A stretch of DNA of 64,000 bases from Clostridia bacterium. Lineage in GTDB: Bacteria > Bacillota > Clostridia > Christensenellales > Borkfalkiaceae. Below the pieces are notes generated by a model. The model saw only the letters and a list, made by a program, of their open reading frames with translations, was not told where the DNA came from and made no database searches. This document shows positions 1 to 64,000 of this stretch, in pieces. A program made the position numbers and the translations under genes. The DNA lies in contig JAFSRT010000019.1 of assembly GCA_017445995.1 (NCBI GenBank), forward strand, positions 62,001 to 126,000, in the 5' to 3' direction. How positions within the stretch are numbered: the stretch's first letter is position 1; each line of letters starts with the position of its first letter.

Positions 1-143
1 TTTTCTTTGATAACCGAAGAAAACCGCCTGACCATTTCGTCCGTTTTATCTTTAAGTAGTTTATGTCCCCTGATCGCCGTTTTAAGCCTTGCTTTGAGTT
101 TCTTTAACTCCATACGGGTAGGGTTTACGTTTAATCTCGCCAA
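1..143 (-). CDS. ntpD: V-type ATP synthase subunit D, N-terminal part
   Basis: Partial gene: only the first 47 codons lie in the window and the frame runs off its left edge. The reading starts [20 protein letters not shown] and continues with [12 protein letters not shown], the family signature of the V/A-ATPase central-stalk subunit D. The start is a TTG at 141-143, 24 bases after the ntpB stop, because no ATG precedes the conserved sequence and a stop lies seven codons upstream. Subunit D is a long helical hairpin that turns inside the A3B3 head and couples ATP hydrolysis to the membrane rotor. It is the last gene visible in the ntpFIKECGABD order. Confidence 0.9.
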
Positions 144-166
144 CTTTCTTACCTTGTGTTTTTATT

Positions 167-1534
167 TTATTTAAGATATTTTTCGATATATTTTTCTTTA
201 ATTCTCTTTAACTCGCTTTTCGGAAGGATTTTAAGTAAACTCCAACCCGTGTCAAGCGTTTCTTCTATGTTCCTGTTGGTCGTAAAACCTTGCGATACGT
301 ATTCCTTTTCAAAACCTTCTGCAAACTTCGCGTATAGTTTATCGATATCGGTAAGCGCCGCGTCGCCTAAAATTGCGGAAAGTTCCTTCGCTTCTTTGCC
401 CCTTGCGTAAGCCGCGAACAACTGGTTCATTGTGTCGGCGTGGTCTTCTCTCGTCTTTCCGTCGCCGATACCCTTATCTTTAAGTCTTGAAAGAGACGGC
501 AAAACGTCGATAGGCGGAGTAACGCCCTTTTTATAAAGTTCACGGGACAGAATAATCTGACCTTCCGTAATATACCCCGTTAAATCAGGGATAGGGTGAG
601 TTTTATCGTCTTCCGGCATTGTAAGGATAGGTATTTGCGTTATAGACCCCTTCTTGCCCCTTATTCTGCCCGCCCTTTCGTACATCGTCGCAAGGTCGGT
701 GTATAAATATCCCGGATAGCCCCTTCTTCCCGGAACTTCCTTTCTCGCTGCCGAAACTTCGCGAAGCGCTTCGCAATAATTCGTTATATCCGTCATAATG
801 ACCAAAACGTGCATACCGAGTTCGAACGCCAGATATTCCGCGCAGGTAAGCGCCATACGCGGCGTAGAGATACGTTCTATCGCGGGGTCGCTTGCAAGGT
901 TGGTGAATAGCACCGTCCTTTCGATTGCGCCCGTCTTTTTAAAGTCGTTGATAAAGTATTCCGATTCTTCGTAAGTAATACCTATCGCGGCGAAAACTAC
1001 CGCGAATTTTTCTTCGCTTCTTAAAACCTTCGCCTGCCTTGCAATCTGCGCGGCGAGTTCCGCGTGCGGAAGACCCGACATCGAGAATACGGGGAGTTTC
1101 TGTCCGCGGACGAGAGTATTAAGCCCGTCGATAGCGGAAACGCCCGTTTGTATAAACTCGTTCGGATAATCCCTTGCGGAAGGGTTGATAGGTTCGCCGT
1201 TTATGTCCATTTTCATATCGGCGATAATCGGTGCGCCCCCGTCTCTCGGGTTGCCCATACCGTCGAATATTCTGCCGAGCATATCTTCCGATACCGCAAG
1301 TTGTTGACTGTGCCCCGTAAAGCGCGCTTTACTCGTAGATATCTGCAAACCCTGTGCGCTTTCAAACAACTGCACGAGTGCCTTATCTCTGTTTATTTCG
1401 AGAACTTTTCCGCGCCTTATTTCGCCGTTACTCTGAATAACGTCGACGAGTTCGTTATACTTAACGCCTTCAACGCCTTCGACAAGCATTATCGGTCCGA
1501 CTACTTCTTTTATCGTTTTATATTCTTTATTCAT
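167..1534 (-). CDS. ntpB: V-type ATP synthase subunit B
   Basis: 455 residues, the usual length for the non-catalytic regulatory subunit of the A3B3 head. The N-terminus ([27 protein letters not shown]) and the block [16 protein letters not shown] are typical of subunit B. It has no Walker A lysine loop, as expected for the non-catalytic member, but the nucleotide-interface segment [15 protein letters not shown] is intact. The start overlaps the end of ntpA by eight bases, which implies translational coupling. With A it forms the cytoplasmic hexamer that hydrolyses or makes ATP. Confidence 0.96.
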
Positions 1535-3296
1535 TGTCTTCGCCTCCGTTGTTTGCTATGGCTTTAAGACTTTCTACCAACTCTTTATTGATTTCGTCGA
1601 AACTGTCTATTTCGCTTTCCGGAATATACTTTGCCCTGCCTATCTTTTCCCTTATAGGTAAATTGATAATATCTGAAAATTCCGCGTCTTTATCGAGCGC
1701 TTCGTTACCGAGTCTATAAAAATCGTATAAGAGTTTTAGCATTTTATACTGTTTAGTAAGCGACGCGTAAGTGTCGACTTCGTGGAAAGCGTTCTGGTGC
1801 AGATAGTCTTCCCTTATCGACTTTGCCGTTTCCATAGTAAGTCTGTCTTTATACGACAGAGAATCCGCGCCGACAAGCCTTACTATTTCGTCTAACTCCG
1901 CTTCTTCCTGTAATATACTCATAGCGAAAGCGCGCAGTCTCGAAAAGTCCGCCGACACGTTTTCGTTGTACCAGTCGTTGAGTTTATCGGCGTAAAGCGA
2001 ATAACTAATTAGCCAGTCGATTGCAGGGAAGTGCCTTTTATAAGCAAGCGCCGACGATAAGCCCCAGAATACTTTGACTATACGAAGGGTCGCTTGCGAA
2101 ACGGGTTCGGACAAATCGCCCCCCTGCGGTGAAACCGCGCCGATAGCAGTTACCGAACCTACTTTATCTTCGCTACCCAAAACGTTTACTATCCCCGCCC
2201 TTTCGTAGAACTCGGCAAGTCTCGAACCGAGATAAGCAGGGTATCCTTCTTCGCCCGGCATTTCTTCGAGTCGACCGCTCATTTCGCGGAGTGCTTCCGC
2301 CCAACGGGAAGTAGAGTCCGCCATTATAGCGACGTTATAGCCCATATCTCTGAAATATTCGGCAATGGTTATACCCGTGTAAATAGACGCTTCACGCGCG
2401 GCAACAGGCATATCGGAAGTGTTCGCGATAAGCACCGTTCTTTTCATAAGCGGTTCGCCCGATTTCGGGTCTTTAAGTTCAGGGAACTCGTTTAATACGT
2501 CCGTCATTTCGTTTCCGCGTTCGCCACAGCCGACGTACACTATAATATCCGCGTCCGCCCACTTTGCAAGTTGGTGCTGAACGACCGTTTTACCGCTTCC
2601 GAAAGGACCCGGAACTGCCGCAACACCGCCTAACGCTATCGGGAAAAGAGTATCGATTACCCTTTGACCCGTTACCATAGGAACATCGGGGCTCATTTTC
2701 GATTTATACGGTCTGCCTACGCGGACAGGCCATTTTTGTAGCATGCAAACTTTTTCGTTGCCGTTTTTAGTCTTTATTATTGCAACCGTGTCGGTTATCG
2801 TGTACTTTCCGTCCATAACCGAAACGATTTTACCTTCTATTCCGTAAGGAACCATAATTTTATGGCTTACTATCGGGGTCTCCTGAACAGTCCCCAAAAC
2901 GTCGCCCGCTACCACGTCGTCGCCGATTTTGGCAACGGCGATAAAATCCCATTTCTTTTCGCGGTCGATATTGTTGACTTCAATGCCCCTGCCTATTCTG
3001 TCGCCGTATTTTTTATAGATATCGATAAGCGGACGCTGTATACCGTCGTAAATACCTTCGATAAGCCCCGGGGCAAGTTCAACGGAAAGCGGTGCGCCCG
3101 TCGATACCACTTTATCGCCCGGCCCTAATCCGCTGGTTTCTTCGTAAACCTGAATAGACGCTTTGTCGCCACGAAGTTCGATAATTTCACCTATTAAGTT
3201 TTTGTCGCTTACGTGAACAACGTCGAACAATTTACTGTCTGCCATGCCTTCGGCAACGATAAGCGGACCTGAAACTTTGATTACTTTTCCTTGCAT
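1527..3296 (-). CDS. ntpA: V-type ATP synthase catalytic subunit A
   Basis: Catalytic subunit of the A3B3 head, 589 residues from the ATG at 3294-3296. A longer frame opens at 3341 but lies inside ntpG; the chosen start gives the family N-terminus [12 protein letters not shown] and is preceded by AAGGAG about 13 bases upstream. The P-loop GPFGSGKTV follows the A-type-specific insertion, and the catalytic [11 protein letters not shown] and [20 protein letters not shown] motifs are present. Only a few bases separate it from ntpG, and it overlaps ntpB. The substrate is ATP on the cytoplasmic side, coupled through D and F to ion movement. Confidence 0.96.
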
Positions 3297-3300
3297 AGAA

Positions 3301-3636
3301 TTATTTTTCTCCTTCACCTTTGTCGTTGAATAAAATATCAACGCCGAGTGCTTTATCCATTGCTTTTTTAATGCCGTTAATACCGAACCCGTTACTTCCC
3401 GCTTTGGACGGAACGGAGAGTATTATAGGATACGCACTCTCTATATATCTATCTATAACGTCGCTGATTTTTTCCGCGATTACGTCCGTAATAAAAATGA
3501 TTTTATAGTCTTTGGCGAGTTTTTTAACTAACTCTCTCGCCGTTTCCGTACTGTCTACGGGGAAAGCGTCTACTCCGCCCGCGGTAAAAGCAAGCACGCT
3601 GTCGCCGTCGCCTATTATCGCCATTTTATCCTTCAT
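3301..3636 (-). CDS. ntpG: V-type ATP synthase subunit F (NtpG)
   Basis: 111 residues, matching the small Rossmann-like subunit F of V/A-ATPases (called NtpG in Enterococcus). The N-terminus [21 protein letters not shown] and the central stretch [12 protein letters not shown] are family signatures, and the C-terminal part would form the helix that inserts into the D subunit. It overlaps the 3' end of ntpC by 11 bases and is followed four bases later by ntpA. Its known role is in the central stalk, modulating coupling between head and rotor. Confidence 0.9.
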
Positions 3637-4606
3637 AGCCTTTCCTTAATCTCCTTTTAATATCCGCTTTACTTAAACCGTTGATTTTGCCTACCATTAC
3701 TATTCTTACGTTGATAATTTCCGCAAGTTTATAAAATACGTAGAGTAAAAACGGATGCAGACCTTCCGTCGAGTATTTATCTTTTTGAAGAAGCGCCACG
3801 GCATAACTGTCCGCCCTGTTCTCGAAATCGGAAAGCGGTTGGTTTTTAATTGCGCCGTCGATTGCCGATAAAAGCATTTCGCTTTTGTCGTTATAACGGC
3901 AAGTTTCCTTTAATACTTCAAGCGGTTGTTCGCATAACGCTTTCAAAAAGTCCTTACTTAAAGTTCCGCCGTCTACGAACTCTTCGCAAGACAGCGCGTA
4001 ATTTCTCGTCCTTAACGCCGTTGCGACGTTGGTGCAGTCCGCCTGAACTTTATATATTTCATTTAAGGTTTTTTCCCGTTTTGAAAGGTTATACAGTTCG
4101 GTATATAATTCTTTTTTAAAAATACCGTCGACAGTTCTGCCCGTCGCCTTGTTAGAAACGAAACAAAAATCGGCACGCGATAAAGCGGATTGTAGCGGTT
4201 TCGGGAACGATTTATATTCGTCCACCATAATCTTTTCCTTTAACACTTCCTTTTTTATCGTTCCGTCAAGGGTAAGCATATCGTCGATATCGATTTTTAA
4301 GTATTTAGCACGTATATAGCATTGCGCGTTATGGAAATCGTTTTTGATAAGAAGATAAGACGCGAGTGCGTCGTTCGCCCCCGTTTCCTTTATAAACTTA
4401 TATAACTTATTCGTTTCCGCATCGAGCAGTAGTTCAAAATCAAGCGGTGAACCTATAACTACGCCTTCTCCGAAATTGACTTCGGAAAGAACTTTCAACG
4501 CTTCCTCGGCGGACGAAGATTCTATCATACGGTTTAATCTTTCGTTACCGAGCAGATATTTTTCAAGAGATTTTGCCCTTGCGTTTGCATAAGTCGCGTT
4601 TGCCAT
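3626..4606 (-). CDS. ntpC: V-type ATP synthase subunit C
   Basis: 326 residues, similar to the funnel-shaped subunit C/d that joins the central stalk to the proteolipid ring. The N-terminus MANATYANARAKSLEKYLLG and an internal NYALSCEEFVDGGTLSKDFL are typical of the family, and the protein is mostly helical as expected. It sits between ntpE and ntpG in the standard order, 17 bases after ntpE and overlapping ntpG. Acts at the cytoplasmic face of the membrane rotor. Confidence 0.92.
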   Translation of the reverse strand: MANATYANARAKSLEKYLLGNERLNRMIESSSAEEALKVLSEVNFGEGVVIGSPLDFELLLDAETNKLYKFIKETGANDALASYLLIKNDFHNAQCYIRAKYLKIDIDDMLTLDGTIKKEVLKEKIMVDEYKSFPKPLQSALSRADFCFVSNKATGRTVDGIFKKELYTELYNLSKREKTLNEIYKVQADCTNVATALRTRNYALSCEEFVDGGTLSKDFLKALCEQPLEVLKETCRYNDKSEMLLSAIDGAIKNQPLSDFENRADSYAVALLQKDKYSTEGLHPFLLYVFYKLAEIINVRIVMVGKINGLSKADIKRRLRKGYEG

Positions 4607-4623
4607 ACTTTTTTCTCTGTCCT

Positions 4624-5202
4624 TTATTCGCCGAACAGTCTGTCGGCTATTTTTTTCGACCAGTCTTCTTCTTTTTCTTCGACTACCTTACTAAAAGTCA
4701 AATCCTTATCGCACACTTTTCCTATAAGGTATATTCCGCCCTTAAAATCGCCCGTTTTTTTACTTACGGTAAGATTTTTACTCTTAACGATTTCAAGCGC
4801 CGATAAATCTTTTTCGGTTAAAACGCCGTCGCACGATAAAACTATTTCGTCCCCGTCTTCGGCGTTTGCCGTAAGCAGTTTATTAACGAAATTGAGATAT
4901 TCTTTTTTCCGCATAGATAAAAGCATATCGTAAGCGGAAGCAAACACTTTTTTTACCGTTTGCTGTTTATAAAAAAGCGATATTTTCCTTACTTCAAGGT
5001 CGCAAAGGGTCATTTTTCTCGTAATAATATCCGTCGCGTCCCTTTTAAGCAAGTCTTCTTGCGCGTTTTCATAGTCTTTCGCCCACGCGTTCGCCTCGTC
5101 TATCTTTTCCTTATAAGCCTTTTCGGAAGCGTCGACGATACTTTTTACTTTAAGTTCGGCGTCTTCTTTAATCTTGGCTATAATGCCTTCTTTCCCTTCC
5201 AT
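4624..5202 (-). CDS. ntpE: V-type ATP synthase subunit E
   Basis: 192 residues. The first half is a charged, alanine-rich helix (IIAKIKEDAELKVKSIVDASEKAYKEKIDEA), followed by a compact C-terminal domain, the architecture of the peripheral-stalk subunit E. With the NtpF partner it forms the stator that holds the A3B3 head against rotation. It lies 15 bases after ntpK in the operon. Family identity rests on length, helix pattern and position more than on invariant residues. Confidence 0.87.
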   Translation of the reverse strand: MEGKEGIIAKIKEDAELKVKSIVDASEKAYKEKIDEANAWAKDYENAQEDLLKRDATDIITRKMTLCDLEVRKISLFYKQQTVKKVFASAYDMLLSMRKKEYLNFVNKLLTANAEDGDEIVLSCDGVLTEKDLSALEIVKSKNLTVSKKTGDFKGGIYLIGKVCDKDLTFSKVVEEKEEDWSKKIADRLFGE

Positions 5203-5217
5203 AAATAAGCCCTTTTA

Positions 5218-5655
5218 TTACAGTAAAAGAATAGATACGACAAGCCCTAAAATCGCGTAAGTTTCAACCATTGCAGGGAACAAAATAAGTTTTCCCGATA
5301 AAGATTCGTTTTTCGCAATAGCGTAAATACCGCCGACAGCGGTTTTACCCTGGAAAATACCCGAAATTAAACCCGTAAACGCGAGTGGCATAGACGCTGC
5401 GAATATTTTAGCGCCCGCAATCGCTTCCATACCTGCGGTGATACCGCTTAACCCGAGAATCGCAAATACGAAACCGTAAATACCTTGCGTTGCAGGAAGA
5501 ACGACTAAAATAAGAACTTTACTGAACTTTTTAGGTTCTTCTGCCAAAACGCCCGACGCAGCCGAACCGGTGTACCAAAGACCGATTGCCGAGCCTACGC
5601 CACATAACCCCGCGCAGAGCGCGAGACCTAACGTTGCTAATGCTTCACCTGTCAT
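5218..5655 (-). CDS. ntpK: V-type ATP synthase proteolipid subunit K, sodium-type
   Basis: 145 residues forming four membrane helices, i.e. the duplicated hairpin of V-type proteolipids that builds the rotor ring. The ion-binding residues known from Enterococcus hirae NtpK (L61, T64, Q65, Q110, E139) are all present at a constant offset of eight: L53, T56 and Q57 in the LPATQG segment, Q102 in GIFQGK, and E131 in MVETYA. This is direct evidence for a sodium-binding site of the E. hirae kind; sodium transport itself is inferred. It is preceded by a good ribosome site (GGAGG). Confidence 0.95.
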   Translation of the reverse strand: MTGEALATLGLALCAGLCGVGSAIGLWYTGSAASGVLAEEPKKFSKVLILVVLPATQGIYGFVFAILGLSGITAGMEAIAGAKIFAASMPLAFTGLISGIFQGKTAVGGIYAIAKNESLSGKLILFPAMVETYAILGLVVSILLL

Positions 5656-5708
5656 AATAAAAACCTCCGTTTTTACTTAATTTTTGTTTTTTATATTTAT
5701 ACACCCGA

Positions 5709-7712
5709 CTATTTCGTAAGGTATATATAATCTAATTTAGACCCTAACGGAACGAACGGTTCGCCTTCGCCCGTGTAGAACTTCGAGAAAAACTCGATAT
5801 ACTGTAATCTGCTGTCGTGAATATACGCCCCTAAAACGCCCATTGCGATATTGAAGACGTGCCCTAATAAAATTACCAACGGCCCGAACACAAGCCCTAT
5901 CGGGCTACCCATAAGATTAAGCCCTAAATCGTTGAAAGTCTGCGCGATAATCATACCCGACAACATAAGTCCGAAAAGCCTTGCGTAAGACAGTATATCG
6001 CTGAAAATACTTATAAGCCCGTAAACCGCGCCGAAACCCTTACTGAACTTGCCGAAACCTTTTTCGTATCTGCCCGTCAGCAACGCTTCAAGCCCTATTG
6101 CACCGCCCGCCATAATAAGCCCCGGTTTAGTCATTTTGTTAAAGAAATTATAAATACCGTACGGCAACGTTGCGTCAGGCATTAAATAGCCGATAAGGAA
6201 ATTAAAGCCCGCGAATATAAAGCCGATAAAGAATATTACCCAAACGATACCGTCTAATATTCCGTCTAACAACTTACCTTTTCTGAAACAGTTAATACCT
6301 TTATAAAGGTATCCGACTGCTATCTGCAAAACGCCAAGCCCAAGGCAACCTAATAAAATCGTCATAAGCCCGTTTCTTCCGCCGACCGACGGCACGGGAC
6401 TCGGCAAGATATTAAAAGGCAGAACGGCAAACCCGAACAGCGAGTTAAACAGTACGCCGAATATAATTGCGAAGACACCGCCTATCGCGATAACGTTCCA
6501 CAGTTTTTTCGCGCCGTTATCTACGGGGATTTTTCTCGCAAGCATAAGCCCCACGACTATCATTAAAAGCCCGTAGCCTATATCCGCCATAATAACGCCC
6601 ATAAACAGCATAAAGAAGAAGAATACGATATTATTCGGGTCTTTTTCTCTATAATCCGGAACGGAATACATATCGGTTATAAACTCCGTCTGATGCACGA
6701 GTTTAAGGTTTTTTGTAAGCGTCGGCGGGTTGTCCGTATCAAGCGGTTCAGAAAATTCGATAAAAACGGCTTCCGTCGTTTCTTTTAACGCGTTTTCTAC
6801 CTTTTCTCTGTCTTCCGACGGCAAATACCCTTCTAATATAAAGGTTTTATCCGTGCAACGGAAGTTTTCCGACGCGGTGATTTTTTCTAACTTAAACTTA
6901 TAAAAATCACACAGTATTTTAAGGTCTTTTATATACGCCGTGTTGTCTAAAACGCTTTTTAAGATTTCGTCTTCTTCCGTTTCGATTGACTTTATCTCGT
7001 TCTTTAACTCGGCGATTTTTTCCTGCGCAGTCGCTTCGAAAGTGAATATACACTTGGTAAAGCCGAGTTCGTTTAGTTCAATAAACAGTTTATCGCTTTC
7101 CGTTATCTCTGAAACGATTGCGATTACCGAAACAGATTTTTCGGAATATACGATAAGTTCCGATAACGGGTAGTTTTCTAACCTTGCCTTTAATTGCTGT
7201 AAGTTTTCACTTTTAATAGTTCCTAAAACGACTTTCGTTGTTTTAGTGTCTTTATAGTCGGAAAACTTTTCTTTTAAATCTTTATACGGTTCTAATTGCG
7301 CGCATAAATTGTTGAGTTTAACTTTTTCCGTCTTTTTTGTAAGCAGCGCGTCCGCATACTCGCCCGATTTATAAACCGCGTACGATAACTCTATTTCTTT
7401 ATTAGGTATTGCGATAAAATCTTCGTAAGAAACGAAAAAGTTTGAAGTAAGCGGTTTGGTGTCCGCTATCTCGTAAGGTTTCCCCTTCGCCTTTTCTAAC
7501 GCGTCTGATATAAAGTCTATCGTCTTTTTGGTGCTTTGATATTTTTCGGTTATTTCTTCCTTTTCTTTGTCGTTCGCTGTTAAAAAGGTGTTTTCCCTTT
7601 CTTCGGTCGCAAAAATCTCCACACAACCTATTTTGTGCAGAGTGTTTAAGATTGCTTCTTTCTGGTATGCAAGCCCTATACACTTGATTTTTGCCATTTC
7701 GACGATAGCCAT
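5709..7712 (-). CDS. ntpI: V-type ATP synthase subunit I (a subunit)
   Basis: 667 residues. The N-terminal half (to about residue 350) is soluble and rich in coiled coil, ending in a peripheral-stalk binding lobe; the C-terminal half has about eight membrane helices beginning near NNIVFFFFMLFMGVIMADIGYGL. A late helix contains SYARLFGLMLSGMIIAQTF, with the arginine that releases the ion from the rotor glutamate. This is the stator subunit holding the ion half-channels. It directly abuts ntpF (the last base of ntpF is the first of ntpI) and precedes ntpK. Confidence 0.95.
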   Translation of the reverse strand: MAIVEMAKIKCIGLAYQKEAILNTLHKIGCVEIFATEERENTFLTANDKEKEEITEKYQSTKKTIDFISDALEKAKGKPYEIADTKPLTSNFFVSYEDFIAIPNKEIELSYAVYKSGEYADALLTKKTEKVKLNNLCAQLEPYKDLKEKFSDYKDTKTTKVVLGTIKSENLQQLKARLENYPLSELIVYSEKSVSVIAIVSEITESDKLFIELNELGFTKCIFTFEATAQEKIAELKNEIKSIETEEDEILKSVLDNTAYIKDLKILCDFYKFKLEKITASENFRCTDKTFILEGYLPSEDREKVENALKETTEAVFIEFSEPLDTDNPPTLTKNLKLVHQTEFITDMYSVPDYREKDPNNIVFFFFMLFMGVIMADIGYGLLMIVVGLMLARKIPVDNGAKKLWNVIAIGGVFAIIFGVLFNSLFGFAVLPFNILPSPVPSVGGRNGLMTILLGCLGLGVLQIAVGYLYKGINCFRKGKLLDGILDGIVWVIFFIGFIFAGFNFLIGYLMPDATLPYGIYNFFNKMTKPGLIMAGGAIGLEALLTGRYEKGFGKFSKGFGAVYGLISIFSDILSYARLFGLMLSGMIIAQTFNDLGLNLMGSPIGLVFGPLVILLGHVFNIAMGVLGAYIHDSRLQYIEFFSKFYTGEGEPFVPLGSKLDYIYLTK

Positions 7713-8023
7713 TATTTACCCGTTATTTCGTTTACTAATTCTATTGCAAGTTCTTTGATTTTTTCTTCGGCTTTATTAGAAATATTTTTCGCCGTCTTCT
7801 CGCCTTCTGATAAACGCGCTTCGTATTTTTCGTTCGCCGTCTTTTCTGCGTCCGCTAAAACGGTCTTCCTGTGAAGTTTAAAAGACGCAATCGCTTTGTC
7901 TTTTATTTCTTCCGCTTCCTTTTCCGCGGAAATATTAGCCTTCTTCGCATTGTCAAGCGAATTTTTAACCATTTCGTCGGCTTTTTTTTCGGCTTCTATT
8001 ATTGAAGATATAACTTCGTCCAT
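7712..8023 (-). CDS. ntpF: V-type ATP synthase peripheral stalk subunit (NtpF / G-H type)
   Basis: 103 residues, almost entirely a charged, alanine-rich helix (KADEMVKNSLDNAKKANISAEKEAEEIKDKAI), matching the G/H-type stalk partner of subunit E. It is the first gene of the leftward operon, as NtpF is in Enterococcus hirae. A ribosome site AAAGGAT lies upstream and a strong promoter is found at 8099-8127. Low-complexity helix makes sequence-only recognition weak; the operon position settles it. Confidence 0.85.
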   Translation of the reverse strand: MDEVISSIIEAEKKADEMVKNSLDNAKKANISAEKEAEEIKDKAIASFKLHRKTVLADAEKTANEKYEARLSEGEKTAKNISNKAEEKIKELAIELVNEITGK

Positions 8024-8098
8024 TTTTCTATCCTTTTTTTATTATGATTATTTCCTAATAAATAAAATTACAGTAATAAAATCATTATTTTCTATATT

Positions 8099-8127
8099 AT
8101 TATAATATAAAAACAAGGAAGAGTCAA
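8099..8127 (-). promoter_or_regulatory. Sigma-A promoter of the V-ATPase operon
   Basis: On the minus strand, TTGACT (8122-8127) and TATAAT (8099-8104) are separated by exactly 17 bases. It lies about 76 bases upstream of the ntpF start and points into the operon. No other promoter this good is seen before ntpF. Confidence 0.75.
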
Positions 8128-8220
8128 CTAATTTTCGTTATCAAACACCACAAATAACCGTCGGCAATTTTTATTTTGGAAAAAAAATTAAAAAAATTTA
8201 AAATTTTTGTATAAAAATAC

Positions 8221-8249
8221 TTGCAATTTATTTTTTATTTTGTTATATT
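8221..8249 (+). promoter_or_regulatory. Promoter of the tRNA-Val-Gly-Cys-Leu cluster
   Basis: TTGCAA at 8221-8226 and TATATT at 8244-8249 with a 17-base spacer, about 22 bases before the first tRNA. It is back-to-back with the V-ATPase promoter. Confidence 0.6.
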
Positions 8250-8271
8250 ATATAAGCATTAAACGAGAGAC

Positions 8272-8347
8272 GGGAGCATAGCTCAGCTGGGAGAGCATCT
8301 GCCTTACAAGCAGAGGGTCATAGGTTCGAGCCCTATTGCTCCCACCA
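8272..8347 (+). tRNA. tRNA-Val (UAC)
   Basis: A 76-base cloverleaf with encoded CCA. The acceptor GGGAGCA pairs with TGCTCCC, the anticodon stem is CTGC(C)/GCAG around the loop CTTACAA, giving anticodon TAC, and the T-arm holds GGTTCGAGCC. First gene of a four-tRNA cluster. Confidence 0.97.
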
Positions 8348-8365
8348 CATCTCGTTTTTGCATTT

Positions 8366-8440
8366 GCGGGAATGGCTCAGTGGTAGAGCGTTGCCTTGCC
8401 AAGGCAAATGTCGCGAGTTCGAATCTCGTTTCCCGCTCCA
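8366..8440 (+). tRNA. tRNA-Gly (GCC)
   Basis: A 75-base cloverleaf with encoded CCA. Acceptor GCGGGAA pairs with TTCCCGC, the anticodon loop CTTGCCA gives GCC, and the T-arm contains GAGTTCGAATCTC. Confidence 0.97.
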
Positions 8441-8482
8441 AACTGACGGGGATTTATATCCCCTTTATTTATATAAGTATAA

Positions 8483-8556
8483 GGCGCCATAGCCAAGTGG
8501 TAAGGCTCGGGTCTGCAAAACCCTCACCCCCAGTCCGAATCTGGGTGGCGCCTCCA
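8483..8556 (+). tRNA. tRNA-Cys (GCA)
   Basis: A 74-base cloverleaf with encoded CCA. Acceptor GGCGCCA pairs with TGGCGCC, the anticodon loop TCTGCAAAA gives GCA, and the T-arm contains CAGTCCGAATCTG. Confidence 0.96.
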
Positions 8557-8561
8557 AAAAC

Positions 8562-8648
8562 GCCGAGGTGGCGAAATTGGCAGACGCAAGGGACTTAAAA
8601 TCCCTCGGTGGCAACACCGTACCGGTTCAAGTCCGGTCCCCGGCACCA
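8562..8648 (+). tRNA. tRNA-Leu (UAA)
   Basis: An 87-base class II tRNA with a long variable arm and encoded CCA. Acceptor GCCGAGG, anticodon stem GGGAC/TCCC around the loop TTAAAA with anticodon TAA, and T-arm CCGGTTCAAGTCCGG. Last gene of the cluster; a terminator follows directly. Confidence 0.97.
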
Positions 8649-8650
8649 AC

Positions 8651-8683
8651 AAAAAAAAGATAGATTATTTCTATCTTTTTTTT
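8651..8683 (+). terminator. Terminator of the tRNA cluster
   Basis: An A-rich stem AAAGATAGA with its complement TTCTATCTTT around a TTAT loop, ending in a run of eight T, three bases after the tRNA-Leu CCA. Confidence 0.8.
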
Positions 8684-8751
8684 GTTTAGAAATTGTTGAA
8701 TTAAATTAAATAATCTATTAAAACAGATTAGCGAAATAGTTTTAAATAGTG

Positions 8752-9207
8752 TTATTTTATCGGATAATTATTGCTTATCCTTTTATAAATTCTTGTCGTA
8801 CCGTTTTGTTCTAATTTATATACACCGAAAAACTCATAGCCCGCCGACGTTTTAACGAAAGTTATTCTGCCCGTATCGTGAGATATACCGAGATACTGGG
8901 CAACTTTTTCTATTATTTCGTCGCCGTTGTTTTTTATAAGATTTATATGATTATTTTCCATAACGTTAGTTTCGCAGTATTTAGGCTTGCTTATAAACCA
9001 TACGGCAAGTTCTCTGTTAGTATCGCAATTTGTTGCATATAACGGCGCACCTTGTCTGCCGAATTGACACGCCTTGTCTCTATCCCATTTTAAAGTATCG
9101 CAAAAACTCTCGTAAATCGTTCTCGAATTTGTTCCGTACACCCGCTCACGCACGATACAAGAATATTTATCATATTTAGATTGTTTTTCTAATTCACTGT
9201 AAATCAT
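8752..9207 (-). CDS. Hypothetical protein, 151 aa
   Basis: I do not recognise this protein. It starts at an ATG preceded by a strong ribosome site (AAAAGGAG), so it is probably translated. There is no signal peptide or membrane helix. The C-terminal third (GRITFVKTSAGYEFFGVYKLEQNGTTRIYKRISNNYP) looks like a small beta-rich domain, resembling the ends of some nuclease-associated proteins, but I would not assign function on that. It stands alone between the tRNA cluster and the truncated TetR gene, in a stretch that looks like accessory DNA. Confidence 0.6.
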   Translation of the reverse strand: MIYSELEKQSKYDKYSCIVRERVYGTNSRTIYESFCDTLKWDRDKACQFGRQGAPLYATNCDTNRELAVWFISKPKYCETNVMENNHINLIKNNGDEIIEKVAQYLGISHDTGRITFVKTSAGYEFFGVYKLEQNGTTRIYKRISNNYPIK

Positions 9208-9286
9208 ATTTTTAATCTCCTTTTAATGGTATTATACTTAATCAGGAAATCAAAACCCTTTTTCTTTATAACTTTTTTCTCGCACG

Positions 9287-9318
9287 AAAAAACGATACCT
9301 TGTTCGGTATCGTTTTTT
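9287..9318. terminator. Bidirectional terminator hairpin
   Basis: AAAAAACGATACC pairs with GGTATCGTTTTTT around a six-base loop. It could end transcription on either strand. It lies on the upstream side of both the 151-aa gene and the TetR-like gene, so it probably insulates them from outside reading. Confidence 0.65.
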
Positions 9319-9360
9319 GCCGTTTATTTTTTTATTTGTTTTTACTCAATGACAATATCG

Positions 9361-9428
9361 TGTCATACCGAAAAGCCGCAGGCTTTGAGAGTATCTTTTT
9401 AAGATATGCTCCGTGCTTCGTCCGTCGG
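9361..9428. repeat. Hairpin-chain element at the 5' end of the TetR-like gene
   Basis: Two perfect short hairpins follow one another: AAAGCC-GCA-GGCTTT (9372-9386) and TATCTT-TTT-AAGATA (9392-9406). They are framed by CCGA on the left and TCGG on the right. Short perfect stems with three-base loops in series recur at 15.6-15.9, 40.6-40.8 and 55.6-55.8 kb. Here the element ends exactly where homology to TetR proteins begins. Confidence 0.5.
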
Positions 9429-9933
9429 ATACTATAACGCTAACACGACCGAAATCGCCAAAAAAGCGGGCGTATCGATAGGCATTTTGTACGGATACTT
9501 TAAGGATAAAAAGGACATTTTGGTTTACGTTATAGATATTTATATCCAAAAAGTAGCCACGCCTATAATGGAATATTTCAAAAATCTTACCGCGCCCGTC
9601 GATATCAACGGAATTATCGTCGACCTTATTGAAATGACGACGAATATTCATAAGAAAAACGCTAATCTACATAACATTTTGCACTCGCTTGCAGTATCGG
9701 ACGACCACGTCAGGCGCAAGTTCTTATCGCTTGAAGACCATATCACTATTAACGCAACCGATACCTTAAAAAATCTCGGGGTTAAAATAGACGACCTTAC
9801 TGAAAAGGTGCATATCGCTATGAACTCTATTCAATCATTTTCTCACGAGTCCGTTTACGACAGGCACGAGTATATCGATTACGAAAAAATGAAATTTGAA
9901 ACTATCGCTATGATAAACGCTTTACTTAAATAA
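9406..9933 (+). pseudogene. TetR-family regulator, 5'-truncated
   Basis: The frame of 175 residues contains most of a TetR DNA-binding domain (GYYNANTTEIAKKAGVSIGILYGYFKDKKDIL) and a full-length-looking ligand domain. The first helix, some 20 residues normally found before GYYNA, is absent. In its place is MLRASSV, encoded by the end of a hairpin-chain element, with an in-frame stop two codons before the ATG and no ribosome site. I read this as a gene whose start was lost when that element came in. A short but still translated protein cannot be excluded. Its former target is not evident. Confidence 0.6.
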
Positions 9934-9937
9934 AATA

Positions 9938-9966
9938 AGCCCGCACTTTAACGCGGGCTATTATTT
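9938..9966 (+). terminator. Terminator after the TetR-like gene
   Basis: AGCCCGC pairs with GCGGGCT around an eight-base loop, followed by ATTATTTT, five bases after the TetR stop. Confidence 0.65.
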
Positions 9967-9978
9967 TAATTAAAAGTC

Positions 9979-10019
9979 AGCCCCCGATACCTTTTCGGTA
10001 TCGGGGGCTATTTTGTTTT
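9979..10019. terminator. Strong terminator hairpin near guaA
   Basis: A 13-base-pair stem, AGCCCCCGATACC with its perfect complement around TTTTC, followed by ATTTTGTTTT on the plus strand. It lies between the convergent TetR-like gene and guaA and could serve either. Confidence 0.7.
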
Positions 10020-10041
10020 ATCGGTTATATAATTTTATTTA

Positions 10042-11571
10042 TTATTCCCACTCTATCGTTGCGGGCGGTTTACTCGTTATATCGTAAACCACGCGGTTGA
10101 CGTTTTTAACTTCGTTGACTATGCGCGACGAGATTTTAGCAAGAACGTCGTGCGGGATATCCGCCCAGTCCGCCGTCATACCGTCTATACTCGTTACCGC
10201 GCGTAAAACGACGGTGTAATCATAAGTCCTTTCGTCCCCCATAACGCCTACCGTACGCATATCGGTAAGAACGGCAAAATATTGCCAAATGTCTCTATCA
10301 AGTTTGGCGTTTAATATTTCTTCGCGGAAGATAGCGTCCGCGTCCTGACAAATCCTTACTTTTTTCGGCGTGATATTACCGATAATTCTTACCGCTAATC
10401 CCGGGCCGGGGAAAGGCTGGCGCATAACGATATTTTCAGGTAAGCCGAGTGCTAACCCTAATTCCCTTACTTCGTCTTTAAATAGGCTACGAAGCGGTTC
10501 GATTATTTCTTTGAAATCGACAACGGACGGCAATCCGCCGACGTTGTGGTGCGATTTTATTACCGCACTCTTTCCAAGCCCGCTTTCTATTACGTCGGGA
10601 TAAATCGTGCCCTGAACGAGATAATCTACCTTGCCTATCTTTTTCGCTTCAACGTCGAAAACGTCGATAAACGATTTACCTATTATCTTGCGCTTTTTTT
10701 CGGGTTCTTTAACGCCCCTTAACGCGCCGAGAAAATATTTGCCCGCGTCGACTTTAATAAGGTTCATACCCATTTGGTCTTTAAAGACCTTCATAACGCC
10801 GTCCGCTTCGTTTTTTCTTAATAGTCCGTGGTCAACGAACACGCAGGTCAGTTGGTCGCCCACCGCTTTATGTAAAAGGGTTGCGGCAACCGCGCTGTCT
10901 ACCCCGCCGCTCATGGCGCAAAGCACCTTCCCGTCGCCTACCTTCGCCCTTATTTTGTCAATCTGTTCCTTTGCGTAATCGCCCATTTGCCAGTCGCCCG
11001 TTGCACCGCAGACCTTATATAAAAAGTTTTTAAGTATAAGATTGCCGTTTTCGGTATGCACGACTTCGGGGTGAAATTGCACGGCGTAAATATTTTTTTC
11101 TCTGTTCTCAAACGCACCGACCTTACACGTCTTCGTCGACGCGATAATCTTAAACCCGTTCGGCAGTTCGCTTACTTGGTCGGTATGACTCATCCAGCAA
11201 ACGCCGTTAGGAACGTTTTCGAAAATAACGCTTTTTTTATACTCGATTTCCTGCTTGCCGTATTCTCTCGTCTTTGCGTGAATAACTTTTCCGCCGTTAA
11301 GGTAAGCCGTCAACTGCATACCGTAGCAAATACCGAGAACGGGAATACCTAAAGAAAATATCTCTTTATCGACGGTCGGCGCGTCTTCCCCGAAAACGCT
11401 GTTCGGCCCGCCCGTAAAGATTATTCCGATAGGATTATAACTCTTTATCTTTTCAAGGCTGATATTAAACGGCACGAGTTCGGCATATACGCCGAGATTT
11501 CTCACCCGCCTTACGATAAGTTGATTGTACTGCCCGCCGAAGTCGATAACTAAAACCGTTTGATGTGTCAT
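10042..11571 (-). CDS. guaA: GMP synthase (glutamine-hydrolysing)
   Basis: 509 residues, full length. The N-terminal class I glutaminase domain has its nucleophile at C82 in GICYGMQ and the H-P-E triad element in AVQFHPEV. The ATP-pyrophosphatase domain carries SGGVDSAV, and the C-terminal dimerisation domain ends [12 protein letters not shown], as in known GuaA. It converts XMP, ATP and glutamine to GMP, the last step of guanine nucleotide synthesis. Monocistronic, with ribosome site AAGGAG. The leader shows no purine riboswitch that I can recognise. Confidence 0.97.
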
Positions 11572-11717
11572 TTTTTCTCCTTAAATGCATCATAAATAAT
11601 CTACGGTTTAATTCTACCATTAAAATAAAAAACTTGCTATAATTTTTATATAATATTAGTTTATAGTTAGGTTTAGTTGTTCTTATTATATGACAATACC
11701 CCGACTTTTATATAATT

Positions 11718-11753
11718 AAAAATACCCGACGGCGAAGATTTATCGTGCCGTCG
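11718..11753 (-). terminator. Terminator-like hairpin after the STAS remnant
   Basis: On the minus strand CGACGGC pairs with GCCGTCG around a 13-base loop, followed by GGTATTTTTAATT. It lies 40 bases after the stop of the 145-residue frame. Confidence 0.5.
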
Positions 11754-11795
11754 AGCATTTAATTAAGTTATCGTTCGTTAAATTTTTAATACGGG

Positions 11796-12233
11796 TTATA
11801 CACCGTTTATTCGATATCCCATCCAGTATGAAATGCCGACCGAAGGCATCACGCCGTAACCTTCCACGTCGCACCCCTTAAACCTTAACCTTATGAATAT
11901 GTCGTCGTCAACGGAATATTCGTTAAGTGCCGCCCTGAACGCCGCAGGCGAATAGTCGGTAAACTGCGTAATCTTCGTTCTCTCTTCGCTACTTAAACGC
12001 ACCGCAAACTCCAACTGTGCGTTCACGAAATCGTTTTCGCCTTCACCCGTTTTATGCGTAACGACTATCGGTTGTAAATCTCCGCGTTCTTTCAACTCTG
12101 CACCCGTAATAGGCAAGAACTCTATCGTATCGGTTTTAAATATTTCGTTGCCCTGAACGTTTATTATCTTTTGTGCGGACAACAAAACACGCAAGCCCGC
12201 TGACGATATATATTCAAGTTTATTCAAGTCCAT
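11796..12233 (-). pseudogene. Anti-anti-sigma (STAS) remnant joined to an unknown C-terminal part
   Basis: The first 27 residues (MDLNKLEYISSAGLRVLLSAQKIINVQG) are the central helix region of a STAS-domain anti-sigma antagonist, including the SSAGL serine that is phosphorylated in the family. The 40 or so residues that should precede it are missing: the frame extends only a few codons upstream (DGVYALI) before a TAG, and no ribosome site is present. The remaining 115 residues match nothing I recognise and show no membrane segment. The most likely reading is a decayed fusion of two fragments. Confidence 0.5.
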
Positions 12234-12360
12234 TATAAGGGCGTAAACGCCGTCTATCTAATCTTTATTGCTTATGTAAAATATTCTTGGGGCGGGGCTA
12301 GAAAAACCCTATACTACGCAATTCGAAAAAAGAAACCTTATATAAACTTTGCTGAATAAG

Positions 12361-12394
12361 AAAAGCGGTTGAAATTGTCTCAACCGCCTTTTTT
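12361..12394 (-). terminator. Terminator of the MATE gene
   Basis: On the minus strand GGCGGTTGA pairs with TCAACCGC around seven bases, followed by TTTTCTT, immediately after the MATE stop codon. Confidence 0.7.
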
Positions 12395-13714
12395 CTATTC
12401 AATATTTAATATATTTATTTTTCTCTTTTTAAGCAAATAGATATAAACGCCAAGCGACACGATACCGTCAAAAGCGTTTCCTATACCGAACATCAGAGCA
12501 ATTCCTATAAGCGAAGGTTCCCAAACTCCCGTTACGTACAGTATAAAGCATATCCCGTAATAAACTGTGTTAGTTACTATCGACTCAAACAGCATATAAC
12601 TCGTTTTGCCTATACCGTAGAAAATTGCGTCGAAAACGTTTTGAAATGCAAACACCATGTAGAAACCAAGCAAAACCATAACGAGTTCAAACAGTTTGTC
12701 TACGTCGTTAAACTGCAAAACGTTGGCCATAAACGGTTTCCATAGCGGAATCGTTATACACCACAATAAGCAAACTATCGTCGTAATACTAAAATAGCCA
12801 AGCGACTTGTTTTGTATTGCTTTCTCATCTTCGGCACAATCTTTTTTGATAAGTTCGCCGAGTTGTAATATAGGCAGTAATAACCAACCCCAGATAAAAT
12901 TGTTTGCAACCCAGTACGTCCCCTGTTCGCCTACGACGTTTACCATACGGCAAATCATAAGCATATAGGCAATATTCCGAACAAAAGATTCTAACCCAGA
13001 TATTCCGCCTATTTTAACAAACTCTTTCATCCACGAAAAATCAAGTTTGCTTTTTACAAATATTTTAATGTTTTCTTTGTTGACTAAAATCAAAGAAAGA
13101 ACAAACAGCACTACGTTTACGATAATGTTGGTTATCCCTATTCCGTTCACGCCGAGTTTTGCCGACACGCCGATATTTGAAACCAAAAACGTGTCAAGCA
13201 AAACACACATTACAAGTTTTAATCCCGTTAAATAATACAGATATTTTTGCTTGCCTATTTGCACTAAAACGACGAGTAAAAAACTTGATAGTATTCCCAC
13301 TAAACTCGCAACCGTTTCTATTCTTATGTAAGTTGCCGATTGTTCGATAATCTCCGTGCTTGTCGCCATTAAAGATAATAAAGGCTTAGCAAAAATAAAA
13401 ATGATTAGTGATAAAACAAAGTAAATGGCAAAAGAAACGATCATGCCTGTTTTTACTCTGTTCGTCAATTTTTCCTTATCGCTTATCACTTTACCCATAA
13501 AGAAGTAAAGCGGAAAAATAATTCCTTCCTGTATGATTTCGTAGAATAGATTTACCCACGATAACTGCCCCGCTATCGAAAACGAGTATTCGCTCGGAAA
13601 ACCACCCAAAAAGAATACTCTTACCGTTGTATATAGCGTGGGAACTAATCCTAAAACGATAAGGGCAAAGAATAGTTTATAATCGATTTTCTTTAACGAT
13701 TTTATCAGTCTCAT
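12395..13714 (-). CDS. MATE-family multidrug exporter
   Basis: 439 residues with about twelve membrane helices in two repeats of six, the topology of MATE cation-coupled drug exporters. Typical features are an N-terminal helix followed by the loop with QLSWVNLFYEIIQEGIIFPLYFF, a central linker near KFVKIGGISGLESFVRN, and helix ends marked by paired lysines. Substrate cannot be read from sequence. It is followed upstream by an antibiotic-type acetyltransferase and a flavodoxin, which suggests a defence or detoxification group, but a shared transcript is not proven. Confidence 0.85.
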   Translation of the reverse strand: MRLIKSLKKIDYKLFFALIVLGLVPTLYTTVRVFFLGGFPSEYSFSIAGQLSWVNLFYEIIQEGIIFPLYFFMGKVISDKEKLTNRVKTGMIVSFAIYFVLSLIIFIFAKPLLSLMATSTEIIEQSATYIRIETVASLVGILSSFLLVVLVQIGKQKYLYYLTGLKLVMCVLLDTFLVSNIGVSAKLGVNGIGITNIIVNVVLFVLSLILVNKENIKIFVKSKLDFSWMKEFVKIGGISGLESFVRNIAYMLMICRMVNVVGEQGTYWVANNFIWGWLLLPILQLGELIKKDCAEDEKAIQNKSLGYFSITTIVCLLWCITIPLWKPFMANVLQFNDVDKLFELVMVLLGFYMVFAFQNVFDAIFYGIGKTSYMLFESIVTNTVYYGICFILYVTGVWEPSLIGIALMFGIGNAFDGIVSLGVYIYLLKKRKINILNIE

Positions 13715-13739
13715 AATCCTTTAATACTACATAATTTTT

Positions 13740-14369
13740 CTATAACATTTTTTTGATTTCCGACTTAACTTTCTCTAAATCACTACAAGAAAGTATCGGT
13801 ATCAGTTTATTTATTTCTTCTATACTTTTATCCCACCATTTGAACTTTATAAGTAAGTCGATAAGTTCGTCGTCAAACCGTTTTTTCTTAATGGTAGCAG
13901 GGTTTCCGACCGCAACGGAATACGGCGGAATATCTTTCGCCACCACGCTGTTTGCACCTATTATCGCACCGTCGCCGATATGGACACCCGGCAAAATCGT
14001 AACGTTTTGCCCTATCCAAACGTCGTTTCCAACGACTGTATCGCCCTTATTCGGCAAATCTTTGATATTCGGTTTTTGCTCCCAACCTTCAAAAATATAA
14101 AACGGAAAAGTAGAAACGGCGTTTAACTGATGATTTGCACCGTTCATAATAAATTCTACGTTATTCCCTATCTGACAAAACTTGCCGATTATAAGTTTGT
14201 CGCCGATAAAATCGTAATGATGGGTAACGTGGCTTTCAAAATCTTCGCCTGCAAAATACGAAAAGTCCCCGACGACAATATTTTTGTTTTTTACCGTCGG
14301 TTTTATATACGTTACTTTATCACTATTTAAACACGAACTTGCTTTTTCGGGATTCGGAATATTTTTCAT
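13740..14369 (-). CDS. Vat-like streptogramin A / xenobiotic O-acetyltransferase
   Basis: 209 residues of left-handed beta-helix hexapeptide repeats, typical of the Vat/XAT class. The signatures IIGKFCQIGNNVEFIMNGANH, KGDTVVGNDVWIGQNVTILPGV and IIGANSVVAKDIPPYSVAVGNPA are close to Vat(A-D) proteins. H80 in NGANH corresponds to their catalytic histidine. Such enzymes acetylate streptogramin A; chromosomal relatives may use other small acceptors, so resistance is inference. The gene is ten bases from the flavodoxin upstream and 25 from the MATE gene downstream. Confidence 0.85.
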   Translation of the reverse strand: MKNIPNPEKASSCLNSDKVTYIKPTVKNKNIVVGDFSYFAGEDFESHVTHHYDFIGDKLIIGKFCQIGNNVEFIMNGANHQLNAVSTFPFYIFEGWEQKPNIKDLPNKGDTVVGNDVWIGQNVTILPGVHIGDGAIIGANSVVAKDIPPYSVAVGNPATIKKKRFDDELIDLLIKFKWWDKSIEEINKLIPILSCSDLEKVKSEIKKML

Positions 14370-14378
14370 AAACTTTCT

Positions 14379-14840
14379 CTAAATAATTTCTTTAATAAAC
14401 TGCTCTAACTGGGCAGTGGTATTCAGTTTCTTGCCGTTTATAATTTTCGCCGTAGTGCTTTTTGCTAAATCGTCTTTTGCCTTTCCGAGACCGCTGCCGC
14501 CACTCGTTGCCCAAATAATAATTTCCTTGTCGCTAAAATCATACGCTTCCAAAAAGGTATTGACGATAGTCGGCGCAGTGTACCACCATACGGGATAGCC
14601 GAGCAGTATCCTATCATACTGTGAAACGTCTATATCGCCCGTTATAATCTCGGGGCGGGAAGACTTATCTTTCATTTCAAGCGTGCTACGGGAATTTTTA
14701 TCCATCCAGTTAAGGTTTTTGTCCGTATAAGGCACTACGGGTTTAATTTCATAAATGTCGCAATTTAGTTTGCTTGCAAGTTTATTTGCCACACCTTTTG
14801 TTACACCACTTGCCGAAAAATACACTACTAAAGTTTTCAT
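14379..14840 (-). CDS. Flavodoxin
   Basis: 153 residues from the ATG at 14838-14840. A GTG four codons earlier is possible but has no better ribosome site. The start MKTLVVYFSASGVTKGVA is the FMN phosphate-binding loop of flavodoxins; YPVWWYTAPTIVNTFLEAYDF and WATSGGSGLGKAKDDL form the two flavin-flanking loops. It belongs to the group that includes a conserved YPVWW, found in many Clostridia. Likely a low-potential electron carrier or an NAD(P)H-linked reductase partner. It sits 20 bases after the DUF1643 gene. Confidence 0.88.
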   Translation of the reverse strand: MKTLVVYFSASGVTKGVANKLASKLNCDIYEIKPVVPYTDKNLNWMDKNSRSTLEMKDKSSRPEIITGDIDVSQYDRILLGYPVWWYTAPTIVNTFLEAYDFSDKEIIIWATSGGSGLGKAKDDLAKSTTAKIINGKKLNTTAQLEQFIKEII

Positions 14841-14859
14841 ATGCTTTCTCACTTTTTGT

Positions 14860-15354
14860 CTAAATTAATTGTAAAACTGCATCGTTTTTTTGATATAACG
14901 GATGTACGGGCTTTCCCTCTTTTGTCAATTTTATTATGTAAACCTTTTTATTTTTAGCTTTTAACAGTTCCGTTATTTGGTTTAGACAGCCCTTTAAGTA
15001 TTTTCTTTTCGATATTAGATTTCCATAAGCAAACAGAATATCGCTTTCCTTAAAGGTGTCCAAATTATGAGATATAATTTCCAAATTTCTTTTTATTATT
15101 GGTTCGTCAGCAATCTTATGTAAGTCATCTGGGTTTGTCGCCCTTTGTGGATAAATATTTAACATTATCCAGTTTTCATATCCGTTAAAGCGTGCGATTT
15201 TTATTATTTTGTTAATCGTATTATCTAAACAATCGGGACAAGCCGTGCTTGGATTTATACCGAAACATATTAAAGTCCTACCCCTTTCATCAAAAATCTG
15301 TCCTAATGCATAGCGATTATTATTTTCGCTGTCTCTTTCGTAAACCCATCTCAT
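14860..15354 (-). CDS. DUF1643 domain protein
   Basis: 164 residues. The DUF1643 pattern is clear: CFGINPSTACPDCLDNTINKIIKIARFNGYENWIMLNIYPQRATNPDDL, then DILFAYGNLISKRKYL. The biochemical role of the family is not known to me. The fold is compact and cytosolic, without signal or membrane segments. It is the first of four leftward genes (DUF1643, flavodoxin, acetyltransferase, MATE) with short gaps, placed between a STAS remnant and a tRNA-Leu gene, so probably acquired. Confidence 0.8.
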   Translation of the reverse strand: MRWVYERDSENNNRYALGQIFDERGRTLICFGINPSTACPDCLDNTINKIIKIARFNGYENWIMLNIYPQRATNPDDLHKIADEPIIKRNLEIISHNLDTFKESDILFAYGNLISKRKYLKGCLNQITELLKAKNKKVYIIKLTKEGKPVHPLYQKNDAVLQLI

Positions 15355-15542
15355 AAATAAATTGTACCACTTTTTACTTGTTTTTTCAAGTCGTTATAAG
15401 GTTCAAATCCCGCCCAAAACACATTTTAACCCACTTTACCTATGTTTGTATGTAGGGTATTTTTTCGTTTTTTGGACATAAAAAAAAGACCCTTGAAAAT
15501 CAAGAGCGCGCAAAATCGCTAATTTTTACCTAAAAATATGCA

Positions 15543-15581
15543 AAAGTGGGTCAAAAGCCAAAAGACTTTTCGACCCACTTT
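15543..15581. terminator. Terminator of first tRNA-tail unit
   Basis: AAAGTGGGTC pairs with GACCCACTTT, with an inner AAAAG/CTTTT stem. It ends three bases before a copy of the tRNA-Leu 3' end. Confidence 0.6.
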
Positions 15582-15741
15582 CATGGTGCGAATGGCAGGA
15601 TTTTTTCTTGCCTTTTGCAAAACATTTTCAGTAATATTTACTTTGTGTTTTGCAAAAGCCTTCGGTCACCGCTAAAAATATGCCAAGTCAAGGCATATTT
15701 TTTTTACGCTGTTTCAAATCCTGCCTTATCAACTTATCACC

Positions 15742-15783
15742 AAAAAAAACAACCGATACCTTATCGGTTCGGTTGATTTTTTT
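15742..15783. terminator. Terminator of second tRNA-tail unit
   Basis: CAACCGA-T-ACC pairs with GGT-TCGGTTG around TTATC, flanked by A8 and T7, so it can work in both directions. It directly precedes the second copy of the tRNA-Leu 3' end. Confidence 0.65.
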
Positions 15784-15822
15784 GGTGCGAATGGCAGGAT
15801 TTGCTTCTCTCGAGCCTCCCGA

Positions 15823-15875
15823 TAAACTGTCCACAGGACAGTTTAGTCCTTCGGACAAATTGCCTACGGCAATTT
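15823..15875. repeat. Chain of three short hairpins
   Basis: TAAACTGTCC-ACA-GGACAGTTTA (10 bp), GTCC-TTC-GGAC (4 bp) and AAATTGCC-TAC-GGCAATTT (8 bp) abut without spacers, all with three-base loops. The core CTGTCCACAGGACAG is close to CAGTCCACTGGACTG at the tRNA-Ala locus. Confidence 0.75.
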
Positions 15876-15912
15876 TCTCCTAATTCAAATCCTGCTCATT
15901 TGTCGTTCATGC

Positions 15913-15948
15913 AAAAACTCCGCCACCCTTTTGGATAGCGGAGTTTTT
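15913..15948. terminator. Terminator of tRNA-Leu (CAG)
   Basis: AAAAACTCCGC pairs with GCGGAGTTTTT around 14 bases, one base beyond the CCA end of the tRNA on the minus strand. Confidence 0.75.
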
Positions 15949-15949
15949 G

Positions 15950-16035
15950 TGGTGCGAATGGCAGGATTTGAACCTGTACGCTTTTGGGGCATAAGAACCT
16001 GAATCTTACGTGTCTGCCAGTTCCACCACATTCGC
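15950..16035 (-). tRNA. tRNA-Leu (CAG)
   Basis: An 86-base class II tRNA with encoded CCA, read on the minus strand. Acceptor GCGAATG pairs with CATTCGC, the anticodon stem TAAGA/TCTTA encloses TTCAGGT with anticodon CAG, and a long variable arm precedes the T-arm CAGGTTCAAATCCTG. A promoter is found just upstream. Copies of its 3' end are repeated downstream. Confidence 0.95.
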
Positions 16036-16045
16036 ATTTTTCTTG

Positions 16046-16074
16046 ATTATATCAAATATTAAAATAATTGTAAA
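16046..16074 (-). promoter_or_regulatory. Promoter of tRNA-Leu (CAG)
   Basis: On the minus strand TTTACA (16069-16074) and TATAAT (16046-16051) are 17 bases apart, ten bases before the tRNA. Confidence 0.7.
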
Positions 16075-16116
16075 GTTTTTATAGCATTTATCTATAAAAT
16101 AAGGTATAATATATTT

Positions 16117-16788
16117 ATGAATATTCTTCCTATCGCTTACGTTAAAACCGAAATTAAAGGAAAATTCGGCGTGCCACGGCAAAGCGGACGCGTTAAGTCG
16201 CTTCTCGGCGAAATTATCTTTTATCCGCCCTATAACGACGCGGACGCGGTAAGAGATATCGAACAGTTTTCTCACCTTTGGCTTATATTCGATTTTTCTC
16301 TTAACCATAAGGACGCGTTCTCGCCACTCGTTCGCCCGCCACGGCTTGGCGGAAATAAAAAAGTGGGCGTTTTTGCAAGCCGTTCTTCCTTTCGCCCCAA
16401 CAATTTAGGGCTATCCTGCGTTAAACTCGAAAAGGTCATAAAAAACGGAAACACTTTTTCTCTTCTTGTTTCGGGCGTTGACCTTGCGGACGGTACGCCT
16501 ATTTACGACGTTAAACCCTATCTTAACTTCTCGGACGCTATCCCCGACGCAAAATGCGGATACGCGGAAGAAAATAAAGACCACTTGTTAAAAGTAGTTT
16601 TCGACGAAAAGATTTTTCTTGATTTTCCGAAAGACAAATTGCCGACGCTTATCGGCTGTATCGCGGAAGACCCCCGCCCGTCCTACCAAAACGATGACAG
16701 AGTTTACGCGATAACATACTTAAACTTCGACGTATCTTTTACCGTTTCAGGCGACGTTGCGACAATTATCGGCGTTAAAAAACTATAA
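16117..16788 (+). CDS. trmO: tRNA (N6-threonylcarbamoyladenosine-N6)-methyltransferase TrmO
   Basis: 223 residues. The TrmO/YaeB/TsaA beta-barrel domain is clear from the start (LPIAYVKTEIKGKFGVPRQSG), through the SAM-binding block RPPRLGGNKKVGVFASRSSFRPNNLGLSCVKLEKV, to the C-terminal VDLADGTPIYDVKPYLNFSDAIPDA. The enzyme methylates t6A37 in threonine tRNA using S-adenosylmethionine. A small C-terminal domain (RPSYQNDDRVYAITYLNFDVSF) follows, as in the longer TrmO forms. The ribosome site is weak (AAGG) and a TATAAT lies only six bases before the ATG, so a second promoter further up is likely. Confidence 0.92.
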   Translation: MNILPIAYVKTEIKGKFGVPRQSGRVKSLLGEIIFYPPYNDADAVRDIEQFSHLWLIFDFSLNHKDAFSPLVRPPRLGGNKKVGVFASRSSFRPNNLGLSCVKLEKVIKNGNTFSLLVSGVDLADGTPIYDVKPYLNFSDAIPDAKCGYAEENKDHLLKVVFDEKIFLDFPKDKLPTLIGCIAEDPRPSYQNDDRVYAITYLNFDVSFTVSGDVATIIGVKKL

Positions 16789-16790
16789 CT

Positions 16791-16820
16791 AAAAAGAACC
16801 CGCGGTCGGGTTCTTTTTTT
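16791..16820 (+). terminator. Terminator of trmO
   Basis: AAAAAGAACCCG pairs with CGGGTTCTTTTT around CGGT, followed by more T. It lies three bases after the trmO stop. Confidence 0.8.
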
Positions 16821-16852
16821 CGGGTTCTTTTTTATCGTTTTTTTAAATTATT

Positions 16853-17398
16853 TTACTTATTAAGCCACGCGATAAAATCGTTAAAGGAATTAACTAACGC
16901 GTCTTTATCGGCGTTATTTAGGATATAGTAGTCGGCTTTTGCGATAGGACCGCCCTTTTCAAGATTTTCTATTTCGGAAATATCTCTGCCGTCCACTTCT
17001 TCCGCGGTAAGCGGTCTAATCGGGCGGTTTTTCAACCTTTCTTTTCTTATATACCCGTTAGTTATTACCGCTAAAACGACCATATCTTTATACTTTTCTT
17101 TAAGCAAGGTGTATTCAGACCACGAATACAGCCCGTCTAAAACTATATCTTTCCCCGAAAGCGAATCAATCTTATTAACGGCAAGCATAGCGTAAGCCGC
17201 TTTACCGTATTCCTTACGTATTCCTTCGCGTATCGTCTTTTCGTTTTCTTCGTTTACGGGAAGACCCCTTCTTTTAAGTTCGTCCATAGTAAGATCACCG
17301 AAATGAATACAGGTATAACCCCTTTCTATAAACAGATTCGTAATTTCCGATTTTCCCGCACCGCACATTCCGACAACGGCTACTAATTTGTTTTTCAT
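16853..17398 (-). CDS. P-loop nucleotide kinase-like protein (UPF0200 / dephospho-CoA-kinase-like)
   Basis: 181 residues. The Walker A loop GMCGAGKSE is at residues 10-18, followed by a block resembling archaeal UPF0200 kinases (FIERGYTCIHFGDLTMDELKRRGLPVNEENE). An RKERLKNRPIRPLTAEEVDGRD segment supplies lid arginines and ADYYILNN a late strand typical of nucleoside or dephospho-CoA kinases. The real substrate is unknown. It has its own ribosome site (AGGAGAAG) and is not obviously in an operon with copper genes downstream. Confidence 0.7.
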   Translation of the reverse strand: MKNKLVAVVGMCGAGKSEITNLFIERGYTCIHFGDLTMDELKRRGLPVNEENEKTIREGIRKEYGKAAYAMLAVNKIDSLSGKDIVLDGLYSWSEYTLLKEKYKDMVVLAVITNGYIRKERLKNRPIRPLTAEEVDGRDISEIENLEKGGPIAKADYYILNNADKDALVNSFNDFIAWLNK

Positions 17399-17488
17399 AC
17401 GCTTCTCCTATTAAAGTTATCTATCTTATTATAACATTTTACCGCGGTTTGTCAAGATAAAACGCTTTATCTTTCCGTTTTAAGTGCA

Positions 17489-17725
17489 TTATATTACTTT
17501 ATAGCCCGTAGGTGCTAAAACTTTTTCGACTTCTTCTTTTTTTATTTCCGTTTCCGCATAGATGATAAGTTCTTTTTTGATATGCGACGCGGAAACTTTC
17601 TTTACGCTGATATTTTTCCGTATAACGTCGCAAACGTGCGCTTCACACATCCCGCAATGCATACCGTCAATTTTAAAAGTCGATTTTATATATCCGTTTT
17701 TTTTGTTAAGCCCGAATAAGCCCAT
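17489..17725 (-). CDS. copZ: Copper-chaperone-like heavy-metal-associated protein
   Basis: 78 residues. After a short basic lead comes a full HMA domain (TFKIDGMHCGMCEAHVCDVIRK) with the metal-binding pair in CGMC and a C-terminal strand ending APTGYKVI. A CopZ-like role, handing copper(I) to the CopA pump, follows from the domain and from position: it is the last gene of csoR-copA-copZ and overlaps copA by 20 bases. A ribosome site (GGGGGAAA) lies inside copA. Confidence 0.85.
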   Translation of the reverse strand: MGLFGLNKKNGYIKSTFKIDGMHCGMCEAHVCDVIRKNISVKKVSASHIKKELIIYAETEIKKEEVEKVLAPTGYKVI

Positions 17726-19892
17726 CTTTATTTCCCCCTTTTATAGTTTTTTCTTCGTTAAACGCGTTTAGTCGCAATGCGTTGCTTACGACGAAAAGCG
17801 AACTTATACACATACATACCGCGCAGATACTCGGCGATAACGTTAAACCTAAAAATGCGAACACTCCGCCTGCAACGGGTATTAAAATAAGGTTATAGAA
17901 AAACGCCCAAAACAGGTTTTGTTTGACTATTTTAAGTGTTTTTTCAGTTAACGCGGTTGCCGTTATAATTTTTTTTACGTCGCCGTCTACAAGCACCACG
18001 TCCGCACTCTCTATTGCGATATCGGTGCCGTTTCCGACGCTTACGCCGATATCCGCTTCCTTTAACGCCACGCTGTCGTTTATGCCGTCCCCTACCATTG
18101 CGACTATTCCTTGCGCTTTATATTTTGAAACTATTTCCGCCTTGTCTTCCGGCAAAACTTCGCACTCGACTTTTTCTATACCCGTAGTTTTCGCAACCGC
18201 ATAGGCGACGCTTTTATTGTCCCCCGTCAGCATAACGACTTTTTTGCCCATACTTTTTAGCCCGTACACGACGCTTTCAGCGTTATATTTAACTTCGTCC
18301 GCAAGATAGAAAACCGCGATTATTTTATCGTCTTTAATAAGTACGAGACGCGTAAACCCCGACTTTTCTATAAGCGACGACGTATCGGTATTTGTTTCTA
18401 TAATCTTATCGTTGCCAAGCCGATATTTTACTCCGCTAATTTCCCCTATTACGCCTTTACCGAACAGATAGTTAAAATTATCGACTTCACAGCCATTATT
18501 AAAGTCTTTACAATAATTTATTAGCGCTTGCGATAGCGGGTGATTGTTCTTTTCTTCCAGCGCGTAAACTATCGGCAGTATTTTTTCCTTGTCTTCGTAT
18601 AAAATTGCGTCCATTACCTTTATTTTGCCGGTAGTGAGAGTTGCCGTTTTATCAAACAGAAAATACTCCGTTCTTCTGAAATTCTGTATTGAACGCGCGT
18701 CTTTAAATAGTATGCCGTTCTTTGCGCCCTTTCCTATCGCGACCATAACCGCAACGGGCGTTGCTAATCCCAGCGAACACGGACAGGACACGACGAGAAC
18801 GCTTATCGCGTACTTAAAAGAAAGGTAAAAGTCGCCCTTAATTATAAGCCACGATAAAAAGGTGATAAGTGAAACGGCGCAAACTATAGGCACGAAATAC
18901 GCCGATATTTTATCCGCCGTCTTTTCTATCGGCGCTTTAGTTCTGCCCGCCTTTTTTAGCGAACTTATAATTTTACTGAACAGCGTTTCTTCCAAAACTG
19001 TTTCGGCAATATATCTTATATACCCGTTTTCCAAAAAAGAACCCGATTTGACACTTTCACCGCTGAAAACTTCCTGCGGAATACTTTCGCCCGTTATCGC
19101 CGAATTATTGATATACCCCTGTCCGAAAACGACTTTTCCGTCGCAAGTCGCGTAATCGCCCGCTTTAAGACAGATTATATCGCCTTTTTTAACCGACTTT
19201 GCGTCGATAACTTTTTCCTTGCCGTCGACAAACACGGTTATCGTGTCGGGCAGGAGTTTCGATAGTTTTTCAACTTCTTCGGTGGTCTTTTTCTTCGATA
19301 ATTCTTCAAAATATTTGCCGAGAGATACGAGAGTGAACACCATACCTACCGAATCGTAAAATAAGTGCGAGACCTTTTCGCCCCCGAACGTCATAACGAG
19401 AAACGCGACGAGACTATACGCGTAAGCCGAAAGCGAACCGAGTGCAATCAGCGTTTCCATATTCGGCGATTTATTCTTAACGCCTAAAAATCCTTTAATA
19501 AAAAAAGTTCTGTTGACGATTATTAACGCGGTCGCTAACGCCGCCTGCAAAATACAATTTAATATAGGCGTGGGTTCAGGCAAGTTTATCATTTCGCCCA
19601 TAGATAAATACATAAGCGGTATTAAAAGTATTAACGATAAAATAAATCTTTTTTTAATCTGTTTTATATCGCTGACGTTTTCGTTTATATGGTGCAGTTT
19701 ATACCCCGCGTTTTTAACGGCGGTAAATATCTCGCTTTCCGATACCTTATCTTCGTCGAACTCCGCGTAAAGCCTTTTTTCAAGTAATGATACTTCCGCA
19801 TTAACACCGTTTAGTTTATTGACCGCTTTACTCACGGCAGACGCACAGTTTACGCACATCATACCGCTGACTTTATACTCTTTTTTCATCAT
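17706..19892 (-). CDS. copA: Copper-exporting P1B-type ATPase with unusual DKTAT motif
   Basis: 728 residues from the ATG at 19890-19892. The frame extends nine codons to a TTG, but that would overlap csoR. Domain order is one HMA domain (GMMCVNC), two plus two membrane helices, actuator with TGES, the transport CPC motif (SCPCSLGLATP), the phosphorylation site, HP in NNHPLSQ, and GDGINDSVAL. The phosphorylation site reads FDKTATLTTGK, with alanine (codon GCA) where nearly all P-type ATPases have glycine. It exports copper(I) at the cytoplasmic membrane and sits between csoR and copZ. Confidence 0.93.
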   Translation of the reverse strand: MMKKEYKVSGMMCVNCASAVSKAVNKLNGVNAEVSLLEKRLYAEFDEDKVSESEIFTAVKNAGYKLHHINENVSDIKQIKKRFILSLILLIPLMYLSMGEMINLPEPTPILNCILQAALATALIIVNRTFFIKGFLGVKNKSPNMETLIALGSLSAYAYSLVAFLVMTFGGEKVSHLFYDSVGMVFTLVSLGKYFEELSKKKTTEEVEKLSKLLPDTITVFVDGKEKVIDAKSVKKGDIICLKAGDYATCDGKVVFGQGYINNSAITGESIPQEVFSGESVKSGSFLENGYIRYIAETVLEETLFSKIISSLKKAGRTKAPIEKTADKISAYFVPIVCAVSLITFLSWLIIKGDFYLSFKYAISVLVVSCPCSLGLATPVAVMVAIGKGAKNGILFKDARSIQNFRRTEYFLFDKTATLTTGKIKVMDAILYEDKEKILPIVYALEEKNNHPLSQALINYCKDFNNGCEVDNFNYLFGKGVIGEISGVKYRLGNDKIIETNTDTSSLIEKSGFTRLVLIKDDKIIAVFYLADEVKYNAESVVYGLKSMGKKVVMLTGDNKSVAYAVAKTTGIEKVECEVLPEDKAEIVSKYKAQGIVAMVGDGINDSVALKEADIGVSVGNGTDIAIESADVVLVDGDVKKIITATALTEKTLKIVKQNLFWAFFYNLILIPVAGGVFAFLGLTLSPSICAVCMCISSLFVVSNALRLNAFNEEKTIKGGNKDGLIRA

Positions 19893-19893
19893 T

Positions 19894-20190
19894 TTAAGAA
19901 AACCTTTTGAATAATTCAACTATCTCGTCTATCTTTTTTACGTCGCCGTTTTTTATTCCGTTTATAACGCACGAGTGCATATGCTTATCTAATATCTCCC
20001 CCGCAAGCGATTTAACCGCTTTATCTATCGCCGATAACTGTATAAGGACGTCCTGACAATATCTGTCTTCTTCTACCATTTTTTTAACGCCTGCTATTTG
20101 CCCCGAAATCCTGTTTATTCTCGACGTCAACTTTTTTTTCGTATCTTCGTCTCTTATTGTTTTTTCTTGATTGCAATTACATTTTTCCAT
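19894..20190 (-). CDS. csoR: CsoR-family copper-sensing repressor
   Basis: 98 residues from the ATG at 20188-20190, chosen for its ribosome site (AAGGG) and because the longer frame runs through the promoter. It is a three-helix DUF156 protein: RISGQIAGVKKMVEEDRYCQDVLIQLSAIDKAVKSLAGEILDKHMHSC. Cysteine in RYCQD and the H-x3-C pattern in HMHSC match the copper(I) ligands of CsoR rather than the formaldehyde-sensing FrmR pattern. It is the first gene of csoR-copA-copZ, and its operator overlaps the promoter. Confidence 0.93.
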   Translation of the reverse strand: MEKCNCNQEKTIRDEDTKKKLTSRINRISGQIAGVKKMVEEDRYCQDVLIQLSAIDKAVKSLAGEILDKHMHSCVINGIKNGDVKKIDEIVELFKRFS

Positions 20191-20217
20191 ATTGTTTTCC
20201 CTTGCGTCCTTTTTTAT

Positions 20218-20247
20218 AGTATATACCCCGTCGGGGTATATTGTCAA
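20218..20247 (-). promoter_or_regulatory. csoR promoter with embedded CsoR operator
   Basis: On the minus strand TTGACA (20242-20247) and TATACT (20218-20223) have an 18-base spacer. The spacer is filled by the palindrome ATATACCCC-N3-GGGGTATAT (20221-20241), which matches the G/C-tract dyad known for CsoR operators. Bound repressor would block RNA polymerase directly, so the operon should be induced by copper. Confidence 0.85.
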
Positions 20248-20259
20248 CCTTTTTAACGC

Positions 20260-20290
20260 AAAAAAAACACTACGTAAAAGTAGTGTTTTT
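20260..20290 (-). terminator. Terminator of nfnB
   Basis: AAAAACACTAC pairs with GTAGTGTTTTT; on the minus strand it ends in eight T, 18 bases after the nfnB stop. Confidence 0.7.
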
Positions 20291-20308
20291 CGTTTTAATC
20301 GTAATTTA

Positions 20309-21691
20309 TCAGCCTTTTAATATTCTGTCGATTTCTTCGGCTGCTGTTTTACCTGCGCCCATAGCGAGAATTACCGTTGCAGCGCCCGTTACCGCGTCCC
20401 CGCCGGCATAGACGTTTTCGAGACTTGTCGCTCCGTTTTCGTCGGCTATGATACAGCCGTGGTTATTAGTTTCTAAACCGTCGGTCGTACTTTTAATAAG
20501 CGGGTTCGGTGAAGTGCCGATAGCGACTATTACGCAATCGCACGGAACTAAAAACTCACCGCCGTCAACAGGGATAGGTCTTGCTCTCCCCGAAGCGTCG
20601 GGGTCGCCGAGTTTCATTTGTTGACAGTAAACGCCGTTTACCCAACCGTTCTCGTCTGAACGGATTTCTATAGGGTTAGTTAAGAACTTAAACACGATAC
20701 CTTCTTCTATTGCGTGTTCTACTTCTTCCTTTCGTGCAGGCAATTCTTTTTCCGTTCTTCTGTATAAAACGGTTACGTTCGCGCCTAATCTTCTCGCCAC
20801 TCTCGCGCCGTCCATAGCGACGTTTCCGCCACCGAATACGACGACGTTTTTAGCGTTTTGCACGGGCGTTGCGCTATCCGGCTTAAACGCACCCATAAGG
20901 TTTACGCGCGTTAAAAATTCGTTCGCAGAATACACGCCGTTTAAATTTTCGCCCTTTATGTTCATAAATCTCGGAAGCCCCGCACCGCTACCTATAAATA
21001 TCGCGTCGTAGTGGTATTCGTTCTGTAATTCGTCAATCGTCAACGTTCTGCCTATTACCGTGTTTAGTTCGAACTTAACGCCCTTTTTTATAAGTTCGTT
21101 TACTTCCGATTTAACTATACTTTTCGGCAAACGGAACTCGGGAATACCGTAACTTAAAACTCCGCCGGCAACGTGCAACGCTTCGAACACGGTTACTTCG
21201 TACCCTTTCGCGATAAGCGACCCCGCGCACGCAAGCCCCGAAGGACCTGAACCGATTACGGCTACTTTAAAACCGTTCTTTTTTATGTCGGTTATTTCTT
21301 CCGTTTTATGCGTTCTGCAATAATCGGCGACAAACCTTTCAAGCCTGCCTATTCCCACAGGTTCGCCCTTTATTCCGCGGATACACTTGCTTTCGCATTG
21401 AGTTTCCTGCGGACATACTCTCCCGCACACCGCGGGAAGGGAACTGTCTTCCGTAATTATTTTATACGCTTCCAAAAATTCGCCGTTTGCGACTTTTGAA
21501 ATAAAATCAGGTATTTTTATGTTTACGGGGCAACCGCCGACGCAAGGTCTGTTCTTACAGTTTAAGCACCTTTTCGCTTCGTCTATCGCCTGTTCTTCCG
21601 TATAGCCTAACGCTACTTCGGAAAAGTTGTTTTTTCTTATATTCGGGTCTTGAACGGGCATTTTGTTCTTTTGTAAACTCATATTAGGCAT
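20309..21691 (-). CDS. nfnB: NfnB, large subunit of electron-bifurcating ferredoxin:NADP reductase (glutamate-synthase-small-subunit-like)
   Basis: 460 residues. The N-terminal domain has two four-cysteine clusters (RCLNCKNRPCVGGCP and CGRVCPQETQCESKC) for two [4Fe-4S] centres, followed by a two-dinucleotide-binding flavoprotein with GSGPSGLACAGSLIAKG for FAD and GGGNVAMDGARVARRLG for NADPH. Alone it could be called glutamate synthase small subunit, but it follows nfnA with two bases between, the NfnAB arrangement. Together they couple NADPH, NADH and reduced ferredoxin by flavin-based electron bifurcation in the cytosol. Confidence 0.88.
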   Translation of the reverse strand: MPNMSLQKNKMPVQDPNIRKNNFSEVALGYTEEQAIDEAKRCLNCKNRPCVGGCPVNIKIPDFISKVANGEFLEAYKIITEDSSLPAVCGRVCPQETQCESKCIRGIKGEPVGIGRLERFVADYCRTHKTEEITDIKKNGFKVAVIGSGPSGLACAGSLIAKGYEVTVFEALHVAGGVLSYGIPEFRLPKSIVKSEVNELIKKGVKFELNTVIGRTLTIDELQNEYHYDAIFIGSGAGLPRFMNIKGENLNGVYSANEFLTRVNLMGAFKPDSATPVQNAKNVVVFGGGNVAMDGARVARRLGANVTVLYRRTEKELPARKEEVEHAIEEGIVFKFLTNPIEIRSDENGWVNGVYCQQMKLGDPDASGRARPIPVDGGEFLVPCDCVIVAIGTSPNPLIKSTTDGLETNNHGCIIADENGATSLENVYAGGDAVTGAATVILAMGAGKTAAEEIDRILKG

Positions 21692-21692
21692 T

Positions 21693-22535
21693 TTACTTTA
21701 TCTCCTTATTAAAAAGATTACAAACTTCTTCCCTTCTGCCTTTTTCAAAATCTGAATAGGTTTTAGCCCTTTTCATTGCGCCGTCGAAGTCAATAAGGTA
21801 TCCGTCAAAGTCAGGCCCGTCCACACAGGCAAACTTCGTTTCGTTGCCGACCGTCAGCCTACAACCACCGCACATACCCGTCCCGTCTATCATAATCGGG
21901 TTCATTGACACCGTACACGGAACGTTATAAGGTTTTGCGGTTAAAACGACGTATTTCATCATAATAAGCGGACCTATTGTGATTATTTCGTCAAATCTTT
22001 CGCCACTTTCAAGAAGTTCTTTAAGCGGAACGGTTACGTTTCCGCCACGCGCGTACGACCCGTCGTCCGTCATAACGATAAGCCTATCGGAACACGCCTT
22101 AAACTCGTCTTCCAAAATAAGCAAATCTTTATTCCTGAAACCGATAATACTGATAACTTCCGCACCGAGTTTTTTAAACTCTTCGGCAACGGGCAACGCA
22201 ATAGCGCAACCTACCCCACCGCCAACTATACATACTTTTTTAATACCTTCCGTCTTCGTCGGGTTGCCGAGCGGTCCTACGAAATCGGAAATATATTCGC
22301 CTTCGTTTTTAAGGTTTAATAGCCCCGTCGTCGCACCGACTATCTGGAATATAATCTTGACTGCGCCCGTATTTGCGTTTACGCCGGCGACGGTAAGCGG
22401 TATTCTTTCTCCGTTTTCATTGACGCGCAAAATGATAAACTGCCCCGCTTTTGCTTTTTTTGCGACAAGCGGTGCTTCTATTTCCATTTGCGTTACCGTC
22501 GGATTAAGGATTTTTTTCGATAATATTTTATACAT
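21693..22535 (-). CDS. nfnA: NfnA, small subunit of electron-bifurcating ferredoxin:NADP reductase
   Basis: 280 residues of the ferredoxin-NADP reductase fold, of the sulfide/dihydroorotate dehydrogenase-like group. It has the flavin loop GQFIILRVNENGERIPLTVA, the nucleotide loop CIVGGGVGCAIALPVAEEF, and C-terminal cysteines (GTGMCGGCRLTVGNETKFACVDGPDFDG) for a [2Fe-2S] centre. It binds FAD and NAD(H) and pairs with NfnB. It lies 43 bases after a short-chain dehydrogenase and probably shares its promoter at 23416-23444. Confidence 0.9.
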   Translation of the reverse strand: MYKILSKKILNPTVTQMEIEAPLVAKKAKAGQFIILRVNENGERIPLTVAGVNANTGAVKIIFQIVGATTGLLNLKNEGEYISDFVGPLGNPTKTEGIKKVCIVGGGVGCAIALPVAEEFKKLGAEVISIIGFRNKDLLILEDEFKACSDRLIVMTDDGSYARGGNVTVPLKELLESGERFDEIITIGPLIMMKYVVLTAKPYNVPCTVSMNPIMIDGTGMCGGCRLTVGNETKFACVDGPDFDGYLIDFDGAMKRAKTYSDFEKGRREEVCNLFNKEIK

Positions 22536-22578
22536 TAAATACTCCTATCGCGTAAACTTCACTTTTTGTTTTTCGCGA

Positions 22579-23364
22579 TTAAATACAGGTATATCCGCCG
22601 TCAACGGCAAGAATCTGACCTGTTACGTAACTTGCTTCTTCGCTACCTAAAAAGCAAGCCGCGGCGTTGAGTTCGCCCGATTTTCCGTATCTTTTCATAG
22701 GAACGGACTGGTTAGCGAACGCTTGGAAAAACGCCGAGTCAAGAGTCTGTTGAGTAAGTTCGGTATAGAAATACCCCGGACAAATAGCGTTTACAGTTAT
22801 GCCGTGCTGCGCAAGTTCAGCCGCAGCACCGCGGGTAAAGTTTACTACCGCACCCTTCGTCGTGTGATAAGCGATAGTAGGAATAGCCGTGTTCCCTACA
22901 ACGCCGTAAATCGAAGAAATATTGATTACGCGCCCGTAAGTCTGCTTTCCTTCTGCCATCGCGTCCTTCATCAATCTTATAAAAGCCTGCGTTACTTGGA
23001 AAATAGACGTTAAGTCTAATCCGATAGTAAAGTCCCAGTCTTCCTTTTTATAATCGATAAGTTGCGTACCCGTGCCTTTTTCACCGCCCGCGTTATTTAC
23101 GATAACTTCGCAATGACCGAACTCTTTTTTAACGAGTTCAACGGCGTTATTTATCGAGTTTTCGTCGGTTACGTCGCACTTTATCGGCAATACTTTAACG
23201 CCGTATTTACCCGATAAATCTTTTGCTACTTCTTCGAGTCTTTCAAGTCTTCTCGCAAGCAAAACAAGGTTCGCCCCGCATTGTGCGTATCCTTCCGCCA
23301 TTTGTTTGCCAAGCCCCGAAGACGCACCCGTGATTGCAACTACTTTGTCCTTAAAACTAAACAT
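22579..23364 (-). CDS. Short-chain dehydrogenase/reductase (gluconate 5-dehydrogenase-like)
   Basis: 261 residues of a classical SDR. The cofactor loop is TGASSGLGKQMAEG near residue 13, the NNAG motif follows, and the catalytic Ser in NISSIYG and Tyr-Lys in YHTTK are in place. The cofactor-selecting loop LARRLERLEEVA is basic, favouring NADP(H). The end GSEEASYVTGQILAVDGGYT is typical. The nearest groups are gluconate 5-dehydrogenase and 3-oxoacyl-ACP reductase; the substrate cannot be fixed here. It leads the nfnAB transcript and has a strong ribosome site (GGAGGG). Confidence 0.85.
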   Translation of the reverse strand: MFSFKDKVVAITGASSGLGKQMAEGYAQCGANLVLLARRLERLEEVAKDLSGKYGVKVLPIKCDVTDENSINNAVELVKKEFGHCEVIVNNAGGEKGTGTQLIDYKKEDWDFTIGLDLTSIFQVTQAFIRLMKDAMAEGKQTYGRVINISSIYGVVGNTAIPTIAYHTTKGAVVNFTRGAAAELAQHGITVNAICPGYFYTELTQQTLDSAFFQAFANQSVPMKRYGKSGELNAAACFLGSEEASYVTGQILAVDGGYTCI

Positions 23365-23415
23365 TTTTATTCCCTCCGTATTTGTTGTTTTATGTTTTTG
23401 TTTTATCTTTTTATT

Positions 23416-23444
23416 ATTATAATATAATTTTATAAAATAGTCAA
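23416..23444 (-). promoter_or_regulatory. Promoter of the SDR-nfnAB operon
   Basis: On the minus strand TTGACT (23439-23444) and TATAAT (23416-23421) are 17 bases apart, about 50 bases before the SDR start. Confidence 0.75.
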
Positions 23445-23547
23445 AGTAAGTTAAGCACTTTTTACTACTATTTTATAATCATTATCGTTATTGACGGTTT
23501 TTATACGTTTTTATTTTTATTGCGCCTTTTTGCATTTTAACCGTTAT

Positions 23548-24609
23548 TTAATCCGACTTATTTAACAACTCTTTTTTGCGTTGCCGTCTGATTTTATTCA
23601 AGTGCCGTTCGAAAGTTCCGCTGTTTAATAAACACGCGACGACGTACTGTTCCAAAGTCGGCACGGTGCAGGAATAAAACCCGAGTTTTTCCCGATACTT
23701 TTCTAACAGGTTTTTCGGTAAAATCATATACCCGACGCGCATCGATTTACACACCGTTTTCGTAAAAGTGTTTATATAAATAACCCTGTTCCCGTTGTCC
23801 ATAGAAAAAATAGTGTCGGTAATAGACCCGTTCAGCGAAAACTCCGATTCGTAATCGTCTTCTATAATATAATTCCCTTTTCCTTCCGCCCACGCGATAT
23901 ATTCCGCTTTTTTAGAAACGCTTGCGCTAATCCCCGTCGGAAAACTGCGGTAAGGCGTGGTGTGTAATACTTTCGCCTTCGTGTTATTTAAGTCGGCACT
24001 CGATATTCCGTCCCCCGCTAATGAAAGCATTTCGTATTTTGCGCCTTTCGATTTATAAACGTTTTCTATCTGCTTATACGACGGGTTTTCTATCGCAAAA
24101 GTCGTGTTTTTCGGAAAAAACTCTATTATAAGCCCGTAAAAGTATTCCGCACCCGAACCGATTATTATCTGGTCGGTATCGACGGATACGTTGCGGTTTC
24201 TCTCTAAATAACGCTTAATCGCAAGCCTTAAATCGTAATTTCCCTGATTCAGAGACTTAACTAAAACGCTTTCAGCATACTCGGACAAAACGTAGCGGTA
24301 TGTTTTTGCAAGCGTGGTAAAGGGAATATTCTCGTCCTTAACCCGTATCGCGCGCTTTTCTTTTTCTGTTTCTTCCCCACTTTCTATAAACACCTTGCCC
24401 CGATAATAACTCGCGTAATACCCGCTCCGCTCTTTCGATTCGATATACCCTTCGCTTTGCAATAACCCGTACGCGTGTTCGACGGTTATCAGGCTACAAG
24501 AAAACTTTTCCCCTGTCGCCCGTTTGGACGGAAGTTTCCTGCCGTACTCTATCGCACCGCTTATTATATCGTTCCTTATTTTGCTATATATCGTTAAATA
24601 TTTTTTCAT
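23548..24609 (-). CDS. MocR/PdxR-type regulator (GntR HTH plus aminotransferase-like domain), short C-terminus
   Basis: 353 residues. Residues 1-70 form a GntR winged helix (KIRNDIISGAIEYGRKLPSKR...SLITVEHAYGLLQSEGYI); from about 95 there is a fold-type I aminotransferase domain with the EDDYESEF aspartate-tyrosine motif and a likely PLP lysine at K284 in TFTKT. The family is usually some 450 residues; this one stops at KKELLNKSD, lacking most of the C-terminal small domain, and no continuation is visible downstream. It is divergent from an ECF S component, the usual setting for a vitamin-B6-sensing PdxR-like regulator. Confidence 0.82.
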   Translation of the reverse strand: MKKYLTIYSKIRNDIISGAIEYGRKLPSKRATGEKFSCSLITVEHAYGLLQSEGYIESKERSGYYASYYRGKVFIESGEETEKEKRAIRVKDENIPFTTLAKTYRYVLSEYAESVLVKSLNQGNYDLRLAIKRYLERNRNVSVDTDQIIIGSGAEYFYGLIIEFFPKNTTFAIENPSYKQIENVYKSKGAKYEMLSLAGDGISSADLNNTKAKVLHTTPYRSFPTGISASVSKKAEYIAWAEGKGNYIIEDDYESEFSLNGSITDTIFSMDNGNRVIYINTFTKTVCKSMRVGYMILPKNLLEKYREKLGFYSCTVPTLEQYVVACLLNSGTFERHLNKIRRQRKKELLNKSD

Positions 24610-24714
24610 TATATCTGGTCTTATTATATTTTATTATTTTGGTTATTTTTATATTATCAAAAATAGTATATAATATTTTTTGTAATTTGTAAAGGTATTT
24701 TATGGAGGTATTTT

Positions 24715-25263
24715 ATGGAAAAAGAAAAACTCGACAAAAAACCGTATATATATTTTTCGACGAAAAAGTTGGTTTTCGTCGCTTTATTCACGGCGATAAA
24801 CGTTATTTTAAGTTCTTCGGTTTTTTGTATCCCGACCCCCGGAAACGGGCATTTATATCTTAACGATATAGTGATATGTTTGTCCGCCCTTGTTTTCGAC
24901 CCTTTATCGGCGGTTATAATAGGCGGTTTCGGTGCGTTTTTAGGCGACTTATTCTTTTACCCAAGCGCTATGTTCGTTTCCTTAATCGTACGTTCTGTTC
25001 AGGCTTTTATTATATCGGCGATAACTTATAGGCAAAAGGGCATTGCAAGGTTTTGGATTTCCTTTCTTGCGGTTATGATAGGCGTATTTATTATGGTCGG
25101 CGGATATTTTTTAGGCAAAGCCTTTTTCTACGGCACACTTGCCGATGCAATCATAAAAATCCCGTTCAGTTTTATTCAGGCGGGAACAGGCGTTATCGTT
25201 TCGCTACTGCTTTTATATAAATCTCCGCTTAAAACCTATATCGAAAACTTCCCTAAAAAATAA
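24715..25263 (+). CDS. ECF transporter S component, predicted vitamin B6 uptake
   Basis: 182 residues with about six membrane helices. The helix-1 segment KLVFVALFTAINVILSS has the AxxxA-like face used to contact EcfT, and GGFGAFLGDLFFYPSAMFVSLIVRSVQAFIIS fits the ECF S-component family. The substrate is inferred: the divergent neighbour is a MocR/PdxR-type PLP-sensing regulator, as for PdxU-like transporters. No EcfA or EcfT gene is in the window, so it would use a shared energising module. Ribosome site GGAGG lies seven bases before the ATG. Confidence 0.82.
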   Translation: MEKEKLDKKPYIYFSTKKLVFVALFTAINVILSSSVFCIPTPGNGHLYLNDIVICLSALVFDPLSAVIIGGFGAFLGDLFFYPSAMFVSLIVRSVQAFIISAITYRQKGIARFWISFLAVMIGVFIMVGGYFLGKAFFYGTLADAIIKIPFSFIQAGTGVIVSLLLLYKSPLKTYIENFPKK

Positions 25264-25277
25264 AAAAACGTAAAACT

Positions 25278-25308
25278 AAAAACGCTACCTTCTGGTAGCG
25301 TTTTTTTT
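25278..25308. terminator. Shared terminator of the ECF gene and tmRNA
   Basis: AACGCTACC pairs with GGTAGCGTT around TTCT, with A-rich and T-rich flanks. It ends the plus-strand ECF gene and, on the other strand, begins directly after the tmRNA CCA. Confidence 0.75.
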
Positions 25309-25657
25309 GGTGGAGATGTCGGGAATCGCACCCGAGTCTTGAACACGTTGATAAAACTTTCTACATACTTATCCGATAATTTATCTCGGAACGGACACGG
25401 CTGTCGGCAACCTTTATCCGTTCCATAATTTCCAAGTGCCGTACTGCCGACGAAATCAAATCGGCAATACCGTTCCCCGCTAATAATGACACTTTAATAC
25501 AGCCCCACGGGAAGAACCGTATAAAGCGTACGCTAAATTATGCAGCGTAAGATAATTGTTGATTATCGTTTATTTTTAAGTTTTGGTTTTTACGAAGCCC
25601 AACCTTCGGTATGCTTACTTTTTACCGCAGTAGTTCAATCGAATCTGAAACACCCCC
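25308..25657 (-). ncRNA. ssrA: tmRNA (ssrA)
   Basis: 350 bases on the minus strand. The ends form an alanine-tRNA-like acceptor: 5' GGGGGTG pairs with CATCTCC before ACCA, including a G3-U pair, and the T-arm GGGTGCGATTCCC is intact. The tag frame at 25538-25576 encodes KINDNQQLSYAA followed by TAA, so stalled peptides should end in YAA rather than the commoner LAA. Exact resume codon is inferred. Its partner smpB lies about 2.4 kb to the right on the same strand. Confidence 0.95.
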
Positions 25658-25690
25658 GTATTAGTGCAAAAATGCACTAAACATTGTAGG

Positions 25691-26602
25691 TTATATCTTA
25701 TCGATATCGTACGGCGTAAGTTGATATACGTAGTGGTTTAACCAGTTCATATAGATAAGGTTAGCGGTAGACGACCAGCACATTTTGATTTCACCGTTTT
25801 TGCCGTTTACGTAATAGTTTTCAGGCGGATCTATCTTTAAGCCCTTATCTAAATCTCTCTTATACTCTAATTCGAGAGTATCTCTATCGTATTCGGCGTG
25901 CCCCATTATGAAAATGAACTTATTGTCCTTACTTCTGATGATAGTCGCGCCCGCTTCTTTTGACGACGCCAAAAGCACCAAGTCCTTACAGTTTTTTATA
26001 TCGCTTTCATACACGGTGGTATGGCGAGAGTGCGGCATAAAAAACCTATCGTCCGTTCCTTTTAACAACCGTTCGTAAGGCACGAGTTTTTTGTGCTTAT
26101 ATATGCCGAAAAGTTTTTTAGGAAGCGGGTGCTTTTCAATCCCGTAATAGTAGTGAAGCGCCGCCTGTGCGCCCCAGCAGATAAACAGCGTACTCGTAAC
26201 GTTCTTTTTACTGAACTCGAAAAACTTTTCGAGTTCGCCCCAGTACTTAACGTCCTTAAAGTCGATATCTTCTACGGGTGCGCCCGTTATTATCATACCG
26301 TCGAACTTTTTATCCTTTATTTCGTCGAACGATTTATAAAACTTCTGCAAGTGTTCTACGGGCGTGTTCTTCCCTACGTAAGACGCCGTTGAAATAAGCG
26401 TTAAATTGACCTGCAAAGGGGAATTAGACAAAAGACGCATAAGTTGCGTTTCCGTAACTATCTTCGTCGGCATAAGATTAAGTATCGCTATTTCAAGCGG
26501 TCTTATATCCTGCGAAATTGCCCTTTTCTGGTTCATAATGAAAATATTTTCCGCCGTCAACACTTTTGTCGCAGGCAAATCTTTCGGAACTATAATAGGC
26601 AT
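25691..26602 (-). CDS. metAA: Homoserine O-acyltransferase (acetyl-type by sequence)
   Basis: 303 residues, full length MetA fold. The nucleophile is C142 in FICWGAQA and the HxE pair is in IMGHAEYD, as in the family. Position 111, which sets acyl donor choice between acetyl-CoA (Glu) and succinyl-CoA (Gly) in studied MetA proteins, is glutamate in GAPVEDI. O-acetylhomoserine is therefore the likely product, matching the sulfhydrylase metY located 40 bases upstream on the same strand. The two carry out direct sulfhydrylation to homocysteine in methionine synthesis. Confidence 0.93.
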   Translation of the reverse strand: MPIIVPKDLPATKVLTAENIFIMNQKRAISQDIRPLEIAILNLMPTKIVTETQLMRLLSNSPLQVNLTLISTASYVGKNTPVEHLQKFYKSFDEIKDKKFDGMIITGAPVEDIDFKDVKYWGELEKFFEFSKKNVTSTLFICWGAQAALHYYYGIEKHPLPKKLFGIYKHKKLVPYERLLKGTDDRFFMPHSRHTTVYESDIKNCKDLVLLASSKEAGATIIRSKDNKFIFIMGHAEYDRDTLELEYKRDLDKGLKIDPPENYYVNGKNGEIKMCWSSTANLIYMNWLNHYVYQLTPYDIDKI

Positions 26603-26642
26603 TATCTATACCCCCCTTTTTCAGTAGTTTTTTAGTTTATTA

Positions 26643-27929
26643 TTAAATCTTTTCTAATGCTTGCGCTAAATCTTCGATTAAGTCGTCGGCATTTTCGATA
26701 CCGCACGAATATCTGATTAAAGTAGGCGTAATTCCCGCTTGTTTCAACTGTTCGTCGTTCATCTGCCTATGCGTAGCGCTTGCAGGGTGCAAACAGCAAG
26801 TTCTTGCGTCGGCAACGTGCGTTTCGATTGCGGCTACCTTTAAGTTTTTCATTAAGGTTTCCGCGTCCTTTCTCGTGCCTTTAACAAGGAACGCCAAAAC
26901 ACCGCAAGACCCGTTCGGCAAATATTTCTGACCTAACTTATAGTATTTATCGGTCGGTAAACCGCAGTAATTAACTCTTTCGATTTTCGGGTGGTTATTC
27001 AAAAACTCCGCTACTTTCTGCCCGTTTTCCGCGTGGCGTTTCATTCTTAAATGTAAACTTTCTAACCCTAAATTAACGTAATAAGCGTTTTGCGGGGACT
27101 GAATAGAACCGAAGTCTCTCATAAGTTGCGCAGTCGCTTTCGTAATGAACGCACCGCCTAAACCGAATTTCTTGGTATAGGTTATGCCGTGATAACTTTC
27201 GTCAGGGGTAGTAAGCCCAGGGAACTTATCCGCGTACTTATCCCAGTCGAACTTGCCCGCGTCTATTATAGCGCCGCCAACGCCCGAACCGTGTCCGTCG
27301 ATATATTTGGTCGTCGAGTGAGTAACGATATCCGCGCCCCACTCGATAGGTCTGCAATTTATAGGCGTTGCGAAAGTGTTGTCGATAATAAGCGGAACGC
27401 CGTGCGCGTGCGCTACCTTTGCAAAAAGTTCTATATCTAAAACACAGCAAGCAGGGTTTGCTATCGTTTCGCCGAATACCGCCTTGGTGTTAGGCTTAAA
27501 CGCTTTATTGAGTTCTTCTTCCGTCGAGTCGGGCGAAACGAAGGTAAAGTCTATTCCCATTTTTCTCATCGTTACGTCGAACAGGTTGAAAGTTCCGCCG
27601 TAAATTGCCGAACAAGCGATAACGTGGTCGCCGTTGTTCGCTATATTAAATACCGAATAGAAGTTAGCCGCTTGCCCGGAAGAAGTAAGCATGCCCGCGC
27701 TTCCCCCTTCTAATTCGCATAACTTTTTCGCTACGTAATCGTTTGTCGGGTTTGCAAGTCGCGTATAAAAATACCCCGACGCTTCCAAGTCGAAAAGTTT
27801 GCCCATATCTTCACTCGTATCGTACTTAAAAGTCGTACTCTGGTATATAGGTATCTGTCTCGGTTCTCCGTTTTTAGGGGTGTATCCGCCCTGAACGCAT
27901 ATTGTTTCAATTCTCTTCTTATTTGCCAT
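26643..27929 (-). CDS. metY: O-acetylhomoserine sulfhydrylase
   Basis: 428 residues of the Cys/Met-metabolism PLP family. The start IETICVQGGYTPKNGEPRQIPIYQSTTF is typical, PLP-lysine is in THSTTKYIDGHGSGVGG, and the long C-terminal domain ends GLEN-like YSCGIENADDLIEDLAQAL. It exchanges sulfide for the acetyl group of O-acetylhomoserine, giving homocysteine. It leads the metY-metA unit from a promoter at 27972-28001, which carries an inverted repeat over the -35 box. No SAM riboswitch fits in the 91-base leader. Confidence 0.95.
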   Translation of the reverse strand: MANKKRIETICVQGGYTPKNGEPRQIPIYQSTTFKYDTSEDMGKLFDLEASGYFYTRLANPTNDYVAKKLCELEGGSAGMLTSSGQAANFYSVFNIANNGDHVIACSAIYGGTFNLFDVTMRKMGIDFTFVSPDSTEEELNKAFKPNTKAVFGETIANPACCVLDIELFAKVAHAHGVPLIIDNTFATPINCRPIEWGADIVTHSTTKYIDGHGSGVGGAIIDAGKFDWDKYADKFPGLTTPDESYHGITYTKKFGLGGAFITKATAQLMRDFGSIQSPQNAYYVNLGLESLHLRMKRHAENGQKVAEFLNNHPKIERVNYCGLPTDKYYKLGQKYLPNGSCGVLAFLVKGTRKDAETLMKNLKVAAIETHVADARTCCLHPASATHRQMNDEQLKQAGITPTLIRYSCGIENADDLIEDLAQALEKI

Positions 27930-27971
27930 AGTTTTTCCTTCCTTTTATATGGTTTTTTATTTTGTAAGCCG

Positions 27972-28007
27972 ATTATATCATATAATAACCTACCTTGTCA
28001 ATAGGTT
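27972..28007 (-). promoter_or_regulatory. metY promoter with inverted repeat around the -35 box
   Basis: On the minus strand TTGACA (27996-28001) and TATAAT (27972-27977) are 18 bases apart. AACCTA and TAGGTT (28002-28007 and 27987-27992 on the plus strand) flank the -35 box as a perfect 6-base dyad with nine bases between. A repressor site is plausible; no regulator is next to it. Confidence 0.6.
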
Positions 28008-28020
28008 TTATATGTTTTTT

Positions 28021-28479
28021 TCATAAATTTTTATTGTTTATTGCGCGTTCGCTTTCGCGTTTTATATCTTTTTCCTTTAAGTCGCGTTTTTTATCGAAGG
28101 TGTGTTTGCCCTGACAAAGACCGAGTTCTATTTTAATAAGCGCCTTTTTTAAGTATATTTTAAGCGGAACGAGAGTTAAACCTTTTTTCTGAACTTTTGA
28201 GTTTAATCTTACTATTTCTTCTTTATGCAGTAATATTTTCCTGTTCCGTCTTGAATTTTTCGTATTAAACGCACCCGCCTTATCGTAGACTGCGACGTGC
28301 ATATTTTTAAGGAAAAGTTCGCCGTTTTCTATGGCACAGAAACTTTCTTTTAAGTTGACTGCGCCGTTTTTTACGGATTTTACTTCACCGCCGTCCAAAA
28401 CGATACCTGCTTCCACCGTTTCCAAAACGAAATATTCGTGATATGCGACGCTGTTTTTCGCAATAATCTTATTTTCCAT
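28021..28479 (-). CDS. smpB: SsrA-binding protein SmpB
   Basis: 152 residues. The family pattern is complete: AYHEYFVLETVEAGIVLDGGEVKSVKNGAVNL, then RRNRKILLHKEEIVRL, KKGLTLVPLKIYLKK and GKHTFDKKRDLKEKDIKRE. DGGEVKS has glycine where many have threonine (GTEVKS). SmpB binds tmRNA and delivers it to stalled ribosomes. It overlaps the end of rnr by 11 bases, the usual rnr-smpB coupling, with the ssrA gene nearby. Confidence 0.95.
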   Translation of the reverse strand: MENKIIAKNSVAYHEYFVLETVEAGIVLDGGEVKSVKNGAVNLKESFCAIENGELFLKNMHVAVYDKAGAFNTKNSRRNRKILLHKEEIVRLNSKVQKKGLTLVPLKIYLKKALIKIELGLCQGKHTFDKKRDLKEKDIKRESERAINNKNL

Positions 28480-30427
28480 AATTCTTTTTTATTATTGTAC
28501 TATGATTACCGCCCTTTTGTAAAGTATCTTTTTGCTTGGACAATATAAAAAAGATCTTTTTTTCGATTAAATTGACTTCGCTGACCGTAATCTGCACTTT
28601 TTCGCCTAATTTATACGTCGTTTTCCCGACGGTTAAGGTATAATTATTTTTATCGAACACCGATTTTCTTCTGTTTCCGTCAAGGTCGACAAACCCTTCC
28701 ACGCCGTTATTTAATTCTACGAAAATACCTTTGCCGATAATTCCGCTAACTATTCCGTCGAACGTTTCGCCTTCGTAATTACTCATATACAGCGCTTTAT
28801 AATAGTCGTCGACCGCGCGTTCCGCCGTTTCGGCGTTCTTTTCTTTAAGCGACGACTGTTCCGACGCTTCTATTACGAAATCACCGTATTTTTCGTATAT
28901 ATCCGTTGCCCCTTTTAAGTAGTCTTTAATTATTCTGTGAATAGTTAAATCGGGGTAGCGCCTTATCGGGGACGTAAAATGGCAGTAAAACCGTTCGGAA
29001 AGCCCGAAATGCCCGATATTTTCAGGCGAATACTTGGCTTTTTGCATAGAACGGAGCATTACCCTGTTTACTATCGTATAATACGGTTTATCTTTCGCCG
29101 TCTTTAATATAAGTTGAAAGTCCTTTGAAAAGACTTCGCCTTTATGCCGTTTGACCTTTAAGTCAAGACCTTTTAAAAACGAATAAAAGTTATCAAGCCT
29201 GTCTTCTTCCGGACTTTTATGCACCCTATAAATAAAAGGCAGTTCGGAATAATACATAAACTCGGCGACGGTACAGTTAGCGCATATCATAAACTCTTCG
29301 ATTATACGTTGCGCCTTATTCTGCGCCGAAGGGGTTATTTCGATTTTGCCTTTTTTATCGACGGAAATTATACTTTCCTTCGTTTCCAGATCGATACTGC
29401 CCCGTTCTTCCCGCTTTTTTATAAGTATATCGGCAAGCGCGTCCATATTTTTTATATCGTCGTAAATTAAGGCGTATTTTTCTATCGCGTCCTTATCGCC
29501 GTCAAGAACTTTCTGAACTTCGTTATAGGTAGTTCTTTTTTTGCTGTTGATAACGGACGGCACTATTTCGTAAGAAATTACTTCGCCCGTTTTATCTATA
29601 TCCATAATACAGGAAAGGGTAAGCCTGTCTTTCCCTTCTAAAAGCGAACACACGCCGTTACAGAGTTTTTCGGGTAGCATAGGTATAACCGTTTCGGGAA
29701 AATACACGCTTGTCCCGCGAGATTGCGCTTCTTTATCTATTACTCCGCCGTAGTTTACGTAATGCGAAACGTCGGCGATATGAACGCCTAATCGGTACGA
29801 CCCGTTTTTAAGTATTTCAACCGACACCGCGTCGTCGAAGTCTTTCGCGTCGTCCCCGTCTATCGTGAAAGTAGTAAGATTTCTTAAATCTTTTCTCGCT
29901 TTTATTTCCGCTTTTTCTATTTTATCTTCTATCTTTTCGCTTTCGTCAATAACGGGTTTTTTAAACCGGTCTATAATACCGTACTGATAACAAATCGCGC
30001 CGATTTCCGCCTTCTTTTCAAACTGATGCCCGAAAACTTTCGTAATAATCCCTTCGGGATTGCCGTGCCTATGGTAGGCAAGGATTTTGCAAACGACTTT
30101 ATCGCCCGCGTTAGCCCTTAAACCTTTACCGAAGGAAAGATAGACGTAATCGAAAAACTTTTTATCGTCCGAAACGACGTATCCGCCCTTTCTCGAATTG
30201 AAAAAAGTTCCCGTAATCTCGTCCCGCCCGCGTTCGATAACTTTAAGAACGAAAGCCGTAGTCCTGCCACCCTGATTTTCGGTTTCGGCAAGCACCCTAT
30301 CTCCGTCCACCGCGCTATTTAAGTCTTTATGCGAAACGAAAAAATCGCCCTTTTTTCTATCGTCAGGCACGAAAAACGCATAACCGTTTTCCGTTCCGTC
30401 GATTTTGCCTTCTAAAATCTCTCTCAT
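28469..30427 (-). CDS. rnr: Ribonuclease R
   Basis: 652 residues, a shorter RNase R form beginning at the first cold-shock domain (EGKIDGTENGYAFFVPDDRKKGDFFV) without the N-terminal helix-turn-helix. The catalytic RNB block DGDDAKDFDDAVSVE holds the metal-binding aspartates, with GVHIADVSHYV and FTSPIRRYPDL following, and an S1 domain near the C-terminus (FDGIVSGIIGKGIFVELNNGVEGFV). It is a 3'-5' exoribonuclease that works with tmRNA/SmpB on defective mRNA. Lies in the gpmI-secG-rnr-smpB series. Confidence 0.95.
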   Translation of the reverse strand: MREILEGKIDGTENGYAFFVPDDRKKGDFFVSHKDLNSAVDGDRVLAETENQGGRTTAFVLKVIERGRDEITGTFFNSRKGGYVVSDDKKFFDYVYLSFGKGLRANAGDKVVCKILAYHRHGNPEGIITKVFGHQFEKKAEIGAICYQYGIIDRFKKPVIDESEKIEDKIEKAEIKARKDLRNLTTFTIDGDDAKDFDDAVSVEILKNGSYRLGVHIADVSHYVNYGGVIDKEAQSRGTSVYFPETVIPMLPEKLCNGVCSLLEGKDRLTLSCIMDIDKTGEVISYEIVPSVINSKKRTTYNEVQKVLDGDKDAIEKYALIYDDIKNMDALADILIKKREERGSIDLETKESIISVDKKGKIEITPSAQNKAQRIIEEFMICANCTVAEFMYYSELPFIYRVHKSPEEDRLDNFYSFLKGLDLKVKRHKGEVFSKDFQLILKTAKDKPYYTIVNRVMLRSMQKAKYSPENIGHFGLSERFYCHFTSPIRRYPDLTIHRIIKDYLKGATDIYEKYGDFVIEASEQSSLKEKNAETAERAVDDYYKALYMSNYEGETFDGIVSGIIGKGIFVELNNGVEGFVDLDGNRRKSVFDKNNYTLTVGKTTYKLGEKVQITVSEVNLIEKKIFFILSKQKDTLQKGGNHSTIIKKNYGK

Positions 30428-30453
30428 AAATATCTGCCCTATACGTGTGCCGT

Positions 30454-30487
30454 AAAAAAAACGGTGATTCGCCGTGAACCACCGTTT
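30454..30487 (-). terminator. Terminator between secG and rnr
   Basis: On the minus strand AACGGTG pairs with CACCGTT around 13 bases with an inner TTC/GAA, followed by eight T. It should separate, at least in part, gpmI-secG from rnr-smpB. Confidence 0.65.
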
Positions 30488-30502
30488 ATGATTTTTTGAA
30501 AA

Positions 30503-30787
30503 TTACGCGTTAGCAAGCATTGCTACTATTGCAAATACGATACAAAGTACTGCGAAAACTATACTCGAAATAACGGTAAGTTTTCTCATTCTGTGTTCGA
30601 ACGTCTTGCTTTTATTCTTTCCCAAAAAAGTTTCGGTTTGTCCACCTAATGCGCTTATTCCCGACGAATTGCCCGGCTGAAACATGACAACCAAGATAAT
30701 AAATAACGCGCATAACGACATTATTACCAAAAGAACTATTTTTAACACCGACCAAACGGTTAAAAAAGATACCATTAACATATCCAT
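30503..30787 (-). CDS. secG: Preprotein translocase subunit SecG
   Basis: 94 residues from the ATG at 30785-30787, which has AGGGAG upstream; a TTG nine codons earlier is less likely. Two membrane helices flank the conserved loop MFQPGNSSGISALGGQTETFLGKNKSKT, the SecG signature. It assists SecYE in protein export. It lies downstream of gpmI and before a terminator, an order (secG-rnr-smpB) common in Firmicutes. Confidence 0.93.
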   Translation of the reverse strand: MDMLMVSFLTVWSVLKIVLLVIMSLCALFIILVVMFQPGNSSGISALGGQTETFLGKNKSKTFEHRMRKLTVISSIVFAVLCIVFAIVAMLANA

Positions 30788-30881
30788 AACGTAATTTAAC
30801 TCCCTGTTTATCAAAAAGTATTGATATTATATCATAAAAAAACAAAGTTTACAACTGTTTTTCACTAATTTTGGCGTATAT

Positions 30882-32456
30882 TTACCTTATAAGTAAAGAT
30901 TTTCCCGTCATTTCAGAAGGTTTTTCGATACCCATCATATCTAAAAGCGTAGGCGCGATATCGCAAAGTTTTCCGCCGTCCTTTAACTTTTTACCGATAA
31001 ACTCTTTCCCGATAACGACGAACGGAACGGGGTTTGTGGTGTGTGCCGTGAACGGTTCGCCCGTTTCGTCCACCATTTTATCCGCGTTGCCGTGGTCGGC
31101 AGTAAGTATTGCCGTACCGCCCATAGAAAGTATTTTGTCGACTACTTTTTTTACGCACTCGTCAACCGTCTGCACCGCTTTTACCGCCGCCTGAAAAACG
31201 CCCGTATGCCCTACCATATCGCAGTTCGCGAAGTTTAATATCATAACGTCGTATTTATCGGTGTCCAACTCTTTAAGCACTCTGTCGGTAACTTCGTACG
31301 CACTCATTTCAGGTTTTAAGTCGTAAGTGGCAACTTTCGGGGACGGAATAACTATTCTCGTCTCACCTTCAACCGGCGCTTCTAATTTCGCATTGAAAAA
31401 GAAGGTTACGTGCGCGTACTTTTCCGTTTCCGCAATATGTAATTGCTTTAAGCCGAGTTTTGAAATATACTGCGGTAAAGTGTTGGTTATTTCTTCCGGC
31501 GGGAAGGCAACGAATACGTCCTTAAACGACGAATCGTATACGGCAAAACCCACGTAAACAGGTGCTAAAAAGCCCGTTTTCCTTTCAAAATACATATTTT
31601 TGCCCTTTTCTTCGTCGAAATACGGGGTGAAATCTTTTTGCGATAACGCTCTCGTTATCTGCCTTGCCCTGTCGGGACGGAAGTTATAGAAAATTATCGA
31701 GTCGCCCTTTTCAATAAGCGCAACGGGTTTTCCGCCTTCAACGATATTTGTCGGCAACATAAACTCGTCCGTTATTCCGTTTTTATAACTGTTTAATACG
31801 GCGGTTATCGCGTCGGTTTCTTTTACCCCTTCGCCGTTAGTTATCATATTATACGCTTTTTCCGTTCTGTCCCAGTTATTGTCCCTGTCCATTATATAAT
31901 ATCTTCCGCAAACGGACGCTATCTTGCCGTAATTTATCCTATTAAGTTCCGCCTGCAATTCTTTAACGAAATCGATACCCGATTGCGGCGGAGTGTCCCT
32001 TCCGTCTAAAAAGCAATGAACAAAAGTGTTTTTAACGCCCTTATCTTTCGCCATTTTTAAAAGCGCGAAAAGGTGTGTTATATGCGAGTGAACGCCACCC
32101 GTAGACAACAAACCGTATAAGTGAAGATTTTTATTATTGTCTTTCGCGTTGTCGATTGCTTTTATCAGCGCGGGATTAGTAAAGAAATCGCCGTCGGTTA
32201 TAGACTTCGTAATCTTTGTTAAGTCCTGATAAATAACCCTGCCTGCGCCGATATTTAAGTGCCCGACTTCGGAATTGCCCATCTGCCCGTCCGGAAGCCC
32301 GACGTCCATACCGCTTGCGCCGATATAGGTCGACGGATAAGTTCTCATAAGTTCTTTAACGTTCTTACTGTCCGCCGAATAAATGGCATTGCCTTTTATT
32401 TCGGGATTATTGCCGTACCCGTCCATTATTATTATACAGTTAGGTCTCGTTTTCAT
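30882..32456 (-). CDS. gpmI: 2,3-bisphosphoglycerate-independent phosphoglycerate mutase
   Basis: 524 residues, full length. The metal-binding start is IIMDGYGNN, the catalytic serine is in GQMGNSEVGHLNIGAG near residue 62, and later metal ligands sit in GHTGVFQAA and TADHGNADKM. It interconverts 3- and 2-phosphoglycerate with manganese in lower glycolysis. The C-terminus ends GIEKPSEMTGKSLL. It is likely the first gene of a gpmI-secG transcript. Confidence 0.96.
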   Translation of the reverse strand: MKTRPNCIIIMDGYGNNPEIKGNAIYSADSKNVKELMRTYPSTYIGASGMDVGLPDGQMGNSEVGHLNIGAGRVIYQDLTKITKSITDGDFFTNPALIKAIDNAKDNNKNLHLYGLLSTGGVHSHITHLFALLKMAKDKGVKNTFVHCFLDGRDTPPQSGIDFVKELQAELNRINYGKIASVCGRYYIMDRDNNWDRTEKAYNMITNGEGVKETDAITAVLNSYKNGITDEFMLPTNIVEGGKPVALIEKGDSIIFYNFRPDRARQITRALSQKDFTPYFDEEKGKNMYFERKTGFLAPVYVGFAVYDSSFKDVFVAFPPEEITNTLPQYISKLGLKQLHIAETEKYAHVTFFFNAKLEAPVEGETRIVIPSPKVATYDLKPEMSAYEVTDRVLKELDTDKYDVMILNFANCDMVGHTGVFQAAVKAVQTVDECVKKVVDKILSMGGTAILTADHGNADKMVDETGEPFTAHTTNPVPFVVIGKEFIGKKLKDGGKLCDIAPTLLDMMGIEKPSEMTGKSLLIR

Positions 32457-32570
32457 AATACACCTTCTATTTTCTTTTTGTTATTTACATTATAACTTTT
32501 TATCGCTATAAAATCAAGAAAATTAGTCCACTATATTTATGAAAACGGGGCTTATTTTAAAACTATATTA

Positions 32571-32807
32571 TTAACTTTTCGGAATACTGTTGAAAGTTTT
32601 TATTCTTAACGCGTTAAACGTTATATTCGAGATATAACAGCCGTTACCCTTTTCTATCGCAAGTTTAATACCGGAAACGCCGTCGAAATAGTCGGTCAGC
32701 ACACGTTCAACGTCCTTTGACAGTAAAACTGAAAAGTTATCCGTTAAATACAGTCTGTCGTTCTCTATCATACTGCTTATTCTAATCATTTCTTTTTTCT
32801 TTCTCAT
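32571..32807 (-). CDS. Small protein after minD, possible divergent MinE
   Basis: 78 residues starting with a four-base ATGA overlap with the minD stop, so almost certainly translated together. The C-terminal stretch LLSKDVERVLTDYFDGVSGIKLAIEKGNGCYISNITFNALRI can be laid on the MinE topological domain (helix, strand, strand ending in a nonpolar-N-I pattern), but the similarity is weak. The family's N-terminal MinD-activating helix is poorly matched. Position is the main argument. It could instead be an unrelated MinD partner. Confidence 0.5.
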   Translation of the reverse strand: MRKKKEMIRISSMIENDRLYLTDNFSVLLSKDVERVLTDYFDGVSGIKLAIEKGNGCYISNITFNALRIKTFNSIPKS

Positions 32808-33592
32808 AAACCCTTTTTAATACTCCTTCTGATACTGCCTAAAAATCCCGTATACCTATCCGTAACGTCGAAAAGCCCCTTTTTTGCGCCGACGATATTG
32901 CCTGCAAGCAGTTTATACGCTTTATACGACTGGCTTTTTTTAGGAAGACAATAACCGCAGGACAAAAAAACGTCGTCCTCTTCGGGCAAAACGCCTATCA
33001 GTTCGGTTTTTAATATGTTCTCCGCGTCTTTCGGAGTAATCATTTGTTCCCTTAACATTAAGTCCCCGCGCGCCCTGTTTAATATAAGGTTTATTTTATC
33101 TAACTTATAACTTTTTAAAATCGAAACCACTTTGTCCGCGTCCCTTATGCTGGACATATTAGGGGTTAAAACGACGATTGCACTCTCGGCGCACGCAACC
33201 GCCCTATGAAATCCCACGTCTATCCCCGCGGGGCAATCTAAAAAAATATAATCGAAAAAAGAATTAAGCCCTTCTAACAAGAGTTTAACGTTCTGTCCGC
33301 TTACCATCGACGCGGACTTCATTTTATCGGACGGCATAAGATACAGATTATTATGCTTAACGTCTTTAATTAGCGCCTGTTTTATTCTGCATCTGCCTTC
33401 GAAAACGTCGCACATATCGTACGTAACGTAATTATTAAGCCCCATAACTACGTCGAGATTGTTAAGACCGAAATCGATATCGATAAGCGCGACGCGGTAG
33501 CCCATATCGGAAATCATTGCACCGAGATTAGCAGTTATCGTCGTTTTTCCCACCCCGCCTTTACCCGACGTGATTACAATTTTTTTTGCCAC
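32804..33592 (-). CDS. minD: Septum site-determining ATPase MinD
   Basis: 262 residues. The deviant Walker A KGGVGKTTITANLGAMIS is at the start, followed by the DIDFGLNNLDVVMGL block and FDYIFLDCPAGID of MinD. The C-terminus GFLGSIRRSIKKGL can form the amphipathic membrane helix. It oscillates or gathers at membranes to place the division septum. It follows an MreB-like gene and precedes a MinE candidate with a four-base overlap. No MinC is in the window. Confidence 0.93.
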   Translation of the reverse strand: MAKKIVITSGKGGVGKTTITANLGAMISDMGYRVALIDIDFGLNNLDVVMGLNNYVTYDMCDVFEGRCRIKQALIKDVKHNNLYLMPSDKMKSASMVSGQNVKLLLEGLNSFFDYIFLDCPAGIDVGFHRAVACAESAIVVLTPNMSSIRDADKVVSILKSYKLDKINLILNRARGDLMLREQMITPKDAENILKTELIGVLPEEDDVFLSCGYCLPKKSQSYKAYKLLAGNIVGAKKGLFDVTDRYTGFLGSIRRSIKKGL

Positions 33593-33622
33593 GGTTTTCC
33601 CCTTTTTTTATAAAATAATAGC

Positions 33623-33671
33623 AAAAAAAATATCGCACCTTTTGGCAATTTTTTTGTCAAGGTACGATATT
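33623..33671 (-). terminator. Terminator of the MreB-like gene
   Basis: On the minus strand ATATCGTACCTTG pairs imperfectly with CAAAAGGTGCGATAT, ending in eight T, 24 bases after the stop codon. Confidence 0.7.
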
Positions 33672-33694
33672 ATGTCGTTTTTATTAAGCCGTTT

Positions 33695-34702
33695 TTAATC
33701 AATTTTAACGGCAATCTTTTTAATAAGCGCGCTATCTGAAATGGCTATTCCACCGCCCAGCGCAACCGTCGTTTTAGAGTTCGGGTCGATATTAACTTTC
33801 ATATCGAGTTTTTCTTTATAATATTTTTCAAGCCCGTACACAGTCGACGATATGCCGGAAATATAAACGCCTGCGTTTCGTATTTCCGCCGAAACTTCGG
33901 GTGGGAGTTTTGATAGTATCGATAAGGCGATTTCACTTATTTTATCAAAATATTTCCTGATAGGAATAATAACTTCGTTCGCTTTTAATACCATAGTTCT
34001 CGGCTTTCCGCTTTTAATGTCCCTTCCGTTTATTACGGTGCTTAATTCGTCGCACTCGTCTAAACTACCGATTTCGTTTTTGATTTTTTCAGCGGTTAAA
34101 ATGCCTATCTGTATTCCGTATATTTCGGCGATATAGTCTATAATGTCCGTCGTTATTTTATTCGCACCGTAATTTATCGAAACGCCCGCAATTATTCCGT
34201 CTAACGTAAGCGACGCAATATTAGTCGTTCCGCCCGCCATATCGATAACGAAACAAGGCGTGTCGTCCGAAATAGGTATTCTCTGCCCCAACGCCGATAA
34301 TAGTGGCGCTTCTATATAATGCACTTTGGTTATTCCCGCGTTTTTAAGCGTTTTTGAGTAGGAATTAAGCATATTAGCGTCCACCCCGCAAGGAACGGAA
34401 CAAACGGCTTCAAGCCCGAACAGCCCGCTTAAACAATCGGTTTTTGTTAAAAAAGCGTTAAGAAGTTTCGCCGCAACGCGTTCGTTCACTATTTCGCCTT
34501 CGAAAACAGGGAAAACTATTTTGGTGTTTTCCGTGGTTTTGCCTATGATTTTTTTGGCTTCTGATCCTACGCTTTTAACTTCGTACTTTCCGTCCCCGCT
34601 GACGGCCGCTACCGTCGGCTCGGAAAGAACTACCCCGTAGCCCGCTTTATAAATATTCGTGTAAAGACAATCAAAATCCAACGCTATTTTGTTTGACGCC
34701 AT
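33695..34702 (-). CDS. MreB-family actin-like protein, divergent
   Basis: 335 residues, the normal MreB length. Actin-fold motifs are present but changed: the phosphate-1 loop is LDFDCLYTNIYKAG instead of the IDLGTANT form, phosphate-2 is VIDMAGGTTNIASL, and IKNEIGSL is kept. The adenosine region GVYISGISSTVYGLEKYY is recognisable. It would polymerise along the membrane to guide wall growth, or be a second specialised MreB, since it stands with minD rather than with mreC and mreD. Terminators lie on both sides, so it has its own transcript. Confidence 0.82.
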   Translation of the reverse strand: MASNKIALDFDCLYTNIYKAGYGVVLSEPTVAAVSGDGKYEVKSVGSEAKKIIGKTTENTKIVFPVFEGEIVNERVAAKLLNAFLTKTDCLSGLFGLEAVCSVPCGVDANMLNSYSKTLKNAGITKVHYIEAPLLSALGQRIPISDDTPCFVIDMAGGTTNIASLTLDGIIAGVSINYGANKITTDIIDYIAEIYGIQIGILTAEKIKNEIGSLDECDELSTVINGRDIKSGKPRTMVLKANEVIIPIRKYFDKISEIALSILSKLPPEVSAEIRNAGVYISGISSTVYGLEKYYKEKLDMKVNIDPNSKTTVALGGGIAISDSALIKKIAVKID

Positions 34703-34713
34703 ATTTTACCCCA

Positions 34714-34742
34714 TAAAAAACGTGCGCCGAGTTATCGGCGCA
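34714..34742 (-). terminator. Terminator of the Ppx/GppA gene
   Basis: On the minus strand TGCGCCGA pairs perfectly with TCGGCGCA around TAAC, followed by CGTTTTTTAT, just after the stop codon. Confidence 0.8.
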
Positions 34743-34748
34743 ACTACT

Positions 34749-36263
34749 TTATAATATTTCAAGATTTTTCTTGAATACTTTTCTGAAATCCGAACCGATT
34801 TCAAGTGCGGAATTGATTTCCAGCGACGCGTCGCCTTCAACTTCCGTTTTCATAATTACCGAATCGCCTAAAATATCGCAGTTTATTCCTTTAACCACTT
34901 TCGATAAGCCCCTGTCGAGACTGTTGGCAAGGCGGAGCATAACGCCCATTTTCTTAACCGCTTCGATATCTTCGTCGCAAATCAGTTCTTTATATCTCGC
35001 CCACTCCGACATATTGATATCTTCGATAGAAGTGTTTGCCGAAACGAAAGCCGCCATAACGATATCGCGGTGTGAAACACCGAATATGTTGTTCGATAAA
35101 ATTATGTGCGCGGTGTTCTTTTCGTAATTATAAAACCCAATCTTCTTACCCGTGTCGCATAAGTACGCGGCTATCTTTAATATCTTTAAGTACTGTCTCG
35201 GGAACTTATGTAATACGCGAAGTTGTTTAAATAACTGCACCGATAAGTTTACCACGTGTTCGATATGGTCCATATCCGAACCCAAAAACTCGTCTATCGT
35301 CTGAAGACTGAAAGTCAAAACGTCCGAAATAGGTTTTTCAATCGTCGTCGGAACGGCGTAGTTATATAAAACCCCCGTCCTTAATCCGCTTCCGCTTATC
35401 GTGATGTTGCCGAGTTTCATATACTTTTTGAAAGCCGACATAACCGCAAACGCACTCGGCAATATATCGGCCCTGTCGCTTGATAAACCTTTTATTCTCT
35501 TCTTTCTGTCAAGGTCTAACGACCTTAATAAATCGTAAACGTGGTCGAAATCTTCTTCGTTTACGACGTAGTTATGTATCGTTTTAAGCGGATACTTCTT
35601 CATAATCTTCGTCATACGGCAAAGATTACGGAAAGACCCGCCGACGCCTATCATCTGTGTTTCGGGGTCGATTTCCGACAACCAGTCAATCTGCTTTAAC
35701 TGTTCGGTAAAGAAATCTTCCACTTTTGCCGTCTGTTCCTTCGGGGACAGATTGTCCTGCGAAAACAGTTCGGTTAAAGTAATTGCCCCGAACGGCAACG
35801 TTACGTAATTCAAAAGATTACGGCGGTTATAATAAACGATTTTGGTACTGCCACCGCCGATTTCAAGAATTATTCCTTTCGGAATATCCATAGTGTTAAT
35901 AACACCGCGGTAAACGTATATCGCTTCTTCTTCCGCGGTCAAAACGCGAAGTTTAATACCGCAGGTAGCCGACACTTCGTCTAAAAAACTCCTTTGGTTT
36001 TTCGCCCTTCTGACAGCCGCGGTAGCAACGGCAATCACCCTTTCAACACCGTTTGCGTCGCATAGTCTTCTGAACATTTTTAAAGTTCTGATCGTCTCTT
36101 GAATACGTGCAGGCTTTAAAAACCCGTCCCGTTCCATACCTTCGCCGATTCTCGGCGCTTCTTTTAATTGGTCAACTATCTGAAAATGACCGTTTTCGGA
36201 AACATCGACAAGCAAGAGTCTTGCAGTATTCGAGCCTAAATCAATAATCGCTATTCTTTCCAT
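34749..36263 (-). CDS. Ppx/GppA phosphatase (exopolyphosphatase-like)
   Basis: 504 residues from the ATG at 36261-36263, chosen because AGGAAGGAT precedes it; the frame opens 12 codons earlier. The N-terminal sugar-kinase/actin fold has ERIAIIDLGSNTARLLLVDV and ILEIGGGSTKIVYYNRR, the Ppx/GppA phosphate loops. The C-terminal half is an HD-like helical region (LRVLHKFPRQYLKILKIAAYLCDTGKKIGFYNYEKNTAHII). It probably degrades polyphosphate or (p)ppGpp-related pentaphosphate; the sequence does not decide which. Confidence 0.9.
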   Translation of the reverse strand: MERIAIIDLGSNTARLLLVDVSENGHFQIVDQLKEAPRIGEGMERDGFLKPARIQETIRTLKMFRRLCDANGVERVIAVATAAVRRAKNQRSFLDEVSATCGIKLRVLTAEEEAIYVYRGVINTMDIPKGIILEIGGGSTKIVYYNRRNLLNYVTLPFGAITLTELFSQDNLSPKEQTAKVEDFFTEQLKQIDWLSEIDPETQMIGVGGSFRNLCRMTKIMKKYPLKTIHNYVVNEEDFDHVYDLLRSLDLDRKKRIKGLSSDRADILPSAFAVMSAFKKYMKLGNITISGSGLRTGVLYNYAVPTTIEKPISDVLTFSLQTIDEFLGSDMDHIEHVVNLSVQLFKQLRVLHKFPRQYLKILKIAAYLCDTGKKIGFYNYEKNTAHIILSNNIFGVSHRDIVMAAFVSANTSIEDINMSEWARYKELICDEDIEAVKKMGVMLRLANSLDRGLSKVVKGINCDILGDSVIMKTEVEGDASLEINSALEIGSDFRKVFKKNLEIL

Positions 36264-36532
36264 TTGCTGATCCTTCCTTTTTTTTTCAAAAATTCGCATT
36301 ATATATACTAATCTTAAAGATTATAACACAACATATTGTATTTGTACATACCCTTTTAAAATATTTGTGCAATTTTTTTTAATTTTTTAAGGTGCAGATA
36401 AAAATAAAACGAAAAAAGCGCCGTCGCCCCTGTTTTTCGCGCGTTTAAGTTGGGTTTTTTCGATTTTTTTCGCAATTTATTTTTTTAGAAAAGTTAAAAC
36501 CTTTTATGCAAAATGCACATAAATAATTCCGT

Positions 36533-36904
36533 TTATTTGGTCTTTTTGTTGCAAAATAACACAATTTGTAAAATTACCAACAAAATAAGGAACGCGCCGA
36601 ATATTTTCTTTAATAGGTTTCCCGATATGCTTTTAGCAAGGATAGAACCACCTATACACGAGATTACGCCCGAAATGATTATATAAAGAATATTCCTATA
36701 GTTTATCATTTTGTTTTTGATAAACAGTATAACCGTGATTATCGCCATCGGAATAAACGACAAAAGGTTGATTGCCTGTGCGTTCTGCTGATTTACCGAT
36801 AAAAAAACGGTAAGAATAGGAATAAGCACCGTCCCACCGCCAAGTCCCATACCCGACAAAAGTCCGCCCGCTATTCCGCTTAAAACGAAAAGAAAATATT
36901 TCAT
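36533..36904 (-). CDS. TauE/SafE transporter, second half-size subunit
   Basis: 123 residues with four membrane helices, equal to one repeat of a TauE/SafE anion exporter. The signature GIAGGLLSGMGLGGGTVLIPIL is present. It starts five bases after the stop of another half-size TauE gene, so the two probably assemble into the normal eight-helix unit. Substrates of the family are sulfite, sulfoacetate and similar small anions; the one here is unknown. No frameshift is needed to explain the split, as both halves have intact starts. Confidence 0.82.
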   Translation of the reverse strand: MKYFLFVLSGIAGGLLSGMGLGGGTVLIPILTVFLSVNQQNAQAINLLSFIPMAIITVILFIKNKMINYRNILYIIISGVISCIGGSILAKSISGNLLKKIFGAFLILLVILQIVLFCNKKTK

Positions 36905-36909
36905 AAAGC

Positions 36910-37281
36910 CTAAAAGAAAAGAAGTTTAACCCCCGCCGTTCCCATCAGCGCGACAAATGAAAAAAACACGATTTTTTCCGGCAGTTTTTTAAGTAAAAAC
37001 GCCCCTATAATCCCGCCCGCGATTACCCCTATCGACACGGGGTACAGCGAATAGTCGACTTGCCGAAAAACAACGTATAATATGGCGCTTATTAGTGAAA
37101 ACGGCAAGATAATAAGCACCGACGTCGCGTGCGCTACGTTTTGCTTTTCTTTAAAAATCTGCGTTAAAGTCGGCACGACTATCATGCCCCCGCCACCGCC
37201 GAAAAGCCCGTTGATAAAGCCCGATATAACACCGCATAAAACGGCGATTTTTTTCTCTTTTTTTTCATTATTTTTCCGCAT
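36910..37281 (-). CDS. TauE/SafE transporter, first half-size subunit
   Basis: 123 residues with four membrane helices and the repeat signature GVISGFINGLFGGGGGMIVVPTL. A basic start (RKNNEKKEKK) places the N-terminus in the cytosol. It is directly followed by the second half. Compared with single-chain TauE proteins of about 250 residues, this pair splits exactly between the two internal repeats. Confidence 0.82.
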   Translation of the reverse strand: MRKNNEKKEKKIAVLCGVISGFINGLFGGGGGMIVVPTLTQIFKEKQNVAHATSVLIILPFSLISAILYVVFRQVDYSLYPVSIGVIAGGIIGAFLLKKLPEKIVFFSFVALMGTAGVKLLFF

Positions 37282-37371
37282 AATTCCGCGCTTATTATTA
37301 TTTCCGTTTTTACTTTTTTTATAATGTTTGTTTTTTTATATATTTTTTATATAAATATATTTAAATTATTG

Positions 37372-37400
37372 TTGATTTTTTTCTGAAAATCCTATATAAT
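37372..37400 (+). promoter_or_regulatory. Promoter of the 1007-residue lipoprotein gene
   Basis: TTGATT (37372-37377) and TATAAT (37395-37400) have a 17-base spacer; the ATG is 63 bases further on. Confidence 0.7.
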
Positions 37401-37463
37401 ATGTTTAACGCCTTGTTTTTGGGCGATAAAAAAAGTAATAAACGTTATTAAAGGTGAAAATTT

Positions 37464-40400
37464 ATGACGAGAAATAACATAACAGGCAAAATTAAAACAA
37501 CACTTATTCTTGTTGTACTTTCGGTTTTTCTTATCTGCACGTTCGGGTTTATGACCGCTTGCAAAAAAGATGAAACTTCTTACACGGAAAACACTTACAG
37601 CAGGGAATGGACCGACGAACAGAAAATTACCAACGGTAATTTCGAATACGGGACGGACGAGTTCGTCGCTACTTCCTATCCGCAGACTTCTTCAATCAGC
37701 GGTTGGTCTGTCGGCACGGACAATTCGTCTATCAGTTCTTCCGTTAAGTCGGGTATCATTAGCACGGCGGACGCGGACTGGGAGGAATTATTAAACACTA
37801 TTTGCGACGATAACGTTTTAAGTAAAGATAAACTTACAAACCCTTCTACCCACGACGATGCGTCGGGTACTAAAATGCTTATGATAAACAATTATCAGTC
37901 CACTTATAAGGGTTTAGGCGCGGGTCAGAAAGCGACTTCCGCTACTAAAATCACCTTAAAGAACGGAACGTATAACAAAATAAGCGTTTGGGTTAAAACG
38001 GCAAACATTACGGGCAACGGCGAAAATCTCGGCGCGAACATCACGCTTGTAAATACCGTTGCAGATAAAACGGTTAGCCCGTATAGAATTAACGGTATTA
38101 AAGCGGACAACTGGACGCAATATACTATTTACGTTAAGGCGGACGATTTTGAACAATGCACGGTTGACGTAGTTTTAGGTTTAGGCTACGGCGACGGGTC
38201 TTCCACCAACGCTAAATATTACGTTGAAGGCACGGCGTATTTTGACGACGTTGTTTACGAAGAAATAGACGCAAGCGAATTGCCGTCAAATATTCCGACT
38301 TCGTATTTTACTTATAATTCGGAAGGAAAATACGACGAAACGAAAAAGACCGCTAATCTCGGCACGGAATATTTTTACGATATGAGTTTAGAAAAAGCCA
38401 TTTCGGAAAATACCCCGTCTACTTTCAGAAAAACTCTCGATTTCGACGATTTTATAGCGAATACGATAAAGAGTTACAGCGGTATCGAACCTGCTTACGA
38501 ATTAGAAGAAGGCAAGGTTAAAATAACGCTTAACGAAACCAGTCTCGAACTCAATACGTCGGCAATCTTACCGAGAGAATCTTATAACGTCGTTTATTTC
38601 ACGATTGAAAAATCTCTCGGAAACATCAATGCGGACGATATTAAAGTTTATATCTTCGACGTTCACGATGAAAAGGAAGTTTTAAGAACCACGATAACCC
38701 CTACTTTCGACGACGGTAAGGCAAGGGTTTCCGCGCTTATCAAAAACAATTTCCCTGACGACGACGATAGTTATTCCGACAATGAACACGGATATAAAAT
38801 CTCTCTCGTTATAGGGCCTGCCGACAAAACGGCGAATAATTACAATTATCAATACCCTACGGGCACGGTAAAACTTTCCGCCCCTATCGTATACTCTGGC
38901 AAAACCTATCAGTACGTAAAGAACAGCGACCCGAAGGAAAAGACGGCGAACTACGATTATTACGATTTGTTGTCTTTAACTACGAACGGAACTGCGTCCC
39001 TTTACGTTGGGTACAGCGAAGATTATCAAAAAGACTCTGCCGATACCTACACTATTTCCGTTGCACCTGCTAACACGGGCGACGTAACCACTATGCCGAC
39101 TAATGCAGAAGGATACACGGGCGTTGTTACCGACAGTATGTATCTGAAACAGGACAGCACCAACGCTGAAATCAATACGAGAACGGGCAACGGCGACGAA
39201 AACGGTATTGCGGGACTTATCAATACGAAATATCTCGATAATTACGACGCTTCGATAAGAGACGGTATCAAAACGGCGTTAAATTATACCGGTGCGAAAT
39301 CTATTCAACCGCTTATGATTTACAACAAAACGGAAAACGCTTACGGATATTTCGGACAATCTATAAGTCTTTCGGCATCTTCGACAACGACGGTAAGCGT
39401 TAAGGTAAGAGTTGTAGGCGACGCTAAAGCGTATATCTACGTCGTTGACACTTCGTCTTCCGATAAAAAGGTTATGAACTTAACCGTTACGGTAAACACG
39501 GACGGCACGTCTTATTTGGACGCAGACACGATTACGACGGAAACAAGACGGCTTATGTTTAAAGTTTCGTCAGACATGATGAACGAAGACGGCTGGCTTA
39601 CCCTTACCTTCTATATTGCAAACGGCAACGTTGCTAAAAACTACCGTGTGGAATTATGGAACGGTGCAAGAGACGGTAGCGACAATTCGAGAGGATACGT
39701 TTTTTTCGACGAAATATCGACGGGCATTTCCTTTACCGAAGTCGGAACGGACGATTATAAACAGGCGTTCGTTACCGACGGCGTATTAAAGACGGCACTT
39801 CAAAACGAAAAAATAACCGAAAACGATATCGACGCTTCGAACAAGTTATTGCATAAGCGCGAACTCGACAGTACGGAAGTTAAATATAACGCAGATAAGA
39901 AGAAGAAAGGCGACAACGTTTCTTACGACGCGAAATATGTTTGGGTTAAAACCAACTCCACTATCTACGCCGTTTACAACAACGTAGAATACAGCGCGGT
40001 TGACCCTTACGTTTTGGAAGAAGAAGCAAATGCCGACGAAAACGAAACTGAAGAAAAAGAAGAAAAATCTTCTTCGACTTTCTGGCTTTCCTTCTCTTCA
40101 ATCCTTTTAGGCGTAGTATTAGTATTCGCACTCGGCGCGCTTATAGTTAAAACGGCAGTCGCAAAGAAAAAGGCTAACGCTAACGACGCTATTTCGCACT
40201 ATAACGTTAAGAGCAGGAATAAAGTTCAGCAAACAATAAAAGAAAAGAAATCGGTAAAAGCGGAAGAAAAAGAAGAAACCGAAGAACAAGCGGTTGAATC
40301 TGAAACTGTTGACGAACAAAGTGAAACCGAAATAACGGACGACAAGAACGACACCGAGATAGTTTCGGAAGAAGAGCAAATCGAAGAACAGCCGACGGAA

Positions 40401-40487
40401 GAAAAAGAAGAATATATTTACGGCGAAGTTCAGGATTTCGGAACGACCGAAGAAAAAAACGAAACCGATAAAAAAGACGAAGAATAA
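37464..40487 (+). CDS. Large surface lipoprotein with C-terminal membrane anchor and acidic tail
   Basis: 1007 residues, not assigned to a family I can name. The start is a lipoprotein signal with lipobox FMTAC (Cys33). The region from NGNFEYGTDEFV to AYFDDVVYEEI has the look of a jelly-roll carbohydrate-binding module (NGNFE start, WTQYTIYVKAD, closing YFDDV), and a similar beta-rich stretch recurs near 690-780. A hydrophobic helix (FWLSFSSILLGVVLVFALGALIV) near residue 870 is followed by a basic stop and about 110 residues rich in Glu, Lys and Thr. It should span the membrane with a large outer part. Ribosome site AAAGG. Confidence 0.75.
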   Translation: MTRNNITGKIKTTLILVVLSVFLICTFGFMTACKKDETSYTENTYSREWTDEQKITNGNFEYGTDEFVATSYPQTSSISGWSVGTDNSSISSSVKSGIISTADADWEELLNTICDDNVLSKDKLTNPSTHDDASGTKMLMINNYQSTYKGLGAGQKATSATKITLKNGTYNKISVWVKTANITGNGENLGANITLVNTVADKTVSPYRINGIKADNWTQYTIYVKADDFEQCTVDVVLGLGYGDGSSTNAKYYVEGTAYFDDVVYEEIDASELPSNIPTSYFTYNSEGKYDETKKTANLGTEYFYDMSLEKAISENTPSTFRKTLDFDDFIANTIKSYSGIEPAYELEEGKVKITLNETSLELNTSAILPRESYNVVYFTIEKSLGNINADDIKVYIFDVHDEKEVLRTTITPTFDDGKARVSALIKNNFPDDDDSYSDNEHGYKISLVIGPADKTANNYNYQYPTGTVKLSAPIVYSGKTYQYVKNSDPKEKTANYDYYDLLSLTTNGTASLYVGYSEDYQKDSADTYTISVAPANTGDVTTMPTNAEGYTGVVTDSMYLKQDSTNAEINTRTGNGDENGIAGLINTKYLDNYDASIRDGIKTALNYTGAKSIQPLMIYNKTENAYGYFGQSISLSASSTTTVSVKVRVVGDAKAYIYVVDTSSSDKKVMNLTVTVNTDGTSYLDADTITTETRRLMFKVSSDMMNEDGWLTLTFYIANGNVAKNYRVELWNGARDGSDNSRGYVFFDEISTGISFTEVGTDDYKQAFVTDGVLKTALQNEKITENDIDASNKLLHKRELDSTEVKYNADKKKKGDNVSYDAKYVWVKTNSTIYAVYNNVEYSAVDPYVLEEEANADENETEEKEEKSSSTFWLSFSSILLGVVLVFALGALIVKTAVAKKKANANDAISHYNVKSRNKVQQTIKEKKSVKAEEKEETEEQAVESETVDEQSETEITDDKNDTEIVSEEEQIEEQPTEEKEEYIYGEVQDFGTTEEKNETDKKDEE

Positions 40488-40538
40488 CAAAAAAGTCTAA
40501 AAAAGGCGACGCGTCGCTGATAAAAGTTTTAAGTCTAT

Positions 40539-40575
40539 AAAAGACTAACGGGAAATTTCCGTTAGTCTTTTTTTT
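40539..40575 (+). terminator. Terminator of the lipoprotein gene
   Basis: AAGACTAACGG pairs with CCGTTAGTCTT around seven bases, followed by T8. Confidence 0.85.
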
Positions 40576-40592
40576 GCTTCTTACAAAATACA

Positions 40593-40768
40593 GTTATATC
40601 GTTTGCTATGCAAACGGTTATATTTTTAGATAAATCTAAAAGTTATATTTTGACTGAAAGTCAAAGTTATATTAAATAAATCCTTAACTTGCCGTATGGC
40701 AAATATAACTGCGTAGCAATATAACTCGCTTGTAGCGAATATAACAAATCCGTTTTCGGATTTATTTA
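40593..40768. repeat. Seven-hairpin array with GTTATAT / ATATAAC spacers
   Basis: Four GTTATAT heptamers start at 40593, 40617, 40642 and 40666, and three inverted ATATAAC at 40703, 40719 and 40739. Between and after them are perfect hairpins: CGTTTGC-TAT-GCAAACG, TTTTAGA-TAAA-TCTAAAA, TTTGACT-GAA-AGTCAAA, TTGCC-GTAT-GGCAA, TGC-GTA-GCA, TCGCT-TGT-AGCGA and AAATCCG-TTTT-CGGATTT. TAAATAAATCC (40673-40683) is the complement of GGATTTATTTA (40758-40768), enclosing the inverted half. Stem sequences all differ; heptamers do not. There is no coding frame. Confidence 0.9.
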
Positions 40769-40834
40769 GTTAGCCGCTTTATATATCGTTTATATATTAG
40801 TATATTCGGGTTTTATATCGGCATACTATATAGT

Positions 40835-41890
40835 ATGGCAACGGTGATTTTAACGGGTGGCGGAACGGCGGGGCATTGCACGCCAAACCTTGCGCTTATC
40901 CCCTATCTTAAAAACCATTTCGATAATATTTATTATTTCGGTAGCGAACAGGGCATAGAAAAAACGCTTGTTAAAAAAGCGGGCGTAGAATATTTTACTA
41001 TCCCGTCAATCGGCTTAAAAAGAAAATTGACTTTCAAAAATCTTAAAATACCTTTCGTTTTAGTAAGCGGAATAAACAAAGCGAAAACCCTATTGAAAAA
41101 ACTTAAACCCGACGTAATATTTTCAAAAGGCGGGTACGTCGCGCTACCGACGGTTATTGCGGGGCATAAACTCGGTATTCCCGTTATCGCGCACGAAAGC
41201 GATTTAACCGTAGGACTTACTAACCGTATATCGGCAAAATATTGCAACGCCGTTTTAACGTCCTTTCCCGAAACTGCTAAAACCGTTAAAAACGGCAGAT
41301 ACGTCGGTTCGCCGATAAGACGGGAACTATCGTTGGCAACGTATAACATCGGATTAAAGTTTTTTAACTTAAAAGGCGATAAGCCCGTTTTATTAGTGTT
41401 CGGCGGAAGTCTCGGCGCGACTTCAATTAACGCGCTTTTAAGAAAATCGTTAGACTTACTTTTACCGAAATACGATATTATTCATATCGTCGGAAAAAAC
41501 AATATTAACCGCGCTATAAATAAGGCGGGCTACTATCAGTTCGAATATATCGATAAAATGGCATACGCCTACGCCGTGAGTTCGGTATGTTTAACCCGTG
41601 CCGGAGCAAATACCGTTTTTGAACTGTTGTCCCTTAATAAACCGTCCGTTTTGATACCGCTTTCAAAATCCGCGTCCCGCGGAGATCAGATGGAAAACGC
41701 GGAATACTTCGCTAAAAAAGGGCTAATCTATCAACTTGTCGGCGATATTTCACCCGAACAACTATCGCTTATGATTGACAGCGCCTATACTAACAGGGAA
41801 AATATTATCGCAAATATAAAACGCCGTAATATAGGCGACAAAAGTAAAGAAATTGCAGATATTATAGCCTATTACGTAAAGCGTCAATGA
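40835..41890 (+). CDS. murG: MurG, lipid II N-acetylglucosaminyltransferase
   Basis: 351 residues of a GT-B glycosyltransferase. The lipid I loop is ILTGGGTAGHCTPN, with PDVIFSKGGYVALP and AHESDLTVGLTNRISAKY following, and the UDP-GlcNAc site has VFGGSLGATSIN and TRAGANTVFELLSLNKPSVLIP. It adds GlcNAc to lipid I at the inner membrane face. It is alone rather than in a dcw cluster, and no clear ribosome site precedes the ATG. Some typical residues differ (HESD where HEQN is common), so a lineage-specific form or second copy is possible. Confidence 0.88.
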   Translation: MATVILTGGGTAGHCTPNLALIPYLKNHFDNIYYFGSEQGIEKTLVKKAGVEYFTIPSIGLKRKLTFKNLKIPFVLVSGINKAKTLLKKLKPDVIFSKGGYVALPTVIAGHKLGIPVIAHESDLTVGLTNRISAKYCNAVLTSFPETAKTVKNGRYVGSPIRRELSLATYNIGLKFFNLKGDKPVLLVFGGSLGATSINALLRKSLDLLLPKYDIIHIVGKNNINRAINKAGYYQFEYIDKMAYAYAVSSVCLTRAGANTVFELLSLNKPSVLIPLSKSASRGDQMENAEYFAKKGLIYQLVGDISPEQLSLMIDSAYTNRENIIANIKRRNIGDKSKEIADIIAYYVKRQ

Positions 41891-42087
41891 AAATTGACAC
41901 GTCCTTTATTCTTTAACGAAACGATGCCGTTAAAATATTTGTTTAACGGGGTCGTTTTTTTTGCGGTTTTAATATTATTTATTTCTTTTTCTCTTTCCGC
42001 TTTAATAAGCGAAAGTTCGCAATGCCATCGTTCTTCCTTTTTAACCTTTTCTTTAACGAAAAAATGTTTTAATATAAAGTTTATCAT
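41884..42087 (-). CDS. Small basic protein, 67 aa, hypothetical
   Basis: 67 residues from the ATG at 42085-42087, which has AAGGGGGG six bases upstream; the frame opens seven codons earlier. The product is rich in Lys, Asn and Glu, with no membrane segment or known domain. It is convergent with murG, sharing seven bases, and divergent from the WYL regulator, with a palindrome (42130-42145) between. This layout hints at control by that regulator. A non-coding stretch cannot be ruled out. Confidence 0.45.
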   Translation of the reverse strand: MINFILKHFFVKEKVKKEERWHCELSLIKAEREKEINNIKTAKKTTPLNKYFNGIVSLKNKGRVNFH

Positions 42088-42129
42088 ATCTTGCCCCCCT
42101 TTTTTCATTTCTATAATATCAAATGATTT

Positions 42130-42145
42130 TGACAGATGCCTGTCA
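42130..42145. promoter_or_regulatory. Palindrome between the small gene and the WYL regulator
   Basis: TGACAG-ATGC-CTGTCA, a dyad with six-base perfect arms. It lies 26 bases upstream of the WYL gene -35 box and 43 bases before the divergent small gene. A likely operator for the WYL regulator, by position only. Confidence 0.55.
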
Positions 42146-42170
42146 TATTAAAAAATATTTTTCAATTTAC

Positions 42171-42199
42171 TTGACATTATTTTTTACACCTTATAGAAT
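42171..42199 (+). promoter_or_regulatory. Promoter of the WYL regulator gene
   Basis: TTGACA (42171-42176) and TAGAAT (42194-42199) with a 17-base spacer, 20 bases before the ATG. Confidence 0.7.
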
Positions 42200-42219
42200 A
42201 TGACTAAAGGGGTTAAAAT

Positions 42220-43146
42220 ATGAAATTTGAAATAATGATAGGAATACTTTTCGACCTTTTGAGCAGGAAGTTATCTTCCGCAAAATACCTTGCCGAAAAA
42301 TACGACGTTTCAACGCGCAGTATATATAGGTATATTAACTGTCTGTCCCTTGCGGGCGTGCCTATTTACACCGTTCGGGGAAATAACGGCGGGTTTTCGG
42401 TTATCGATACGTTCAGATTGTCTTCAACGTTTATGACCGTTCCGGAATTTGAAAAGACTATTGAAACGCTTTCCGCAATAAACGAAAGCGTGCCAAATAA
42501 ACTTTTGACAAGCATTATAACCAAACTGAAAGCGACGGTTAAAAACGAATACAGCGGGTTCGACGTTAAGAGCGGAAATCTCATTATCGACGCAGGGCCT
42601 TGGGGCGACACCGTGGGTTATAAGAGTAAACTTAAAGTTATAAGCGCGTGCATAGAAAAATGCAATCAACTGCTTATTACTTATAGGGACAGAAACGGCG
42701 AGAAAACCGAAAGGGTTATAGAACCGCACGTTATCGTTTTTAAGCAAGGGCTATGGTACGTTTACGCTTACTGCACTTTAAGAAAGACGTTCAGATTTTT
42801 TAAGACGGGAAGAATAGAAAAGGCGCAGATATTAAACACCACCTTTTTAAGGCGCGAAATAGAAAAAGATAAACTTCCGCTTGATTTCTGGCACGAGAAC
42901 ACGACGGCGGAAAACGTCGTCCTTGAAATAAGTAAGTCTTCTCTATCTGACGTTGAAGAGTGGCTGGGCGTTGAAAACGTACGGGAAAGCAACGGAAAAT
43001 ACGTCGCCGAAATAAAACTGCCTTTCGATAACGGTCTCGTTATGAAGATTATGAGTTACGGAGGCGGGGTAAAAGTAATCGCGCCGAAGGAACTTAAAGA
43101 AAAAATAAAGAACAACGCTAAACAGATTTTAGAGTTTTACGAATAA
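42220..43146 (+). CDS. WYL-domain transcriptional regulator
   Basis: 308 residues. An N-terminal HTH_11-type winged helix (LFDLLSRKLSSAKYLAEKYDVSTRSIYRYINCLSLAGVPIY) is followed by the RGNNGGFSV wing. The WYL domain includes RVIEPHVIVFKQGLWYVYAYC at about 166-185, and a WCX-like C-terminal domain follows. Such regulators sense small ligands or nucleic acids through WYL. A good ribosome site (AAAGGGG) and promoter are present. Target unknown; the palindrome upstream suggests self-control and control of the divergent small gene. Confidence 0.88.
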   Translation: MKFEIMIGILFDLLSRKLSSAKYLAEKYDVSTRSIYRYINCLSLAGVPIYTVRGNNGGFSVIDTFRLSSTFMTVPEFEKTIETLSAINESVPNKLLTSIITKLKATVKNEYSGFDVKSGNLIIDAGPWGDTVGYKSKLKVISACIEKCNQLLITYRDRNGEKTERVIEPHVIVFKQGLWYVYAYCTLRKTFRFFKTGRIEKAQILNTTFLRREIEKDKLPLDFWHENTTAENVVLEISKSSLSDVEEWLGVENVRESNGKYVAEIKLPFDNGLVMKIMSYGGGVKVIAPKELKEKIKNNAKQILEFYE

Positions 43147-43154
43147 TAAAAAAT

Positions 43155-43185
43155 ACCGCCGAACGGATAAAGTCCGTTCGGCGGT
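43155..43185 (-). terminator. Terminator of the dnaX-recR operon
   Basis: ACCGCCGAACGGA pairs perfectly with TCCGTTCGGCGGT around five bases. The minus-strand side continues ATTTTTTATT, so it mainly ends recR transcription but may also serve the convergent WYL gene. Confidence 0.8.
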
Positions 43186-43213
43186 TATACTTCTATTTCG
43201 ATTATATTTATTA

Positions 43214-43807
43214 TTAAAGCGTTTTTCTGTCGACGAAAGCACGCGCAAGACTTACTTCGTCGGCATATTCAAGGTCGGTTCCGACGGGGATACCGTGCGA
43301 TATTCTCGTTACCTTAATACCAAGCGGTTTAATAAGCGAAGTGATATACATAGCGGTCGCTTCCCCTTCTACGTCGGGATTAGTCGCCATTATAACTTCT
43401 TTGACGTTGCCTTCCGCTATCCTGCTTAAAAGCCCTTTAATGTTTATATCGTTAGGGCCGACGCCGTTAAGCGGGGAAATTGTGCCGTGCAAAACGTGAT
43501 ACACCCCGTTAAACTCGTTCAACTTTTCGATAGCGATAACGTCTTTCGGTTCTTTTACTACGCAGATTGTATCGCTTTTCCTGTTTTCACAGATATCGCA
43601 AACGTCCTTTTCGGAAAAATTACCGCATATCTTACAGTAGCGGACGTTCTTTTTAGCGGAAATTATCGCTTCGGCAAAATCTTTCGCTTCGTCGTCCGTC
43701 ATACCGATTACTTTATACGCGTACCTTTGGGCGGTTTTCATGCCGACCCCCGGTAATTTCGAAAACTCGTTTATCAGTTTTCCTATCGGTTCTATATATA
43801 CTTTCAT
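43214..43807 (-). CDS. recR: Recombination protein RecR
   Basis: 197 residues, full length. Order: helix-hairpin-helix ([24 protein letters not shown]), a four-cysteine zinc finger ([16 protein letters not shown]), a Toprim domain ([17 protein letters not shown], then [19 protein letters not shown]) and the C-terminal Walker-like [23 protein letters not shown]. It works with RecF and RecO in gap repair. It lies two bases after ybaB, in the order dnaX-ybaB-recR usual in bacteria. Confidence 0.97.
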
Positions 43808-43809
43808 TA

Positions 43810-44154
43810 TTATAATCCGAGTTTAGCGTAAGGCCCTATCTTTTCGTTATAAACCTTATCCGCCTTTTCATAACCGTCGTTAAGCGCGGCGATTATAAGA
43901 TCTTCCGTCATAGTCATATCGTCAAGATCAACCGCGTCCTTATCGATATTTATCGACTTAACTACCTTTTTTGCCGTCATCACTACTTTAACAAGTCCGC
44001 CACCGGAAACGCCTTCGACTTCCGTCTCTTCCAACTCCTGTTGCGCCTTCTGCATTTCTTCCTGCATCTTTTGTGCCTGTTTCATAAGGTTTTGCATCTG
44101 GTTTCCGCCACCGAAACCGCCGAAACCACCGTAACCGCCTCTATAACCAGCCAT
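43810..44154 (-). CDS. YbaB/EbfC nucleoid-associated protein
   Basis: 114 residues. A glycine-rich start ([18 protein letters not shown]) leads into the YbaB core, [42 protein letters not shown]. The family binds DNA as a dimer and is linked to replication and repair genes. Located between dnaX and recR, with ribosome site AAAGGAG. Confidence 0.93.
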
Positions 44155-44175
44155 TTTCTATCGTCTCCTTTAATT

Positions 44176-45714
44176 TTAATCTTTTACTATAACTATATCG
44201 TCGCCGAATATTCTTCTCGCGTTCTCGGTCGCTTCGTCGACCTTATTTAGCGTCTGTTCTTCGGCAGATTTTTTTACTATAAGAGTAAACGGGGTAAACT
44301 CGCCTAAAATATCTGATATAATCGCCCTGTTATCTTCCCTGTCGATAATCTCGTCGTCCCCCACGCCGAAAGTTATTATCGATAAGATATTGCCTTTCTT
44401 TTCAAGTTTGGTGTTCTGCATAAGATTCCACAGCATTTCGTATCTGTTTTCACGAAGCCCGATTAAAAGTTTCGTCTTAACGTCGTCCACCGAACACTTT
44501 TCTATATCGATTTTAAGTTTTTCGGTCGGTTTATCTTCTTTTTTTTCCGTAAGAATAAACTCGCCTTTTTGAAGTTTCCCTTCAAGGTCGTTAATCCTTG
44601 AAAGTAGCGCCCCTATATCGTAATCCGCGTCAGGACGGGTCGCCTTAATTACCGCCGTTTCGAAAATTACCCTTGGGTTCAAAGAATACCTTATATTGCT
44701 TTCCATATCGGTAAATATTTCAAGCGTTCTAATAAGCCTATTTTCCGAAACGCCGTCCGATAACGTCTTTAATTCGTTAAACCTGTCTTCCGACAAAACT
44801 AATATGCCGTTCGCGTTTTTACAGGTTTTCGCAACGAGAACGTTACGAACGTATTTAATTATATCTTTCGTTAAAACGCCTATGCTTTTCCCGAGTGAAC
44901 ACAGTTTATCTACGTCAGATAAGACGTTGCCCGCATTTCCTTCGAACAGATTTTTAACAAACGAATAAAGCATTTCGCCGTTGCAACTGCCTAATATTTC
45001 CTGAACGTCGGCGTACGTTAACGTGCCGTTGCTATATGACAGCGCCGTGTCCGCGATAGACAACGCGTCCCTTACGCTTCCTTCCCCAGCAACCGCTATC
45101 GCGTTTACCGCTTCTTTTTCGTATGCTTTACCTTCTTCATCGTATATCTTTGAAATGAGTTTTGCTATTTCTTCGACTTTAATTAGCCTGAAATCAAAAC
45201 GCATACATCTTGATAATATGGTAGCCGGTATTTTATGCACTTCCGTAGTCGCAAGAATAAAGATAGCGTGCTTCGGCGGTTCTTCAAGCGTTTTTAAAAG
45301 CGCGTTGAAGGCTGCGCCCGTTAGCATGTGTACTTCGTCGATTATATACACTTTATACTTTGCCGAAACCGGCGGGTACTGAATATTTTCCCTTAAATCA
45401 CGTATTTCGTTGACGCCGTTATTAGACGCTGCGTCTATTTCTATTATGTCAATATTAGAAGAATCCGAAAGCGCGACGCAACTTGCGCATTTATAGCACG
45501 GCGAACCGTTTACGGGACGTTCGCAGTTTACCGCCTTTGCAAATATTTTCGCACAGGAAGTTTTGCCCGTGCCCCTTGTTCCCGTAAAAAGATATGCGTG
45601 CCCTACCCTTCCGCTTTCTATCTGGTTGATAAGCGTTTTCGTGATATGTTCCTGCCCGATAAGATTATCGAACGAAGTTGGGCGATATCTTCTGTATAGC
45701 GCGACGAACGACAT
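44176..45714 (-). CDS. dnaX: DNA polymerase III gamma/tau subunit
   Basis: 512 residues. The AAA+ clamp-loader domain has FVALYRRYRPTSFDNLIGQEHITKTL, Walker A GTRGTGKTSCAK, a zinc-binding CERPVNGSPCYKCASC and Walker B IIDEVHML. The C-terminal part is short for tau but ends with RRIFGDDIVIVKD, a common DnaX end. It loads the beta clamp and joins polymerases at the fork. It is co-directional with, and 13 bases after, sigH. Confidence 0.96.
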   Translation of the reverse strand: MSFVALYRRYRPTSFDNLIGQEHITKTLINQIESGRVGHAYLFTGTRGTGKTSCAKIFAKAVNCERPVNGSPCYKCASCVALSDSSNIDIIEIDAASNNGVNEIRDLRENIQYPPVSAKYKVYIIDEVHMLTGAAFNALLKTLEEPPKHAIFILATTEVHKIPATILSRCMRFDFRLIKVEEIAKLISKIYDEEGKAYEKEAVNAIAVAGEGSVRDALSIADTALSYSNGTLTYADVQEILGSCNGEMLYSFVKNLFEGNAGNVLSDVDKLCSLGKSIGVLTKDIIKYVRNVLVAKTCKNANGILVLSEDRFNELKTLSDGVSENRLIRTLEIFTDMESNIRYSLNPRVIFETAVIKATRPDADYDIGALLSRINDLEGKLQKGEFILTEKKEDKPTEKLKIDIEKCSVDDVKTKLLIGLRENRYEMLWNLMQNTKLEKKGNILSIITFGVGDDEIIDREDNRAIISDILGEFTPFTLIVKKSAEEQTLNKVDEATENARRIFGDDIVIVKD

Positions 45715-45727
45715 AGTTTCTCCTTCT

Positions 45728-46324
45728 CTAATTACCGATTATTTTCGATATTTTTTTCTTTATTCTCTGAATAGCGTTGTCGACGGACTTGCCGTCCTTT
45801 GCTATTTTTTCGGCTATCTCTACGTACGAGTAGCCCTGTAAATATAACCGCAAAATCTCGTTTTCGAGTTTGCTTAAAGACTTTTCTATTTTTTGGCGAA
45901 GTTCTTTTTCCGCTTCGTTTTTTATGTAATTTATTTCGGGTTCTTCATCAAGCGATATAGCGATATCCGATTTTTCCAAATCGAACTTGTCCCCGTCGGA
46001 AAGCGAAATATAGCCGTTTAACGGTTTATTCTTATCCGTATTAGACTTTTTTATTTCGGACAAAATCTTGTTTTTAGCACAGGTTATAGCGTAGGTCTTA
46101 AATAAAACGTTGCTATCGTCGTCGTAGGCGTATATCGATTTATATAAAGCAAACGACGCTTCCTGAACTAAATCTTCCCTGTCTCCGCCGGACAGATAAT
46201 AATTTCTCGCGATAGCAATTATCGGCTTTTTGTAACGACGAAGCAACTCTTCGACCGCCTTTCCGTCTTCGCCTTTTGCTAAAACGACTAATTTTTCATC
46301 ACTTAAACTCGTGTATTCTTCCAA
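45728..46324 (-). CDS. sigH: RNA polymerase sigma factor, SigH (Spo0H) type
   Basis: 198 residues. Region 2 reads AVEELLRRYKKPIIAIARNYYLSGGDREDLVQEASFALYKSIYAYD, close to SigH in the YFLIGADREDIIQEG position, and region 4 is LSKLENEILRLYLQGYSYVEIAEKIAKDGKSVDNAIQRIKKK. The neighbours mrnC and rlmB upstream match the Bacillus and Clostridium sigH locus, so SigH is a better call than a generic ECF factor. In spore formers it drives early stationary-phase and sporulation genes; whether this strain sporulates is not shown. Confidence 0.88.
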   Translation of the reverse strand: MEEYTSLSDEKLVVLAKGEDGKAVEELLRRYKKPIIAIARNYYLSGGDREDLVQEASFALYKSIYAYDDDSNVLFKTYAITCAKNKILSEIKKSNTDKNKPLNGYISLSDGDKFDLEKSDIAISLDEEPEINYIKNEAEKELRQKIEKSLSKLENEILRLYLQGYSYVEIAEKIAKDGKSVDNAIQRIKKKISKIIGN

Positions 46325-46325
46325 T

Positions 46326-47054
46326 CTATTTTCCTTTTGCGTTTCTTTGCCTTAACGCTTCGAACACGGCGATACCGCAAGCAACGGAAGCGTTAAGCGA
46401 GTTGACTTTCCCGTACATAGGTATAGAAACTATACCGTCGCATTTTTCCTTGGTGAGTTTTTTAACCCCGCTGTCTTCTCCGCCGATTACGAGTGCGATT
46501 TTTCCACGAAGGTCGGTTTTATATATATCTCCGCCACCCGTTTCCGCACCGTAAATCCAGTATCCTTCGTCTTTTAATTTATCTATAACGTTGTTTATGT
46601 TAGTAACCCTTGCGACTTTAACGTGGTTTAACGCGCCTTCCGATATTCTCATAACCGCGTCGGAAACGGACGCGCACCTGTCTTTACCGATAATAAGCCC
46701 GTCCACCCCCGCACACTCGCATACCCTTATTATGCTACCGAGATTATGTGGGTCGGTTATCTCGCTTAAAATCACGATAAACCCGTCTTTATCTTTCGCG
46801 CAATCAATTATATCTTCAAATTCGAAATATTTATAATCGGAAACGTATGCGATAAAGCCTTGGCTACGCTTACTTTCGCTTTCTTTTTCAATGACGTACT
46901 TGTCCACTACCTGAACTTTTATTTTATGCGAACGGATTATATTTAAAAGCCGTTTACTCGCTTCGTCGCCTAAATCTTTCTGAACTAATATTTTATCTAT
47001 TTCTTTGTCCGTTTTCAGTAGTTCGTAAACGGAATTTCTGCCTTCAACTTTCAT
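46326..47054 (-). CDS. rlmB: 23S rRNA 2'-O-ribose methyltransferase RlmB (TrmH family)
   Basis: 242 residues. An L30e-like substrate-binding domain (VEGRNSVYELLKTDKEIDKILVQKDL) is followed by the SPOUT knot: VILSEITDPHNLGSIIRVCECAGVDGLIIGKDR, IALVIGGEDSGVKKL and IPMYGKVNSLNASVACGIAVFEA. It methylates a guanosine ribose in 23S rRNA (G2251 in E. coli). It overlaps the end of mrnC by 11 bases, and sigH follows one base after its stop. Confidence 0.93.
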   Translation of the reverse strand: MKVEGRNSVYELLKTDKEIDKILVQKDLGDEASKRLLNIIRSHKIKVQVVDKYVIEKESESKRSQGFIAYVSDYKYFEFEDIIDCAKDKDGFIVILSEITDPHNLGSIIRVCECAGVDGLIIGKDRCASVSDAVMRISEGALNHVKVARVTNINNVIDKLKDEGYWIYGAETGGGDIYKTDLRGKIALVIGGEDSGVKKLTKEKCDGIVSIPMYGKVNSLNASVACGIAVFEALRQRNAKGK

Positions 47055-47448
47055 CTTCTCTTCCTTTATTCAAGATATAGTTAAGCCGTTCGTAATTGCC
47101 GATTATATACAGGTAGCCGAGTAAGGCTTCAAAACCCGTCGACGAATTGTACTCCGAAACGCTTGCGCTTTTCGATTTGGTGGACTTTTTCGCGTTCCTT
47201 CCACGCTTATAGATAAGCACTTCTTCTTCCGTAAAAAACGGCATAATCTTCCGCGCGTATTCGGCTTGCGAAGTGGCTTTTACTTCACTCGTCGCAAGTT
47301 TATTGAGTTCCCCCGTCTTATAATCTTTTGAAAAAACGAGTTTTTCCCTTATGAAAAGGGAATACACCGCGTCCCCGATAAACGCGAGAACGACGGGGCT
47401 TATAGTATTCGCTTTTTCCTTATCGATTATATCTCCGATTTTAAACAC
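47044..47448 (-). CDS. mrnC: Mini-ribonuclease III
   Basis: About 134 residues if begun at the GTG of VFKIGDIIDKEKANT; the frame extends 13 codons further to a TTG with no better ribosome site, so the start is uncertain. The RNase III catalytic half is clear: SPVVLAFIGDAVYSLFIREKLV and SSTGFEALLGYLYIIGNYERLNYIL supply the metal ligands, without a double-strand-binding domain. In Bacillus it matures 23S rRNA ends. Position before rlmB and sigH is the standard Firmicutes order. Confidence 0.92.
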   Translation of the reverse strand: MFKIGDIIDKEKANTISPVVLAFIGDAVYSLFIREKLVFSKDYKTGELNKLATSEVKATSQAEYARKIMPFFTEEEVLIYKRGRNAKKSTKSKSASVSEYNSSTGFEALLGYLYIIGNYERLNYILNKGREDES

Positions 47449-47543
47449 AATAATACACCGTTTCCGATTATTATTTTTATTATACAATATTTTGCTTAAA
47501 ATTACAATAAATTGCCGGCTTTAATTCAATTTTTTATTTATTT

Positions 47544-48254
47544 TCATAAATAACGAAAACTTTCTTCGTATAAATACGCGATTATTCCCTTAAAAATCGA
47601 ATAGGCAATTTTGTCCTGATATTCGTCCGTTGCTAATAATCTTTCTTCTTCTTCGTTAGACAAAAACCCGCACTCGCATATAACCGACGGAATATCCGTG
47701 CAGTTTAATATATAGTAGTCGCCCGTTAAAGCCGTGTAACCTTTCCCCGAAAGCGCGTTAAAGTTAGACTGAATACTGCATGCAAGCGACTTACCTAACT
47801 TGTCGCTGTTTTTATAAAATACCTGCCCGCCGTGCCTATTCGACGACGTGTATTTATTTAAGTGAATAGAAATAACCATATCGGGCTTTATTTTATTTAT
47901 TATTTCTTTCCGTTTTTCCATATCTTTTCTTTTGCGGTTTTTAGTCGCAACGCCGTAAAGCCCCGCGGACGAACTTCGGGTAAGGCTGACTATAAACCCA
48001 CCGCTTAATAAATATTTTTCTAACTTTTTGGTTATTTTAAGATTGATATCGCTTTCCTTTATTTTAAGTTTATTCCCGATTGCACCGCTGTCAACCCCGC
48101 CGTGCCCCGCGTCTATCACTACTTTAATATTATTGTCCGCCTGTGTCGAAGAAACGTCCTGTCCGTTTATTGCACCGATACAAAATACCGCCGTTAAAAC
48201 AGTAAGAATCAGCGCGGTAATAACGGTAAACCTTTTTTTATTAAATCTTGACAT
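47544..48254 (-). CDS. cwlD: N-acetylmuramoyl-L-alanine amidase, CwlD-like
   Basis: 236 residues. An N-terminal membrane or signal helix (FTVITALILTVLTAVFCIGA) precedes an Amidase_3 domain: VVIDAGHGGVDSGAIG with a zinc histidine, ESDINLKITKKLEKYL with the zinc glutamate, SIHLNKYTSSNRHGGQVFY with the second histidine, and CECGFLSNEEEERLL with the catalytic glutamate. The small size and lack of binding repeats fit CwlD, which helps form spore-cortex muramic lactam; this role is inferred. Ribosome site GGGGG. Confidence 0.8.
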   Translation of the reverse strand: MSRFNKKRFTVITALILTVLTAVFCIGAINGQDVSSTQADNNIKVVIDAGHGGVDSGAIGNKLKIKESDINLKITKKLEKYLLSGGFIVSLTRSSSAGLYGVATKNRKRKDMEKRKEIINKIKPDMVISIHLNKYTSSNRHGGQVFYKNSDKLGKSLACSIQSNFNALSGKGYTALTGDYYILNCTDIPSVICECGFLSNEEEERLLATDEYQDKIAYSIFKGIIAYLYEESFRYL

Positions 48255-48267
48255 ATTTCCCCCGTAT

Positions 48268-48392
48268 TGTTGATAACTATATACTTATCAACAACTTTAT
48301 CAACATTTTTGCTGTTTTTCTACAAAAAAATATATTATTCTTTCTTTTTATTTATACTACCGATTCGGGGTTATTATGTATCGTTATCAACA
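48268..48392. promoter_or_regulatory. Cluster of four TTATCAACA boxes (DnaA-box-like)
   Basis: TTATCAACA occurs at 48285-48293, 48297-48305 and 48384-48392 on the plus strand and at 48268-48276 on the minus strand. It differs from the DnaA consensus TTATNCACA at one position. The stretch is AT-rich and lies between the amidase gene and gyrA. Binding by DnaA is a guess from sequence and the gyrase neighbourhood. Confidence 0.4.
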
Positions 48393-48411
48393 ATAATCCG
48401 GGTTATAAACA

Positions 48412-48443
48412 AAAAAGGGCGGATTTTGTATCCGTCCTTTTAG
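48412..48443 (-). terminator. Terminator of gyrA
   Basis: On the minus strand AGGACGGA pairs with TCCGCCCT (one mismatch) around seven bases, followed by TTTTT, about 20 bases after the stop. Confidence 0.65.
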
Positions 48444-48461
48444 TCTTTAAGTTTTTATTTT

Positions 48462-50987
48462 TTACGTGTTTTCAGTCGTTTCGGTGTCTTCGGCGACAGC
48501 AGTTTCTTCGCCTTCGTCATCTTCTTCCGATTTCGGTGCAATGGCGATTTTAGAAACGATAGAATCTTCTATTCTCATTACCCTAACGCCCTGCGTATCT
48601 CTGCCTATCTTGCTGATATCGTTTGCCGAAACTCTTATTATCGTTCCCGCGGAAGTGATAATCATAACGTCTTCATCGCCGTATATAAGTTTAAGATTAA
48701 CGAGTTTACCCGTCTTTTCGTTAAATACGCCCGCTTTAACGCCCTTTCCGCTTCTGCTTTGCAATCTGTAATCGTCTATCGAAGAACGCTTGCCGTAGCC
48801 GTTTTCCGTCATCGTGAGAACTTCCTGCCCTTCTTTTATTACGGACATATCAACGAGATAGTCACCGTCGTTTAAGTCCATACTCTTAACGCCCTGCGTA
48901 TCTCTGCCCATAGCCCTTACGTCGTGTTCGGAGAACCTTATACATTTACCTTCGTGGGACGCCATTATAATTTCGTCGTCGCCGTTAGTTATGTTTGCCG
49001 AAATGAGTTCGTCGCCTTCAACGATACTGATTGCGATTTTACCCGTTTTTCTGATGTTTGCAAATTCGGTAAGCGAAGTCTTTTTAATAAGCCCCTTTCT
49101 CGTTGCAAGAACGATATAGCCTTCCGTACCCGCTTTAAGCGGTATCATTGCCTTTACGTTTTCGCCCTGTTCTATCTGAATAAGGTTTATTATCGCCCTG
49201 CCCCTTGCTGTTCTCTGCGCTTCAGGTATCATAAAGCCTTTAAGTGCGTAAACCTTGCCTTTATCGGTAAAGAACAGAACGTCGTCGTGCGTACTCGTAA
49301 CGAACATATTGTTGACGAAATCTTCTTCCTTCGGTCTGTGCGCGGTAACGCCGACACCGCCCCTTCTCTGCGTTCTGTATTCGCTTACAGGAATACGTTT
49401 TACGTAGCCCGCGTTGGTCATACTGATTACGACGTCTTCGACAGGAATAAGGTCGGCAGAATCTATATCGCCGTATTCGTAAGAGAGTTCGGTTTTTCTC
49501 GGCGACGGGTATTTAGCCTTTATTTCTTCCATATCGGCTTTTATAATCGCCTTAACACGCCACTCGTTTGCCAAAATATCTTTTAAGTCGGCAATCGTCT
49601 TTTCGAGTTCGTCTAATTCCTGTTTGAGTTTTTCAACTTCCAAAGCGGTTAAACGTTGCAATTTCATTTCGAGAATTGCGTTCGCCTGCTTATCGGAAAG
49701 TTCAAAGGTGTTCATCAACGCGTCGATAGCACTCTGCTTGTCGGCGGATTTTTTGATTATCTCTATAACTTCGTCGATATTTGCAAGCGCGATTACGAGA
49801 CCTTTTACGATATGTTCCCTTTCTTCCGCTTTAAGTAAGTCGTATTTCGTTCTTCTCGTTATAACTTCTTCCTGATGCTTAATGTATTCTTCCAAAATCG
49901 GCTTTAACCCCATAACTTTCGGTTCGCCGTTCGATAAAACGAGAAGTGTTATTCCGTCTTTTACCTGTAAGTTGGTGTGTTTATATAACGTATTTAATAC
50001 TACTTGCGCGTTCGCGTCTTTTTTTAAGTCTATCGATATTCTTAAACCGTGCCTGTCCGACTCGTCTTTTACGTCGGCAATACCTTCGACGCGCTTATCT
50101 TTTACTAATTCTACAATCGACTTAATCAGTTCCGATTTATTGACCTGATAAGGAAGTTCCGATACGACAATCCTTTCTCTGTCTTTCCCGAACTCTTCTA
50201 TTTCCGTTTTAGCCCTTAATACGAAACCGCCTTTACCTGACCTATACGCTTCTTTAATTCCGCCCCTGCCCATAAGGACACCGCCCGTCGGGTAATCGGG
50301 TGCCGGAATATATTCTAAAAGTTCGTCTACGGTAATATCCGGATTATCCATAATCGCGATACACGCGTTTAAGCACTCGCAAAGGTTATGCGGTGGAATA
50401 TTCGTCGCCATACCAACCGCTATGCCGTCCGCACCGTTGACTAAAATATTCGGTATTCTCGACGGCAAAACGACAGGTTGCATTTCGGTATCGTCGAAGT
50501 TAGGGTAAAAGTCTACCGTGTCTTTATCTATTTCCCTTAACATTTCGTTCGCGAGTTTTGAAAGACGCGCTTCGGTATAACGGTATGCAGCGGCAGGGTC
50601 GCCGTCCACAGACCCGAAGTTCCCGTGCCCGTCTACAAGCGGGAAGTTAATGGAAAAGTCTTGCGCCATTCTTACAAGCGCTTCGTAAACGGAAAAGTCG
50701 CCGTGCGGGTGATACTTACCTAAAACTTCACCGACGATTTTAGCACATTTTTTATAACTTTTATCGCAAGTTAATCCCATATCGTGCATTGCGTATAAGA
50801 TACGCCTGTGAACGGGCTTTAATCCGTCCCTTACGTCAGGTATCGCACGCGATACGTTTACCGCCATAGCGTAAGCAATAAAAGATTTCTTTATTTCGTT
50901 ATTGACTTCGACGTTAATGAGTTTGGTTTTCGCTAACGTTTCTTTAAACTCTGCGGTAAGTTCTGCAGGTGCTTCTAATTTTTTCAT
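48462..50987 (-). CDS. gyrA: DNA gyrase subunit A
   Basis: 841 residues. The breakage-reunion domain carries the catalytic tyrosine Y137 in [14 protein letters not shown], and the C-terminal half has the six-blade wheel with the GyrA-box QRRGGVGV and repeated [14 protein letters not shown]-type blades. At the quinolone-contact position equal to E. coli Ser83 it has phenylalanine (F98 in [10 protein letters not shown]), and Glu at the Asp87 place. With GyrB it introduces negative supercoils. It follows gyrB by 24 bases. Confidence 0.97.
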
Positions 50988-51011
50988 AACTTAATTCTCC
51001 TTATCTATTGC

Positions 51012-52961
<1,950 letters not shown>

Positions 52962-52969
52962 CTATTCAT

Positions 52970-52998
52970 ATTATAACATATTCCGTCCGATTTTACAA
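52970..52998 (-). promoter_or_regulatory. Promoter of gyrB-gyrA
   Basis: On the minus strand TTGTAA (52993-52998) and TATAAT (52970-52975) are 17 bases apart. Confidence 0.7.
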
Positions 52999-53014
52999 GT
53001 ACTTTTGTTATCTT

Positions 53015-53036
53015 TTAAAATTATATATAATTTTAA
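53015..53036. repeat. 22-base AT-only perfect palindrome
   Basis: TTAAAATTATA and its complement form a perfect dyad with no loop, 17 bases behind the gyrB -35 box and about 95 bases before the zinc-ribbon gene. It could bind a dimeric protein or simply be AT-rich DNA. Confidence 0.5.
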
Positions 53037-53131
53037 GCGGGTATTTTTTTATAATATTTTCGCGTTGAATAATTATTGCTATTTTACGCATACTGTTCGT
53101 ATAGAAATTGTTTAATATTAGGAGTAAAAAT

Positions 53132-53281
53132 ATGTGTAAATGTAAAACCTGCAACAACGAAATACAAAACGGAAATATGCTTTCCTGCCCCACCTGCGGA
53201 ACGATTTATTGCACCGATTGTGCGATAAACACCAAACGCATCTGCCCGAAATGTTATTCAACGTTAGAATATATAGGATAA
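53132..53281 (+). CDS. Small cysteine-rich zinc-ribbon protein, 49 aa
   Basis: A short gene with a clear ribosome site (TAGGAG, eight bases before the ATG). It encodes 49 residues with nine cysteines: C2, C4 and C7, then CPTC (19, 22), CTDC (27, 30) and CPKC (38, 41). The last three pairs can form zinc knuckles in the manner of a RING/B-box-like or double zinc-ribbon fold. A terminator follows. Function unknown; such tiny proteins often bind nucleic acid or partner proteins. It is divergent from gyrB. Confidence 0.75.
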   Translation: MCKCKTCNNEIQNGNMLSCPTCGTIYCTDCAINTKRICPKCYSTLEYIG

Positions 53282-53310
53282 AGCCTATATATAAAATATT
53301 GTTTATAGTG

Positions 53311-53340
53311 TGCGCCCAAAAATCGGGGCGCATATTTTTT
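53311..53340 (+). terminator. Terminator of the zinc-ribbon gene
   Basis: TGCGCCC pairs with GGGCGCA around eight bases, followed by TATTTTTTTT. Confidence 0.75.
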
Positions 53341-53449
53341 TGCACCCGTATTAAAACGGCATAAACGCCTTTAATTAAGGGGTTTTTTATACTCGGGACG
53401 GGATTTTCAAATAAAAAAACGTAAAAGATAAAAAAGTGCTTAATATTTA

Positions 53450-53478
53450 TTGATTTTTATATAAATCAATGCTATAAT
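53450..53478 (+). promoter_or_regulatory. Promoter of tRNA-Pro
   Basis: TTGATT (53450-53455) and TATAAT (53473-53478) with a 17-base spacer, 15 bases before the tRNA. Confidence 0.7.
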
Positions 53479-53493
53479 ACCAAGGTGAGATTT

Positions 53494-53569
53494 CGGGGTG
53501 TAGCGCAGTTGGTAGCGCGCTTGGTTCGGGACCAAGAGGTCGCAAGTTCAAATCTTGTCACTCCGACCA
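53494..53569 (+). tRNA. tRNA-Pro (CGG)
   Basis: A 76-base cloverleaf with encoded CCA. Acceptor CGGGGTG pairs with CACTCCG, the anticodon stem CTTGG/CCAAG encloses TTCGGGA with anticodon CGG, and the T-arm has CAAGTTCAAATCTTG. Confidence 0.96.
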
Positions 53570-53577
53570 CGCATAAA

Positions 53578-53605
53578 CGACGGTTAAAAGACCGTCGGCT
53601 TTTTT
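53578..53605 (+). terminator. Terminator of tRNA-Pro
   Basis: CGACGGT pairs with ACCGTCG around six bases, followed by GCTTTTTT, nine bases after the CCA. Confidence 0.75.
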
Positions 53606-53652
53606 GTGTTAAAGGTGAATTATACTATTAAATGCAACACTGTGGGGTTAAT

Positions 53653-53688
53653 AAAAAAACAGTTCCGTTTATTCGGAACTGTTTTTTT
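53653..53688 (-). terminator. Terminator of the padR-DUF1700-DUF4097 operon
   Basis: AAAAAAACAGTTCCG pairs perfectly with CGGAACTGTTTTTTT around six bases; it lies 20 bases after the DUF4097 stop. Confidence 0.8.
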
Positions 53689-53707
53689 ATACCGTATATT
53701 ATTGACG

Positions 53708-54640
53708 TTATTTCGATATCTCTAAAACGATATCCCCCGTCGATACTTTTATATCACAAAGCCCGCCGTCGGTTTTAGGCACGCTTACCCTACCCGTGTC
53801 CGACGTACAGTAAAAGTTCTTGTCCGTTTTAATTGAACCCCTTACACTACCCGTCGATGCGGTTATTTTTATAGTTTCCGCGTCGAAGTTATTAAAAGTT
53901 ATATTGCCAGTTGAAGCGCTTGCGGTAAATTTTCCGCTTGCAACCGTTTCGGTAAGGCTGATATTCCCCGTCGATACGGAAAGGGCAAGGTTTATACACG
54001 TCAGTTCGTTAAGGGTTATATTGCCCGTCGAACTGCTTATTGCCAAGTCTTCATCTATTGAGACGGAACTTAAAAAAACCTTTCCGGTTGAAACCTTTAT
54101 CGTTGCGGTTTTACAAGTCGTTTCCGAAATCGATATATCTCCCGTCGATGCGGTTGCGCCGATATTGCCTTTTACGACGGCTTTTATATCGGTATTGCCC
54201 GTTGACCCATCCAAAACTATATTATCGAATATAAAGCCCTTTTCTACCGCCACGTTGCCCGTCGACACCTTAATATTAAGGTCGGCAAAATCATTAGCGT
54301 TCGGCAAATACAAGGTAAGTTTAGCGCCCGAACCGAAATCGAACATCTTTTCATACCATTTTTTATTGTCTTCTCGGGTTATCGTTAAAACGCCGTCAAT
54401 AATTTGTACAGTATGTTTCTCATTTTCCGCTTCTTCTGCTACCATTTTAGTTTTACCGTCTTCCGAAACCTTAAAATAAACGTCCGTCGTCGCCACGTCG
54501 ATAGTGATATTTTTGTATTCTTCGGTCAATTCGTAAGCATTGACTACCGTGCTTTGCTTGTTTTTTACAATACCCACGGTAAAAAGTATTCCGCCTGTCA
54601 CGGCAATCGCTACAAAAATAATGATTATAATCTTTTTCAT
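53708..54640 (-). CDS. DUF4097-family beta-strand repeat protein
   Basis: 310 residues. After an N-terminal membrane anchor (IIIIIFVAIAVTGGILFTVGIV) comes an extended beta-repeat region with about ten STGN/STGD/STGK turns (STGNVAVEKG, STGNTDIKAV, STGDISISE and so on), the DUF4097/adhesin-like right-handed beta helix. It should face outside the cell. Third gene of a padR-DUF1700-DUF4097 operon, a combination known from envelope-stress systems related to LiaG. The exact ligand or trigger is not visible. Confidence 0.88.
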   Translation of the reverse strand: MKKIIIIIFVAIAVTGGILFTVGIVKNKQSTVVNAYELTEEYKNITIDVATTDVYFKVSEDGKTKMVAEEAENEKHTVQIIDGVLTITREDNKKWYEKMFDFGSGAKLTLYLPNANDFADLNIKVSTGNVAVEKGFIFDNIVLDGSTGNTDIKAVVKGNIGATASTGDISISETTCKTATIKVSTGKVFLSSVSIDEDLAISSSTGNITLNELTCINLALSVSTGNISLTETVASGKFTASASTGNITFNNFDAETIKITASTGSVRGSIKTDKNFYCTSDTGRVSVPKTDGGLCDIKVSTGDIVLEISK

Positions 54641-54641
54641 A

Positions 54642-55229
54642 CTATTTCTTCCCCATAAACCGAGTTTTTATTTTTAACGCAATCGACCTTGAAACTTTTA
54701 ACGTCCCTTTCGTCAGATATGCGCATACGTAATAGAACGGTACGGAAAGCCCAAGCCCTATTAGTCCCGCGCCTATACTGATTAAGTTCAGTTCTCCGCC
54801 GAAAAGATAAGCAAAAAAGCCAACAACTCCGGCAAACGCCACGCCGATAAACGATATTTCTACAGAATATACTACGATTACGCCTACCCATAAGAGAACG
54901 TAAAAGGTAAACGCCAACGCAAGAACGGTTATTAAAAGCGGAAACCACACGGGAAAGCCAAGGACGATTAGTATTTTCTCTGCCGTCGACATTGTCTTTT
55001 TGGGTCTGATTTTCTCTTTTACTACGCTTAATAAAGGCGTTTCGCTTATAACTTGCTTTACTATTTCGTCGATACTGCCAAGTTCGCTTACCGCTTCTTC
55101 TTCGGTTTTACCGTTTTCCATTAAGTCGTCTATCATTTCGCTATAAAAACTTATTCTTTCATTTAAATCTTTATCGGAAATGCCCTTTAACCGACCTTTT
55201 AACTCTTTAATAAACTCCTGCTTTCCCAT
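54642..55229 (-). CDS. DUF1700 (HAAS-type) membrane protein
   Basis: 195 residues. The N-terminal HAAS helical domain is typical (KQEFIKELKGRLKGISDKDLNERISFYSEMIDDLMENGKTEEEAVSELGSIDEIVKQV), followed by several membrane helices from about residue 85. Such proteins accompany PadR regulators and DUF4097 proteins and may anchor or modulate them. It starts one base after the padR stop and ends one base before DUF4097, so the three are one transcript. Confidence 0.9.
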   Translation of the reverse strand: MGKQEFIKELKGRLKGISDKDLNERISFYSEMIDDLMENGKTEEEAVSELGSIDEIVKQVISETPLLSVVKEKIRPKKTMSTAEKILIVLGFPVWFPLLITVLALAFTFYVLLWVGVIVVYSVEISFIGVAFAGVVGFFAYLFGGELNLISIGAGLIGLGLSVPFYYVCAYLTKGTLKVSRSIALKIKTRFMGKK

Positions 55230-55230
55230 C

Positions 55231-55539
55231 TTATTTGTCCCCCGTTATAAACGCATACACTTTTTTAATCTCTCCCCACTCTTTCTTAAACTCTTCTATC
55301 CTTTGTATTCCGACTTGCGTTATATGGTAATATTTTCGTATCCGCCCTTCATATTCCGTCGAACGTACGATAAGCATCTCCCCTTCTTCAAGCCGTTTTA
55401 AAATAGTGTATAACGTAGATTCGGATATTTTAATAACGTCGCTTAAATCTTTTATTATTTTATACCCGTAAGAATCTTCGTTCTTTATCGCCATAAGCAC
55501 GCATACGTCTAATATCCCTTTTCTTAACTGCGTATCCAC
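55231..55539 (-). CDS. PadR-family transcriptional regulator
   Basis: 102 residues, a PadR-s1 type with winged helix and short dimer helix: RKGILDVCVLMAIKNEDSYGYKIIKDLSDVIKISESTLYTILKRLEEGEMLIV...RKYYHITQVGIQRIEEF. The wing residues YEGRIRKYY fit. It leads the envelope operon and is preceded by GGAGG. A dyad overlapping the -10 box is a likely self-operator, so the operon should be repressed until an unknown signal, often cell-wall or membrane stress, releases it. Confidence 0.92.
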   Translation of the reverse strand: MDTQLRKGILDVCVLMAIKNEDSYGYKIIKDLSDVIKISESTLYTILKRLEEGEMLIVRSTEYEGRIRKYYHITQVGIQRIEEFKKEWGEIKKVYAFITGDK

Positions 55540-55558
55540 TCAATACCTCCGATTACAT

Positions 55559-55592
55559 AATACATCGTATCACATAGTATTGTTATTGTCAA
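55559..55592 (-). promoter_or_regulatory. padR promoter and probable PadR operator
   Basis: On the minus strand TTGACA (55587-55592) and TACGAT (55564-55569) have a 17-base spacer. The dyad AATAC-N13-GTATT (55559-55581) covers the -10 region, with ATGT/ACAT-type half-sites as seen for PadR proteins. Confidence 0.65.
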
Positions 55593-55628
55593 GGGTTTTA
55601 ATTTTTTTCTGAGATTTTTTTAAAGCAC

Positions 55629-55867
55629 GCCGTAAACGGCTGACTCCTAATTCGAGTCCCTTACACTACAAAAAAAACCACCCTACACAGAAGTGTAAGG
55701 TGGTTTTTTGGTGGAGATGAAGGGACTCGGCGCCTGTGCGCCCTTCTCCGATTGACAGTCCACTGGACTGTCAACTTTGCTGTCGCAAAGCGCTACGCGT
55801 CTCCCTATTCGAGTCCCCATAACTACATCGAAAAAACCACCCTACACAAAAGTGTAAGGTGGTTTTT
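55629..55867. repeat. Duplicated tRNA-Ala tail / terminator unit with hairpin chain
   Basis: No gene here. Two near-identical units contain, on the plus strand, TTCGAGTCCC (55651 and 55808; inverted T-arm), a terminator (55670-55709 and 55831-55868), and the 21 bases complementary to the tRNA-Ala 3' end (55709-55729 and within the gene from 55868). Between them is a chain of hairpins: GGCGC-CTGT-GCGCC (55729-55742), TTGACAGTCC-ACT-GGACTGTCAA (55752-55774), CTTTGC-TGTC-GCAAAG (55775-55790) and CGC-TAC-GCG (55791-55799). A further hairpin GCCG-TAAA-CGGC is at 55629-55640. Confidence 0.8.
55670..55709. terminator. Terminator, outer copy, tRNA-Ala locus
   Basis: AAAAAACCACC...TACAC pairs with GTGTA...GGTGGTTTTTT around AGAA. 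Nearly identical to the copy that directly follows tRNA-Ala, differing in one loop base. Confidence 0.75.
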
Positions 55868-55868
55868 T
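55831..55868 (-). terminator. Terminator of tRNA-Ala (CGC)
   Basis: AAAAAACCACC...TACAC pairs with GTGTA...GGTGGTTTTTT around AAAA, abutting the tRNA CCA on the minus strand. Confidence 0.8.
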
Positions 55869-55943
55869 GGTGGAGATGAAGGGACTCGAACCCTCGGCCT
55901 ATGCGTTGCGAACGCATCGCTCTACCAACTGAGCCACATCCCC
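55868..55943 (-). tRNA. tRNA-Ala (CGC)
   Basis: A 76-base cloverleaf with encoded CCA on the minus strand. Acceptor GGGGATG pairs with CATCTCC, giving the G3-U70 pair that defines alanine tRNA. The anticodon stem ATGCG/CGCAT encloses TTCGCAA with anticodon CGC; T-arm AGGGTTCGAGTCCCT. Its 3' 21 bases are repeated downstream. Confidence 0.96.
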
Positions 55944-56100
55944 TTAGCACACTTATTTTAATACGAAAACGATAAAATAAGCAAGCGTTTTTAATTGTTT
56001 TTTAAAATTATTTCAATCGAAAAAAGTAAAAGTATAAATTATATGGGATTTACACATTATTTAACGGAATAAGAACGATTAAGATAATACATTTGCAAAG

Positions 56101-56427
56101 TTATTTATCTGTTTCTTCTTTTTTATCTTGTTCAAAACCGTCTTTACTTAAAAATATTTCAAAAACGGGAATTAAAAGAAAAATTATCCAAGCGGGATGC
56201 CATAAATTCCACCCAAGCCCCAAGATAAGATAAACTATCGTGATAAAGAGCGGAACGGAAAAGCGAAGTTTCTTTTTTCCGACGAGATACGGCATTAAAG
56301 GTATAAGCAAAAACACCATCCAGGCAGGATGCCACTTGCCCCATAAAAACCCCAAAAGCAGAAAAATAAAAGTACACAAAATCGGCGTTGCCACAACTAT
56401 TCTGTTCTTTAAGTTATAATTTTTCAT
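56101..56427 (-). CDS. Small membrane protein with duplicated WHPAW helix motif
   Basis: 108 residues from the ATG at 56425-56427, which has AAGGGGAG upstream; a TTG two codons earlier is unlikely. Two similar helical hairpins occur: LLLGFLWGKWHPAWMVFLLIPLMPYL and LILGLGWNLWHPAWIIFLLIPVFEIF, each with WHPAW at a membrane edge. This WHP-W-FLLIP module is also found fused to some HTH regulators. The tail is charged and cytosolic. Function unknown. It stands alone behind tRNA-Ala. Confidence 0.7.
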   Translation of the reverse strand: MKNYNLKNRIVVATPILCTFIFLLLGFLWGKWHPAWMVFLLIPLMPYLVGKKKLRFSVPLFITIVYLILGLGWNLWHPAWIIFLLIPVFEIFLSKDGFEQDKKEETDK

Positions 56428-56544
56428 TTGCAAACTCCCCTTTTAATTTAAGTAAATATATTATATCATTGTTCACTCTGAAAATCAACTTTTAAAATAA
56501 AAATGTTAAAACTTTTTTATAATAAAAACTATTTAGCATAAAAC

Positions 56545-56585
56545 AAAAAACGGGTTGAGACCGTTCAGGTTCAACCCGTTTTTTT
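56545..56585. terminator. Strong bidirectional terminator hairpin
   Basis: AAAAAACGGGTTGA pairs with TCAACCCGTTTTTT around 12 bases, with A and T runs at both ends. No gene directly uses it. Confidence 0.65.
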
Positions 56586-56740
56586 GTATCAGTCGTTAAA
56601 AATGTATTTTTGCTATATGTGTCGGCAAAAATATTGTTCGGCTTTTTATTTTATTACGCTTGTGACCCGATGATTGTATTTTGGTCGATAAGATGAAAAG
56701 TAATCGTATTTTACGGCTAAATAACTGTGAATAACTAATA

Positions 56741-56787
56741 AAATAACCGCCCCGTCGCATTTTTATTGCAACGGGGCGGTTATTTTT
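56741..56787. terminator. Long GC-rich hairpin, probable terminator
   Basis: A perfect 15-bp stem AAATAACCGCCCCGT with its complement around a 15-base loop, with A/T-rich ends. Confidence 0.6.
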
Positions 56788-56873
56788 ATATAAAGTTTTT
56801 TAATAATTAAATAATTACTATAAATTGTTATTTTATTTCATAAAACTAAAAACGTTTATAAATTTCTTCATAA

Positions 56874-56918
56874 ACTAAAAAAATCTATCCGACGTAAATA
56901 ATAAGACGGATAGATTGA
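56874..56918 (-). terminator. Terminator of the arabinan operon
   Basis: On the minus strand AATCTATCCG pairs with CGGATAGATT around 15 bases, followed by TTTTT, 25 bases after the araD stop. Confidence 0.75.
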
Positions 56919-56942
56919 TTATTGATAAATATTAACTCTACA

Positions 56943-57635
56943 TTATTTATTTTGGCCGTAATAGGCGTTTTTGCCGTGCTTGCGGTTATAGTGTTTATCA
57001 AGCAGGTATTTATCGATACGCTTTACTTTTTTGTTCAAGAGTTCGGTTTTTAACGCCATTTTTGCCACTTCTTCCAGAACTATCGCGTTGTGAACGGCGT
57101 CTTCGGGGGATTTGCCCCAAGAAAACGGACCGTGATTTTTAACGATTACCGCAGGAATAGCGTTATGGTCTTTGCCGACGAAAGTTTCCGCTATTACCTT
57201 GCCCGTATTGAGTTCGTATCCGTTCTCTATCTCTTCTTTTAAGAGTTGTCGTGAACACGGAACGTCTCCGTAAAAGTTATCGGCGTGCGTAGTGCCGTAT
57301 GCAACGATATCTCTGCCTGCCTGCGCAAAAGCGACGGCGTTCGTCGAGTGAGTGTGAACGACCCCGCCTATGTCTTTGAACTGTTTATAAAGGTAAATAT
57401 GCGTAGGCGTATCGCTCGAAGGTTTATATTTGCCTTCGACCACGTTGCCGTCTAAATCGACGACGACCATATCTTCCGCCTTCATATCGTCGTAAGAAAC
57501 GCCGCTCGGTTTTATAACGACGAGATTTTTTTCTCTGTCGATACCGCTGACGTTCCCCCACGTTAAAACTACGAGCCCGTTTTTAACGAGTTCAAGATTT
57601 TCCTTTAATACTCTTTTTTTCAATTCTTCAAGCAT
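56943..57635 (-). CDS. araD: L-ribulose-5-phosphate 4-epimerase
   Basis: 230 residues of the class II aldolase/AraD fold. [27 protein letters not shown] binds phosphate, the zinc histidines are in [14 protein letters not shown], and the later conserved H-x-x-x NHGPFSWG is present. It turns L-ribulose 5-phosphate into D-xylulose 5-phosphate for the pentose phosphate pathway. It is the last gene of the arabinan operon and overlaps the sugar kinase by eight bases. No araA isomerase gene is in the window. Confidence 0.95.
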
Positions 57636-59169
57636 ACTGTCTCCTTTTAAATTCCGTCGCGCTTTTTTCCGCTTTTAAAACTACTTCGAAGTTCTTCATA
57701 TATTCGTTAAAGCCGTTTTTGATTTCTTCGACAACGTCGTACGTTTTTACTTTTACGCCGTTAAACACGGTTTTTAAGAATTCGGAAAGCGGGGCGCTGT
57801 TATCCGTTGCGTAAAGCGCCAAAACCGCCATACCCCACGCACCGCCTTCGCCTGCCGTTTCGGCAACGCTTATCGGGGTGTTTATCGCCGACGCTAATAT
57901 CTTTCCGCCGACGCCTTCCGTTTTGAAAAACCCGCCGTGCCCCGTTATTCTGTCTATAAGAACGCCTTCGTTTACGGTGAGTATATCCATACCGAGTTTT
58001 AAGGTTGCTATCGCCGAGTAAACGAGACTTCTGCAAAGGTTAGAAAAACCGAACTCGGAATCGGGCGTTCTTATAACTATCGGCATACCGCTATCAAGAC
58101 CCGTCAGCGGTTCGCCCGAAAGATAATTGCAACTGCAAACGCCGCCGCAATCGAACCCGCCCTTTTCGGCTTCGGTAAACATTTTCGTGTGGATATCTTC
58201 TATACCGCTTATTTCCTTAAAAATCTTTGCCCACGCGTTGATTTCCGAAGTACAGTTATTACAATGCACCATAGCCACTTCGTCTCCGCAAGGGGTGGTT
58301 ACTACGTCTATTTCCTTATACGCTTTTTTAAGCGGTTTTTCTAACACCACCATAGAAAAGCAGGACGTTCCGACGGAAATATTGCCCGTTTTTTTTGCGA
58401 CCGCGTCCGTTGCGACCATACCCGTGCCCGCGTCCCCTTCCGGCGGACAGAATAGCGCACCCGCAAGCAAGTCGCCTTCCTTATCGAGAAGTTTCGCGCC
58501 GAATGCGGTAAGTTTGCCGGCGCACTCGCCCGCTAAAAGCACTTTCGGAAAATAATCTTCGATTTTTCTCTTTTTGAGTTTTAACAGTCCGTTGGCTTTT
58601 TTAAGCATTTTTTCGTCGTAATTTTTAGTTTGCGGGTCAATCGGGAACATACCCGACGCTTCGCCGACGCCCGCCACGAATTCGCCCGTAAGCAATTTAT
58701 GAACGTAAACCGCCAAGGTCGAAACGTATTGCAATTTATCAAGATACGGTTTTTTATCTAAAATCGCCTGATAAAGGTGAGATATACTCCAACGCAACGG
58801 AATATTAAAGTTCAGCGTTTTATAAAGTTTGTCGGACGCTTCTTTGGTGTCGGTATTGCGCCACGTTTTAAATGGCGACAACAAATTCCAGTCTTTATCG
58901 AAAGCCATAAACCCGTGCATCATACCCGAAATACCTATCGCGTCGAGTTCGGTAATGATTTCATTATATTTTTCTTTATAATCGCGTTTAAGTTCCGAAT
59001 AAGCGGTTTGAAGCCCCGTAATAATCTCTTCTAAGCCGTAAGTAAATATGCCGTCAATATACGAGTTTTCCCACCCGAAACCGCCGTTTGCGAGAACTTT
59101 GCCTTTTTCGTCGATTAACACCGCTTTTATTCGCGTTGAACCGAATTCAATTCCTAAAACTTTTTTCAT
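57628..59169 (-). CDS. FGGY-family sugar kinase, probable L-ribulokinase
   Basis: 513 residues. The N-terminal phosphate loop is [20 protein letters not shown], the sugar region holds [15 protein letters not shown] and FKTWRNTDT, and the adenosine loop is [20 protein letters not shown]. The lineage resembles xylulokinase-like ribulokinases rather than classic AraB, but overlap with araD and the arabinanase neighbours point to L-ribulose as substrate. Phosphorylates in the cytosol after uptake and isomerisation. Ribosome site GGAGAAGG. Confidence 0.82.
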
Positions 59170-59170
59170 T

Positions 59171-60700
59171 TTAAACCTTCTCCGCCACTATCGAGTAGCC
59201 GTATTCGTTGACCGCCGATATAAACAGCGTGGATTTTCTTAAATCGTAATCGTAACCGGATATAACGAAACCCGAGAATATACCCTGATACAACTCTTCG
59301 TCTCCGCACGAGTTAGAAGTTACGGTCAATCTTATTGCGCCTTTTTCGTAAGCCTGAATACTGCCCGTAATCGCACCCGAAACGCTTTTGTTTTCCGAAA
59401 CGGTTATTTCTTCGGCAACTATGGTATTGTTATTGTTCTTTATAAAAGTTATAGCCTTCCACTTGCCGACGAGATTAGCCGTTCCGATATTTTGTACCTT
59501 TTCGCCCGCATACGTGTTAGGCAAAACGCACGGCCAACCCTTTTCGTTAAAAAGTATTTTATGAACCTGAACGTAATGATCAAAGGAATTGCCCGTGTTT
59601 CTTACGTGGTTGACCATATAATAACTGCCGTTATCGTAGAGAACGGAACAATGCCCCGGCGCCATTCTCGAAACACCGCCGAGATTAAAGTCGTATCCGC
59701 CGATAACCTTGTTTCCGTGGTTGTTTTCAGCACCGCCCTGATTTTGCATTTCTATTCCGTCGTTACTGCCGTAAGTATAAGGTCCGGTAATGTTTTTACT
59801 TCTGCCTACCCTTACGTTATAATCGGAAAACAGATTGCCGTAAGAAACGAACAGGTAGTAATACCCGGTATTGGGATTGTATATTATATACGGACCTTCC
59901 GGCCCGACAGACATATTGCCCGCGCATATCTTCGTGCCTGCGTTGACCGAAACGTCCACGTTTTTTTCGTAGCCCGAACCCGACTTAACGAAACCCGTAG
60001 CGGGGTCTAACTCTATAATGTATATTCCGCCGAAAAACGAACCGTAACATAGCCACATTTTGCCGTCTTTATCCGTTACGACGTTAGGGTCTATCGCGTT
60101 TGGTAAAGAGTTAGGGTCGGAATCCTTACTCTTTATCACGATACCCTGATGCGTGTAAGGGCCGTTGACGTTGTTAGCCGTTGCAAACCCTATCGCACTC
60201 TGTTGCGTGCCGAATGCCGAAAGGCAATAGTAAAGCCTGTATTGGTTGCCGTATTTAATTATATCGGGCGCCCAGTATCCCGAACCGCCGATTACGTGGT
60301 TTTGCATATCGGAAGCGAGGTTGTTAAAGACCTGACCTTCGAATTGCCAGTTTATAAGGTTTGTAGAAGAAAACTTGGTCGTGGAATTAGTGCCGAAAAG
60401 ATAGTATACGTTGCCGTCTTTAAAAACAGCGGGGTCGTGACAACTGCCCGAAGGTGTTAAAGCCGTGTAGGTCGCCGTATAATTCTGATACTCGTCAAGT
60501 TCCGTTAAAGTCTTCATAGTCGGTTCTTCTTCCCCTTTATCATCTTCACGTTCCGTTTTGTCTTTCCCGTTATCGACGGTTTCGACCGCGCCGTCGCTTT
60601 TCACGTTTTCTTTTGCCATAAAAGAAAACTCGCAACCCGCAATATTAACGAAAATCGTTAAACACAGAACGATGCATAAAATCTTTATGAATTTTTTCAT
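59171..60700 (-). CDS. GH43 endo-alpha-1,5-L-arabinanase, lipoprotein (copy 2)
   Basis: 509 residues. A lipoprotein signal ends at C23 (NIAGC), then a charged linker leads to a five-bladed GH43 domain: base aspartate in SCHDPAVFKDG, pKa-modulating aspartate in AIDPNVVTDKDG, acid glutamate in GPEGPYIIYNP, and the metal histidine in MAPGHCSVLYD. A C-terminal beta-barrel (GTANLVGKWKAITF...ISGYDYDLRKSTLFISAVNEYG) follows. It would cut alpha-1,5-arabinan outside the cell. It is a tandem paralogue of the next gene, sharing domain order and many blocks. Confidence 0.9.
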   Translation of the reverse strand: MKKFIKILCIVLCLTIFVNIAGCEFSFMAKENVKSDGAVETVDNGKDKTEREDDKGEEEPTMKTLTELDEYQNYTATYTALTPSGSCHDPAVFKDGNVYYLFGTNSTTKFSSTNLINWQFEGQVFNNLASDMQNHVIGGSGYWAPDIIKYGNQYRLYYCLSAFGTQQSAIGFATANNVNGPYTHQGIVIKSKDSDPNSLPNAIDPNVVTDKDGKMWLCYGSFFGGIYIIELDPATGFVKSGSGYEKNVDVSVNAGTKICAGNMSVGPEGPYIIYNPNTGYYYLFVSYGNLFSDYNVRVGRSKNITGPYTYGSNDGIEMQNQGGAENNHGNKVIGGYDFNLGGVSRMAPGHCSVLYDNGSYYMVNHVRNTGNSFDHYVQVHKILFNEKGWPCVLPNTYAGEKVQNIGTANLVGKWKAITFIKNNNNTIVAEEITVSENKSVSGAITGSIQAYEKGAIRLTVTSNSCGDEELYQGIFSGFVISGYDYDLRKSTLFISAVNEYGYSIVAEKV

Positions 60701-60782
60701 TTTTTCCTCCGAAAAGTTTTGCTCAAAACATTTCCCGTAAATAATTTTTCGGAAAACAAAAAACAGTTATAGTAAACGGCCG

Positions 60783-62351
60783 TTAAAAGGTTTTTTCCGC
60801 AACCAAAGTGTAGCCGTATTCGTTGACCGCCGATATAAACAGCGTGGATTTCTGGTTGTCGTAATCGTATCCCGAAACGACGAACCCGTAATAAGTGCCG
60901 AGATACGGGTCTTCGCTGTCGCCGAAGCCGTTTTTCGTTACGGTTATATGGACTATTCCGCCCGTATAAGCCTGAATACTGCCCGTTAAATCTCCGCTTA
61001 TCTTCTTATCCGACTGAACGTTCATAGAAAGCGCGTACACGGTGTTGCCGTTAGCACCCGTCATAATATTGTCGTTTTTCAGATAGGTTATATATTTCCA
61101 CGCGCCGTAAAGGTCAGCCGTGCCTATATTCTGTTTTACTTCGCCCGCGTAAGTGTTGGTTAAAACGCAAGGCCAACCGTTCTCGTTAAAGAACAGTTTA
61201 TGCACCTGAACGTAATGATAGTTCGTTCCCGCCCTTCTTACGTGGTTGACCATATAATAACTGCCGTTATCGTAGAGAACGGAACAATGTCCCGGCGCCA
61301 TTCTCGACGACGTGTCTTCTATTCCGAAATTGTATCCGCCGATTACCTTGTTCCCGAGTTTATCGTCTCCGCTGCCCGATTTTTGCATCTGTTGTCCGTC
61401 GTTAAGCCCGAAGGTATAAGGTCCGGTTATTTCTCTACTTCTTCCTACCCTTACGTTGTAATTCTTTTCAAGATTGCCGTAAGAAACGAAAAGGTAGTAA
61501 TAATCGGTCGTAGGGTTATAGATTATATACGGGCCTTCGTTATTGCCCGCGCATATTTTCGTGCCTGCGTTGACCGAAACGTCCACGCTTTTTACGTATC
61601 CCGAACCCGATTTAACGAAGCCCGTGGCAGGGTCTAACTCTATGATATATATCCCGCCGAAAAACGAACCGTAAGCCATCCACATTTTTCCCGTTTTATC
61701 GACGATAACGTTAGGGTCGATAGCGTTCGGCATACTTACGGGGTCGCTCGCTTTGCTTTTTAATACTATTCCCTGATAAACGAAAGTGCCGTTTATACCC
61801 GTCGTTGACGTGGCGAACCCTATTGCACTCTGTTTTTTGCCGAATAACGACATACAGAAATAAAGCCTGTATTCGTTACCGTATTTTATTATATCGGGCG
61901 CCCAGTAGCCGGAAGTCTGGTTATACTGCGGCGAAGCGCCGTAATACTGCATAACGTAATCGACCATTTCTTTCGCGCAGGATATAACCACGCCCTGCGC
62001 GTTTTTCCTTTCCTGATAAGTGCCACCGCTTGCGTAAGCGGCGTCGTAAGAAAAGACCTGCCCTTCGTCCGTCCAACGGATAAGGTCTTTCGACGTCGAT
62101 TTGGTGACGGAATTAGTGCCGAAAAGATAATAAGTGTCGCCGTCTTTTATAATCGCGGGGTCGTGGCTGCTGCCCGAAGGTTGAAGTTGCGTCGTCGTAT
62201 TTTTGTAGTTTTGCGCTTCGTCGAGTTCTTTTACGTCTTCTATAACGTCTTCCCCGCCCCCGTCGTCTGGTTGTTGACTACCGCAGGCAAAACAAAGTGA
62301 AAACAAAAATACGCTTAATATTAAACAAAATATTTTTACCGTTTTTTTCAT
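60783..62351 (-). CDS. GH43 endo-alpha-1,5-L-arabinanase, lipoprotein (copy 1)
   Basis: 522 residues with the same plan as the downstream copy: lipobox at C23 (CFAC), GH43 blades with SSHDPAIIKDG, AIDPNVIVDKTG, NNEGPYIIYNP and MAPGHCSVLYD, and the same C-terminal barrel. It has an insertion absent from its paralogue, between the first blades (AAYASGGTYQERKNAQGVVISCAKEMVDYVMQYYGASPQYNQ), which may reshape the substrate groove. Surface-bound cleavage of arabinan is inferred. Located between the GH51 gene and the second copy. Confidence 0.9.
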   Translation of the reverse strand: MKKTVKIFCLILSVFLFSLCFACGSQQPDDGGGEDVIEDVKELDEAQNYKNTTTQLQPSGSSHDPAIIKDGDTYYLFGTNSVTKSTSKDLIRWTDEGQVFSYDAAYASGGTYQERKNAQGVVISCAKEMVDYVMQYYGASPQYNQTSGYWAPDIIKYGNEYRLYFCMSLFGKKQSAIGFATSTTGINGTFVYQGIVLKSKASDPVSMPNAIDPNVIVDKTGKMWMAYGSFFGGIYIIELDPATGFVKSGSGYVKSVDVSVNAGTKICAGNNEGPYIIYNPTTDYYYLFVSYGNLEKNYNVRVGRSREITGPYTFGLNDGQQMQKSGSGDDKLGNKVIGGYNFGIEDTSSRMAPGHCSVLYDNGSYYMVNHVRRAGTNYHYVQVHKLFFNENGWPCVLTNTYAGEVKQNIGTADLYGAWKYITYLKNDNIMTGANGNTVYALSMNVQSDKKISGDLTGSIQAYTGGIVHITVTKNGFGDSEDPYLGTYYGFVVSGYDYDNQKSTLFISAVNEYGYTLVAEKTF

Positions 62352-62352
62352 T

Positions 62353-63840
62353 TTATTCTCCGTCGTGAGAAAGTTTTATCATATTCCACGAGAAAGGCGG
62401 CAATTTCGCTATAACCGAATCCTTCTCGGTTTTAACGCCTTTCAGTTCTGTCGGAACAACCGCAAACGGGTTTTTAAAGGTGTTCTGTTTTTTCAGGTCG
62501 TCGCTGAATAACGAAACGGTTTCTTTGACCTTTATATCCTTAAACAGGTTGAGATTTATATTTATTTCGTTTTCTTCGGCTGCGTAGTTTACAAGGAAAA
62601 CACATATTTCCTTATCGTCGTAAGTAATAGCGCTCGAAACGTAATCGGCTTTGCCGTATTTACTGTCGAACTTGTCGCAAGTGTTTACGGTGCGCAAAGT
62701 TTTTCCTTTCGCGTTGTTGGAAACGTACTTAAACGGATAGAAAATAGTCTGCCTTATGGCAGGTCCGTCCGCCTGCGTCATTATCGGCGCGATAACGTTG
62801 ACGAGTTGCGCAAGACACGCCATTTTAACGACGTCGCAGTTGTTAAGCAAGGTATTCATAAGTCCGCCGAAAACGAGTGCGTCCTGCATGGTATAGACGT
62901 CTTCGAGAATATGCGGGGCAATAAGCCTGTCAGGCGTGTTGTCCGCGTTCTGATACCAAACGTTCCACTCGTCGAAACTTATATACATATCCTTTTTGGA
63001 ACGGAGTTTTGCCTTAACGAAAGTTAAAACCCCTTTTATCGTTTTTATATACTCGTCCATCTGAACGTAACTTGCATAAAAGTCGTCGTCGTTACCTTCC
63101 CACCAGTAGTATTGATGAACGGACAAGAAGTCGGCAAAATCGTAAAGATTTTCGCAAACGGTTTTATCCCACTCGGGGAAAGTCGGCTGATTAACGCTTG
63201 CGCTTCCGCAAACGACGAGTTTGGTTTTAGGGTCTATCCACCTTATCATCTTCGCCGTTTCAAGCGCTTTTTTCGAATAGTCTTCGGCGTTTAAGTGGCA
63301 GATTTGCCAAACGCCGTCCATTTCGTTTCCCAAACACCAACTTTCAACCTTATACGGTTCTTTACGTCCGTTCTGTTTTCTTAAATCGGAATAGTAAGTT
63401 CCTTCCTTAAAGTTGCAGTATTCCGCGAGATTTGCGCCGTCCTGCGGTGTTCCCGTGCCGAGATTGACCGCCATTAACGGTTCGCACCCCGATTTATCGC
63501 ACCATTTCATAAACTCGTCCGTTCCGAATTCGTTGGTATCCACGGTGGACCACGCCATATCGAAACGGCGTTTTCTGTTTTCCTTCGGCCCTATACCGTC
63601 TTCCCAACGGTAGCCCGAAAGATAATTACCGCCGGGGTATCTTACCTTTTTGACGTTAAGTTCCTTAATAAGGTCTATTACGTCCTGACGGAATCCGTTT
63701 TCGTCCGCCGTTTTATGAGTAGGTTCGTAAATGCCTTCGTAAACCGCCCTTCCTAAATGTTCTATAAAAGAACTGAACATATCGGGGGAAATATCTCCGA
63801 TATCCAAATGTTTGATTGCTAATATTTTCGTATTTTTCAT
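62353..63840 (-). CDS. abfA: Alpha-L-arabinofuranosidase, GH51
   Basis: 495 residues from the ATG at 63838-63840; the frame begins five codons earlier at a TTG that is part of the ribosome site (TTGGAG). The (beta/alpha)8 domain has RYPGGNYLSGYRWEDGIGP, acid/base glutamate in WCLGNEMDG and nucleophile glutamate in SFDEWNVWY, with a beta-sandwich C-terminal. No signal peptide, so it acts in the cytosol on imported arabino-oligosaccharides. It follows an ABC permease and precedes the two arabinanases, which supply the oligosaccharides. Confidence 0.95.
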   Translation of the reverse strand: MKNTKILAIKHLDIGDISPDMFSSFIEHLGRAVYEGIYEPTHKTADENGFRQDVIDLIKELNVKKVRYPGGNYLSGYRWEDGIGPKENRKRRFDMAWSTVDTNEFGTDEFMKWCDKSGCEPLMAVNLGTGTPQDGANLAEYCNFKEGTYYSDLRKQNGRKEPYKVESWCLGNEMDGVWQICHLNAEDYSKKALETAKMIRWIDPKTKLVVCGSASVNQPTFPEWDKTVCENLYDFADFLSVHQYYWWEGNDDDFYASYVQMDEYIKTIKGVLTFVKAKLRSKKDMYISFDEWNVWYQNADNTPDRLIAPHILEDVYTMQDALVFGGLMNTLLNNCDVVKMACLAQLVNVIAPIMTQADGPAIRQTIFYPFKYVSNNAKGKTLRTVNTCDKFDSKYGKADYVSSAITYDDKEICVFLVNYAAEENEININLNLFKDIKVKETVSLFSDDLKKQNTFKNPFAVVPTELKGVKTEKDSVIAKLPPFSWNMIKLSHDGE

Positions 63841-63858
63841 AAACGTAATCTCCAAAAA

Positions 63859-64000
63859 TTATTCCTTCATACCGGAGAAGGCTACCGAGTTGACTATTTC
63901 CCTTTGGAAAATAATAAACAAAATTATAACCGGCATCATAGCAAAAACGCTTGCCGCCATATTGAGTTGCGTTTTCGAGTAGGTCGAATACGGACTCATG
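63859..64000 (-). CDS. Carbohydrate ABC transporter permease, C-terminal part
   Basis: Partial gene running off the right edge; 47 codons are visible. The end TQLNMAASVFAMMPVIILFIIFQREIVNSVAFSGMKE is the last helix and tail of MalG/AraQ-type permeases, with FQR and a closing SGMK. By context it imports arabino-oligosaccharides. It is 18 bases upstream of abfA in the same direction, so it is part of the arabinan operon; further transporter genes should lie just beyond the window. Confidence 0.88.
   Translation of the reverse strand, partial: MSPYSTYSKTQLNMAASVFAMMPVIILFIIFQREIVNSVAFSGMKE

Follow-up and report, generated by a model that had tools for sequence, protein, structure and literature searches.

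Between the gene for a secreted or membrane protein and murG, the window analyzed here (the whole stretch of 64,000 nucleotides from a Clostridia bacterium) carries an array in which seven hairpins alternate with an exact heptamer over 40593-40768. We asked what kind of element has this plan and how it came to lie between these two genes. The window copy is a fossil, most of the claims made here rest on its relatives, and the assemblies are metagenomic.

Composition and folding of the array

Direct GTTATAT heptamers start at 40593, 40617, 40642 and 40666 of the window sequence, and inverted ATATAAC heptamers start at 40703, 40719 and 40739. The first three hairpins are CGTTTGC-tat-GCAAACG, TTTTAGA-taaa-TCTAAAA and TTTGACT-gaa-AGTCAAA; hairpins 4 to 7 are TTGCC-gtat-GGCAA, TGC-gta-GCA (3 bp only), TCGC-ttgta-GCGA and AAATCCG-tttt-CGGATTT. 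The four direct heptamers, three inverted heptamers and seven hairpins are thus present as the initial annotation had described them, and the heptamer positions confirm the period of 24–25 bases that it gave for the left half. An 11-nt long-range inverted repeat, 100% complementary between 40673-40683 and 40758-40768, competes with the last hairpin of the array.

The array is the densest hairpin cluster within the window. Folding of 40540-40800 was far more stable than that of shuffled sequences on both strands (z of -6.5 on the plus strand and -8.2 on the minus strand). Four heptamer-hairpin-heptamer units occur in the window, compared with none in 200 simulated windows generated as first-order Markov sequences, in agreement with the earlier view that random DNA of this composition would not give such an order. 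An assembly artefact, raised at the outset as a possible refutation, is unlikely because the plan recurs across dozens of independent assemblies.

The strong terminator that had been placed ahead of the array is present as a hairpin (40539-40575), but it is not a separate neighbour: a hairpin of similar build occupies the corresponding position in the related copy L064, so the window hairpin is part of the element. The left part of the window element was compared with L064 by eye. As preserved, the window element is without the left terminal repeat (..CCCATAGGGATT) and without the right terminal hairpin.

Table 1. Coordinates of the array and its surroundings, in positions of the window
Feature	Position	Strand	Basis
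Upstream host gene, 1007-aa secreted/membrane protein; its terminator received the element	37464..40487	+	ORF list; genes with the same 3'-end type precede murG in sister species
Host terminator remnant left of the element, AAAAAAGGCGACGCGTCGCTG	40499..40519	+	Comparison with sister species
Whole element as preserved	40520..40771	+	40586-40771 88% identical to complete L062
Element's own terminator-like hairpin, AAAAGACTAACGGGAAATTTCCGTTAGTCTTTTTTTT	40539..40575	+	Inverted repeat I2; L064 counterpart AAAAGACTAACAAAAATTCGTTAGTCTTTTTTTTT
Direct half: four GTTATAT linkers, three hairpins	40593..40672	+	Heptamer/hairpin mapping
Inverted half: three ATATAAC linkers, remaining hairpins, bracketed by TAAATAAATCC / GGATTTATTTA	40673..40768	+	Inverted repeat I8
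Sub-threshold match to Gut-1 RNA (RF01706), 29.4 bits, cut-off 50	40698..40772	-	Rfam
Right host flank, AGCCGCTTTATATATCG	40772..40788	+	Homology to other copies stops at 40771
murG, downstream host gene	40835..41890	+	Its protein located the same locus in relatives

A dispersed family with complete members

A search of 151 genomes from the host's family for the triple-heptamer pattern yielded 129 matches in 30 genomes belonging to nine genera, and the reversed-pattern control yielded two; the array plan thus recurs in related genomes, where the initial annotation had suggested looking for it. At least 119 stretches of GTDB contigs carry the pattern, almost all of them from uncultured Clostridia and chiefly from animal guts. 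Many copies lie at contig ends, a behaviour expected of multi-copy repeats. In the host genome itself the searches revealed no further true array, the other GTTATAT pairs being without hairpins. One match came from a viral contig (L259).

The copies keep the order seen in the window, from direct half through centre to inverted half. End stems of at least 4 bp were found in 83% of 218 distinct inter-heptamer segments, compared with 0.6% after shuffling, and in homologous hairpins among the copies a given pair is formed by several Watson-Crick types and is seldom broken.

The nearest copy, L062, is a complete 0.8-kb element that carries a PF05635 gene, and its identity to the window element (Table 1) extends over 186 nt. 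In many copies the direct half leads into a promoter (e.g. TTTACT-17-TATAAT) and then into the gene for a 117-aa protein that matches both PF05635 23S_rRNA_IVP (E 3e-29) and the TIGR02436 four-helix bundle (E 1e-32); 2rld is a relative with a solved structure. The window copy is gene-less, and a PF05635 search found no IVP gene in its genome. It shares with the family the direct and then inverted fixed linkers among variable hairpins.

Insertion into terminator loops

To the right of an element stands one hairpin arm followed by a T-tract, and to the left an A-tract followed by the complementary arm. In 19 of 34 elements, exact host arms of at least 10 nt on the two sides are complementary to each other, compared with 0.6% when flanks were swapped between elements; the other 15 yielded no arm of this length, because contigs end there or left ends differ. 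Where both flanking genes are known, 14 of 18 elements have convergent neighbours.

Comparison with sister species revealed empty sites. At tuf in the genome G071, a 1.4-kb element comprising the array and the IVP and methyltransferase genes separates CAGCTTGTC from GACAAGCTG, and in about 20 sister species tuf is followed by a plain terminator with a 4-5-nt loop, e.g. CAGCTTATC-cttcg-GATAAGCTG or the same with a ttcg loop. The murG locus was retrieved via the murG protein from 39 of 44 genus members. In 11 sister species only a plain terminator lies between the upstream gene and murG; the comparison of sister strains that had been advised at the outset thus found the array absent there, and, judged by these terminator-only species, the window element occupies an intrinsic terminator site. 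The sister-species locus L081 has AAAAAGAGCGACGAAAAATCGTCGCTCTTTTTT at the place of the left terminator remnant in the window. Insertion into the loop is seen in the relatives from arm pairing and empty sites; the host terminator arms in the window are decayed, and the right flank probably represents what is left of the right-hand terminator arm and its T-tract.

Target duplication in the loop insertions amounts to 0-4 nt. L288 repeats the whole arm, the right arm being duplicated in some copies of this kind, and tRNA-adjacent members follow an intact terminator. Because of these two departures, a single loop-insertion rule does not fit all members, and there may be more than one kind of insertion outcome.

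Linker class follows the IVP tree

We collected 57 distinct PF05635 genes of the host's family without requiring GTTATAT. Most of them lie behind a terminator, often that of a tRNA, and a hairpin array whose fixed linker is first direct and then inverted. The 350 nt upstream contain 5.7 perfect hairpins at these genes and 3.0 at control genes (p 4e-11). The linkers found at IVP genes are GTTATAT, TGAAATA, TGAAATC, TGATATA, ATGATG, ATGAAGT, TGAATTG, ATAATG and ATGTAATC.

Nine linker classes were assigned by hand from the DNA before tree building, covering 47 of the 57 IVPs and leaving 10 unassigned. Linker class required nine changes on the IVP tree, close to the minimum of eight and far below shuffled assignments (mean 32.7, lowest 28), whereas host genus required 27 changes (shuffled 31.9). 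Linker class tracks the IVP tree and host genus does not, and the elements therefore move between hosts as units; by the same agreement, each IVP clade retains its own linker. The initial annotation had offered a binding array as one possible reading. Given the agreement of linker word and IVP clade, that reading may hold in a sense, with binding itself the step that we infer.

Passenger genes coupled to the IVP encode a methyltransferase, an acetyltransferase and a nucleotidyltransferase, and these genes, above all a methyltransferase of 198 aa, indicate that the elements can carry cargo. The gene for this class I SAM methyltransferase either overlaps the IVP stop codon or adjoins it at L010, L017, L029, L059, L132, L300 and L302; the seven elements belong to three linker classes, and the two genes look like a recurrent pair. 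A 130-aa protein of unknown family stands behind the IVP in one element (L077/L031, G109:C6), and a 123-aa protein is carried behind the IVP at L019.

Gut-1 RNA as a probable linker class

The nearest Rfam family to the window array is Gut-1, which has been published as a probable noncoding RNA (PMC2864571). Its consensus follows the same plan, with the fixed seven-letter linker GTGAAAT between variable hairpins, and the alignment with the window places GTTATAT where Gut-1 has GTGAAAT. At E<=0.001, no Gut-1 match was found in the window's own genome. Within the order, Gut-1 is present in 62 of 248 genomes, with at most 21 copies per genome, and many of the loci inspected have it at a terminator. 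Matches above the cut-off lie directly upstream of IVP genes at L129, L131, L132 and L300, that is, inside IVP elements of related genomes.

On these sequence comparisons, the best interpretation of Gut-1 is as one of the linker classes of the IVP hairpin-array element, although it was described as a noncoding RNA and not as part of a mobile element. This suggests that an Rfam 'sRNA' family really belongs to a transposable element. It also qualifies the initial statement that no named element has such a plan: Gut-1 shares the plan and the gene of the complete copies falls in PF05635, which leaves the statement right only in part.

Gut-1 arrays behind tRNA terminators enter the promoters of non-IVP genes at L264, L273 and L276, and the gene after the array is acetyltransferase-like at L273 and L276. 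Beside Gut-1 arrays at tRNA-Ser genes, inverted tRNA 3'-end fragments surround another insert (L260, L261 and L263) and are perhaps a second, tRNA-derived repeat family. Rfam matches of the window to the Avalong thermometer, SpF39 and mir-8489 were dismissed, with many pairs broken or scores far below the cut-offs.

Nature of the array and alternative explanations

The array very probably belongs to a family of mobile elements targeting the terminal loops of intrinsic-terminator hairpins, as a copy that has decayed and carries no gene. A non-autonomous mobile element had been among the options first proposed, and it is supported by the dispersed family, the empty sister sites and the gene-bearing full-length relatives. 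A MITE or palindromic repeat moved in trans by an ordinary, unrecognised DDE or HUH transposase, with the IVP a mere passenger, is an unlikely source. Such a repeat would have the terminal inverted repeats, the gene-less copies and the enzyme-free interior observed here, and insertion into hairpins is known for some insertion sequences; however, the linker words agree with the IVP clade in nearly every case, as would not be expected if the IVP were a passenger, and target duplication does not appear constant. No transposase was seen between such ends, and no transposase-bearing element sharing the terminal repeats was found beside the eight exact left ends in 151 genomes, a small sample.

A role as structured regulatory RNA or sRNA, the category in which Rfam places Gut-1, is highly improbable for the array: the family is dispersed, the same locus is empty in sister species, the stems vary freely, and the copies lie mostly between convergent genes with no fixed gene context, even though the strong folding of both strands and the published account of Gut-1 point toward such an RNA. 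Hairpin recombination sites in single-stranded form are known, and an integron-like gene cassette with the array as an attC-like site would accommodate the single passenger genes coupled to the IVP. We nevertheless consider it very doubtful, as the elements are single and scattered in terminators, not lined up behind an integrase gene, and the seven fixed linkers, compared informally, are unlike attC boxes. The exact heptamers repeated upstream of murG could also be a transcription-factor binding array or a bidirectional terminator cluster retained for murG regulation; the absence of the array at murG in the 11 sister species and the unrelated genes that flank the other copies make this extremely unlikely.

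Proposed mechanism

In the mobile element that we favor, a complete copy has a left end (..GCGTNTCCCATAGGGATT) and then a gene part, which may be absent and which comprises the IVP gene, often a coupled passenger gene, and a promoter, followed by the direct half-array of hairpins, a centre, the half-array with inverted linkers and a terminal hairpin. The linker would be the word that an IVP oligomer recognizes on the folded element, either RNA or single-stranded DNA, and insertion of the IVP-element complex into hairpin loops would depend on an enzyme acting in trans. A Xanthomonas IVP relative is a homopentamer. An RNA route is plausible because PF05635 is related to Avd, the partner of the reverse transcriptase of diversity-generating retroelements (DGR); the alternative would be a single-stranded DNA route as in REP/RAYT. 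The copies examined contain no transposase, reverse transcriptase or nucleic-acid cutting or copying enzyme, and because of this, and because no movement was observed, we infer the role of the IVP in movement. The element is probably near neutral to its host, because it occupies the terminator loop and brings its own terminator.

More tentatively, at somewhat less than an even chance, these elements may form a mobile class of their own, in which an IVP oligomer reads a subfamily-specific linker along a hairpin tree and places RNA or single-stranded DNA into terminator loops, with the 23S rRNA IVS, Gut-1 and the IVP genes of other bacteria that have simple heptamer repeats at their flanks as branches. 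PF05635 proteins, the IVS and Gut-1 are long known but have had no function assigned, and a protein with its cognate linker word and a hairpin-loop target would give them one testable frame. The elements would also be a way for bacteria to bring passenger genes into terminators with genes left unbroken.

Relation to known systems

The nearest known kind is the 23S rRNA IVS with an S23p/IVP gene (Coxiella, Leptospira), which shares PF05635/TIGR02436 with the elements described here and resembles them in its placement in an RNA hairpin loop and its inverted repeats. The Coxiella IVS has direct GACAGAT heptamers just upstream of its S23p gene, and the origin of the IVS has been called unclear (PMC4990558). 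In contrast to the IVS, the present elements target intrinsic terminators, not rRNA, and have elaborate hairpin arrays, their own promoter, passenger genes and many gene-less copies. Because the window element does not lie in rRNA but between a protein gene and murG, and its relatives in mRNA or tRNA terminators, it was not filed as an IVS. S23p/IVP coding is found in L062 and other relatives and is absent from the window and its genome. By analogy, the window element would work like the 23S rRNA IVS.

REP sequences and REPINs with RAYT (TnpA-REP) resemble the present family in that they too are palindromic repeats dispersed between genes, and each repeat type has its partner protein from a corresponding clade. 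They differ in that the protein here is a four-helix bundle without an HUH catalytic domain, in the location in terminator loops, and in the arrangement of variable stems with a constant linker, of which REP is the reverse. No HUH transposase of the IS200/IS605 group was found as a partner, the partner gene being PF05635/TIGR02436 only. Group IIC introns likewise insert at intrinsic terminator hairpins; unlike them, the present elements have no intron RNA domains or reverse-transcriptase ORF, and they lie inside the loop, not behind the stem. Avd, the DGR accessory protein and an essential reverse transcriptase partner in retrohoming, is a structural and sequence relative of PF05635 (PMC10053308), but neither a reverse transcriptase nor a TR/VR pair was seen in the elements. 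Searches of the open literature turned up no earlier account of terminator-loop elements with four-helix-bundle/IVP genes.

PF05635 genes elsewhere in the phylum

Direct-repeat heptamers surround IVP genes at 8 of 30 loci elsewhere in the phylum and at none of 60 control positions, a difference that is suggestive only. These PF05635 genes, from other classes of the phylum (L330-L359), are often preceded by short direct repeats and followed by inverted copies, among them AACTAGT, CAGTCAG, GTTGGAA and ATAGGAG. Such flanking repeats of PF05635 genes resemble cyanobacterial STRR heptamers. Two PF05635 matches, G642:C1:175017 and G420:C1:47499, fall within open frames longer than 1700 codons and may be fusions or lie in unusual sequence.
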